Positions 1-36,644 of a stretch of DNA of 36,644 nucleotides are shown here, piece after piece. The stretch comes from Lactobacillus equicursoris DSM 19284 = JCM 14600 = CIP 110162. Lineage in GTDB: Bacteria; Bacillota; Bacilli; Lactobacillales; Lactobacillaceae. The notes beneath the pieces were generated by a model. The model was given only the letters and a program-made list of their open reading frames with translations. It searched no databases and was not told the DNA's origin. The DNA is taken from NCBI RefSeq assembly GCF_001434815.1, contig NZ_AZDU01000011.1, positions 1 to 36,644 of the forward strand, given 5' to 3'. The stretch's first letter is position 1. Each line of letters begins with the position of its first letter. Made by a program: the position numbers and the translations under genes.

Positions 1-87
1 ACCGGACCACTTTTTCTAAATATTTGCCCCCAACTTGACTCAACCAAGCTAATTTTTCCCGTTTTCTGCCCCCGATTTGACTCAACC
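1..87 (-). repeat. Inverted left arm of the 42-bp repeat array (2 units visible)
   Basis: Two copies of a 20-nt core lie exactly 42 nt apart at 26-45 and 68-87. Read on the minus strand each is GGTTGAGTCAA followed by two or three variable bases and GGGGGC. This is the same core as the forward array, but its middle reads GTCAAAT or GTCAAGT instead of CATACTT. The array continues off the left edge. No gene is seen here. Confidence 0.8.
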
Positions 88-93
88 GGGCTT

Positions 94-788
94 GGTTGAC
101 ATACTTCGGGGGCTTTTTTCTGCAAAAATCAGACTGGTTGACATACTTCGGGGGCAATTTCCGACAAAAATCGGACCGGTTGACATACTTCGGGGGTGAT
201 TTTCGCTAAAAATCACACTGGTTGACATACTTCGGGGGCGATTTCCGCTAAAAATCACACTGGTTGACATACTTCGGGGGCAAATTTCGCTAAAAATCAC
301 ACTGGTTGACATACTTCGGGGGCAAATTTCGCTAAAAATCGGACCGGTTGACATATTTCAGGGGCAAATTTCGCCAATAATCGGACCGGTTGACATACTT
401 TGGGGGCGATTTCCGCTAAAAATCGGACCGGTTGACATACTTCGGGGGCGATTTCCGCAAAAAATCGGACCGGTTGACATACTTTGGGGGCGATTTCCGC
501 AAAAAATCAGACCGGTTGACATACTTCGGGCGCGATTTCCGCAAAAAATCGGACCGGTTGACATACTTCGGAGGCAAATTTCGCAAAAAAGTCGGACCGG
601 TTGACATATTTCGGGGGCAATTCCCGCTAAAAATCGGACCGGTTGACATACTTTGGGGGCGATCACAGCCAAAAATCCACACCGGTTGACATACTTTGGG
701 GGCGATCCCAACCAAAATCAGACTGGTTGACATATTTTGGGGGCGATCCTAGCCAAAAATCCACACTAGTTGACATACTTCGGGGGCC
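94..788 (+). repeat. Direct 42-bp tandem repeat array, 17 units
   Basis: The core GGTTGACATACTTCGGGGGC recurs with its TTGAC at 96, 138, 180, 222, 264, 306, 348, 390, 432, 474, 516, 558, 601, 643, 686, 727 and 770. Spacing is 42 nt, with a few 41 or 43. Each core is followed by a less conserved 22-nt linker, often GATTTCCGCTAAAAATCGGA, which can form a small CGATTT/AAATCG hairpin. Neighbouring units share linker variants: the units at 180, 222 and 264 all end in CACACT, which points to local duplication. The unit length is a multiple of three, so meaningless 14-residue peptide repeats appear in several frames. I regard the array as non-coding. It lies just beyond the yhaM terminator. Confidence 0.93.
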
Positions 789-807
789 ACACCCGACCCA
801 GATCACA

Positions 808-834
808 CAAAAAACCGACCTCGCGGTCGGTTTT
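808..834 (-). terminator. Rho-independent terminator of yhaM (bidirectional)
   Basis: The stem AAAACCGACC / GGTCGGTTTT with a TCGC loop has A/T tracts on both sides. It lies directly after the yhaM stop codon and ends the PBP-yheA-yhaONM unit before the repeat array. Confidence 0.9.
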
Positions 835-835
835 C

Positions 836-1789
836 TTACTGATATTCTTTTTTCGGCCGGTAATAGCGCTGGCCATCTTGCGAAGACAGCGGCAAGGTGA
901 AGTCGCCCGGCTTGGTCGCGCTCAGCTCCCGCGTAATCGCGTTGACTGCCGCGTCCAAGTCATCGATCCGGTGCAACAGCTCCGCTTCTAGCAGTGCCGG
1001 CAATTTCGGCGAACCGTACTCGTACTTGCCGTGGTGGGACAAGACCATATGCCGGAGCAGGAGCAGATCCTCGCTCTCCTGGTCGATCCCCAGCGCCTGA
1101 GCCGCCAAAACCAGCTGCTCGTCGATCAAGACCAGGTGCCCGATCAGGTTGCCTTCAGCCGTGTACTTGGTCTGGACCGGCCCCGACAACTCCAGCACCT
1201 TGCCCATGTCGTGCAGGATGCAGCCCGCGTACAAAAGCGACCGGTTGACCGCCGGGTAGTTGTCGGCCAGGCCCCGCGCGTCTTTCAGCATGGTCAGGGT
1301 ATGGTAGGCCAGCCCGCCTTCATAGGCGTGATGGTTAGACTTGCCCGCCGGATAGCTGAAAAAGCGCGCATCCCACTTTTTCAGCAGGTACTTGACCAGC
1401 TTATGCCAGTTCTCTTCCTTAATTTCCGCCACAAACTGCCCAATCTCGCGCCGCATCTGCTTCTCTCCTTCCGGAGCGCCGGCGACGAGTTGGCTCACGT
1501 CCACGTTCTCGCTGGCGCTAACCGGATGAATGGAAAAAATCTTGATCTGGTCGCGGCCCTGGTAGTCCTCGAGCAGCCCCGCCACTTCCACGATCGTTCC
1601 CGTCTCAAAACGCTTGGCGTCTTCTGGCTCAGCCTGCCAGTAGTTGGCCCGGACGGCCCCTGACTTGTCGGCCAGCTGCAAGAGCAAATAGTGCTTGCCC
1701 TTTTTGTCCTGCCGCAGCTGGGAATTTTTCACCAATAAGGTCAAGTCAAACTCTTCGCCCTCATTGTAGTCTAGTAAATGTTTAAGCAT
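836..1789 (-). CDS. yhaM: 3'-5' exoribonuclease YhaM (OB fold plus HD domain)
   Basis: The 317-residue protein matches the YhaM family in length and architecture. An N-terminal OB-fold nucleic-acid-binding domain (about residues 10-90) precedes an HD metal-dependent domain. The HD domain shows H154, the motif YHT around residue 163, and ILHDMGK with H193-D194. Family members degrade RNA, and also single-stranded DNA, from the 3' end in the cytoplasm. The ATG overlaps the end of yhaN by 8 nt and has the Shine-Dalgarno GGAGG 6 nt upstream, so the two are translationally coupled. It is the last gene of the unit, followed at once by a strong terminator. The family assignment is secure; the in vivo substrate in this organism is not known from sequence. 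Confidence 0.93.
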   Translation of the reverse strand: MLKHLLDYNEGEEFDLTLLVKNSQLRQDKKGKHYLLLQLADKSGAVRANYWQAEPEDAKRFETGTIVEVAGLLEDYQGRDQIKIFSIHPVSASENVDVSQLVAGAPEGEKQMRREIGQFVAEIKEENWHKLVKYLLKKWDARFFSYPAGKSNHHAYEGGLAYHTLTMLKDARGLADNYPAVNRSLLYAGCILHDMGKVLELSGPVQTKYTAEGNLIGHLVLIDEQLVLAAQALGIDQESEDLLLLRHMVLSHHGKYEYGSPKLPALLEAELLHRIDDLDAAVNAITRELSATKPGDFTLPLSSQDGQRYYRPKKEYQ

Positions 1790-4262
1790 GGCTGGCCTCC
1801 TTCACGTAGCGGTACGGGACTTCGGAAACCTGCTTGGCCAAGTCCTCGCGAGCGGTAAAGACCAGAATCTGCTTGTTCTTGCTCAGCTCGTTTAAGAGGT
1901 TCACGATATTGGTCGTTCTTGGCCCATCAAAGTTGACGAAGGAGTCGTCGATCAAGATTGGCAGATCAATCTTGTCCCTAATCTGCATGACAAAAGCCAG
2001 CTTCAAGGCAAAGTAGAGCTGCTCCTGCGTCCCTCTTGACAGGTACTGGACGGCCAGCTTCTTTTTGTCGCTTCTAACCACCTTCATCGGCGTCCGTTTG
2101 GACACTTTTTCTGGCAAAAGGATGTCCTGATAGCGGCCGCCAGTCAGCAAGGCGAAGTACTTTTTAGCCAAGACCAGCATCTTGGGGAAGCGATCGTTTG
2201 ACGCCAGATCCAGCGTCCGGCCGATGACTTCGCCGGCCAAAAGCGTTGCCAGGTAGTTCTGGCTGTCGCGGGCAAACTTCTCCTCCAGCTGGGCCAGCTT
2301 TTGCTTGCCCTCGTAAACCTGACTGGAGTCGGCGTACTGGCGCTCTTCAGCCTTAATGTTAGCTGACTCTTGCTGCAAAGCCGCCAGGTCGCGGTCGCTA
2401 TCAGCCAGCTGCTGGCTGAGGCCCGCCATCTTGCCCTTCAAGGCTGCTAAGTCAAAGCCGGCTTTTTCAAAAAGTGGCAGCTGGTCGCCCAGGCTGTTGG
2501 CCAGGGCCTCGATCTGCGCCTTAGCCGTGTCCTGCTCGCGCTTAGCAGCAGCCAGTGCTTGGTAAGACGCTAAGTCTGCAACTTTAGCCTGGTTAAAGAT
2601 GGTCAACAGCTGCTTTTCCAGATCAGCAATCTGCTTTTGGTAGCCAGAAAGCGCCTCCTGCTTTTGCCGGTAAACCCGCTGCTGGTCAGCCAAATCCTCC
2701 AGCTGCTTTTCCGCGCCGGCTAGCTGCTTGTTGATTAAGGCTGGTTCATTTTCGGGGGTCTTTTTGGCAAAAAGGGCCACTTCCTGACCCAGGTCAGCCA
2801 GCTCGGCTTCTCTTTCCTGGATCTGCTGGTCCAGACTGACCATACTCTTCCGATTTAAAGAGTAGTCCCGGTATGGGGTGACTAGGCTGTCCACCTTGAC
2901 GCTGCTGCTAAACACGTACTTCTTGGCAAAATCCTGCTTCAAATCGTTAGCAGCTGCCTTTTCTTGCCCCGCCTGCCCCTTTTGGTAAAAGGCATAGGCC
3001 AAAAGGCCGGCACCAACCAGCAGCAAAAGGATCCCCAAAGTCCGATTAGCAAAAAGGATCACCAGCCCAGCTGCCAGCAAGATCCCGCCTGCAAGCGGCA
3101 ACCCTTTGGACAGCGGTGCCTCATCTACTGCTTCGGCCTGGCTTTCGGCGTTCACCTTTTCCCAGTCAGCCTGCAGCTGCTGGAAGTCGGCCACGGGCAT
3201 GTCCTTAACATCGGCTAGGTCAGGCGAAAATTCCAAAATATTCCGCTGCTTGTCTTCCAGCTGCTCGTATTGGAGCTGGCTCGTCTGCAGGGTCCGGGTC
3301 AAGTCCTCTAGCCGTCCTTTAAAATTGGCCAGCTGGGCTTTGGCCCCTGACAGGTCAGTCAGGTCGACTGGCTCGGCCACTTCCTTGGCCGCAGCCGTCT
3401 TCAAGGCCTTGATTTGGGCGTTTAAGTCCACCGCCTTTTGGTAAAGATCGGGGTCAAAGGCCACGTCTTTTTGCGCCTTTTTTAAGCGCAGGTAGTTCTC
3501 ATAATTTTGCGCCTGCTCCAGCAATTTCTCGCACTGCTTGAGCTCGGCTTCTTGCCCCTTGCGAATGGCCATCAGGTCCGCCAGCTGCTTTTGCTTGGCT
3601 AGGCGCGCTGCTTCTAGCTTTTGGTAGTCGTCAAAGGCCGACTCGTTAGCGGCCACCTGCTCTTTTTTCTCGTTCAGCAAGATCAGGTCCTGGTTGACCG
3701 GGGCCTTTTTCCCGCTGGCCTTAAAAAGGTCCTTGGCTTCTTTAGCAAAGTCGCTCCGGATAGACAGGAGCTTGCTCGATTCGGCCGCCCCCAGGTAGTA
3801 GATGTTCTCCAGAATCTCTTCTTCAGACAAGGAGGCGAGCTGGCGCATCAGATCTTCGTTAAAAATAAAGCTGTCGGCGTAGAAATTCCCATCAATATTT
3901 TGAATCTGGTCGTAAAAAAGGATCTCCGGCACTTCCTGGCCCCGGTGCCAAACCTTGACGGCGCCGACCTTGCTCTTGTCGCCTTTAGAATAGGTCCGCT
4001 CGATTTCCCAGTCGCCGTCGCCGGCAAAGACCAGCTTGCCCCCCATGGGGTAGGCCTTTGACAGGGGCTCATAATCTTCAAAAAAGCTAGACGCGGTATT
4101 TTTCAAATTGAAGCCAAAGAGGATCTGCTTGATAAAGGCGACCGTGGTGCTCTTCCCGGCTTCATTTTCGCCAAAAAAGGCTGCCAGGTTGCCATCAGGG
4201 AGGTCAAAAATTTCATCGCTGAATTGACCAAAATTATAAATTTGGATTTGCTTTAACTTCAT
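1782..4262 (-). CDS. yhaN: YhaN, SbcC/Rad50-like ABC ATPase with membrane hairpin
   Basis: This 826-residue SMC/SbcC-like protein has an N-terminal Walker A (GENEAGKST, residues 31-39). Long charged heptad-rich stretches (about 190-380 and 430-700) are typical of coiled-coil arms. The C-terminal half-site has the signature LSRGTQEQ near 741 and a Walker B (LPILIDDSFVNFD) near 767. Two adjacent hydrophobic segments at about 388-404 and 408-425 sit at the apex of the coiled coil where SbcC has its zinc hook; B. subtilis YhaN is also predicted to carry membrane segments there. The ATG overlaps the yhaO stop (ATGA). By analogy to SbcCD/Mre11-Rad50 it probably pairs with YhaO in DNA processing, possibly at the membrane. 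That role is inferred. Confidence 0.9.
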   Translation of the reverse strand: MKLKQIQIYNFGQFSDEIFDLPDGNLAAFFGENEAGKSTTVAFIKQILFGFNLKNTASSFFEDYEPLSKAYPMGGKLVFAGDGDWEIERTYSKGDKSKVGAVKVWHRGQEVPEILFYDQIQNIDGNFYADSFIFNEDLMRQLASLSEEEILENIYYLGAAESSKLLSIRSDFAKEAKDLFKASGKKAPVNQDLILLNEKKEQVAANESAFDDYQKLEAARLAKQKQLADLMAIRKGQEAELKQCEKLLEQAQNYENYLRLKKAQKDVAFDPDLYQKAVDLNAQIKALKTAAAKEVAEPVDLTDLSGAKAQLANFKGRLEDLTRTLQTSQLQYEQLEDKQRNILEFSPDLADVKDMPVADFQQLQADWEKVNAESQAEAVDEAPLSKGLPLAGGILLAAGLVILFANRTLGILLLLVGAGLLAYAFYQKGQAGQEKAAANDLKQDFAKKYVFSSSVKVDSLVTPYRDYSLNRKSMVSLDQQIQEREAELADLGQEVALFAKKTPENEPALINKQLAGAEKQLEDLADQQRVYRQKQEALSGYQKQIADLEKQLLTIFNQAKVADLASYQALAAAKREQDTAKAQIEALANSLGDQLPLFEKAGFDLAALKGKMAGLSQQLADSDRDLAALQQESANIKAEERQYADSSQVYEGKQKLAQLEEKFARDSQNYLATLLAGEVIGRTLDLASNDRFPKMLVLAKKYFALLTGGRYQDILLPEKVSKRTPMKVVRSDKKKLAVQYLSRGTQEQLYFALKLAFVMQIRDKIDLPILIDDSFVNFDGPRTTNIVNLLNELSKNKQILVFTAREDLAKQVSEVPYRYVKEASHA

Positions 4263-5473
4263 TCTCCGCTCCCCCCAATGTCTTGCAGGCGGTCAGCTAG
4301 TTTAACGGAAACCAGTTCCTTGACCTGGGCCAAAAATTCTGGGTTCTCCGCCAGCCGCCGGGCTTCAGGATCCTTTTTAATCCAAGAAGCTGCCAGCTGC
4401 TTAATCTTTTCTTCAGACAAAATCTCCACCTTGGCCCGGTCTAAGGCCGCCTGGTCGGTACTGGACAATTGGACTAACCCTCTCACCTTGACCCGGAAGT
4501 CGACTAGGCGGGCCGAATTTGCCTGGCTTGACGCTTCTTCCCAGGCCGCTGGGTCCTGCCAAAATGTCAGCTGGTCCGGCGTCAGGTATTCTGAACCCGT
4601 TAGCTTCAAACTGACAAAAGTCTTAACGCCCGCACTCTCATGAGCCCGCAGGGTCGCCGCAATCTTGTCTGCCAAGTCGCTGGCTGACAATGGAGCGTCC
4701 AAAACCAGATTTGCCTGCTCCCAGACGATCTGGCTGGTTGGGCAAAAAGTCAGCTGGCTCTGCCCGCTTTCTTCGTCCACCTCGACCAAATAGCAGCCCT
4801 TGGCCCCTAATTCGCCGATATCCCGGCCCTGGATGTTGCCAGGGTAAACGACCAGCGGCTTAGCCAGCAGGGTCTGGCGGGCGTGAATATGGCCTAGAGC
4901 AAAGTAGTCATAGCCAAGTTCCCGCATCCGCTCCAGGGTAAAAGGCGCATAGACGTTGTTTTGCCCGGCGGCCTGCCCGGCATGCATCAGGCCAATGGTA
5001 AAGCTTGGTGCTTTTTCCGGGAACTGCATGAGCAGGTCTTCTTCAATGTGGTTGTGGGCGTAGGAAAAACCGGTCACATTGTAGGCAAAGCCGGACTTAG
5101 TAGTAAAGTCCTTGCGCTCGATCTGCTCGCCGTCGCCAAGCAGGGTAAAATGCGGCCCCTCCTTGACCAAGAGGTCGCTTTTTCGCATGTAGTCGTGGTT
5201 GCCGAAGATCATCACGACTTGAATGCCGGCCGCGGTCAAGCGGTCGATCTCTTTTTTAAAAAAGACCTGGCTGGCGGGACTTGGCTTGTTAGAGTCGAAA
5301 GTGTCCCCAGCGATCAAGACCAGGTCGACGGCTTCTCTCACGGCCAAATCGATGATCCGGGTAAAAGACTCGTTAGCCGCATCTTTAATTTCTTGATATT
5401 CGCTTTTTGGCAAAAAAGATAGCCCACGAAATGGACTATCTAAGTGCGCATCAGCTAAATGGATGAATTTCAT
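4259..5473 (-). CDS. yhaO: YhaO, Mre11/SbcD-like metallophosphoesterase
   Basis: The 404-residue protein carries the calcineurin-like nuclease motifs in order: D8-x-H10 in FIHLADAHLDS, GD at 56-57, GNHD at 91-94, H164 in GLMHAG, and GHIH at 194-197. These are the metal ligands of Mre11/SbcD nucleases. A C-terminal region of about 200 residues probably caps the active site and contacts the ATPase partner. Its ATG overlaps the yheA stop by one base and its stop overlaps the yhaN start by 4 nt. This supports a YhaO-YhaN nuclease-ATPase complex, with YhaM as an accessory exonuclease. Substrate and physiological role are inferred from family knowledge. Confidence 0.92.
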   Translation of the reverse strand: MKFIHLADAHLDSPFRGLSFLPKSEYQEIKDAANESFTRIIDLAVREAVDLVLIAGDTFDSNKPSPASQVFFKKEIDRLTAAGIQVVMIFGNHDYMRKSDLLVKEGPHFTLLGDGEQIERKDFTTKSGFAYNVTGFSYAHNHIEEDLLMQFPEKAPSFTIGLMHAGQAAGQNNVYAPFTLERMRELGYDYFALGHIHARQTLLAKPLVVYPGNIQGRDIGELGAKGCYLVEVDEESGQSQLTFCPTSQIVWEQANLVLDAPLSASDLADKIAATLRAHESAGVKTFVSLKLTGSEYLTPDQLTFWQDPAAWEEASSQANSARLVDFRVKVRGLVQLSSTDQAALDRAKVEILSEEKIKQLAASWIKKDPEARRLAENPEFLAQVKELVSVKLADRLQDIGGSGE

Positions 5474-5826
5474 TAGGCTTTTCTCAAATCTTCGTAAGCA
5501 TCTGCCAGCGGTTGGCTAATGGACTTTTGCAAGTCGTTCATCAAAGCGTAAACGCCTTGTTCAGCCAGCAGCATCCCTTGCAAGGTAGTGTCTTGGGATA
5601 CTCGGCTGTTTAGGCTGGCAAAGTGGTCCTTTTGTTCTTGGCTCAGTTCCTTGCCGGCGCTTTGGGCTTCCATGACTTCCATTTGTGCTGCGTCCAATTC
5701 CTTAAACAAGGCGAGGCTTTCAGGACTCGCCTTCACCTTGTCCATGGCAGCCTTCAAGGCTTCAAACTGTTGGGTTTGGCGGAGGTCTTCAGCCATTTGG
5801 TTGGCGGTGTCGTAAATGTTGATCAT
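5473..5826 (-). CDS. yheA: YheA/YmcA-type small helical protein (UPF0342)
   Basis: This 117-residue, almost entirely helical protein starts MINIYDTANQ and is rich in Q, E, A and L. It fits the UPF0342/YheA family, related to the YlbF/YmcA control proteins. It has no signal peptide and no catalytic motif. The gene overlaps yhaO by one base and lies 46 nt after the penicillin-binding protein gene. A purine-rich AGAGG is about 13 nt upstream of the ATG, which is rather far. Relatives of YlbF and YmcA affect RNA processing in B. subtilis, so its place next to an exoribonuclease gene is suggestive, but its own function is unknown. Confidence 0.85.
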   Translation of the reverse strand: MINIYDTANQMAEDLRQTQQFEALKAAMDKVKASPESLALFKELDAAQMEVMEAQSAGKELSQEQKDHFASLNSRVSQDTTLQGMLLAEQGVYALMNDLQKSISQPLADAYEDLRKA

Positions 5827-5872
5827 TTTTTCTATTTTCCTCTCTAATTAAAAAAACTAGGTAAAAATCAGC

Positions 5873-7957
5873 TTAATTTCCAGTAATCTTATTGTACCAT
5901 GACTTGAAGCTAGACTCAGCATTCTTGAAGCCATCATCGATAGCTTCTTTGATCTTTTGGCCAAAGCCAGAACTGGATGACGACGATGAGCTGGACGAGT
6001 CGTTGGCGCTGGTTTCAGCGGCTGAAACCGTGAACTGGGTCTGCTTACTGTATGGCAAAATTCCTTCCATCTCAGCTTTATAGAGCGTGGTAATCCCGGT
6101 TTCGGAAATCCCCTGCATGTAGTGGGTCTTGTTGGTCGTGTCAAAGCCGACCCAGGTGGCGACGACCACGTCAGGCGTGTAGCCAACGATCCACTGGTCC
6201 TTGGTGCCGTAGGCAAAGGAAACTTCGGTTGACCCGGTCTTGCCGGCCACGGAGTAGCCAGACGGCTTAGCGTTGACCGCCGTCCCCGTCGTAAAGACGG
6301 ACAGCAGCATTCTGGTCATTTCCTTGGCCGTTGACGAAGAGATCACCCGGCTGGTTCCTGTGTCATTATTTTCGGCGATCACGTTGCCAGAAGCGTCGGT
6401 GATCTTGGTGATCAGGTAAGAATTGTTTGGCAAGTTGCCGGAATTGGCAAAGGCGGAGTAGGCCCGGGCCATCTGGACCGGGCTGACCCCGGTAGACAGA
6501 CCGCCCAGGGCCAGGGCCAGGTTTTGGTCCGACTTAGAAACGGTAATGCCAAACTTCTTTAAATAGCTTACGCCAGTTGACACCCCGATCTTGTTTAAGA
6601 GCCAGACCGCTGGGACATTTTTACTCTGGGCCACGGCCGTGTACATTGGAATGGTGCTTGAATATTGGCCATCGACGTTGACAGGCGTATAGTTATTTTT
6701 GCCAAAAGCCTGCTTCTTGTTAGACAGGCTTGAATCATAGTGGTAGCCATTCTCAAGAGCCGGGGCGTAAACCGCCAGGGGCTTGATGGAACTCCCTGGC
6801 TGGCGCCGCATCTGGGTCGCCCGGTTGTAGCCGCGGAAGACGTGCTTGCCGCGCCCGCCAACTAAAGCCTTGATAGCCCCAGTCTTAGGGTCCATGGCCA
6901 CGCTGGCCCCTTGGGCCCGGGCGCTTCCTGACGGGTTAGACGGGAAGTTGTACTTGTTCTTGAAGCTGGATTCCATGGACTTTTGGTAATTTTGGTCCAG
7001 GCTGGTGTAAATCTTGAGCCCCTTGCTCATGATCTCGGTTTCCGTTAAGCCGTATTTTGAGATGGCTTCAGAGATCACGGCATCAAAGTAGTATGGGTAC
7101 TTGTAGCCGGAATTGGATTGATAGTTGTCAACCAGGTTCATCCCCTGCTTTTTAGCAGCATTAGCCGTGGACTGGCTGATGGCTTGATTATCCACCATCA
7201 GCTGCAGCACCACGTTCCGTCTTGAGGTCGCATTTTTCACCGAGTACAAGGGGTTATAAAAGGCGGGACTTCTGAGCATCCCGGCCAGGGTCGCCCCTTC
7301 AGCCACGGTCAGCTGGCTGGCATTTTTGCCAAAATACTTCTTGCTGGCATCCTGCACCCCGTAAATCCCGTTGCCAAAGTAGGCGTTATTGAGGTACATG
7401 GCCATGATCTTCTTTTTAGAATAGACCTTGGTAACCTGAATGGCGTAGAAAAATTCGGCGACTTTCCGGGACAGGGTCTGCTTTTGGGATAAGATCGAGT
7501 TTTTAACCAGCTGCTGGGTAATCGTCGAGCCACCGCCAGAAATATGGCCAAAGTGGATCAGGTAGCTAAAAACGGCCCGGGCGATCCCTTTAGGACTAAC
7601 CCCCAGGTTGGTCCAGAAGGTCCGGTCTTCAGTGGCGACGACGGCCTTTTGCACGTTCGGGGAAATCTTGCTTAAGGAGACGTAAGTCCCCTTGCCCGAG
7701 GACACGGAGCCGGCCTTTTTGCTATTTTGGTCGTAAATGATCGTTTTTTGCGACAAGGAGGCCTCCAGGTTAGATAGGTTGGCCGTCTTGACGACAAAGG
7801 TATAATAAGTAGAGATGCCTAAGAAAAAGGTCAAGCCCAGCAAAATGATCCAGCGAATGATCTGGAAACGGTGCAGGAAGTACTTGATCCAGCCGCCTAA
7901 GCCGCGGCGATTATTATTCAACTTTTTTTGAGATTGGCGATTGCGCCGGTTTTCCAT
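5873..7957 (-). CDS. Class A penicillin-binding protein (glycosyltransferase plus transpeptidase)
   Basis: This 694-residue bifunctional peptidoglycan synthase has a basic N-terminus, one transmembrane helix (about 33-55), and a GT51 glycosyltransferase domain with catalytic E110 in ATEDRTFW and GGSTITQQ at 142-149. The penicillin-binding transpeptidase domain has SSIK at 389-392 (acyl-enzyme serine S389), SKN at 445-447 and KTGS at 573-576. The C-terminus carries a run of serines then a short amphipathic tail. Length and tail resemble pneumococcal PBP2a and lactobacillar PBP1A/2A types; I cannot choose a subtype, so no symbol is given. The ATG has a good AGAAGGAG Shine-Dalgarno. It is the first gene of the unit leading to yhaM and diverges from the pseudouridine synthase. 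Confidence 0.94.
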   Translation of the reverse strand: MENRRNRQSQKKLNNNRRGLGGWIKYFLHRFQIIRWIILLGLTFFLGISTYYTFVVKTANLSNLEASLSQKTIIYDQNSKKAGSVSSGKGTYVSLSKISPNVQKAVVATEDRTFWTNLGVSPKGIARAVFSYLIHFGHISGGGSTITQQLVKNSILSQKQTLSRKVAEFFYAIQVTKVYSKKKIMAMYLNNAYFGNGIYGVQDASKKYFGKNASQLTVAEGATLAGMLRSPAFYNPLYSVKNATSRRNVVLQLMVDNQAISQSTANAAKKQGMNLVDNYQSNSGYKYPYYFDAVISEAISKYGLTETEIMSKGLKIYTSLDQNYQKSMESSFKNKYNFPSNPSGSARAQGASVAMDPKTGAIKALVGGRGKHVFRGYNRATQMRRQPGSSIKPLAVYAPALENGYHYDSSLSNKKQAFGKNNYTPVNVDGQYSSTIPMYTAVAQSKNVPAVWLLNKIGVSTGVSYLKKFGITVSKSDQNLALALGGLSTGVSPVQMARAYSAFANSGNLPNNSYLITKITDASGNVIAENNDTGTSRVISSSTAKEMTRMLLSVFTTGTAVNAKPSGYSVAGKTGSTEVSFAYGTKDQWIVGYTPDVVVATWVGFDTTNKTHYMQGISETGITTLYKAEMEGILPYSKQTQFTVSAAETSANDSSSSSSSSSSGFGQKIKEAIDDGFKNAESSFKSWYNKITGN

Positions 7958-7980
7958 TTAAATTGCTCCTTCTCCGTGAG

Positions 7981-8000
7981 TCAAAGTTTAAACACTTTGA
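7981..8000. promoter_or_regulatory. 20-bp inverted repeat in a divergent promoter region
   Basis: TCAAAGT-TTAAAC-ACTTTGA is a perfect 7-bp inverted repeat with a 6-bp spacer. It lies 24 nt upstream of the PBP start and about 87 nt upstream of the divergent pseudouridine synthase. It could be an operator or a leader hairpin. The regulator is unknown. Confidence 0.4.
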
Positions 8001-8086
8001 TTTTAACACAAATGCAATAGAGGACTAGCAAGTTATCCAATTCTTAACTGTGATAAGGCAAAGAAATTTTTAGAAAAGAGGCGCAG

Positions 8087-8947
8087 ATGAACTACCATTT
8101 TTCCTTGATTTACCCGGACCGGGAGGCGGCATCTGTCAGCGATTTGCTGCGGGAGCTCCTGGTTCCTCGTAAGTGGCGGCATTTTTTACGCATTGAAAAA
8201 AAGGTCCTGGTGAACGGACAGTATTTGAACTTCAACGAGCTGGTTAAGCCCGGCGACACGGTGACGCTGGACCTGAACCAGGTGGAGTCTCTTCAAGGGG
8301 ACTACCCGGCGAGCGGCAGCATGCCGGACATCGTCTATGAAGACGACAACATCCTGATTATCAACAAGCCTAAGGGGCAAAAGACCCACCCCAACCAGGG
8401 GGAAAACGGGACGGCGCTAAACGACTGCGCCACCTATCTGGGTTATAGTCCCTACATCGTCCACCGCCTGGACATGCTGACCGGAGGTCTTTTGCTCGTG
8501 GCCAAAAATCCGGCAGTGGTACCGATCTTGAACAGACAGCTGATTTCGAAGACCCTGAAACGCGACTACGTGGCGGAGGTAGACCTGTTGTCGCCGCTTA
8601 ACGTGGGCGCGGCGGGCACGATCTCGCTGAAGGTTGGACAGGATCCGGATGACCAGAGAAAGCGCATGGTGCGGGAAGACGGCCTGCGCGCCGTTACCCA
8701 CTACCAGGTGCTGGCGGTAGATGAGGCCAAGCGGCGGGCGCGAGTCGCCCTGTCGCTTGAGACGGGCCGGACCCACCAGATTCGGGTACACCTGGCTGCG
8801 TCTGGCTGGCCAATTGTCGGGGACCCGCTTTATAACCCCTTGGCCGCGGGCTCAGATGAAGATTTGCAGCTGACGGCCTGGCGGCTGTCTTTCACCAAGC
8901 CCTTTTCCTTTGACCGGGTGACCGTGGTCTTGCCGGATCAGGGTTAA
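8087..8947 (+). CDS. RluA-family pseudouridine synthase
   Basis: The 286-residue protein has an S4-like N-terminal region (about 15-62, VSDLLRELL to KPGDTV) and a pseudouridine synthase catalytic domain. That domain has the RluA signature HRLDMLTGGLLL (126-137, catalytic D129) and the closing motif TGRTHQIRVHLA. These enzymes isomerise uridine in rRNA or tRNA. The RluC/RluD/YhcT subgroup cannot be told from sequence alone, so the RNA target is left open. The ATG has AGAGG upstream and diverges from the PBP operon. I see no convincing terminator directly after the stop. A hairpin TTCCCTA/TAGGGAA at 8948-8965 lacks a T tract, so the transcript may run through the 31-bp repeat region to the terminator at 9376. 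Confidence 0.92.
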   Translation: MNYHFSLIYPDREAASVSDLLRELLVPRKWRHFLRIEKKVLVNGQYLNFNELVKPGDTVTLDLNQVESLQGDYPASGSMPDIVYEDDNILIINKPKGQKTHPNQGENGTALNDCATYLGYSPYIVHRLDMLTGGLLLVAKNPAVVPILNRQLISKTLKRDYVAEVDLLSPLNVGAAGTISLKVGQDPDDQRKRMVREDGLRAVTHYQVLAVDEAKRRARVALSLETGRTHQIRVHLAASGWPIVGDPLYNPLAAGSDEDLQLTAWRLSFTKPFSFDRVTVVLPDQG

Positions 8948-8984
8948 TTCCCTATTTTTAGGGAAACTGTCGGTTGACCGAGTC

Positions 8985-9077
8985 CTTTTTTAAAAAATAT
9001 CCCAAAACTATGCAAGACGACAAAAAAATTTCCCTTTTCTATGCAACACTCCAGATTTTCCCCCTAAAATTATGCAT
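8985..9077 (-). repeat. Left (inverted) arm of the 31-bp repeat cluster, 3 units
   Basis: ATGCA(A/T) occurs at 9010, 9041 and 9072, exactly 31 nt apart. Read on the minus strand, two units begin TTGCATAG and one begins ATGCATAAT, followed by a G run (GGGA or GGGGGA) and a T- or A-rich linker. This arm is inverted relative to the 9205-9345 arm. Confidence 0.75.
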
Positions 9078-9204
9078 GACTTCTCAATTTCATCCAATTT
9101 TTCCTGCACATTTGCTTTTCAGCATTAAATAAACTATACGCTTGCTGATATTGCATAGAGTTCTGGCTTTGATTAAAAAATTTCGGGACCTATAAAGTCA
9201 TCTA
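9078..9204. other. Spacer between the two repeat arms
   Basis: This AT-rich 127 bp separates the inverted and direct arms of the 31-bp repeat. It contains a lone TTGCATAG at 9151 and a degenerate TTTCGGGACC at 9181, perhaps decayed repeat units out of phase with the arms. I see no ORF or promoter here that I can support. Confidence 0.4.
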
Positions 9205-9345
9205 TTGCATACTTTTGGGACATTTTTACCAACCGTTGCAGACTTTTGGGACTTTTTTACCAACCGTTGCAGACTTTTGGGACTTTTTTAGCGACCGTTG
9301 CAGACTTTTGGGACATTTTAGCTGGTCGTTGCATATTTTAGGGAA
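9205..9345 (+). repeat. Right (direct) arm of the 31-bp repeat cluster, 4.5 units
   Basis: Units start at 9205, 9236, 9267, 9298 and 9329, exactly 31 nt apart. Each reads TTGCA(T/G)ACTTTTGGGAC, then a T-rich stretch and (A)CC(A/G)ACCG. The last unit is truncated and diverged (TTGCATATTTTAGGGAAAA). Confidence 0.88.
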
Positions 9346-9375
9346 AACCACCTCCACCAAAATCCAAGACAAAAG

Positions 9376-9410
9376 AAAAAAGATTTCTAGCAAAGCTAGA
9401 AATCTTTTTT
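9376..9410. terminator. Bidirectional rho-independent terminator between convergent genes
   Basis: A perfect 16-bp stem (AAAAAAGATTTCTAGC with its complement) and an AAA loop has T tracts readable on both strands. It ends fba on the minus strand and can end read-through from the pseudouridine synthase on the plus strand. Confidence 0.95.
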
Positions 9411-9425
9411 GCAGCTAACAGAAGA

Positions 9426-10337
9426 TTATTCTTCGTTAAGTGAGCTTCTGTCGAATGAAGCGTCAGCTTCCTTGTCGTCGATTGATGGAGTACCCATCCA
9501 GCTGATCATTTCCTTCATTGAGTCAGTGATAGCTTCAGTACCTGGCAAGAGCAGCTTACGTGGGTCGTAACCCTTCTTGCTCTTGTCTTGGTCCTTGCCT
9601 TCTTCGATGTACTTGCGAGTAGCTTCTTGGAATGCAAGTTGGAATTCAGTGTTGATGTTGATCTTTGAGATACCCAAAGAAATTGCCTTTTCGATTTGGT
9701 CTTGAGGAATACCTGAACCACCGTGCAAAACAAGTGGAGTGTCAGGAACAGCTTCAGCGATTTCCTTAAGACGGTCGAAGTTCAAGCCGCTCCAGCCTTC
9801 TGGGTAAACGCCGTGGATGTTGCCGATACCGCAAGCCAGCTTGTCAACGCCAGCAGCTACGAAAGCCTTAGCGTCTTCAACTGAAGCAAGTTCGCCGGCA
9901 CCTTGGTTTTCACCAATCTTGCCGATTTCAGCTTCAACAGAAATGCCGCGTTCGTGAGCCAGCTTGATGATTTCCTTGGTCTTAGCCAAGTTTTCTTCAG
10001 TTGGCAATGCGTGACCGTCGAACATAACGCTTGAGTAGCCAAGCTTGATACATTCAACAGCTGAGTCGTAGTCACCGTGGTCCAAGTTCAAGATAACTGG
10101 AACTGAGATGTTCATTGAGTCCATTGAGTCTTCTACCAAGTCCTTAACGAGCTTGTAGCCACCCATGTACTTAGCAGCACCAGTTGAAACTTGAATCAAC
10201 AATGGAGTTCTGGTTTCTTCAGCACCACGAAGAAGTGCGCGAGTCCATTCCAAGTTGTTAGTGTTGTAGGCACCAACAGCGTAGTGTTCCTTACGAGCCT
10301 TCTTAAAAATGTCATTACCGTTAACGAAATAAGCCAT
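9426..10337 (-). CDS. fba: Class II fructose-1,6-bisphosphate aldolase
   Basis: The 303-residue zinc-dependent aldolase has characteristic class IIB motifs: NLDHGDY (H87), EAEIG (135-139), GNIHG (H175) and LHGGSG (H205), plus the phosphate-binding NINTEFQ. It cleaves fructose-1,6-bisphosphate to glyceraldehyde-3-phosphate and dihydroxyacetone phosphate in cytoplasmic glycolysis. The ATG follows a strong TAGGAGG Shine-Dalgarno, and the gene has its own promoter and terminator. This fits a highly expressed single-gene transcript. Codon use looks strongly biased (GCT, GTT, AAC and AAG dominate) compared with the surrounding GC-rich genes. The assignment is firm. Confidence 0.97.
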   Translation of the reverse strand: MAYFVNGNDIFKKARKEHYAVGAYNTNNLEWTRALLRGAEETRTPLLIQVSTGAAKYMGGYKLVKDLVEDSMDSMNISVPVILNLDHGDYDSAVECIKLGYSSVMFDGHALPTEENLAKTKEIIKLAHERGISVEAEIGKIGENQGAGELASVEDAKAFVAAGVDKLACGIGNIHGVYPEGWSGLNFDRLKEIAEAVPDTPLVLHGGSGIPQDQIEKAISLGISKININTEFQLAFQEATRKYIEEGKDQDKSKKGYDPRKLLLPGTEAITDSMKEMISWMGTPSIDDKEADASFDRSSLNEE

Positions 10338-10367
10338 AAAATTACCTCCTAAGCTTCTTACATCTAT

Positions 10368-10396
10368 ATTGTACCCAATAATGAATAATTGAGCAA
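10368..10396 (-). promoter_or_regulatory. Sigma-A promoter of fba
   Basis: On the minus strand, -35 TTGCTC (10391-10396) is separated by 17 nt from -10 TACAAT (10368-10373). The predicted start is near 10361, giving a short leader with TAGGAGG before the ATG. Confidence 0.75.
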
Positions 10397-10409
10397 ATAA
10401 AATCTTGAC

Positions 10410-10423
10410 TGTAAGCGTTTTAT
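10410..10423. promoter_or_regulatory. Degenerate cre-like (CcpA) site upstream of fba
   Basis: TGTAAGCGTTTTAT keeps one full cre half-site (TGTAAGCG) and differs from the consensus at two positions. Its centre is about 55 nt upstream of the predicted fba start point. CcpA sites in that position can activate glycolytic genes in lactic acid bacteria. The site is inferred. Confidence 0.4.
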
Positions 10424-10488
10424 ATGATAATTGTTTGTTTCCGTTAACTCTGCGTAAAAATTGCGGATTTTTTTACAAAAATCTCCGT

Positions 10489-10520
10489 GAAAAAAGCTGG
10501 CCGCCTCAGGCAACCAGCTG
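10489..10520 (-). terminator. Terminator of the short L,D-transpeptidase gene
   Basis: On the minus strand an AGCTGG/CCAGCT-type stem with an inner GCCT/AGGC pairing is followed by a T6 tract. It lies 25 nt past the stop codon. Confidence 0.8.
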
Positions 10521-10544
10521 ACTGCTCGTTTAACAATGAACAAG

Positions 10545-11243
10545 TTATTTCATCTTAATTTCGACCCGGCTGCCAACCGGCAGTCCGCCATTCATCCGCT
10601 GCTCATACAGCCACTTGGCATCGCTAACGCTGAGGCGGACGCAGCCGTGGCTGTCTGGCTTCTTGCCTAAAGTAGTCAGGTGGGTGCCGCCCTTATAGCC
10701 GTAGTAGTAGCTCCCGACCTTGACGCCGGACTTAAAGTTGTTGATTGGCACCGAGTGGAAGAGGTAAACGCCGTGGTCGTGGTAGGAAATGTAGTACCGT
10801 GCCCCAACCCCATTATTATTATAAAAAACTTCCCCGCCCTCTTCTTGAATCTTGTAAGTGCCAACCGGGGTGTTGGACTTGCCATTTTTAATGGCGCCAG
10901 CAGACGCGTACATGGTGTAAACCGGCTTGTCGCCGCTCATCACGTAAGCCCGAGAGCCCAAAACCGACACCCGGATCCAGACCTTATTGTACTTACTCAA
11001 GTTTGGATAAGCCCGCTTTTCGCTAGACTTGAGGTAATATTTTCCACTCATGGCCCGCATGTCAGCGGGATCCGGAAACGGCAGCAGCGTCTTCTTTGAA
11101 GCTTTTTTCTCAATTTTTTGGGCAGGCCGGCGCACGTGGCCAGTCCCACCTGCTTCTGGCTGCGGCTCAAAAACCGGGATTAGCATCAAGCAGGTAATAA
11201 TGCCAATTAGTCCCATCCCTAGCAGATTATGGGCCTTACTCAT
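10545..11243 (-). CDS. L,D-transpeptidase (YkuD), short paralogue
   Basis: The protein has 232 residues from the ATG at 11243. An upstream in-frame TTG at 11285 would add 14 lysine-rich residues but has no ribosome-binding site. One hydrophobic segment (about 7-25) anchors or exports the protein. The linker is basic and the C-terminal YkuD domain has H163 in FHSVP and the active-site motif SHGCVR (H199, C201). Such enzymes form 3-3 peptide cross-links in peptidoglycan, or attach proteins to it, using tetrapeptide donors. The region from DPADMRA to SAG is closely related to the long paralogue at 19893-21428, so the two are duplicates flanking the pilus operon. The gene has its own terminator. 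Confidence 0.9.
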   Translation of the reverse strand: MSKAHNLLGMGLIGIITCLMLIPVFEPQPEAGGTGHVRRPAQKIEKKASKKTLLPFPDPADMRAMSGKYYLKSSEKRAYPNLSKYNKVWIRVSVLGSRAYVMSGDKPVYTMYASAGAIKNGKSNTPVGTYKIQEEGGEVFYNNNGVGARYYISYHDHGVYLFHSVPINNFKSGVKVGSYYYGYKGGTHLTTLGKKPDSHGCVRLSVSDAKWLYEQRMNGGLPVGSRVEIKMK

Positions 11244-11383
11244 ATCTATTCTTCTCTCTTCTTTTTTGTCTTTTACTTTTTTCAAAAATTGCCTAGCAAA
11301 AAGATGACAATTTTCAGTATTTCTTATTTACTATTATCTAGCAAAAAACATGAAAAAGATAGTGGACCGCTTTTAAGTTTTAT

Positions 11384-11413
11384 TAAAAAAGAACGAAAGC
11401 AAAGCTTTCGTTC
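11384..11413 (-). terminator. Terminator of the pilus operon
   Basis: The stem GAACGAAAGC / GCTTTCGTTC with an AAA loop is followed on the minus strand by T6. It lies just past the last sortase gene. Confidence 0.92.
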
Positions 11414-11423
11414 TCTTAAGTCA

Positions 11424-11996
11424 TTATCTCTTAGCCGTGACCAGGCTGCAGCGAACCGTATAGCGGGCGGTCCCATCGTAGTTGCAGGTAAAAAGGCTGA
11501 GGTCGTATTTATTATCCACCATCTTTTTAATCGCGGTCGGCTTGATGATTTCCATCTTGGCGACCCGGTAAACGAAGGTGTAGCCGCTGGTGCCCACAAA
11601 GTTGACGGTGTCGCCGATATTCAAGTTGGTCAATTTGCCAAACTGAGTGGTGAAGTTGTGGCCAGCCACCACCCAGTCCCGGTTCTCGGGCTTGCCGTAG
11701 TAAGTCGCCGGCGACACTTCCAGCTGGCTAAAGCGCCACTTGGCAGCTACCGGCAAAGACAAGCCGAGGCTTGGAAAAGACAGGTAGCCGCTATAGGCGG
11801 TGCCATTTACCTTGGCCGTTTTCTTTAAGCTAGGCTTGGCAACCTTGGTCCCGGTCGACGCTTTCAGGGAAGTGACGACCTTTTTGGCAGATGAGCCTGC
11901 TAGGTGGTCTTCAATCAGGTTGTGGCCGAGTAACAGTCCAGCCATCACGATCAAAATGACCCCTAGCAGCATCCTGATTCTGCCTTTTTTTCTCAT
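11424..11996 (-). CDS. Small sortase, last gene of the pilus operon
   Basis: The protein has 190 residues when started at the ATG at 11996, which overlaps the basal pilin stop as ATGA. The longer reading frame upstream has no better site. It has an N-terminal signal anchor (about 9-25), a lysine-rich spacer, and a sortase fold with catalytic H113 (AGHNF), C171 (SLFTC) and R178. The LFTC signature and the absence of a C-terminal membrane helix separate it from the class C enzyme two genes upstream. A likely job is anchoring the finished pilus or one of the LPXTG proteins to the cell wall, or an accessory polymerisation step. I cannot assign a sortase class with certainty. Confidence 0.88.
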   Translation of the reverse strand: MRKKGRIRMLLGVILIVMAGLLLGHNLIEDHLAGSSAKKVVTSLKASTGTKVAKPSLKKTAKVNGTAYSGYLSFPSLGLSLPVAAKWRFSQLEVSPATYYGKPENRDWVVAGHNFTTQFGKLTNLNIGDTVNFVGTSGYTFVYRVAKMEIIKPTAIKKMVDNKYDLSLFTCNYDGTARYTVRCSLVTAKR

Positions 11997-12805
11997 CGCT
12001 CGCTGCTCTCCTGGGCAGCCCAGCCCCAAGTAAAGAAGGTTAAGCCAAGCAGTGCCAATAGCGGGATTGGCCAGTTGAGCTGCCCAGTCTGCGGCAGGCT
12101 CTTGACCACGCGGTTAGTGGCAGATGGCGTCTTCTTGTTTTCCTTAATAGTTGGAACAGCAGGGTGTCGGGGATTGGACTTCACTTTTTTACTGGTGCTT
12201 GGCGTCGACGGCGTCTTGTTGCTGCTTGGAGTAGTCGGCGTCGTCGGGTACTTTGGCAAGGAAGTGATCTTCTTCTTCATCTTGGGCTGAGCAATGATGT
12301 TGCTCATGGATTTGCCGTCAACGGTGTACGGCAAAACGACGCAGAAGGGATTCATCTTCTCATAGCCAGAGGCTGCCGTGTCCTGGGTGACCAGGTAAAC
12401 GGCATCCCCTTCCACATTGACGCTGGCTTCACCAGAATCAGAGATTTGCGCGCTGACCCCAGACAGCTTGCCCTGGTTGGCTGTCACGTACGAAGCCAAA
12501 GTATTGGCAAAGTCGGCGGTCATGATTTGGTCCTGACTCAAAGAGGAGATAGACTTAGTCACGGAGCTGAACTGGCTGGTATATTGGAACTTGCCAGCAC
12601 TGTCTTTCTTAGCGACCTGGTAAACCACCAGGCTGCCGCCCTTGATTGCAACGCCGGTCTGCAGGTCGTGCATCTGAATGGTGATGTTGCTAACATCGGC
12701 CGCGTCAACCCTGTCTGCTTTTTGAAAAACAGGTAAAAGCAAGCAAGGGAGCATGGCCAAGGCCAGGAAAAAGCTGCAAAGTGGATGAGATTTAACTTCT
12801 CTCAA
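11993..12805 (-). CDS. LPQTG-anchored minor (probably basal) pilin
   Basis: This 270-residue secreted protein starts at TTG with a well-placed AGAGGGTGA Shine-Dalgarno. It has a signal peptide (about 1-36, ending DAA), a globular domain of about 140 residues, and a proline/threonine/lysine-rich stalk (about 183-232). The sorting signal is LPQTG at 237-241, followed by a hydrophobic segment and the charged tail SSER. Size, stalk and gene position after the class C sortase match basal pilins of SpaA/SpaC-type pili, which end polymerisation and link the shaft to the wall. It shows clear PilA/SpaB-like organisation, but I did not identify a named domain. Confidence 0.85.
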   Translation of the reverse strand: MREVKSHPLCSFFLALAMLPCLLLPVFQKADRVDAADVSNITIQMHDLQTGVAIKGGSLVVYQVAKKDSAGKFQYTSQFSSVTKSISSLSQDQIMTADFANTLASYVTANQGKLSGVSAQISDSGEASVNVEGDAVYLVTQDTAASGYEKMNPFCVVLPYTVDGKSMSNIIAQPKMKKKITSLPKYPTTPTTPSSNKTPSTPSTSKKVKSNPRHPAVPTIKENKKTPSATNRVVKSLPQTGQLNWPIPLLALLGLTFFTWGWAAQESSER

Positions 12806-12832
12806 GGAATCACCCTCTCTCTACTTAAGAGG

Positions 12833-13648
12833 CTAAGCCTTTCTGGAGTGCTTAACAATTCTAAACAGCCAGAAAAGCACAATCAGAACAAGTATAGTTA
12901 CTACACTATAGTATATAATTTTTTTCAGCGGTAAGTAAAATCTTGAACTGCCTTTTTTACTTTCCGGCAAGTTCTTGACCCGGTGGCCCCGAACCAGCAT
13001 TCTTTCAGTGTTGATGCCGTATGGGGTACAAGTTAAGAGCGTGCAATAGTCTTTCCCCTTTACGATATATAAGTATTTCGTGTTGCGAGGTTTAACGACA
13101 TGTATTGTATCTACCTTATAAGTCAGCTTCTTATTTAAGACCGTGACCATAAAATAGTCGCCCTTCTTGATCTCGTCTAGGTCGGTAAACAAGGTGGCAC
13201 TCGGTAGGCCTCGGTGGCCGACTAAGACCGAGTGGGTCGACTTGCCCCCAACCGGCAGGCTAGTGCCCTTCAGGTGGCCAATTCCGTCACCCAGGATGCT
13301 TTCGGAGGTGCCATGGTAAATTGGCAGGTGGACCTTGATCTTGGGGATGTCGATGAAGGCCATCACGTCGGTACTTGAAAGGCGGAGCTGCTTATTATAT
13401 CCAGGGATCAGGCTTGGATGGTAAAAAGCAGCGGGGTTATTAGCCAGTTCTTGATTATACTGATGGGCTTGTGTCAAAAGTTTCGTCAGGTCTTGCTGGC
13501 TGGTCTTTTTCACGATCCCCGCATAGTTGTTAACGACCGTCCCGTGCATTTTGTTATTGAGATAGTCGGCAATCATGGGGTAAAAAAGGATAGTGAAACC
13601 GGCCAGGATGATGATCAAACGAATGATTAATGACTTATTCTTTTTCAC
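12833..13648 (-). CDS. srtC: Class C (pilus-polymerising) sortase
   Basis: The 271-residue protein has N-terminal (about 7-27) and C-terminal (about 238-263) membrane segments, which is diagnostic of pilus sortases. Catalytic residues are H145 in GHRG, C207 in TLLTC and R216 in the following TPYGINTERM. It joins backbone pilins by an LPXTG Thr-to-Lys isopeptide bond. The start is GTG with AGGA upstream. It lies 12 nt after the backbone pilin and 27 nt before the basal pilin. The lid region before the barrel (about 70-85) has FYHPS and no clear Asp-Pro-aromatic lid motif. The class call is firm. Confidence 0.95.
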   Translation of the reverse strand: MKKNKSLIIRLIIILAGFTILFYPMIADYLNNKMHGTVVNNYAGIVKKTSQQDLTKLLTQAHQYNQELANNPAAFYHPSLIPGYNKQLRLSSTDVMAFIDIPKIKVHLPIYHGTSESILGDGIGHLKGTSLPVGGKSTHSVLVGHRGLPSATLFTDLDEIKKGDYFMVTVLNKKLTYKVDTIHVVKPRNTKYLYIVKGKDYCTLLTCTPYGINTERMLVRGHRVKNLPESKKGSSRFYLPLKKIIYYSVVTILVLIVLFWLFRIVKHSRKA

Positions 13649-13660
13649 TTAAATTCCTAA

Positions 13661-15289
13661 TTATTGCAGCTTCTTCTTCTTGAGGCTTGGGAAGGCAACT
13701 GCGGCAACAACCACCAGGGCACCAACTGCTAAGAAGATGTAGCGGCCCATGCCACCAGTGCTTGGCAAAACTAAGCCAGTGTCGGAAACGTTGTTAACGT
13801 TAGTTGAAACAATACCGCTCTTGGTGTCAGCAGTTAAGCTGTTGTTGTCTACACTCAAAGTCTTCAAAGCAGCACCAGCAGTGTTTTGGCCTTCAAAAGT
13901 TGCAGTAATCTTAAAGGTCACATCATCTGCCTTGTGGTAACCCTTCGGTACCGTAGTTTCGCTAATCTTGTATTCGCCTTGGTCCAATTCCTTGAAGACG
14001 TACTTGTTCTTCACGTTTGAATCAGAACCAGCAACAGCATCGTCTGGGGTTAAGACCTTAACTTCCTTGTATTCGCCGTTTGCATCCTTCTTGTACAGGG
14101 TAAAGCCAGCACCGGCCAAAGCCTTTTGGCCAGTAACCTTGTTAACGTCTAATTCGTAAGTGTAAACCTTGGCGTTCTTGTTGGTAGTTTTACCTTCACC
14201 ACCACTAGTTGGGTTGTTGGAGTAGTGCAATTGAACGTTGTTGACGTTGCCGGCTGCACCGATTACGGCATCCTTGTTCAACTTAGCGTTGTAAGTTACA
14301 ACGATCGTGTCATCAGTTGAAATCTTGTGATCTTCAACCAGCTTCTTGAGGTCCTTCAAGTCAACTCTCAAAGAAGTCGTACCATCGTTATTTTTAGTTA
14401 CAGTTGCCTTCCAATCAGTATCCTTGGTCAGCTTAGTTGCGTTAGTAGCGTTAATCCCCTTAGCGTAGCCGCTAGTTACTTTTTCAGCTTGAACATCGAT
14501 TGAGCTTTCGTCTAAGTCTAAGCCCTTTGGCAGTTCGTCAGTAAAGTAGTAGGTGTAGTTGTCGTATGACTTGATTTGGCTGGAGATGGTCCCAGTGATC
14601 ATGTATGGGATGGTGTCGCCTGCAGCATAGTCAGTAGCGTCAACGTAGCTTCTTGCGCTCTTGTCCTTGTCGCCTTCCAAGACCTTCTTGTGAACGATTG
14701 GAGTGCTAGACTTAACGTTCAAAGTTACGTCCTTATTTACCAAACCGGTAAGCAAAGTTGCTGAGTAGTTGTGTGGGTTGTCAGTATTGTCAGCAGTGGC
14801 GTCAACTAGCAGGTAGTAACCAGCTTCCTTGTCAACGTTGACAGTGTTGTCACCACTGTTAAAAGTCTTATCTGGTTCAAGCTTTGCTGATTGGATGTTC
14901 TTGTACAGCTGGTCAGCAAACTTTCTCATCTCGCTGCTTTCACCAGTGGTTGAGTTGGTTGACTTTTTATTTTCTTCTTTATTCAAAAAAGCCTTAAATG
15001 ACGTAAAGTCTTTTACGCTTGAATCTACTGATTTGGCAGCATCTAAAACAGCCGTTTCATACTTGTCATTCAAAGTATACTTAACGGCATCCTTGTCTTG
15101 GCCGTTAACTTCAGCTGTCATGATACGGTAGCCGTTGTACTTAAAGTCTTTAGCCTTGTCATTGATGGTTAACTTAATGGTTTCTGGAGCGGTGTCCGCC
15201 TTGGCTAAGCCGGGCAGAGCCACAAACACACTGAGCAATAATACTAAGGCACTGAATAAGTGACTCAGCTTGTGTCCGAATTTAGACAT
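13661..15289 (-). CDS. Major (backbone) pilin, SpaA-like, LPSTG-anchored
   Basis: This 542-residue protein has a Sec signal peptide (about 1-31, ...LAKA), an N-terminal domain, two Cna_B/SpaA-type immunoglobulin-like domains, and the sorting signal LPSTG (508-512) plus a hydrophobic segment and a KKKK-containing tail. The lysine in LNVKSSTP (K193), at the junction of the first two domains, is the best candidate for the polymerising pilin lysine. The E-box KISETTVPKGY contains E444, expected to promote an internal isopeptide bond. It lies 41 nt after the tip gene and 12 nt before the class C sortase. It should be the most abundant shaft subunit. Which lysine is used is an inference. Confidence 0.92.
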   Translation of the reverse strand: MSKFGHKLSHLFSALVLLLSVFVALPGLAKADTAPETIKLTINDKAKDFKYNGYRIMTAEVNGQDKDAVKYTLNDKYETAVLDAAKSVDSSVKDFTSFKAFLNKEENKKSTNSTTGESSEMRKFADQLYKNIQSAKLEPDKTFNSGDNTVNVDKEAGYYLLVDATADNTDNPHNYSATLLTGLVNKDVTLNVKSSTPIVHKKVLEGDKDKSARSYVDATDYAAGDTIPYMITGTISSQIKSYDNYTYYFTDELPKGLDLDESSIDVQAEKVTSGYAKGINATNATKLTKDTDWKATVTKNNDGTTSLRVDLKDLKKLVEDHKISTDDTIVVTYNAKLNKDAVIGAAGNVNNVQLHYSNNPTSGGEGKTTNKNAKVYTYELDVNKVTGQKALAGAGFTLYKKDANGEYKEVKVLTPDDAVAGSDSNVKNKYVFKELDQGEYKISETTVPKGYHKADDVTFKITATFEGQNTAGAALKTLSVDNNSLTADTKSGIVSTNVNNVSDTGLVLPSTGGMGRYIFLAVGALVVVAAVAFPSLKKKKLQ

Positions 15290-15330
15290 TCGTTTTTACC
15301 TCTTTCTTTTTTCTCTCTTACTTAGATTAA

Positions 15331-18300
15331 CTAATTAAACTTTTTCCGGCGAAAAGCCAGACCGCTTGCCACAATCGCAGTCCCCAACACCAGGAGTGCA
15401 TAAAGGCCTCTGCCACCTGATTGTGGCAAGTGATAAAATTCATTCTCTTCTTGGTTGATGACATCAATTTGACCATATTTGACGCCGTCATTGTTGCGGT
15501 AACTGGTCTTGTAACCTGGTACTGACTCTTCCTCGACGTAGTAGTAGTAGGTATTGCCATACTCATCTTCGTGAGGAAGATTGTTCCAGTTTTTTTGCCA
15601 GTTGTTAGATGCGTCCAAGGTGACTGTTTCCACCTTGGTCTTGGTCGATTGATCGATCATTGACTGTGGGTCTTGGTACTTTACGTCTGGTGTGTTAGAC
15701 CAGCCCTTGGTCTTGATCTGAATGGTAGTGTCGCTATTGACAGCTGACAAGGTAAATGAGGTATCAGTCTTGGCAAAAGTTTGCGAGATACCATTGACAT
15801 TGATCCAGTCAAAGCCTTGGCTTTCCATGCCGTATTGCCCCCAATCAATTGCGAAGGAGCTGCCTTTCGCGATTGAACATTCTTTTTCAAACTTAGTCTG
15901 GTTGTTGACATCGACCACCTTAACCTTGACCTTGACTGCATTCAGCTTCTTCGTAACCCGGTAAAGGTCAACCTTAACACTAGACGCACCTGGCTTAGCA
16001 GCCGTGCCATCTGAGTTGATCCAGTGTTTAGTGACTGTCAGCTGGGAGTAATCGTCTGGCACATAGATAGCACCGCCGGCTGTCTTGAAGAAGTGGATGT
16101 TGCTTTGCTTGCCAATTTCGTTTTTGACCGTATCGCTCAGGCCATTGTAGATCTCGCTTGAAGTCTCCTCACCCTTCAGCCAAACCAGGTAATAATACTT
16201 ACTATTAAGGCTGTAACCACTTGGCGCCTTACTTTCCTTTAAACGGTAAACCGTATTATTGGCCAGGTTTGTCAAATCAAGCTTACCGTTTTTATCAGTT
16301 ACCAGCTTGCCGTCAAAATTAACGTCTTTAGCTGCAACCTTTTGCCAAGAACTGCCATTGAGCTTTTCTAAGCTAAATCCTGCACCTGGCAGGTTCTTGG
16401 TATAGTCATCGCTATCAACTTTATAAACGGAAATCTTTTGCTCGGTTGTATGGGCAGAAGATGAACTATCAGTCAACTGGGTTGATTCATTGCTTGAATA
16501 CTTGCCAGCTAAGGAAGCCTTGTTGCTGATCGTTGGACTAGTATAGTTATCAGTATCAAAGCTGTATTGATAGACCAAAACGCAGGCAGTCTTGTCTGGC
16601 AATTCTAGTTTGATCTGATGGGTATCACTGTCGTATTTCAGTGAATACAAACTGTGATCAATCTCATCCCCGATATGGTTTTCTGCCTTGGGATCATACT
16701 TATAAAGCTTGGTCTTTTGCAGGTCTAGGTAAGCATCCATCCCATCTTTAGATAAAGACAACTGGTCGTTCAAGACAACCGTATCGCCATCGGGATTCAG
16801 GTCCAAGCCCTGCGGGTTAATGTCAACTTGGTAGCCAACCACATTGGTTGGGTTGCCATAAGAATCTTTGATCTGAACGCCTTTTTTCTTCAAAGCCGAA
16901 ACCTCTCTTGTTTCGGTAGTCGTTTGCCGGTCAGTGTAGCCATTCCAGCTAACGGTGTTGGTGTAAGACTTCTTGGTATTATTCATATCCAGCCAAGTCT
17001 CATCATCCTTAACCGATGCCGTGTAGGTTAGCTGAATAGTGTTGTAGTTGCTGTCTGAACTGTGGTAGCCATCTGGCAAAACAACATTTAATTTGGTCGT
17101 GCCATCAGCTTGTTTCGTCGTTGAAACATTTGGTTTCTGATCTCCAGCTAAATCATAAGTATGCTTGCTGCCATCCCACCAGTCATGCTTAGAATCTGTC
17201 CAGTCCTTGTGATAAAAAGCTGCCTTAAGACTGCCGTCTTTATAGGTCATTCCCTTAGGCAAGATATCCGTTACATCAATTTTTCCAGTGGAATCCTTCG
17301 GAATCGTTAGCAAGATCCGGTAGTAAATTGTCCCGTCAGTTTTATCAAAATCAGCTGTTTGGTCGGCGCCTTGGTAGCTGTTACCCATACCGGTTAAACT
17401 AGCTTGTTTAACCAATTTACTCTCTTTTTTGTAACTGTGGGAATCACTGCCTCTTTCAGCAATTTTTTCGTTGTTGAAGTAGCTAAAGTCACCAACATTC
17501 TTGTAGGTCCAAGTCTCACCTGGATTAACCTTGCCGATATTGGCATGAGTTGAATAGTGGATGACAAACTTGGTTGGTTTGATCGTCTTACCATCCTTAG
17601 GTACTACCCGTAATTGGAAGTATCTAACTGGCGTTTTACTGTCTGTTTTATCGATTTGATTATTGTCTTTATCAAAGAACTCGAGCTTAACTTCATAGTG
17701 CTCTCCTAAGACATACTTCTTAGTAACCTGTGGGCCCTCTTCAACAAGCAATTCCTGCTTGTTTGGATCAGTTAGTTCCTTATATAGCTCACTAGCGACA
17801 CCATAGTGACTTTCTTCATCCTGTTCTTTAGCAGTTGAATCGTGTTCATTGGTGCTAGTAGCCTTTTGGATAGAGTCCGTATAATCAAGAGTGTCTAGCT
17901 CTTTCCCACTTAACTTAAAGGTTGAGTGCCAGTTATATCGCTTTTCCTCACTATTGCCACTAATTGCTTCGTCACCATCATACTTTTTATCAATTCCATA
18001 GTTAGCAGCTGGAACCGCAACTTTAGCGCTGTCTGAATAGTGGTGAGTTGAATCGTGAAAATCAACTGAGTTTTTAACATCTACAGAATTGTCACTAGCT
18101 TCAGGGGCCTTCGTTGTATAGGTGATTCTAAAAATGTCTTTTTTATACTTGTCAGGCAACTTAGAGAAATCAATGCTGATTTCTTTATCACCCTTCTTGC
18201 CCTTCACAATCAAAGAGCTTATATCATATTTTTCACCAGTACTGGTATCAACTAGCTTGATATCATCCAGCAAGCTGGCATTGTCTGGCAGGCTGTCGGT

Positions 18301-19434
18301 CAACTGGTAGTGACTGATATCCGCTTGGGCTTCATTGACGTAGATAGTCCAATCAATTTGACCATTGTTGTAGTTACCCCATTTGTGGATTAGGCGATTA
18401 GAAATCTGCTTATTGTCGCCGCCCCAAGCTTCCTTGTCCTTTGACTTAGCGTGAACCGAGTTGCCAATACTTTCTTCGCCGGTGGTACCATCTTTAGGAT
18501 CAATCTTTACTGAATAGGTAATTTCGTAAGACTCACCCTTATCCAGCTTTGGCAGACCTGCAATTGTAAAAGTAGGTTGATTACCGCTATTGGTACTGAA
18601 CGTTGGCTGATACTGGCTAGTGCTTAATTCGGTTTTCTGGCCGCTAGCATCTTCTTTTACAATCTTGAAGCTACCCTTGTCATAGCTGCCTGTTGCGTTA
18701 TTGACATAGGTCAGCGTATCTTCAAGTTTAACCGTATCAGGCGTACCTTTAGTTGTCGTCACCTTAACGGTATAGCTAACACTCTTCTTATCACCAGCAA
18801 CGGTACCATGCTTTTCGACTTTAATGTCGTGGTCCGTATCACCATTATCCTTCTTCTGGATCTTAATGGTTGTGCCAGACCCTGGGAAATTCAGGGCCTT
18901 TTCGCTTGAACTGCTGGAATTTTCCAGAGTACCGCTAACACTTAAATGACTATCTTTGTACGCGATCTTGGGGTCAAAGTTTTCGTTAAGAGTGATCTCA
19001 ACCTTCCCATCAGTTGAAATGGTGTAAGTCCCTATTACCTTGCTGGAACCGTTTTTTTCATCAACAGAAAAGTCACCCTTTTGCCCTTTATCAATCTTAA
19101 AACCATCTGGGAATTGGTAGGTAAGCTTTGAGCCGTTGCCAGTCAAGCTGCCCATCGGAATATCAAAAGTGAGTTCGGCTTTAACATTACTCCCATCAGC
19201 TAAAGGCTTTGAGCTGTCAACAGCAACCCACTGGTCATTTTGCTTAGTTTTAATGTCTAAGCTGGTAATCATGTCAGCTAGGTCAGCAGTACTTTCTGCG
19301 GCAATAGCGCTATTGGCAGTCCAAACGCTGCTGCCAACTTCGACAAAGCTTGGCGCCAAGATGCTTAGAGTTAAAATCAATGCAGCAAATAAGTGGGCCA
19401 GCCTTATTAACTTTTTTTCCTTATGCTTTCTCAT
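15331..19434 (-). CDS. Large LPQSG-anchored tip adhesin of the pilus
   Basis: This 1367-residue secreted protein has a signal peptide (about 1-46), several adhesin-like beta domains (motifs such as ITYTTKAPEA and VTDILPKGM), a SpaA/Cna_B domain with E-box YRLKESKAPSGY, and a terminal Cna_B-like domain. That last domain starts at LTVTKHW near 1134 and resumes at VETVTLDASN near 1268. The sorting signal is LPQSG (1336-1340), with serine replacing the usual threonine, then a membrane span and RRKK. No von Willebrand MIDAS motif is seen. As the largest protein and first gene of the operon it is probably the ligand-binding tip; the ligand cannot be predicted. The ATG has AGGTGA upstream. Confidence 0.88.
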   Translation of the reverse strand: MRKHKEKKLIRLAHLFAALILTLSILAPSFVEVGSSVWTANSAIAAESTADLADMITSLDIKTKQNDQWVAVDSSKPLADGSNVKAELTFDIPMGSLTGNGSKLTYQFPDGFKIDKGQKGDFSVDEKNGSSKVIGTYTISTDGKVEITLNENFDPKIAYKDSHLSVSGTLENSSSSSEKALNFPGSGTTIKIQKKDNGDTDHDIKVEKHGTVAGDKKSVSYTVKVTTTKGTPDTVKLEDTLTYVNNATGSYDKGSFKIVKEDASGQKTELSTSQYQPTFSTNSGNQPTFTIAGLPKLDKGESYEITYSVKIDPKDGTTGEESIGNSVHAKSKDKEAWGGDNKQISNRLIHKWGNYNNGQIDWTIYVNEAQADISHYQLTDSLPDNASLLDDIKLVDTSTGEKYDISSLIVKGKKGDKEISIDFSKLPDKYKKDIFRITYTTKAPEASDNSVDVKNSVDFHDSTHHYSDSAKVAVPAANYGIDKKYDGDEAISGNSEEKRYNWHSTFKLSGKELDTLDYTDSIQKATSTNEHDSTAKEQDEESHYGVASELYKELTDPNKQELLVEEGPQVTKKYVLGEHYEVKLEFFDKDNNQIDKTDSKTPVRYFQLRVVPKDGKTIKPTKFVIHYSTHANIGKVNPGETWTYKNVGDFSYFNNEKIAERGSDSHSYKKESKLVKQASLTGMGNSYQGADQTADFDKTDGTIYYRILLTIPKDSTGKIDVTDILPKGMTYKDGSLKAAFYHKDWTDSKHDWWDGSKHTYDLAGDQKPNVSTTKQADGTTKLNVVLPDGYHSSDSNYNTIQLTYTASVKDDETWLDMNNTKKSYTNTVSWNGYTDRQTTTETREVSALKKKGVQIKDSYGNPTNVVGYQVDINPQGLDLNPDGDTVVLNDQLSLSKDGMDAYLDLQKTKLYKYDPKAENHIGDEIDHSLYSLKYDSDTHQIKLELPDKTACVLVYQYSFDTDNYTSPTISNKASLAGKYSSNESTQLTDSSSSAHTTEQKISVYKVDSDDYTKNLPGAGFSLEKLNGSSWQKVAAKDVNFDGKLVTDKNGKLDLTNLANNTVYRLKESKAPSGYSLNSKYYYLVWLKGEETSSEIYNGLSDTVKNEIGKQSNIHFFKTAGGAIYVPDDYSQLTVTKHWINSDGTAAKPGASSVKVDLYRVTKKLNAVKVKVKVVDVNNQTKFEKECSIAKGSSFAIDWGQYGMESQGFDWINVNGISQTFAKTDTSFTLSAVNSDTTIQIKTKGWSNTPDVKYQDPQSMIDQSTKTKVETVTLDASNNWQKNWNNLPHEDEYGNTYYYYVEEESVPGYKTSYRNNDGVKYGQIDVINQEENEFYHLPQSGGRGLYALLVLGTAIVASGLAFRRKKFN

Positions 19435-19647
19435 CTTTCACATCACCTACATTGCAGCCACAAAGTTTCGATAATAAAATCAACAACGCACAATCTACAT
19501 TGTATAATTTTTATCTTCAGCTAAAACACGATTGCTATAGATAGTAATTGATTGATATATTTCAAAAAGCTGATTAATAACAGTTGTTTTTACTATGCTT
19601 GTTTTAAAAAACAACCTTATTCTACCAGTATTTTAACGATTTGTTAC
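19435..19647 (-). other. Long 5' leader of the pilus operon
   Basis: About 213 nt of AT-rich non-coding sequence lie between the predicted start of transcription and the tip adhesin ATG. It holds an inverted repeat at 19583-19615 (GTTGTTTTT / AAAAACAAC) and a second, weaker TACAAT -10-like box near 19499. No ORF with a ribosome-binding site is seen. Confidence 0.5.
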
Positions 19648-19653
19648 TCCTTT

Positions 19654-19682
19654 ATTATAAGCTAATTGTATTGATAATTCAA
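19654..19682 (-). promoter_or_regulatory. Predicted sigma-A promoter of the pilus operon
   Basis: On the minus strand, TTGAAT (19677-19682) is separated by 17 nt from a perfect TATAAT (19654-19659). It is the best promoter in the 450-bp AT-rich gap upstream of the tip adhesin gene. Confidence 0.7.
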
Positions 19683-19804
19683 GATAAAATCTAAAAAAAG
19701 TTATTACTTTTTAAAAATGATTTAGAACTATGAATAATGAAATGATTGCTTTTTAATTATTGTGGCAATTAAATCCAATGATCATGGGCAATAATTAGGT
19801 AAAT
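19683..19804. other. AT-rich intergenic stretch upstream of the pilus promoter
   Basis: About 120 bp between the pilus promoter and the terminator of the long L,D-transpeptidase. I see no gene, repeat or clear operator in it. Confidence 0.4.
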
Positions 19805-19840
19805 AAAAAAGGCCTTCTCTGAAAACAGAGAAAGTCTTTC
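19805..19840 (-). terminator. Terminator of the long L,D-transpeptidase gene
   Basis: On the minus strand AAAGACTTTCTCTG pairs with CAGAGAAGGCCTTT (one mismatch) around a TTTT loop and is followed by a T run. It separates the dacA-nnrD-ldt unit from the pilus operon. Confidence 0.85.
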
Positions 19841-19892
19841 TTAGATATTTTTTATCAACAACTCTTAATTATTTATCACTAAAACTTAAGAG

Positions 19893-21428
19893 CTACTTGT
19901 ACTTGATGACAATCTTGGTGCCGACCTTTAGCTTACCGGAAGTTCTTTGACCATACAGCCAGCGCGCATCGCTTAGAGACAAGCGGATGCAGCCGGATGA
20001 GTCAGGCTTGGTCCCCAAAACTGTCAGGTGAGCCGTGCTGCCCACGCCGCCATAACCGTAGTGGAAGCCGCCGTGACTTATTCCTGAATTGTAATTATTG
20101 ATTGGAACAGAGTGGATCAGGTAATCACTGCCATGGTAAGCCATGTAGTATCTTGCCCCAACACCATCGCTTGACATGAAGGAACCACCATAAGCTGATA
20201 ACAAGTGGAAGGTGCCACGTGGAGTATCGCTTTGGTACTTGCCATTGGTCATTTCAAAGCGGCCAGCTGAAGAGTACATGGTGTAGATCACCTTTTTACC
20301 GCTCATCACGTAAACCCGGTTGCCCAAGATGGACACTCTCAGCCAAACGTTCTTGTAGTTGGCCAGGTTTGGATATGCGCGCTTTTCACTGGACTTGAAG
20401 TAGTATTGACCAGTCTTAGCCCGCATGTCGGCTGGGTCGTAGTATGGAGCGTTAGCAGGCTTGTGGCGGGTGATCTTGTAAGTTACCTTAACCGTTTGGT
20501 TCTTGGTCTTGCTGGTCACCGTCTTGGCCTTAATGGTGGTCTTGCTCCGCTTGTAGTTCTTGATCGCTGGAACCTTGTATCTGGCCCACTTGCCCTTGGA
20601 CCACTTGCCGTAAGTCTTCTTTGACTTAGTGGAAGTCTTGGTCAACTTGCCATCCTTGTAGGTCTTAATCGTGGTAGTGGTCGTAGTTACCTTTCTTACC
20701 AGCTTGGCCTTTTGCTTGATGGTCTTGTTTTTACCAGGGCGGTCCAAAACAATCTTTCTGGTCTTAGTCAGGTGTTCCTTCTTAGTCGACTTCTTGGTGC
20801 TAGTCTTGGTCGTCACAACTGAAGTGACCTTGATGGAAACAGGCACTTCGTCAGTTGACCCATCAGTGTAGGTTACGACAATGGTTGCCTTGACTGTGCC
20901 GGGCTTAGCCGTTGATGGAGCTGACTTAAAGGCGTAGCTCTTTACGTTGTTCTTCAGGCTAGACTTGTTGCTGATGCCGTCTGATGCCTTAACGGCAGCG
21001 CCCACCTTGACTGACCAGCCAGACTTAGCTACTGGCGTATTTTGGCTAGCGTAAGTTTTAACTACAACATTAACGTCAACTTCGTCGGTTGAACCGTCAG
21101 TGTAAGTCACAACCACAGTTGCTTTCTTAGTGCCGGCAGTCGTTACATCAGGAGTCGTCTTCCAAGTGTATTTTTGGACATTGGTCAAGTCAGATGCGTT
21201 CTTGATGGCGTTTTTAGCGTCTGGCGTCGTGCCCACCGTGGTCGTTACGCTTTGACCAGTTGGGACTTCGCTGTCAGCTTGGGTCTTTTGACTCGTGCTG
21301 TCAGTGGTACTAGTGCTGCTGTTAGTATCGGTAGTGCTAGTGTCCGCATAAGTTTGACTGGCTCCGCTAAATAAGAGCAAGGATATAGCCGCTGCTGACA
21401 GGGCTGTAATATACTTTGATTTCTTCAT
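19893..21428 (-). CDS. L,D-transpeptidase (YkuD) with repeated surface domains, long paralogue
   Basis: The protein has 511 residues from the ATG at 21428, which has GGAGG 6 nt upstream. An in-frame ATG at 21440 would put the Shine-Dalgarno inside the gene. A signal peptide (about 1-29, ending TYA) is followed by an S/T-rich linker and two homologous repeats of about 75 residues (each with VVTYTDGSTDEV), resembling Rib/bacterial Ig-like repeats. Then come a very K/T-rich basic segment and the YkuD domain. The active-site motif reads SSGCIR (C480), so the usual histidine of SHGC is serine at 478. The basic region probably binds the anionic cell wall. It follows nnrD without a gap. Confidence 0.9.
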   Translation of the reverse strand: MKKSKYITALSAAAISLLLFSGASQTYADTSTTDTNSSTSTTDSTSQKTQADSEVPTGQSVTTTVGTTPDAKNAIKNASDLTNVQKYTWKTTPDVTTAGTKKATVVVTYTDGSTDEVDVNVVVKTYASQNTPVAKSGWSVKVGAAVKASDGISNKSSLKNNVKSYAFKSAPSTAKPGTVKATIVVTYTDGSTDEVPVSIKVTSVVTTKTSTKKSTKKEHLTKTRKIVLDRPGKNKTIKQKAKLVRKVTTTTTTIKTYKDGKLTKTSTKSKKTYGKWSKGKWARYKVPAIKNYKRSKTTIKAKTVTSKTKNQTVKVTYKITRHKPANAPYYDPADMRAKTGQYYFKSSEKRAYPNLANYKNVWLRVSILGNRVYVMSGKKVIYTMYSSAGRFEMTNGKYQSDTPRGTFHLLSAYGGSFMSSDGVGARYYMAYHGSDYLIHSVPINNYNSGISHGGFHYGYGGVGSTAHLTVLGTKPDSSGCIRLSLSDARWLYGQRTSGKLKVGTKIVIKYK

Positions 21429-21439
21429 ATTTGCCTCCA

Positions 21440-22306
21440 TTACCTATTTTTACTGCTTAAACTCAGCCGCTTCATTACCTGCGGTAAGTGCTCTGAAATT
21501 TTGGTCGGTAAAACTAGGTAGTTATCTTGATACAGGTCATCGCCAGCCAAGGAGTGGCAGTAAACCGCCGCTAGGACGCTTTCCAGCCTTGGACCAAACT
21601 GGGCTAAAAAAGCACCCGTGATCCCGGCTAACGTATCACCCATCCCTCCGGTCGCCATGCCGGGGTTGCCGGCGGAATTTTGGTAAACTCTACCTGCTAA
21701 ATCATACACCCGCGTGCGATGACTTTTCAGTACCAGTATAACATTCTTTACTTTTTCAGAAAACAAACTTGCCAGCACCTTAAGGTTTTCTTGATCGTTT
21801 TGATCAGCAATCTTAATGCTGCTTAGCCACTGCCATTCCATCTGGTGCGGGGTTAAGACCACTAGGCCGGCCTTGATCCGAGAAATTAATTCCCGATTCT
21901 GGGCCAGCAGGGTCAAGCCACTGGCATCGATAAGCAAGGTCTGCTCTTTAGATACCGTTTCTAAAACTTTAGCAAAAATATTTTTGGCCTGCTCATCTGT
22001 CCCCAGGCCCGGCCCCAGCACAATCACGTCGTTTTTGGCGACTTGGTCAAAAAGTGCTGGCGAATAGAGGTCAATAGCCATGGCTTCGGGAAGGCGGGTT
22101 CTTAAGGGCGTAACGTTACTTGGATCAGTAGCCACCGTGGTTAGACCCGCACCGGCCATCACGGCCCCTTCAGCGGCCATGAGGATGGCACCGCCGTATT
22201 GCTTCGACCCGCCAATTAAGAGGATCCGGCCATAGGTCCCCTTGTGGCTTTTTCCCGGTCTTAGCCTAACGACCCTGGATGCTAGATCTTCATCAATGAT
22301 TTTCAT
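21440..22306 (-). CDS. nnrD: ADP/ATP-dependent NAD(P)HX dehydratase
   Basis: This 288-residue protein of the YjeF C-terminal (ribokinase-fold) family shows GTYGRILLIGGS, VLGPGLG, LTPH and the signature NPGMATGGMGDTLAG. It dehydrates damaged, hydrated NADH and NADPH back to usable cofactor in the cytoplasm. The N-terminal epimerase domain found in fused proteins is absent. The conserved PHPGE element is changed to PHQMEW. The gene lies 26 nt after dacA, and its TAA touches the long ldt reading frame, so it is co-transcribed with two cell-wall genes. I see no functional reason for that beyond operon convenience. The ATG lacks a good Shine-Dalgarno. Confidence 0.9.
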   Translation of the reverse strand: MKIIDEDLASRVVRLRPGKSHKGTYGRILLIGGSKQYGGAILMAAEGAVMAGAGLTTVATDPSNVTPLRTRLPEAMAIDLYSPALFDQVAKNDVIVLGPGLGTDEQAKNIFAKVLETVSKEQTLLIDASGLTLLAQNRELISRIKAGLVVLTPHQMEWQWLSSIKIADQNDQENLKVLASLFSEKVKNVILVLKSHRTRVYDLAGRVYQNSAGNPGMATGGMGDTLAGITGAFLAQFGPRLESVLAAVYCHSLAGDDLYQDNYLVLPTKISEHLPQVMKRLSLSSKNR

Positions 22307-22332
22307 GGGTCAGATCTTTTCTTTTTAGATAA

Positions 22333-23613
22333 TTACTTGCCAAACAAGCTCCGCCACAGGCGGACGAAGAAGTTGGCTGTACCGTTGTCGGCAGTGGCGA
22401 CGGCGGTCGTGGTCAGCTTTTTCCCGCTAAGGGATACTAACTTGCCGCTTGACGTTGAAAAGCCGTAGCTGGCCACCTTTTGCCCCTTCTTGATTGGAGA
22501 AGCGACAGAAGTCTTGGTCAAAGCAGTTTGTAGTTTGGCTCCCTTCTTAACCCAGATGGTCGTGGTCTTGCCGATGACAACGCTGCTGGTTTCGCTCTTG
22601 CCTTCTGGCACCTTGATGGTGCTGGCCCCGCTAATGCTGGTTCCCTTCTTCAGGGTGGTTACCGTGTAGTTATTGTAAACATAGTGCATCAACTTGGCTG
22701 TTTGGACAAAGCGGGATGCGTCTTGGGTGTTGGCATGCTTGGCCCCTAAAACGACGGTGATGATCCGGTGACCATTTTTATTCACGGTCCCAGCAAAGCA
22801 TGCCCCAGCCTTGTCAGTCGTCCCGGTCTTCAAGCCGTCCACTGGCAGGTCAGAGTAGTAGCTGTTTAAGCCCTTCAGCATCCAGTTCCAGCTGGTCATC
22901 TGCTGGGTGCTGGAACCAGCCGTAAAGTTCAGCTTGGTAATGGAAGTGGTGTTTAAAACTTCTGGGTAGTCGCTTAGGAGCTTTTGGCAGACCGTCGCCA
23001 TGTCGCTAGCAGACATTTCGTTTTCCACGTTCTTGCCCACGCCTGGGTAGCCGGCGCTGCCCAAGTTGCCGTTGGCCAGACCGCAAGCGTTATAGATCTT
23101 GGCGTCCTTGATCCCCCAGCTGGCTAAGAGGGCGCGCATCTTTTTGACAAAAGCAACTTGGTTGCCAGAAACTGCCTTGGCCAAGGTCATGGCGGCCCCG
23201 TTAGCCGATTCAATCAAGGTTGCCTGGTAGAGCTGCTTAACCGTGTAGTCTTGGGTGCTGTCCAAGCGGACGTTAGAATATTCGGTGTTTTGGCTGACCT
23301 TAGCAATGGCCTTGGTTGGCTTGACCTTGGTATCCCAGGATAGCTTGCCCTGCTTGATGGCTTGCAGGGTCAGGTAAACCGTGACCAGCTTGGTCATGGA
23401 CGCGATAGAGCGCGCGGTATTGGCGTTTTTCGCATACAAAACTTGGCCGGTACTTGCATCGATGGCAATGGCGGCCTTAATATCTAAGCTCAAATCTTGA
23501 CTCTGGTAGCTGGATACAGCTGCTTGTGCCGGCTGGGTAAAGCCTGCTGCACCGGTCAGGAATAGTCCACTAGCTGCCAAAACGAGCAGCAGTTTTTTGA
23601 GTTTCTTTAACAA
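22333..23613 (-). CDS. dacA: D-alanyl-D-alanine carboxypeptidase (PBP5/DacA type)
   Basis: The protein has 426 residues from the TTG at 23613, preceded by GAGAGG at a good distance. A TTG 18 nt further upstream has no ribosome-binding site. Signal peptide (about 1-31, ending AQA), then a peptidase S11 domain with SMTK at 72-75, SAN at 136-138 and KTGT at 262-265. A C-terminal beta domain and a basic amphipathic end follow. It trims the terminal D-Ala from peptidoglycan pentapeptides outside the membrane, limiting 4-3 cross-links and producing the tetrapeptides that L,D-transpeptidases need. It is the first gene of dacA-nnrD-ldt and diverges from tRNA-Leu. Confidence 0.93.
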   Translation of the reverse strand: MLKKLKKLLLVLAASGLFLTGAAGFTQPAQAAVSSYQSQDLSLDIKAAIAIDASTGQVLYAKNANTARSIASMTKLVTVYLTLQAIKQGKLSWDTKVKPTKAIAKVSQNTEYSNVRLDSTQDYTVKQLYQATLIESANGAAMTLAKAVSGNQVAFVKKMRALLASWGIKDAKIYNACGLANGNLGSAGYPGVGKNVENEMSASDMATVCQKLLSDYPEVLNTTSITKLNFTAGSSTQQMTSWNWMLKGLNSYYSDLPVDGLKTGTTDKAGACFAGTVNKNGHRIITVVLGAKHANTQDASRFVQTAKLMHYVYNNYTVTTLKKGTSISGASTIKVPEGKSETSSVVIGKTTTIWVKKGAKLQTALTKTSVASPIKKGQKVASYGFSTSSGKLVSLSGKKLTTTAVATADNGTANFFVRLWRSLFGK

Positions 23614-23668
23614 AATAATGCCTCTCTTCAAAAAAATCGTAAAAAAATTTCAATTAGCACTTCCATTT

Positions 23669-23684
23669 TACCAAATTTTTGGTA
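23669..23684. promoter_or_regulatory. Perfect 16-bp palindrome between dacA and tRNA-Leu
   Basis: TACCAAATTTTTGGTA is a 7-bp inverted repeat around TT. It overlaps -10-like sequences of both divergent units: TAAAAT on the minus strand and TATTAT on the plus strand. It is a candidate operator; no regulator can be named. Confidence 0.4.
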
Positions 23685-23720
23685 TTATTAAATATGTGCT
23701 TAGGGCACAGGAAAAGAAAA

Positions 23721-23804
23721 GCCCACTTGGCGGAATTGGCAGACGCGCAGCGTTCAGGTCGCTGTTCTGGCAACAGAGTGAAGGTTCGACTCCTTTAGTG
23801 GGCA
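23721..23804 (+). tRNA. tRNA-Leu (CAG)
   Basis: An 84-nt class II tRNA. Acceptor GCCCACT pairs with AGTGGGC, the anticodon stem CAGCG/CGCTG encloses TTCAGGT with anticodon CAG at 23755-23757, and the variable arm is long. The T arm contains GTTCGAC and the discriminator is A. No CCA is encoded. It is a single-gene transcript with a terminator just downstream. Confidence 0.96.
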
Positions 23805-23820
23805 TGAATGAATCGGGAGT

Positions 23821-23846
23821 AAGACAGGCATTGCCTGTCTTTTTTG
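23821..23846 (+). terminator. Terminator after tRNA-Leu
   Basis: The inverted repeat AAGACAGGCA / TTGCCTGTCTT is followed by TTTTTG on the plus strand. Confidence 0.9.
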
Positions 23847-23883
23847 TTTTCTCATGTGCAGCTGGTGTGCAAAAAGGCCAATG

Positions 23884-23918
23884 AAAAACGGACTGCGTGT
23901 GCAGTCCGTTTTCTTTTT
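23884..23918 (-). terminator. Terminator of the 408-residue protein gene (bidirectional)
   Basis: The stem ACGGACTGC / GCAGTCCGT with a GTGT loop is flanked by A and T tracts on both sides. It serves the minus-strand gene ending at 23966 and may also back up the tRNA-Leu terminator. Confidence 0.85.
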
Positions 23919-23965
23919 TCTAAATTTTCTTTTACTTCTGCTTAAATCTTGTTCAAGTTTTGCGA

Positions 23966-25192
23966 TTAGGCTTCTTCAAATTCGATGATGCTCTTGGTGG
24001 AAATGTAAGCCGGCACAAATTCACCCCGGTTGTATTTTTCCACTTTCATGAATTCGCCCTTTGAGGACAAGACGTATTCAGCCAGTTCATCCAGACTCTT
24101 GAACTGGTCAGTGTAGAAGGTGCCCTTTTCGGTTACCAGCTTAAACTTGCCTTCAAACAGTTCCCGCCGCTTAGCGTAGTTTTGCTGGCGGTTATTTTGG
24201 TAATTGTTCTTTTGGTAGCCTTGACGATTGTTCTGGTGGTAGCCATTTTGCCGGTTGTTTCTGCCTTGCCGGCGGTTGTTGCGGTACTCATCATCGCGCT
24301 TGCGAACGACAAAGCCGCGATGATCTTCTTCAGTAGTTTCGTTTTCGGTTTTTTCAGGCTTTGCTTCCGCTTTTTCTTCTTTAACTTCCTTAGGAGTTTC
24401 TACCGCTTCGGTCTTTTCTTCAACCTTTGCAGTTGTCTCTGCGGCTTCCGCCTTTTCGTCTACTTCAGGCTTAGCTTCTTGGTCATCAAAGCTGAATGGC
24501 AGTTCAACCGCTGGGTGTTCCTTCAGCTTGTCATCTGGCCGCGGCGCCTTCTTGACGAAGACTGGACCGGTTACCTTCTTTTCTTCCGGCTCTTCTTTGA
24601 CTTCTTCAGGCAGCTCGACCTTTTCTTCAGTCTTGACCGGCTCTATAACAGGAGCTTCTTCAGTTTTTTCTTCTTTGGCTTCCGCCTTAGGAGCTTCTTC
24701 TACCTTAACTTCTGTTTCTTGGACCTTTTCTTCTACCGGCTTTTCTTCTACTGTTGCTTCAGCTGCTTTAGCTTCTTCAGGTTTAGCCTTAGCCGCCTCT
24801 TCAGCTTCAAAATGGTCGTGGATATACTGAATAGCACTTGGCCCCCAGTACTTCTTGTTGTGGTTCTTCTCGTCGATGAAGTCAGGCTTGATTTCCTTGT
24901 GCTCTCTGATAAAAACTCTCAGCTTCTTCTTGCCGATCCCGGTTGTTTCGGCGATGGCGTTGATGTCCAAGAGCCCATTGTCCGTCGCCGGCGACACCAC
25001 CGATTTGGGCAAGACCTTGCCCAGATCCTGGAAGATCTGCCCTACCGCTCGCTCATCGTAGAACTTATTGCCCTTTGGGTCAACCAAGGTTGGCTTGAAC
25101 TTGAACTTCATATTGATTAAGTAATAAACCTGCTGCTGTGAAACCTTTGCCAATTTAGCGATTTGATCCATTGAATAGTATTGTTGTGCCAT
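23966..25192 (-). CDS. Unrecognised protein: duplicated HTH-like module, acidic and N/R/Q-rich linkers
   Basis: I do not recognise this 408-residue cytoplasmic protein. Residues 6-56 (MDQIAKLAKVSQQQVYYLI ... FYDERAVGQIF) and 74-128 (LDINAIAETTGIGKKKLRVF ... KYWGPSAIQYIH) align as an internal duplication of a MerR-like helix-turn-helix. About 130-290 is low-complexity E/K/A/P-rich and highly acidic. About 300-345 is rich in N, R, Q, Y and G with repeated NNRQ/NRQ. About 346-408 is a compact folded-looking domain (FEGKFKLVTEKGTFYTDQF...). There is no signal peptide or membrane span. The pattern suggests a nucleic-acid-binding scaffold, perhaps condensate-forming; this is inference. The ATG has GAGG upstream, and the gene is monocistronic with its own terminator. 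Confidence 0.75.
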   Translation of the reverse strand: MAQQYYSMDQIAKLAKVSQQQVYYLINMKFKFKPTLVDPKGNKFYDERAVGQIFQDLGKVLPKSVVSPATDNGLLDINAIAETTGIGKKKLRVFIREHKEIKPDFIDEKNHNKKYWGPSAIQYIHDHFEAEEAAKAKPEEAKAAEATVEEKPVEEKVQETEVKVEEAPKAEAKEEKTEEAPVIEPVKTEEKVELPEEVKEEPEEKKVTGPVFVKKAPRPDDKLKEHPAVELPFSFDDQEAKPEVDEKAEAAETTAKVEEKTEAVETPKEVKEEKAEAKPEKTENETTEEDHRGFVVRKRDDEYRNNRRQGRNNRQNGYHQNNRQGYQKNNYQNNRQQNYAKRRELFEGKFKLVTEKGTFYTDQFKSLDELAEYVLSSKGEFMKVEKYNRGEFVPAYISTKSIIEFEEA

Positions 25193-25290
25193 TGTCTTTT
25201 CCTCAAAAATCTCTAGTGATGCTTAGTTAAAAATACGATAATTCACTATTAATTTTACTTCACTTTAAGAGAAAATGCTCGAAATTCACA

Positions 25291-25325
25291 AAAAGGCCAC
25301 TCTCCAAATGGAGAGCAGCCTTTAA
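25291..25325 (-). terminator. Terminator of ppsA
   Basis: CTCTCC / GGAGAG with an AAAT loop is extended by AAAGGC / GCCTTT arms and followed on the minus strand by T residues. It lies 18 nt past the stop codon. Confidence 0.8.
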
Positions 25326-25342
25326 AAACTATTCAGCAAAGA

Positions 25343-27757
25343 TTACCAGTCGTAGTCTTCAGTGTCTTGCTTGCCTAAGCCAGTTGCGGCGTCAAGCATG
25401 ATTCTTTGCTCAAAGTGTGCAACGTTGAGCTTGGTTTCCTTAACCATGTCAGGGTTTACGGAGACGTAGTCAATCCCACTTCTTACCAAGAATTCAGTGA
25501 AGTCTGGGTATTCTGATGGAGCTTGACCACAGATTGATACCGTCTTGCCATCCTTGTGAGCAACCTTAATGAGGTGACGGATTGCCCGCTTTACAGCCAA
25601 GTTACGTTCATCGTAGAGGGCAGAAACAGCGTCGTTGTTGCGGTCAGTCCCCATGATCAGCATGGTCAAGTCGTTTGAGCCGATGGAGTAGCCATCAACG
25701 TACTTGTTGAACTTGTCAGCCAGGATAATGTTGGATGGAATTTCAGCCATCATGAAGACCTTGAAGTCGCGGCTGCGTTCCAAGCCTTCGTCAGCCATGA
25801 TCTTCGTAACCTTTTCGGCTTCTTCAGTGGTTCTGCAGAATGGGATCATGACGTTCAAGTTCTTCAAGCCGAATTCATTTCTTACCTTCTTGACAGCTTC
25901 CAGTTCCAGCTTGAAGGCTTCAATGTACTTCGGGTCGTAGTAGCGACTTGCCCCGCGCCAGCCAAGCAGGTCAGCTGGTTCGTGCGGTTCATACTTCTCC
26001 CCGCCCTTCAAGTTCCGGTATTCGCTGGACTTGAAGTCAGAGAATCTCAAGACAACTGGTCTTGGGTTCATGGCCCGGCAAACCTTGCTGATGCCGTTAG
26101 CCAATTCGTTAACGACTCTTTCTGGGTGACCGGTTTCAATCAGGTAGAGTGGGTGTTGGTGGATGTAAGTCGTCCACAAGAATTCTTCCCGCATCAGACC
26201 AATCCCGTCAGCTGGCAAAGTAGAGTACTTTTCAGCCAGGTCTGGGTCACCCAGGTTCATCATGACTCTCGTTGCGGTTGGTGGGAAGTATTCAGCTGCA
26301 GCCATTGGCGCGCCGGTGTTTTCCTTCTTTGGCTTAACCACTTCGTCAGCCACGCCTTGGTATACGACACCGTTCTTGGCGTCAACCGTTACTTCTTGGC
26401 CAGTCTTCAAAATTCTAGTTGCAAAAGTCCCGCGGCTGGCCGTCCCAACGATACATGGGATCTGCATTTCTCTTGAAACGATCGCTGCGTGGCAGGTCAT
26501 CCCACCGTTGTTGGTAACAATCGCAGCCGCCTTCTTCATGGCTGGTACCCAGTCTGGAGAAGTCATCAAGGTTACCAGAATTTCGCCTTCCTTGAACTCG
26601 CTGATGTGGCTTGGGTCGTCGATAACGTGAACGATACCAGAAGCAACGCCTGGGCTGGCTGGCAGACCCTTAACCAGAACCTTGTTGGAGCTTGGAGTAA
26701 CCTCCTTGTTCTCTTCTTCAGCCCCTTCCTTCTTTCTTTGGGACCAAACGGTTTCTGGACGGGCTTGAACGAGCCAGAGCTTGTCGTCTTGGTCACGGGA
26801 CCATTCCATGTCCATGTAGCAGCCATAGTGCTTTTCAATTTGCTTTGCGTAGCCAGCCAATTCAATGACTTGTTCATCGGTCAAGCAGGCACTCTTAGCA
26901 ACATCTTCTGGAACATCTCTTTGTTCAACGCCCCCACCTGGAAGACGGATCAATTCAATGTTCTTGTTGTTGATCGTCTTACTGGTGATCTTCATGCTGT
27001 CCTTGTCAACTTCGAAGTTGTCAGGGGTAACCGTCCCTTGAACGATGTATTCACCAAGCCCCCATGACCCTTCGATCATGACCTTGGTGTCGTCACCGTT
27101 AGCAACGTTAACCGTGAACATAACCCCGGCTGACTTAGAGAAGGCCATCATTTGCACAGCAGCTGACAAAGCAACCTTTTCTTGTGGGAAGTTTTGCTTG
27201 ATCCGGTAATAAGTTGCCCGATCAGTAAACAAAGATGCGTAACAGTCTTGAACCTTGCGGATAACGTCCTTGCGGCCGCGAACGTTAAGGTAAGTGTCTT
27301 GTTCGCCAGCAAAGGAGGCATCTGGCAAGTCTTCGGCCGTTGCACTTGACCGAACGGCTACGTATGGCTCGTTTTGCCCAGTCATCTTAGCCAAAGCGTC
27401 ATAAGAGCTGCCGATGTCTTCTGCCAAATCTTCTGGCATTGGAGCTTCTCTCATGATCTTTCTAATTTGGCTGCAGACCCGGTGAAGTTCTTCTGAATCT
27501 TCTGGGTCCTTCAAAGTAGCAAGCAAGGCATTTACCTTGTCGTTTAAGCCGTTGACTTCCATGAAGTGCCGGTAGCCGTGTGCAGTCGTTGCAAAGCCGT
27601 AAGGCACTGGAACGTCAGTCCCTGAAGTCAATTCACCTAATGATGATGATTTACCGCCAACCAGAGGCACATCGGCCCGGCGCAGTTGGTTGAACCAAAG
27701 AACATATGCATTTTCACGTTCTTCTTGAGTTAATTCTTTCTTGTCATTAACTTCCAT
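25343..27757 (-). CDS. ppsA: Phosphoenolpyruvate synthase (pyruvate, water dikinase)
   Basis: The protein has 804 residues from the ATG at 27757. An in-frame GTG at 27766 overlaps the Shine-Dalgarno GAGGTG, so the ATG is preferred. The N-terminal ATP-grasp-like pyruvate/phosphate dikinase domain has VGGKSSSLGEL and RSSATAEDLP. The central swivel domain has the phosphohistidine motif GGMTCHAAIVSRE (H423). The C-terminal PEP/pyruvate barrel has GSNDLT and the GQAPSEYP loop. It converts pyruvate, ATP and water to PEP, AMP and phosphate, a gluconeogenic step. Its presence in a sugar fermenter suggests growth on pyruvate- or amino-acid-derived carbon, or PEP balancing. A perfect cre site upstream suggests control by CcpA. 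Confidence 0.95.
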   Translation of the reverse strand: MEVNDKKELTQEERENAYVLWFNQLRRADVPLVGGKSSSLGELTSGTDVPVPYGFATTAHGYRHFMEVNGLNDKVNALLATLKDPEDSEELHRVCSQIRKIMREAPMPEDLAEDIGSSYDALAKMTGQNEPYVAVRSSATAEDLPDASFAGEQDTYLNVRGRKDVIRKVQDCYASLFTDRATYYRIKQNFPQEKVALSAAVQMMAFSKSAGVMFTVNVANGDDTKVMIEGSWGLGEYIVQGTVTPDNFEVDKDSMKITSKTINNKNIELIRLPGGGVEQRDVPEDVAKSACLTDEQVIELAGYAKQIEKHYGCYMDMEWSRDQDDKLWLVQARPETVWSQRKKEGAEEENKEVTPSSNKVLVKGLPASPGVASGIVHVIDDPSHISEFKEGEILVTLMTSPDWVPAMKKAAAIVTNNGGMTCHAAIVSREMQIPCIVGTASRGTFATRILKTGQEVTVDAKNGVVYQGVADEVVKPKKENTGAPMAAAEYFPPTATRVMMNLGDPDLAEKYSTLPADGIGLMREEFLWTTYIHQHPLYLIETGHPERVVNELANGISKVCRAMNPRPVVLRFSDFKSSEYRNLKGGEKYEPHEPADLLGWRGASRYYDPKYIEAFKLELEAVKKVRNEFGLKNLNVMIPFCRTTEEAEKVTKIMADEGLERSRDFKVFMMAEIPSNIILADKFNKYVDGYSIGSNDLTMLIMGTDRNNDAVSALYDERNLAVKRAIRHLIKVAHKDGKTVSICGQAPSEYPDFTEFLVRSGIDYVSVNPDMVKETKLNVAHFEQRIMLDAATGLGKQDTEDYDW

Positions 27758-27809
27758 TATTTTCACCTCATATCACTTGGCTTGTAAGCCTTTTCACTTT
27801 TCACTGTCT

Positions 27810-27838
27810 ATTATTGTCTTTTTGTGAAAAAAAGTCAA
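27810..27838 (-). promoter_or_regulatory. Sigma-A promoter of ppsA
   Basis: On the minus strand, TTGACT (27833-27838) is separated by 17 nt from AATAAT (27810-27815). The predicted start is near 27803, giving a leader of about 45 nt. Confidence 0.75.
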
Positions 27839-27868
27839 GGGTGATTTGGGGATTTTTACCAAGATTTT

Positions 27869-27883
27869 TTGTAACCGTTTCCT
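27869..27883. promoter_or_regulatory. cre site (CcpA operator) between divergent promoters
   Basis: TTGTAACCGTTTCCT matches all defined positions of the consensus WTGNAANCGNWNNCW. It lies upstream of the ppsA -35 box and also upstream of the plus-strand promoter at 27896, so it could act on both. Confidence 0.65.
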
Positions 27884-27895
27884 TTGCCGGATTTG

Positions 27896-27924
27896 TTGCA
27901 TTTTAAAGAAATCTTAACTATAAT
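27896..27924 (+). promoter_or_regulatory. Orphan sigma-A promoter on the plus strand
   Basis: TTGCAT (27896-27901) is separated by 17 nt from a perfect TATAAT (27919-27924). No coding gene follows on this strand; the next 190 nt end at a strong hairpin. Confidence 0.7.
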
Positions 27925-27930
27925 AAAAAA

Positions 27931-28114
27931 TGAGATGTTAAATATATTATTCACAAGGTAATTTTTCCTGTATATTTTTTATTGGCCATTAGCCCCGTGA
28001 TATCAAGCTTCTTTACAAGGACTTTTCACTTTTTCAAAAATATGCTCGATCAGTTTTGGGCAAAAATGAGCATAAAAAAGCAGATACCTGTCAGTTAACA
28101 GATATCTGCTTTTG
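27931..28114 (+). ncRNA. Candidate small RNA (about 185 nt) in the ppsA-murJ gap
   Basis: The stretch runs from the predicted start of the 27896 promoter to the hairpin at 28075-28114. It contains no ORF longer than 8 codons with a ribosome-binding site. It can form a stem TATGCTC / GAGCATA (about 28041-28074) and ends in the stem AAAAGCAGATA / TATCTGCTTTT. The rest of the 355-bp gap holds only the ppsA promoter and the cre site. Function unknown; expression is a prediction. Confidence 0.45.
28075..28114. terminator. Bidirectional terminator after the flippase gene
   Basis: AAAAGCAGATA-C-CTGT pairs with ACAG-A-TATCTGCTTTT around a short loop. It has T tracts on both strands: it ends the minus-strand flippase gene and could end the plus-strand candidate RNA. 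Confidence 0.88.
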
Positions 28115-28121
28115 CATTTAC

Positions 28122-29750
28122 TTAATTCAGATGCAATTTCTGGGTGATTCTGGTAATCCGGCTGCCCAAAATTCGCTCAGCTAGTCCCATTTTGAGGCTG
28201 AGGCCGCCGTAAACAACGACGCCGGCTAAGACCCCCAGCCCGCACAAGATCATGGCTGAGAAGCGCATGTCTGGGCTAATGAAGCGCCCTGCCACTTTAA
28301 CGGTCAAGCTGACCGCCAAAAACATCAGGATAGAGAAAGTGGCAATCCCAATAAAGCGGCGCATCGTCCGGTCCGCCTGAAAACGGTACTTGACCTTTAA
28401 GTGCTTCAAGGCACAGAAGATCACGACCAGCATCCCGATATTGGTGGCTAAGAGTGGCCCATAGACCTTGGCTAGGCGAATCATTGGGTACTGGAAGATG
28501 CTTTTGACTACCAAGCCAATGATCAAGTAGCGAATGGCGTACATGTTCTCGTCTAAGCCTTGCAAAATCGCCATCAAGACCGTGAACAGGCCCAAGCTGA
28601 TCGCCGTAAAGGAAAACAGGTATAAGACCTTGACCCCCAGAGCATCCGGACCATAGAAGATGGTATAAAGAGGCTTAGCGATCGCAGCCATGCCCAAAGA
28701 CGCTGGCATCAAGACAAACAAGAAGAGCTCCAGAGTGTTGGAAATCTGCTTAGAGATGTCCTTATAATCCCGCCGGGCATGAGCAGCTGACAAAAGCGGA
28801 ATTGCCGTCACTGCCATGGAAGTGGCGAGAGACACCACGATCATGATTAGCTTGTTGGCATTCAGCCCGAACAAGGCATACCAACTTTCGATCGTGTTAT
28901 AGTGCACGCCATGCATGAAGCTGGCAATCATTGGGTGGAAGGTGTACTGGTCCACCAGCTGGAAGATGTTGATCCCCGCGTCAATGATGATAAAGGGAAT
29001 CGACTGCTGGATAATTTCAAACAGCAAGCTGTTGGTAGACACCCGCAGAGCATTATTAGAATGCGCCAAGAGCGGTCTCAGCTGTCTTCTTTGTCTGAGG
29101 TAAAACCAAAGCAGCATCCCGATGGCAAAAATCGCCCCGATAGCAGCCGCCAGGTTGGACTGAGTAACAGCATCCACATAGTTGCCGTGCTGAACCTGCA
29201 TGATGATGTAGGCCGTTGCCAGCATCCAGATGACCCGGGCCAGCTGCTCGACAAACTGCGACATGGCACTAGGCATCATGTTGTTAAAGCCCTGGAAATA
29301 CCCTCTCAGGATACTGAGGATGGGGATGATCAAGACGGCAACGGCTAGACTGCGGATTACCGGTACTTCTTGCGGGTTGTAGCCAGACAGCGGCAAGGCC
29401 AAGAAGTACATGCAGGCCGCCGAGATAATGCCAAAGACCGCCATTAAGCTCAAGCCATGCTTGAACAGCCTTTGCCCTACCCCATACTCGTTTAAGGCAT
29501 TATACTTGGCAATTTGCTTGGCGATTGCCCCGGGAATGCCGGCAGTCGAAATGATGATAAAGAGACTGTAGATGTTGTAGCTTTTTGCCGTCAGCGAGTT
29601 GGCCAGGTTGCCATAAGGGCCCATCCAGGCATACCAAGGGATGATGTAGATTGCCCCCAGAATCCGCGATAGGATTGAGCCAAAAGTCATCCAAGCCGAG
29701 CCTTTTAAGAGCTGGGCTTGCGAATTGCTCTGTGATTTTGTTTTTGCCAT
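28122..29750 (-). CDS. murJ: MurJ/YtgP-type lipid II flippase (MOP superfamily)
   Basis: The 542-residue protein has about 14 membrane segments. The N-terminal motif ending in GSAWMTFGSILSRILGAIY and the motif GYFQGFNNMMPSAMSQFVEQ are typical of the polysaccharide/lipid II flippase family in Firmicutes. Length and start match B. subtilis YtgP (MurJ), which moves lipid II across the membrane for peptidoglycan synthesis. A Wzx-type sugar flippase is the alternative, but no exopolysaccharide genes surround it. The start has AGGGAAG upstream. It lies about 95 nt after leuS and has its own terminator, so it is probably a separate transcript. Confidence 0.85.
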   Translation of the reverse strand: MAKTKSQSNSQAQLLKGSAWMTFGSILSRILGAIYIIPWYAWMGPYGNLANSLTAKSYNIYSLFIIISTAGIPGAIAKQIAKYNALNEYGVGQRLFKHGLSLMAVFGIISAACMYFLALPLSGYNPQEVPVIRSLAVAVLIIPILSILRGYFQGFNNMMPSAMSQFVEQLARVIWMLATAYIIMQVQHGNYVDAVTQSNLAAAIGAIFAIGMLLWFYLRQRRQLRPLLAHSNNALRVSTNSLLFEIIQQSIPFIIIDAGINIFQLVDQYTFHPMIASFMHGVHYNTIESWYALFGLNANKLIMIVVSLATSMAVTAIPLLSAAHARRDYKDISKQISNTLELFLFVLMPASLGMAAIAKPLYTIFYGPDALGVKVLYLFSFTAISLGLFTVLMAILQGLDENMYAIRYLIIGLVVKSIFQYPMIRLAKVYGPLLATNIGMLVVIFCALKHLKVKYRFQADRTMRRFIGIATFSILMFLAVSLTVKVAGRFISPDMRFSAMILCGLGVLAGVVVYGGLSLKMGLAERILGSRITRITQKLHLN

Positions 29751-29845
29751 AAAACTTCCCTAATCTTCAAATACTTCAACCTCTTATCATATTACGGATT
29801 TTAGGCGAAATATACCCCAATTTGTTTTTTTAGGAAAATTTTAGA

Positions 29846-32260
29846 TTATTTGGCAACAATATTGACGATCTTGTTTGGAACTACGATGACCTTCTTGATT
29901 TCCTTGCCATCGGTGAATTCCTTAACGTGTGGCAGGCCCAAGGCAGCAGCTTGAGCGTCTTCACGACTTGCGTCCTTAGCAATGGTGAAAGTGCCGCGCT
30001 TCTTGCCGTTAACCGTTACGGCCATTTCAACGGTGCTTTCAACCAGCTTGCTTGCATCGTAAGTTGGCCATGGAGCCAGCTGTACGCTTTCGTCGTGGCC
30101 CAAGACTTGCCAGATTTCTTCCATCATGTGCGGAGCAACTGGAGCCAGCAGCTTGACGAAGCCTTCTGCGTATTCGCGAGGAATCTTGTCTACCTTTTGG
30201 CAGGCATTCATGAAGACCATCATTTGGGAAATCGCGGTATTAAAGCGCAGGTCTTCAAAGTGTTCGGTAACCGTCTTAACCGTTTCGTTGTAAATCTTGT
30301 CCAACTTGCCGTCGTTTTCGTCAACCACCTTTTCAGATGGTATTGGGTCGAGGTCTAAGTCGTTGACAAAAGTCCGCCATACCCGGTCCAAGAACTTCTT
30401 CACACCGGAAGGACCATTGTCGTCCCAGTCGATTGAAGCATTCAGTGGCCCCATGAACATTTCGTAAGTCCGCAAGCTGTCTGCGCCGTATTCGTCAACC
30501 ACGTCATCTGGGTTAACCACGTTGCCGCGGGACTTGGACATCTTTTCGTGGTTCTTCAAGATCAAGCCTTGGTTGTAGAGCTTTTGGAATGGTTCCTTGG
30601 TTGGCACAACGCCCAAGTCGTACAAGAACTTGTGCCAGAATCTAGCGTAGAGCAGGTGAAGCGTTGCGTGTTCAGCCCCGCCGATGTAAAGGTCAACTGG
30701 CATCCAGCGCTTCAAGAGCTCTGGGTCAGCCAGGGCCTGGTCGTTATGCGGATCAACGTAGCGGAGGAAGTACCAGCTAGAACCTGCCCATTGCGGCATG
30801 GTGTTGGTTTCGCGCTTGCCCTTTCTGCCGTTTTCGTCAACCACGTTGACCCAGTCGGTCAAGTTGGCCAGTGGGCTTTCTGGCGTGCCAGATGGCTGGA
30901 TGTTGGTTTCCTTTGGCAGGGTCAATGGCAATTCGTCTTCTGGAACCAGCGTGGTTTCGCCGTCTTCCCAGTGGATGACTGGGATTGGTTCACCCCAGTA
31001 GCGCTGACGGGAGAAGTTCCAGTCACGCATCTTGTAGTTGACCTTCTTTTCGCCAACTTCGTGGTCGGTCAGCCATTCAACCATCTTTTCCTTGGCTTCG
31101 TCATTGTGGAGGCCGTTCAAGAAGTCGGAGTTGACGTGGGCACCATCGCCGGCAAAGGCTTCCTTAGTTACGTCGCCGCCTTCAACTACTTCCTTAATTG
31201 GCAGGTGGAACTTGGTAGCAAAGGCATAGTCACGTTCATCGTGAGCTGGAACGGCCATCACCGCACCAGTCCCGTAAGTTGCCAAAACGTAGTCAGAGAT
31301 CCAGATTGGCACAGCTTCGCCGTTAACTGGATTGATCGCATATGCCCCGGTGAAGACGCCAGTCTTGTCCTTGTTGAGGTCAGTTCTTTCCAGGTCAGAC
31401 TTAGATTCGATAGACTTGATGTAGGCTTCAACGGCTTCTTTTTGTTCTGGAGTAGTAATTTCCTTAACCAGATCGTTTTCTGGTGCCAAAACCGTGTATG
31501 AGCAGCCAAACAGGGTGTCTGGACGGGTGGTGAAGACTTCAAAGCTCTTGTCGGTATCCTTCACCTTGAAGGTAACTTGGGCACCAACTGAGCGGCCGAT
31601 CCAGTTTCTTTGCATTTCCTTGATTGGTTCTGGCCAGTCTAAGTCGTCCAAATCGTCCAGCAAACGGTCAGCGTAGGCCGTAATCCGCAGCATCCATTGG
31701 CGCATCTTCCGGCGGTAAACTGGGAAGCCGCCCCGTTCAGTCTTGCCGTCGATTACTTCTTCGTTGGCAACAACTGTCCCCAAGTCTGGTGACCAGTTAA
31801 CTGGCACTTCGGCTTCATAAGCCAGACCCTTTTTGTACATTTGTTCAAAAATCCACTGGGTCCACTTGTAGTAATTAGGATCAGTGGTCTTGATTTCCCG
31901 GTCCCAGTCGTAAGAAAAGCCCAAGGCTTGGAGCTGCTCTTTGAAGTGGGCAATGTTTTTGTCAGTAAAAGTTGCCGGATCATTGCCAGTTTGCAAAGCG
32001 TATTGCTCTGCTGGCAGACCGAAGGCATCCCAGCCCATTGGGTGGAGGACATTGTAGCCTTGAGCCCGCTTCATTCTGGCCATGATGTCAGTAGCGGTGT
32101 AGCCTTCTGGGTGGCCAACGTGCAGACCCTTGCCGGATGGGTAAGGGAACATGTCCAATACGTAATACTTTGGCTTTTCTGGGTCAGTCCCAGTCTTAAA
32201 AGTCTTGTGGTCAAGCCAATACTTTTGCCACTTCTTTTCGACAACTTTGTGGTTGTACAT
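29846..32260 (-). CDS. leuS: Leucyl-tRNA synthetase
   Basis: The 804-residue class I aminoacyl-tRNA synthetase has [12 protein letters not shown] (HIGH-type HVGH, 47-50), a CP1 editing domain in the first half (TTRPDTLFG and the [11 protein letters not shown] region), a leucine-specific WYFLRYVDP segment, KMSKSRGN in the C-terminal half, and a C-terminal anticodon-binding and tail domain. It charges tRNA-Leu in the cytoplasm. The length is normal. Expression is controlled by the leucine T-box directly upstream. Confidence 0.98.
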
Positions 32261-32282
32261 TCTGTGTAATCCTTTCCAAAAA

Positions 32283-32499
32283 ACAAAAACGTCCTATGCA
32301 AACACATAGGACGAGTTATTTCGCGGTACCACCTAAGTTCCACGCCAAACGGCGTGACACTCAAATGTTTCTTAAAGCGAAACAACACTTTGGCATTTTC
32401 CGGGTGAGTTCAAAAATTTCCTTTCAAGCCTCGCAGCAACCGGCTCTTCTCTGAGGAAAGAAAAAATTCTACTACTCCCTGCCCTTTATTATTTTCTCT
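32283..32499 (-). promoter_or_regulatory. T-box riboswitch (Leu) of leuS
   Basis: The T-box core AGGTGGTACCGCG (32322-32334) precedes the terminator stem CGTCCTATG / CATAGGACG (32290-32313) with a T run. Stem I (GGGCAGGGAGTAGTAGAA ... ACTCACCC) carries the specifier codon CTC (Leu) at 32406-32408. The TGGT bulge can pair with the ACCA end of uncharged tRNA-Leu. A -10 TATAAT at 32506-32511 (minus strand) sets the start near 32499; the -35 is weak. Uncharged tRNA-Leu reading CTC should favour read-through into leuS. Confidence 0.93.
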
Positions 32500-32558
32500 A
32501 TAACGATTATACTTTACCACATGGCCAAAATTTTACAAGGGAGAAAAATTAAAAACAA

Positions 32559-33224
32559 TTGAATACGAAAGAAAATAAAGTTAATTATCAGCCGCTTTTA
32601 ATTTTTGGCGGAGTAATCGGAATCTTTTTTGCCTTCTGGGTCTACTTGATTGCCAGCAAGAATCCTTTCATCAAGATTTTTGACACGGCAATCTATAATT
32701 CTATCAAGAACAATAATCCAGTAGAAAGACAGCTGACCTTCTACTGGACCCAGTTGGGCAATACCTTAACGATCACCGCCTTTACGGTGATTCTGGTGCT
32801 TTTCCTAGTCTACCAGCACAATTACGTCCATGCCGTTTTTGCCAGCTTGACCATGATTGCGGCAAATGCCTGCAACTCGATCATCAAGAACATTATCCAG
32901 CGCCAGCGGCCCAGGATGGACAAGGCAGTTCATGCCGACGGCTTTTCCTTTCCATCTGGCCACTCGGTCGGGTCAATGACCTTAGCCCTGGTTTTGATTG
33001 CCTTGATCGTCGTCTTGGTCAAAAAGAAGCCGCTGAAATACTGGTTGATTGCCGTCTGCGTCTTCTTCACCCTGTCGATCGGTTTTACCAGAATGTACCT
33101 GCACGTCCACTGGCCTAGCGACGTCTTGGGCGGCTGGTGCGAGGGCCTGGCCTTCAGCTGCCTGGCCAGCTGGATCTTTTTCCGGGTTTTGGATAAAAAG
33201 CAGGAGAAAGAGAAAAAAGAATAA
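32559..33224 (+). CDS. PAP2-family membrane phosphatase
   Basis: This 221-residue integral membrane protein has about 6 helices and the three PAP2 motifs: K..RQRPR (110-119), PSGH (132-135) and TRMYLHVHWPSD (177-188, with H184 and D188). Relatives dephosphorylate undecaprenyl pyrophosphate, phosphatidic acid or phosphatidylglycerol phosphate at the outer face of the membrane. The first residue of the third motif is threonine rather than serine. The only possible start is TTG at 32559, because a TAA lies 9 nt upstream in frame. The nearest Shine-Dalgarno (AAGGGAG) is 15 nt away, unusually far, suggesting weak initiation. The substrate is not predictable. Confidence 0.9.
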   Translation: MNTKENKVNYQPLLIFGGVIGIFFAFWVYLIASKNPFIKIFDTAIYNSIKNNNPVERQLTFYWTQLGNTLTITAFTVILVLFLVYQHNYVHAVFASLTMIAANACNSIIKNIIQRQRPRMDKAVHADGFSFPSGHSVGSMTLALVLIALIVVLVKKKPLKYWLIAVCVFFTLSIGFTRMYLHVHWPSDVLGGWCEGLAFSCLASWIFFRVLDKKQEKEKKE

Positions 33225-33233
33225 GCTAATCGC

Positions 33234-33266
33234 AAAAATCTGCCCACATGACGTGAGCAGATTTTT
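33234..33266. terminator. Bidirectional terminator between PAP2 and MFS genes
   Basis: AAAAATCTGC / GCAGATTTTT with an inner CCAC/GTGA pairing lies between two convergent genes. Confidence 0.9.
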
Positions 33267-33283
33267 GTTTGCATTCATTTTAA

Positions 33284-34732
33284 CTAGTCCTTCTTTTGTC
33301 GATAGATGTGGTTGAAGACCAAAGACAAAAGCAAGGCAATTAAAGAGACGATGTAGATTCCCCGCATGGCAGAACGCAGAATCTCCCGCAAAGGGGCCAA
33401 AACGGCTAGATCCAGACTTTTAGCTTGAACTGGGGAGACGATCTTGTTCATCATCTCACTGGTCAAGGACGGGTGTTTTTTCAGTCCACTGGCCACAAGC
33501 GCGTTGAAGGTCAGCCCGTAGACCACCATCAGCATGGTCTGGCCCAGGTACTTCATCAGGGTGTTAAAAGACGTTGCCATCCCCACTTGGCTGTCGTCAA
33601 CCACCATTTGGGCGCGAACCTGACTGGCCGTTGCCACGCTCCCAAAGCCGATCCCGTTGAAAAAGGCGATCAGGCAGAAGACCCAAAATGGCGTATAGGT
33701 CGGAATTAAGATAAAGGCCAGGTCAGCCCCAAGCAAAAGAAAGAGTGAGACGTCAAAGAACTTCTGCGTCCCCCACCGGCCCATCAGGTCTCCTGCCAAA
33801 AAGGACCCCGCGGTCCACATGATAGAGCTTGGCGTAATCGCGAAGCCGGCTAGCGAAGCGCTAACCCCATCGATCCCTTGCAGCCAGGTCGGGATGTAGA
33901 ATTCAAAGCCGATCACGACGCCGGACACCAAGAGCTGCAAGATGTTGACTGCCAAAAATTCCCGATTTTTTAAAACGGAAAAAGGAATAATTGGGTCTTC
34001 AGCCGTTTTTTCCGTCTTGATAAAGACCAAGAGGCTGACGGCGGCGACTGGCAAAAAGACCAGTAAGGTCCAGTTCAAACCTTTTTCCGCCTCTTGCAAG
34101 AGCAGCATCAAGGCCAGCAAGAAGACAACCAGGCTGATGCTGCCTTTTAAGTCCATGGTCAGGTTATTTTTAGCAAAATCTTCATGCAGGTAGGCAGCGA
34201 CCAGGAAAAAGGCGAATAAGCCAATTGGCACGTTGATCATGAAGACCCAGTGCCAGGACAATTGCTGCACGATAAAACCGCCAAGAAGCGGCGCAATGAC
34301 CGAGGCCATGCCCCAAAAAGCCGAGGTCAGCCCTAGCATCTTAGCCCGCTTGTCGATCGGGTACATGTCAGCTAATACCGTAACGCCGGCCGTCTGAATC
34401 GCCCCCGAACCAAGCCCTTGCAGCATTCTAAAGATGATCAGTTGCACCATCGACTGCGACAGGCCGCACAGAGCTGAGCTCACGACAAACATTCCAATAC
34501 CAAATAAAAAAACTGGCCTTCGTCCTATACTATCAGCCAGTTTCCCATAAATCGGCGTTGAGACTGCTGTCATCAGCAAGAAGATCGATACGACCCAGCT
34601 CATGATGGCCAGGCCATCCAGATCCGCAATGATGGTTGGCATCGCAGTCGATACGATGGTCCCTTCAATGGCGGACATAAAGGTCGTAATAAAAACGGCA
34701 AGCGTGACCATTTTCACGTTTGTTTTCTTCAT
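33284..34732 (-). CDS. MFS exporter, DHA2 (EmrB/QacA) family
   Basis: The protein has 482 residues from the ATG at 34732; a TTG 12 nt upstream coincides with the Shine-Dalgarno GGAG. It has 14 predicted membrane helices. Motif A-like GKLADSIGRRPVF follows helix 2, motif B RMLQGLGSGAI follows, and the motif C-like stretch SAFWGMASVIAPLLGG is in helix 5. The acidic residue in helix 1 (SAIEGTIV) corresponds to the D/E seen in DHA2 drug/proton antiporters. It probably exports a hydrophobic compound using the proton gradient. The substrate is unknown. No regulator gene is adjacent. Confidence 0.92.
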   Translation of the reverse strand: MKKTNVKMVTLAVFITTFMSAIEGTIVSTAMPTIIADLDGLAIMSWVVSIFLLMTAVSTPIYGKLADSIGRRPVFLFGIGMFVVSSALCGLSQSMVQLIIFRMLQGLGSGAIQTAGVTVLADMYPIDKRAKMLGLTSAFWGMASVIAPLLGGFIVQQLSWHWVFMINVPIGLFAFFLVAAYLHEDFAKNNLTMDLKGSISLVVFLLALMLLLQEAEKGLNWTLLVFLPVAAVSLLVFIKTEKTAEDPIIPFSVLKNREFLAVNILQLLVSGVVIGFEFYIPTWLQGIDGVSASLAGFAITPSSIMWTAGSFLAGDLMGRWGTQKFFDVSLFLLLGADLAFILIPTYTPFWVFCLIAFFNGIGFGSVATASQVRAQMVVDDSQVGMATSFNTLMKYLGQTMLMVVYGLTFNALVASGLKKHPSLTSEMMNKIVSPVQAKSLDLAVLAPLREILRSAMRGIYIVSLIALLLSLVFNHIYRQKKD

Positions 34733-34786
34733 TTTTATCTCCAACTAATTTATGTTACGTTATGTCTATTTATTCAGTTGTAAAAA

Positions 34787-35983
34787 TTATTTGTGCTTTG
34801 CCACAAAATCCTGCAGCTGCTCTATCCGGTCGGTCTTTTCCCAAGGCAGGTCCACGTCGGTCCGGCCAAAGTGGCCGTAAGCGGCGGTTTGCCGATAGAT
34901 TGGCCGGCGCAGGTCCAGCATCTTGATGATGCCGGCTGGGCGCAGGTCAAAGGTGGCCCGAACTGCTTCAGTTAACAGCTGGTCGCTGACCTTGCCAGTC
35001 CCGGCCGTGTCAATCATGACTGAGACCGGGTGAGCCACGCCGATGGCGTAAGCCAGCTGGACTTCACACCGGCTGGCTAAGCCAGAAGCGACGATATTTT
35101 TAGCTACATAGCGGGCAGCATAAGAAGCACTCCGGTCAACCTTGGTGGCATCCTTGCCGCTGAAGGCCCCGCCGCCGTGGCGGGCATAGCCGCCATAGGT
35201 GTCAACGATAATCTTGCGGCCAGTCAAACCAGCATCGCCCTTAGGACCGCCAATGACGAAGCGGCCCGATGGATTGATCAAGAATTTGGTATCATCGTCC
35301 AAGTACTTGGCTGGAATCACTTCTTTAATTACATCGTGAACCATCGCCACGCGAATTTCTTCGTTAGTAACTTCTTCGCTGGTTTGGGTGGAAATGACCA
35401 CGGTGTCGACCCGCTTAGGCTTCCCATCATCGCCGTATTCAACGGTGACTTGGGCTTTAGCGTCTGGCCGCAGCCACGGGAAGGTGCCGTCTTTACGCAG
35501 GCTGGCCACCTTGTGCATGAGCTTGTGAGCCAAAGAAATCGGCAAAGGCATCAGTTCTGGCGTTTCATCGATAGCGAAGCCAAACATCAATCCCTGGTCG
35601 CCGGCCCCGATTTGGTCTAGCTCATCGCTGTCATCTTGGTTCCGGACTTCCAAAGCTTCGTTAACCCCGCCGGCGATGTCAGGCGACTGCTTATCAAGTG
35701 CTACTAAAACGGCGCAGTTGTCGGCGTCAAAGCCCAAGGCTGGATCGTCATAGCCGATCTCCCGGATGGTTTGCCGGACGACTTTTTGGTAGTCGACTTG
35801 AGCCGTGGTTGAGATTTCGCCAAAAAGCAAAACCAACCCCGTCGTAACTGAAGTTTCACAAGCCACGTGGGCGTGCGGATCTTGAGCTAAAACGGCGTCC
35901 AAGATGGCATCTGAGATTTGGTCAGCGACCTTGTCTGGGTGGCCTTCAGATACTGATTCTGATGTAAATAAATGTTTTTCCAT
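34787..35983 (-). CDS. metK: S-adenosylmethionine synthetase
   Basis: The 398-residue enzyme has [10 protein letters not shown] (residues 9-18), the GAGDQG loop, the phosphate-binding glycine-rich segment [13 protein letters not shown], and normal family length. It makes S-adenosylmethionine from ATP and methionine in the cytoplasm. The ATG lies only a few bases after a GGGGG Shine-Dalgarno that is part of the SMK riboswitch, so translation should fall when SAM is abundant. The stop is followed within about 55 nt by the MFS gene start without an obvious terminator, so read-through is possible. Confidence 0.98.
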
Positions 35984-35989
35984 GTGTGT

Positions 35990-36064
35990 CCCCCTATAGA
36001 CTAGCTACACGGTTACAAGGCATCTTCACTTGGTAGTGAATCCTATCAGGACAAGACTTGTAAC
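35990..36064 (-). promoter_or_regulatory. SMK box (SAM-III) translational riboswitch of metK
   Basis: On the minus strand GTTACAAG (36057-36064) pairs with CTTGTAAC (from 36012). Conserved internal elements GATAGGA and AGATGCCTTGTAACC lie between, and the GGGGG Shine-Dalgarno (35990-35994) follows. This is the Lactobacillales SMK layout, where SAM binding pairs the Shine-Dalgarno with an internal anti-SD and blocks ribosomes. Confidence 0.9.
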
Positions 36065-36100
36065 AATAAAATTAAAATAATTTTCCATGTTCAGATTAAG

Positions 36101-36128
36101 AAAAAAGGATTACCCTACGGGCAATCCT
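36101..36128 (-). terminator. Terminator of the tRNA-Glu-Val unit
   Basis: On the minus strand GGATTGCCC / GGGTAATCC (one mismatch) with a GTA loop is followed by TTTTTT. It lies 10 nt past tRNA-Val. Confidence 0.9.
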
Positions 36129-36138
36129 CTCTGAACAA

Positions 36139-36211
36139 TGGAGGATATAGGGCTCGAACCTATGACCTCCTGCTTGTAAGGCAGATGCTCTCCCAGCTGA
36201 GCTAATCCTCC
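36139..36211 (-). tRNA. tRNA-Val (TAC)
   Basis: 73 nt. Acceptor GGAGGAT/ATCCTCC with discriminator A; anticodon loop CTTACAA with anticodon TAC. No encoded CCA. Confidence 0.96.
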
Positions 36212-36213
36212 AA

Positions 36214-36285
36214 TGACCCGTACGAGATTTGAACTCATGTTACCGCCGTGAAAGGGCGGTGTCTTAACCACTTGACCAACGGGCC
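36214..36285 (-). tRNA. tRNA-Glu (TTC)
   Basis: 72 nt. Acceptor GGCCCGT pairs with ACGGGTC; anticodon loop CTTTCAC with anticodon TTC; discriminator A. Two nt separate it from tRNA-Val, with which it is co-transcribed. Confidence 0.95.
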
Positions 36286-36303
36286 GTCTTCAGCACTCTT
36301 TCT

Positions 36304-36331
36304 AGTATACAGACTTTTTCTAGCTTTGCAA
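36304..36331 (-). promoter_or_regulatory. Promoter of tRNA-Glu-Val
   Basis: On the minus strand, TTGCAA (36326-36331) is separated by 16 nt from TATACT (36304-36309), close upstream of tRNA-Glu. Confidence 0.65.
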
Positions 36332-36403
36332 GTATTTCATGAAAGAATACGCTATTTTGAGTCTCTAATCTAAATTGTAAAATGAAAAAATAAAATGCAA
36401 AAG

Positions 36404-36428
36404 AAAAACCACGACCGAAGTCGTGGTT
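36404..36428 (-). terminator. Terminator with UUCG tetraloop after tRNA-Met
   Basis: On the minus strand AACCACGAC-TTCG-GTCGTGGTT is followed by TTTCTTTT. It ends the upstream Ser-Met tRNA transcript. Confidence 0.88.
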
Positions 36429-36433
36429 GCTTA

Positions 36434-36507
36434 TAGCGGCGGGGGGGATCGAACCCTCGACCTCCCGGGTATGAACCGGACGCTCTAGCCAGCTGAGCTA
36501 CACCGCC
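36434..36507 (-). tRNA. tRNA-Met (CAT), elongator type
   Basis: 74 nt. Anticodon stem TCCGG/CCGGG with loop TTCATAC, anticodon CAT. Acceptor GGCGGTG/CGCCGCT has G-U pairs at the end and at 6-67, with discriminator A. It lacks the three G-C pairs of initiator tRNA in the anticodon stem. The T stem GAGGG/CCCCC has one A-C mismatch. A tRNA-Ile2 with a lysidine-modified CAT cannot be fully excluded. Confidence 0.88.
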
Positions 36508-36513
36508 ATAATA

Positions 36514-36604
36514 CGGAGTGTGAGGGATTTGAACCCTCGATACAGGTTGTTACCCGTATACATGATTTCCAATCATGCTCCTTCAGCCGCTCGGACAACA
36601 CTCC
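36514..36604 (-). tRNA. tRNA-Ser (GGA)
   Basis: 91-nt class II tRNA. Acceptor GGAGTGT/ACACTCC with discriminator G, anticodon loop TTGGAAA with anticodon GGA, and a long variable arm (TACGGGTAACAACCTGTA). Confidence 0.96.
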
Positions 36605-36613
36605 ATAAAAAAA

Positions 36614-36644
36614 CTCCGCCTGTCAGACTCGAACTGACGACATC
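36614..36644 (-). tRNA. Partial tRNA (3' part only, probably Asn), cut by the window edge
   Basis: Only the T arm (GTCAG TTCGAGT CTGAC) and the acceptor 3' strand AGGCGGA with discriminator G are present. The G discriminator and the acceptor sequence fit tRNA-Asn, but the anticodon lies outside the window. Confidence 0.6.

Follow-up and report, generated by a model that had tools for sequence, protein, structure and literature searches.

The Array at the Start of the Window

The DNA analysed here, called the window, is a stretch of 36,644 bp from Lactobacillus equicursoris DSM 19284, and its base 1 is base 1 of contig C13 in a draft genome of 2.05 Mb and 182 contigs (L, C and G denote genome stretches or loci, contigs of the source genome and genomes of the genus, respectively). 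It opens with a tandem repeat array in two opposed arms (1-787). The left arm consists of two GTC-type units on the minus strand (26..87; cores at 26-45 and 68-87), and because window base 1 coincides with the start of C13, the assembly truncates this arm and its two units are a minimum. The 6-bp junction GGGCTT (88..93), which has no strand, separates the opposed cores and is followed by a right arm of 17 CAT-type units on the plus strand (94..787). This agrees with a preliminary description of the same DNA, in which two opposed left units carry GTCAAGT or GTCAAAT in place of CATACTT and the switch point is an inverted repeat (TCAACC at 82-87, GGTTGA at 94-99). The 17 direct units from base 94 were likewise found, but the constant period of exactly 42 bp claimed for them holds in 12 of the 16 spacings; the four deviant ones (43, 43, 41 and 43 bp) all lie past base 556.

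Directly outside the array there is an intrinsic-terminator-like hairpin on the minus strand (811..834; scan stem 828-813, outer limits by reading) of an inward-pointing gene (836..1789, minus strand). This gene is aimed at the array and its product has an HD domain and an OB fold; we take it to be YhaM-like. The missing left side of the array may be contig C24 (L108), which opens with GTC-type units, has one linker in common with the left arm of the window, and carries as its first gene a PPIC-type rotamase directed at the array.

A second, 31-bp array (family C, core TTGCAKACTTTTGGGAC) lies on the plus strand at 9204..9319, between a pseudouridine synthase gene (plus strand) and an aldolase gene (minus strand) that converge on it. 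Scattered opposed pieces of TATGCA type were seen by eye to its left (8948-9425). Positions 1-800 matched no Rfam covariance model at the gathering threshold; farther along the window, minus-strand matches at 32304-32494, 35981-36068 and 36139-36604 comprise a T-box leader, a SAM-III riboswitch and four tRNA.

A Genome-Wide Repeat Family

The array in the window belongs to a genome-wide repeat family (family A). A copy-number search of the core had been suggested in the preliminary description, and with at most two mismatches the source genome gave 201 matches to the CAT-type core GGTTGACATACTTCGGGGGC and 0 to its reversed control, an excess far above chance; the GTC-type core GGTTGAGTCAARTYGGGGGC has 180 at the same threshold. 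Parsing of the extracted stretches, with at least 8 of the 12 block letters required to call a unit, yielded 31 array segments with 443 units. With L123:35-641 counted once, 19 segments are two-armed and 11 one-armed; 10 of the latter end on the inner side at a contig end, so some pairs of them could be the two sides of a single array. The true exception is L130 (contig C132, 43-555 plus degenerate units to ~620), which has a single orientation with both ends visible.

Conservation of the opposed arms was evident at the junction. In all 18 two-armed arrays whose arms are connected by N-free sequence, the arms stand head-to-head with cores exactly 6 bp apart, as they do in all six arrays found in three relatives; the nineteenth two-armed segment, L123:35-641, has a gap of 21 bp that includes N and was left out of this count. 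Same-arm spacings (n = 394) are 42 bp in 380 cases, 43 bp in nine and 41 bp in five. Skipped units were absent even though the linking rule permitted 84 bp, which limits the bias that could arise from picking units by their blocks.

Repeats of family A or of a second family, B, described below, lie within ~100 bp of an end on contigs C2, C13, C24, C90, C97, C104, C106, C115, C121, C122, C126, C132, C136, C139, C147, C150 and C151. With repeats inside or beside the ends of so many contigs, the arrays have probably broken the draft assembly.

Conserved Blocks and Two Unit Types

Each unit consists of GGTTGA, eight middle bases, GGGGGC and a 22-bp linker. Identity was computed for 380 of the 443 units (219 CAT, 161 GTC), taken from arms of at least three units with the outermost units dropped. 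Within and between arrays, respectively, GGTTGA has an identity of 0.973 and 0.964 in CAT units and 0.990 and 0.990 in GTC units, and GGGGGC of 0.958 and 0.952 (CAT) and 0.977 and 0.973 (GTC), whereas the linker falls from 0.759 to 0.549 (CAT) and from 0.763 to 0.590 (GTC). The two 6-bp blocks thus appear constrained, being about equally alike within and between arrays while the linkers decay. Compared across the two unit types, the blocks still have identities of 0.978 and 0.957; the middle bases are type-specific, with 0.31 between types and 0.75-0.77 between arrays of one type. Unlike the rest of the linker, its A-rich stretch at positions 31-35 holds 0.75-0.80. Linkers had previously been called near-repeats, in accordance with the 0.76 identity within arms.

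The usual array combines one GTC arm with one CAT arm, and a GTC-like unit faces a CAT-like unit in the innermost pair of 17 of the 18 arrays. Both arms of L115 and L123:13748 are almost all CAT, and the innermost pair is still GTC-like against CAT-like, the middle of the GTC-like unit reading CTC in L115 and GTT in L123. The exception is L112, in which two CAT-like units face each other at the junction, the left one in degenerate form. The longest perfect in-register match between arms is 6 to 14 bp (18 arrays, up to 420 bp from the junction); long palindromes are therefore prevented by the two unit types, whether or not this is the reason for their existence. Blocks of units have been duplicated, as L113 and L115 show with a higher-order repeat of 126 bp and L114 with nine near-identical units.

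Further Repeat Families

Family B, with the core AGTTGAGTAAGWTYRTGAGCA, lies beyond the GTC arm of eight source segments (partly in L122) and of G094, and also occurs free-standing; its loci are L107, L108, L110, L111, L113, L114, L119, L130, L143, L176-L181, L183 and L184. The outer end GGGATGCAC, common to several GTC arms, is the adjoining family B unit and not the end of the element. Spacings in family B are 32 bp (63 times), 33 bp (12 times, at one locus), 75 bp (12 times), 42 bp (seven times) and four others. Its head-to-head junction measures 17 bp in 8 of the 14 clusters examined, which include one from G094, and is 11 bp, or about one helical turn, longer than that of family A. Other junctions measure 49 bp (17 + 32; three times) and 92 bp (17 + 75; twice), in which a unit may have been missed by the strict motif, and one of 37 bp contains N. 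With at most three mismatches the core has 89 matches in the source genome and 32 in G094, against two control matches in each; other genomes have 0-6 matches, a low number that does not always equal that of the controls.

The placement of family B is less clearly convergent than that of family A: among free-standing arrays with genes on two sides (L130, L176-L179), one of five, L177, lies between convergent genes, and one-sided arrays have an inward gene in four of four cases. At L177 (1985-4817), the long B array (3195-3829) separates a converging Beta-lactamase Pfam gene and a glycosyl hydrolase family 3 gene. Family C has eight matches in the source genome in total, comprising the window array and pairs on C104 and C160. 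The cores of the families look alike by eye, for example AGTTGAGTCAACTTTGGGCC in B and GGTTGAGTCAACTTGGGGGC in A.

Genomic Location

Genes were called with a codon-score script rather than a full gene finder. Eight of the 11 family A segments with a gene on both sides sit between convergent genes (one of them, L123:13748, with a weak gene call of 92 aa on its right) and three lie elsewhere, whereas, of the 149 gaps without an array in this DNA, 8 are convergent (Fisher p ~2e-7); these eight include the family C gap of the window and a mis-call beside an L125 array, and the background is local, as the sample was picked around arrays. Under a slightly different filter, seven array-bearing gaps were convergent, three co-directional and none divergent. 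By hand tally, 35 of 41 flanking genes are aimed at the array (binomial p ~5e-6).

A terminator-like hairpin with a T-run was present for 34 of the 35 inward flanks, a count without a matched control, and suggests that the arrays are mostly untranscribed; in four flanks the best hit lies inside the first 60 nt of the array. Considered as a possible replication-polar signal, arm polarity had no link with gene direction (p 0.45) and a nominal one with local GC skew (p 0.04, from 27 segments of which several share a contig). L126 carries, at 1143-2102 on the minus strand, a gene for a 319-aa protein that begins like a signal peptide, contains a long region of lysine/alanine repeats and matches no Pfam family.

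Related Species

With at most three mismatches, the CAT core was found in 4 of 75 genomes of the genus (source 243, G084 42, G068 two and G094 one match); with at most two mismatches it was found in 1 of 60, the source genome. By identity of the gene beside the window array the nearest genomes are G094, G068 and G087 (79 percent), followed by G084 (73 percent), and G087 had no CAT-core match at up to three mismatches. The array of G068 has 2 + 2 units, and in G094 a single clear pair at the junction is bordered by degenerate units. Occurrence in a single strain with random copy number had been named beforehand as an argument against function; the same layout was found in four species. Three of the matches in a search of database records are compatible with chance (~7 expected by our own estimate).

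Several loci are shared between species. Source L118 and L140 of G084 carry the same hexamer, AGTCTC, at the junction and have both flanks in common (82 and 76 percent), and source L111 and L143 of G094 have one common flank (85 percent) and the junction AAGCCT; at these two loci both arms and the hexamer are kept and arm lengths differ. Source L129 and L135 of G068 have a common flank (93-95 percent in the nearest pieces), the junction of L129 lying beyond the contig.

For the window locus, 29 related loci were checked, and in 20 of them the window gene is followed on its 3' side by a relative of the C24 rotamase gene, encoded on the other strand; the aligned gene pair is 89-157 bp apart in 15 of these 20, and 535 bp apart in G094, the nearest relative with this gene pair. 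The CAT core was absent from all of these gaps, the sole G094 match being on another contig. As the site is array-free in relatives, the array was either gained in the source genome or lost in the relatives. Just 3' of the window-gene relatives at L145-L147, a short leader-like frame rich in F/Y precedes a hairpin region and looks attenuator-like by eye.

Relation to Known Repeats

Repeats with some of these properties are known from other bacteria. The EFAR repeats of Enterococcus faecalis, from the same low-GC Gram-positive host group, are interspersed, palindromic and modular and lie near hairpins, and the MIRU/VNTR minisatellites of mycobacteria are, like the present arrays, intergenic tandem repeats at dozens of loci. 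We know of no constant-period arms in the former and of no head-to-head arms or fixed junction in the latter. The preliminary description knew of no element with this layout, and we likewise found no published description in the open-access literature searched; an earlier paper, reference 3 of PMC8161180, may list similar repeats. The accessible part of a study of L. delbrueckii discusses a large inverted repeat at the terminus and does not describe these arrays (PMC5345009).

The closest parallel is provided by Subirana and Messeguer, who reported, for Bacillus and related genera, constant-length tandem repeats of 52 or 20-21 nt and, in the text available, also proposed a polymerising DNA-binding protein for them (PMC8161180). 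As far as that text extends, those repeats resemble ours in forming many non-coding arrays per genome, with fixed unit length, conserved short motifs, free sequence in between and restriction to particular species. Here, too, units of one length recur at many loci while their sequence varies (380 of 394 spacings at 42 bp; linker identity 0.55-0.59 between arrays). Our units differ in length (42, 32 and 31 bp), and the accessible sections of PMC8161180 do not describe arms in opposition, a second unit type, a fixed junction or placement between convergent genes. REP/BIME elements, according to the portions available, are extragenic, of high copy number, often located between convergent or unidirectional genes and arranged in inverted pairs, with a suggested role in gyrase binding or chromosome organisation (PMC2817692, PMC3733652). 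The present arrays are similarly extragenic, abundant, inverted and mostly between convergent genes. REPs as characterised there form palindromes headed by GT(A/G)G and switch orientation from one to the next; our units, in contrast, do not fold (single arm, both strands) and run head-to-tail within an arm, with one inversion per array.

A Candidate DNA-Binding Array and Its Rivals

Selection on the unit and its layout, as suggested in the preliminary description, is supported by the near-constant period, the invariant 6-bp junction, the conserved blocks and the occurrence in four species. Judging from sequence patterns, we tentatively favour, at somewhat less than even chances, a double-stranded DNA platform for a putative sequence-specific protein at 3'-3' gene boundaries, a reading to which the constrained blocks, the fixed junction and the whole-turn steps point and which is compatible with the DNA-binding array proposed earlier. 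The two 6-bp blocks, 8 bp apart, would be the contacts of the putative protein, and a step of 42 bp, equal to four turns at 10.5 bp, would place its copies on one face of the DNA, where they could touch and spread. The fixed head-to-head junction may serve as the start point, and the two unit types may prevent long perfect palindromes between the arms. Once bound, the array could act as a topological or transcription boundary between converging genes, much as gyrase-targeted REP elements are thought to do in E. coli according to the part of that work available (PMC3733652). The whole-turn periods are weak evidence, comprising two or three independent periods. Counted against the binding array are a mean curvature that is not raised, arm polarity unlinked to gene direction, the 3 of 11 arrays outside convergent gaps, L130 and the array-free site in G094.

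A more specific version, which we regard as rather unlikely, is an undescribed bacterial boundary system in which a protein nucleates at the junction, polymerises outward along two rows and marks convergent boundaries, with parallel families of 42, 32 and 31 bp. If it were true, the published unexplained repeats of 20-21 and 52 nt (two and five turns) would share its principle. Constant-length tandem repeats without a mechanism are known in several bacteria, and the element described here offers a defined start point, polarity, contact-like blocks and a convergent-gene rule. Owing to this defined layout and to the relatives whose small arrays comprise one or two pairs, binding, deletion and strain-comparison tests become direct.

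Close behind the binding array, and fitting the same facts, we place a non-autonomous selfish repeat, itself somewhat doubtful, in which a recombinase or transposase would read the blocks and the junction and seed a head-to-head pair beside terminators, the units then multiplying outward. Conserved blocks with free linkers would also arise if an amplifying enzyme recognised the blocks, and the smallest forms are indeed one or two head-to-head pairs (G094, G068), the arrays adjoin terminator-like hairpins, and the array-free window locus of G094 indicates gain or loss. Moreover, three G084 arrays have common flanks and resemble one source array, with transposase genes near one of those checked. 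However, arrays at matching positions in different species at three loci are old residents, and no encoded enzyme was seen in a non-systematic look. A common outer end, as in an insertion sequence or MITE, was not visible by eye except for the adjoining family B units, and neither blastn against plasmids and phages nor exact patterns in viral contigs gave a match, the coverage of these collections possibly lacking records near the source genome. L130, the array-free G094 site and the GC skew cut both ways between the selfish repeat and the binding array.

Neutral minisatellites, piled up by slippage and unequal exchange where 3'-3' gaps tolerate expansion, would account for the block duplication (L113, L115 and L114) and for arm lengths that differ between species. 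We consider this improbable, since identical blocks despite diverged linkers and an invariant junction in 24 arrays would be unexpected without constraint. An RNA element, in which the arms pair in register upon read-through to form a direction-independent barrier or 3'-end stabiliser, is less probable still: RNA across the window junction has a more favourable fold than every one of 200 shuffled versions (z -4.60), but such a fold is expected of any inverted layout, the two arms often differ in length (3 against 14 or 23 against 12 units, for example), their longest perfect in-register run is 14 bp, terminator-like hairpins precede the arrays, and RNA from stretches of one arm folds no better than shuffles on either strand (z +0.58 and +0.76).

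The last result also disfavours, within an arm, the modular RNA suggested earlier. The proposed CGATTT/AAATCG linker hairpin found no support either, with 2.87 of 5 pairs in CAT units against 2.72 in shuffled and a higher 3.28 in slid controls, and 1.19 against 1.15 shuffled in GTC units. The -35-like TTGACA noted earlier is present in the right-arm cores; a promoter scan gave one site against 1.0 expected, which speaks against a promoter array. A CRISPR array was rejected because the linkers are near-repeats and not unique spacers, and phage or plasmid cargo on the searches given above. Reading frames are open across units because 42 is a multiple of 3, yet single-base shifts and the intergenic position of the arrays make a peptide-coding repeat less likely. 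Intrinsic curvature, from a wedge model, was rejected as a general feature, at 31 degrees per 42 bp for arrays against 28 for shuffled and 30 (maximum 44) for background sequence; a few GTC arms (L109, L114, L118 and L122) are more curved, at 42-47 degrees.
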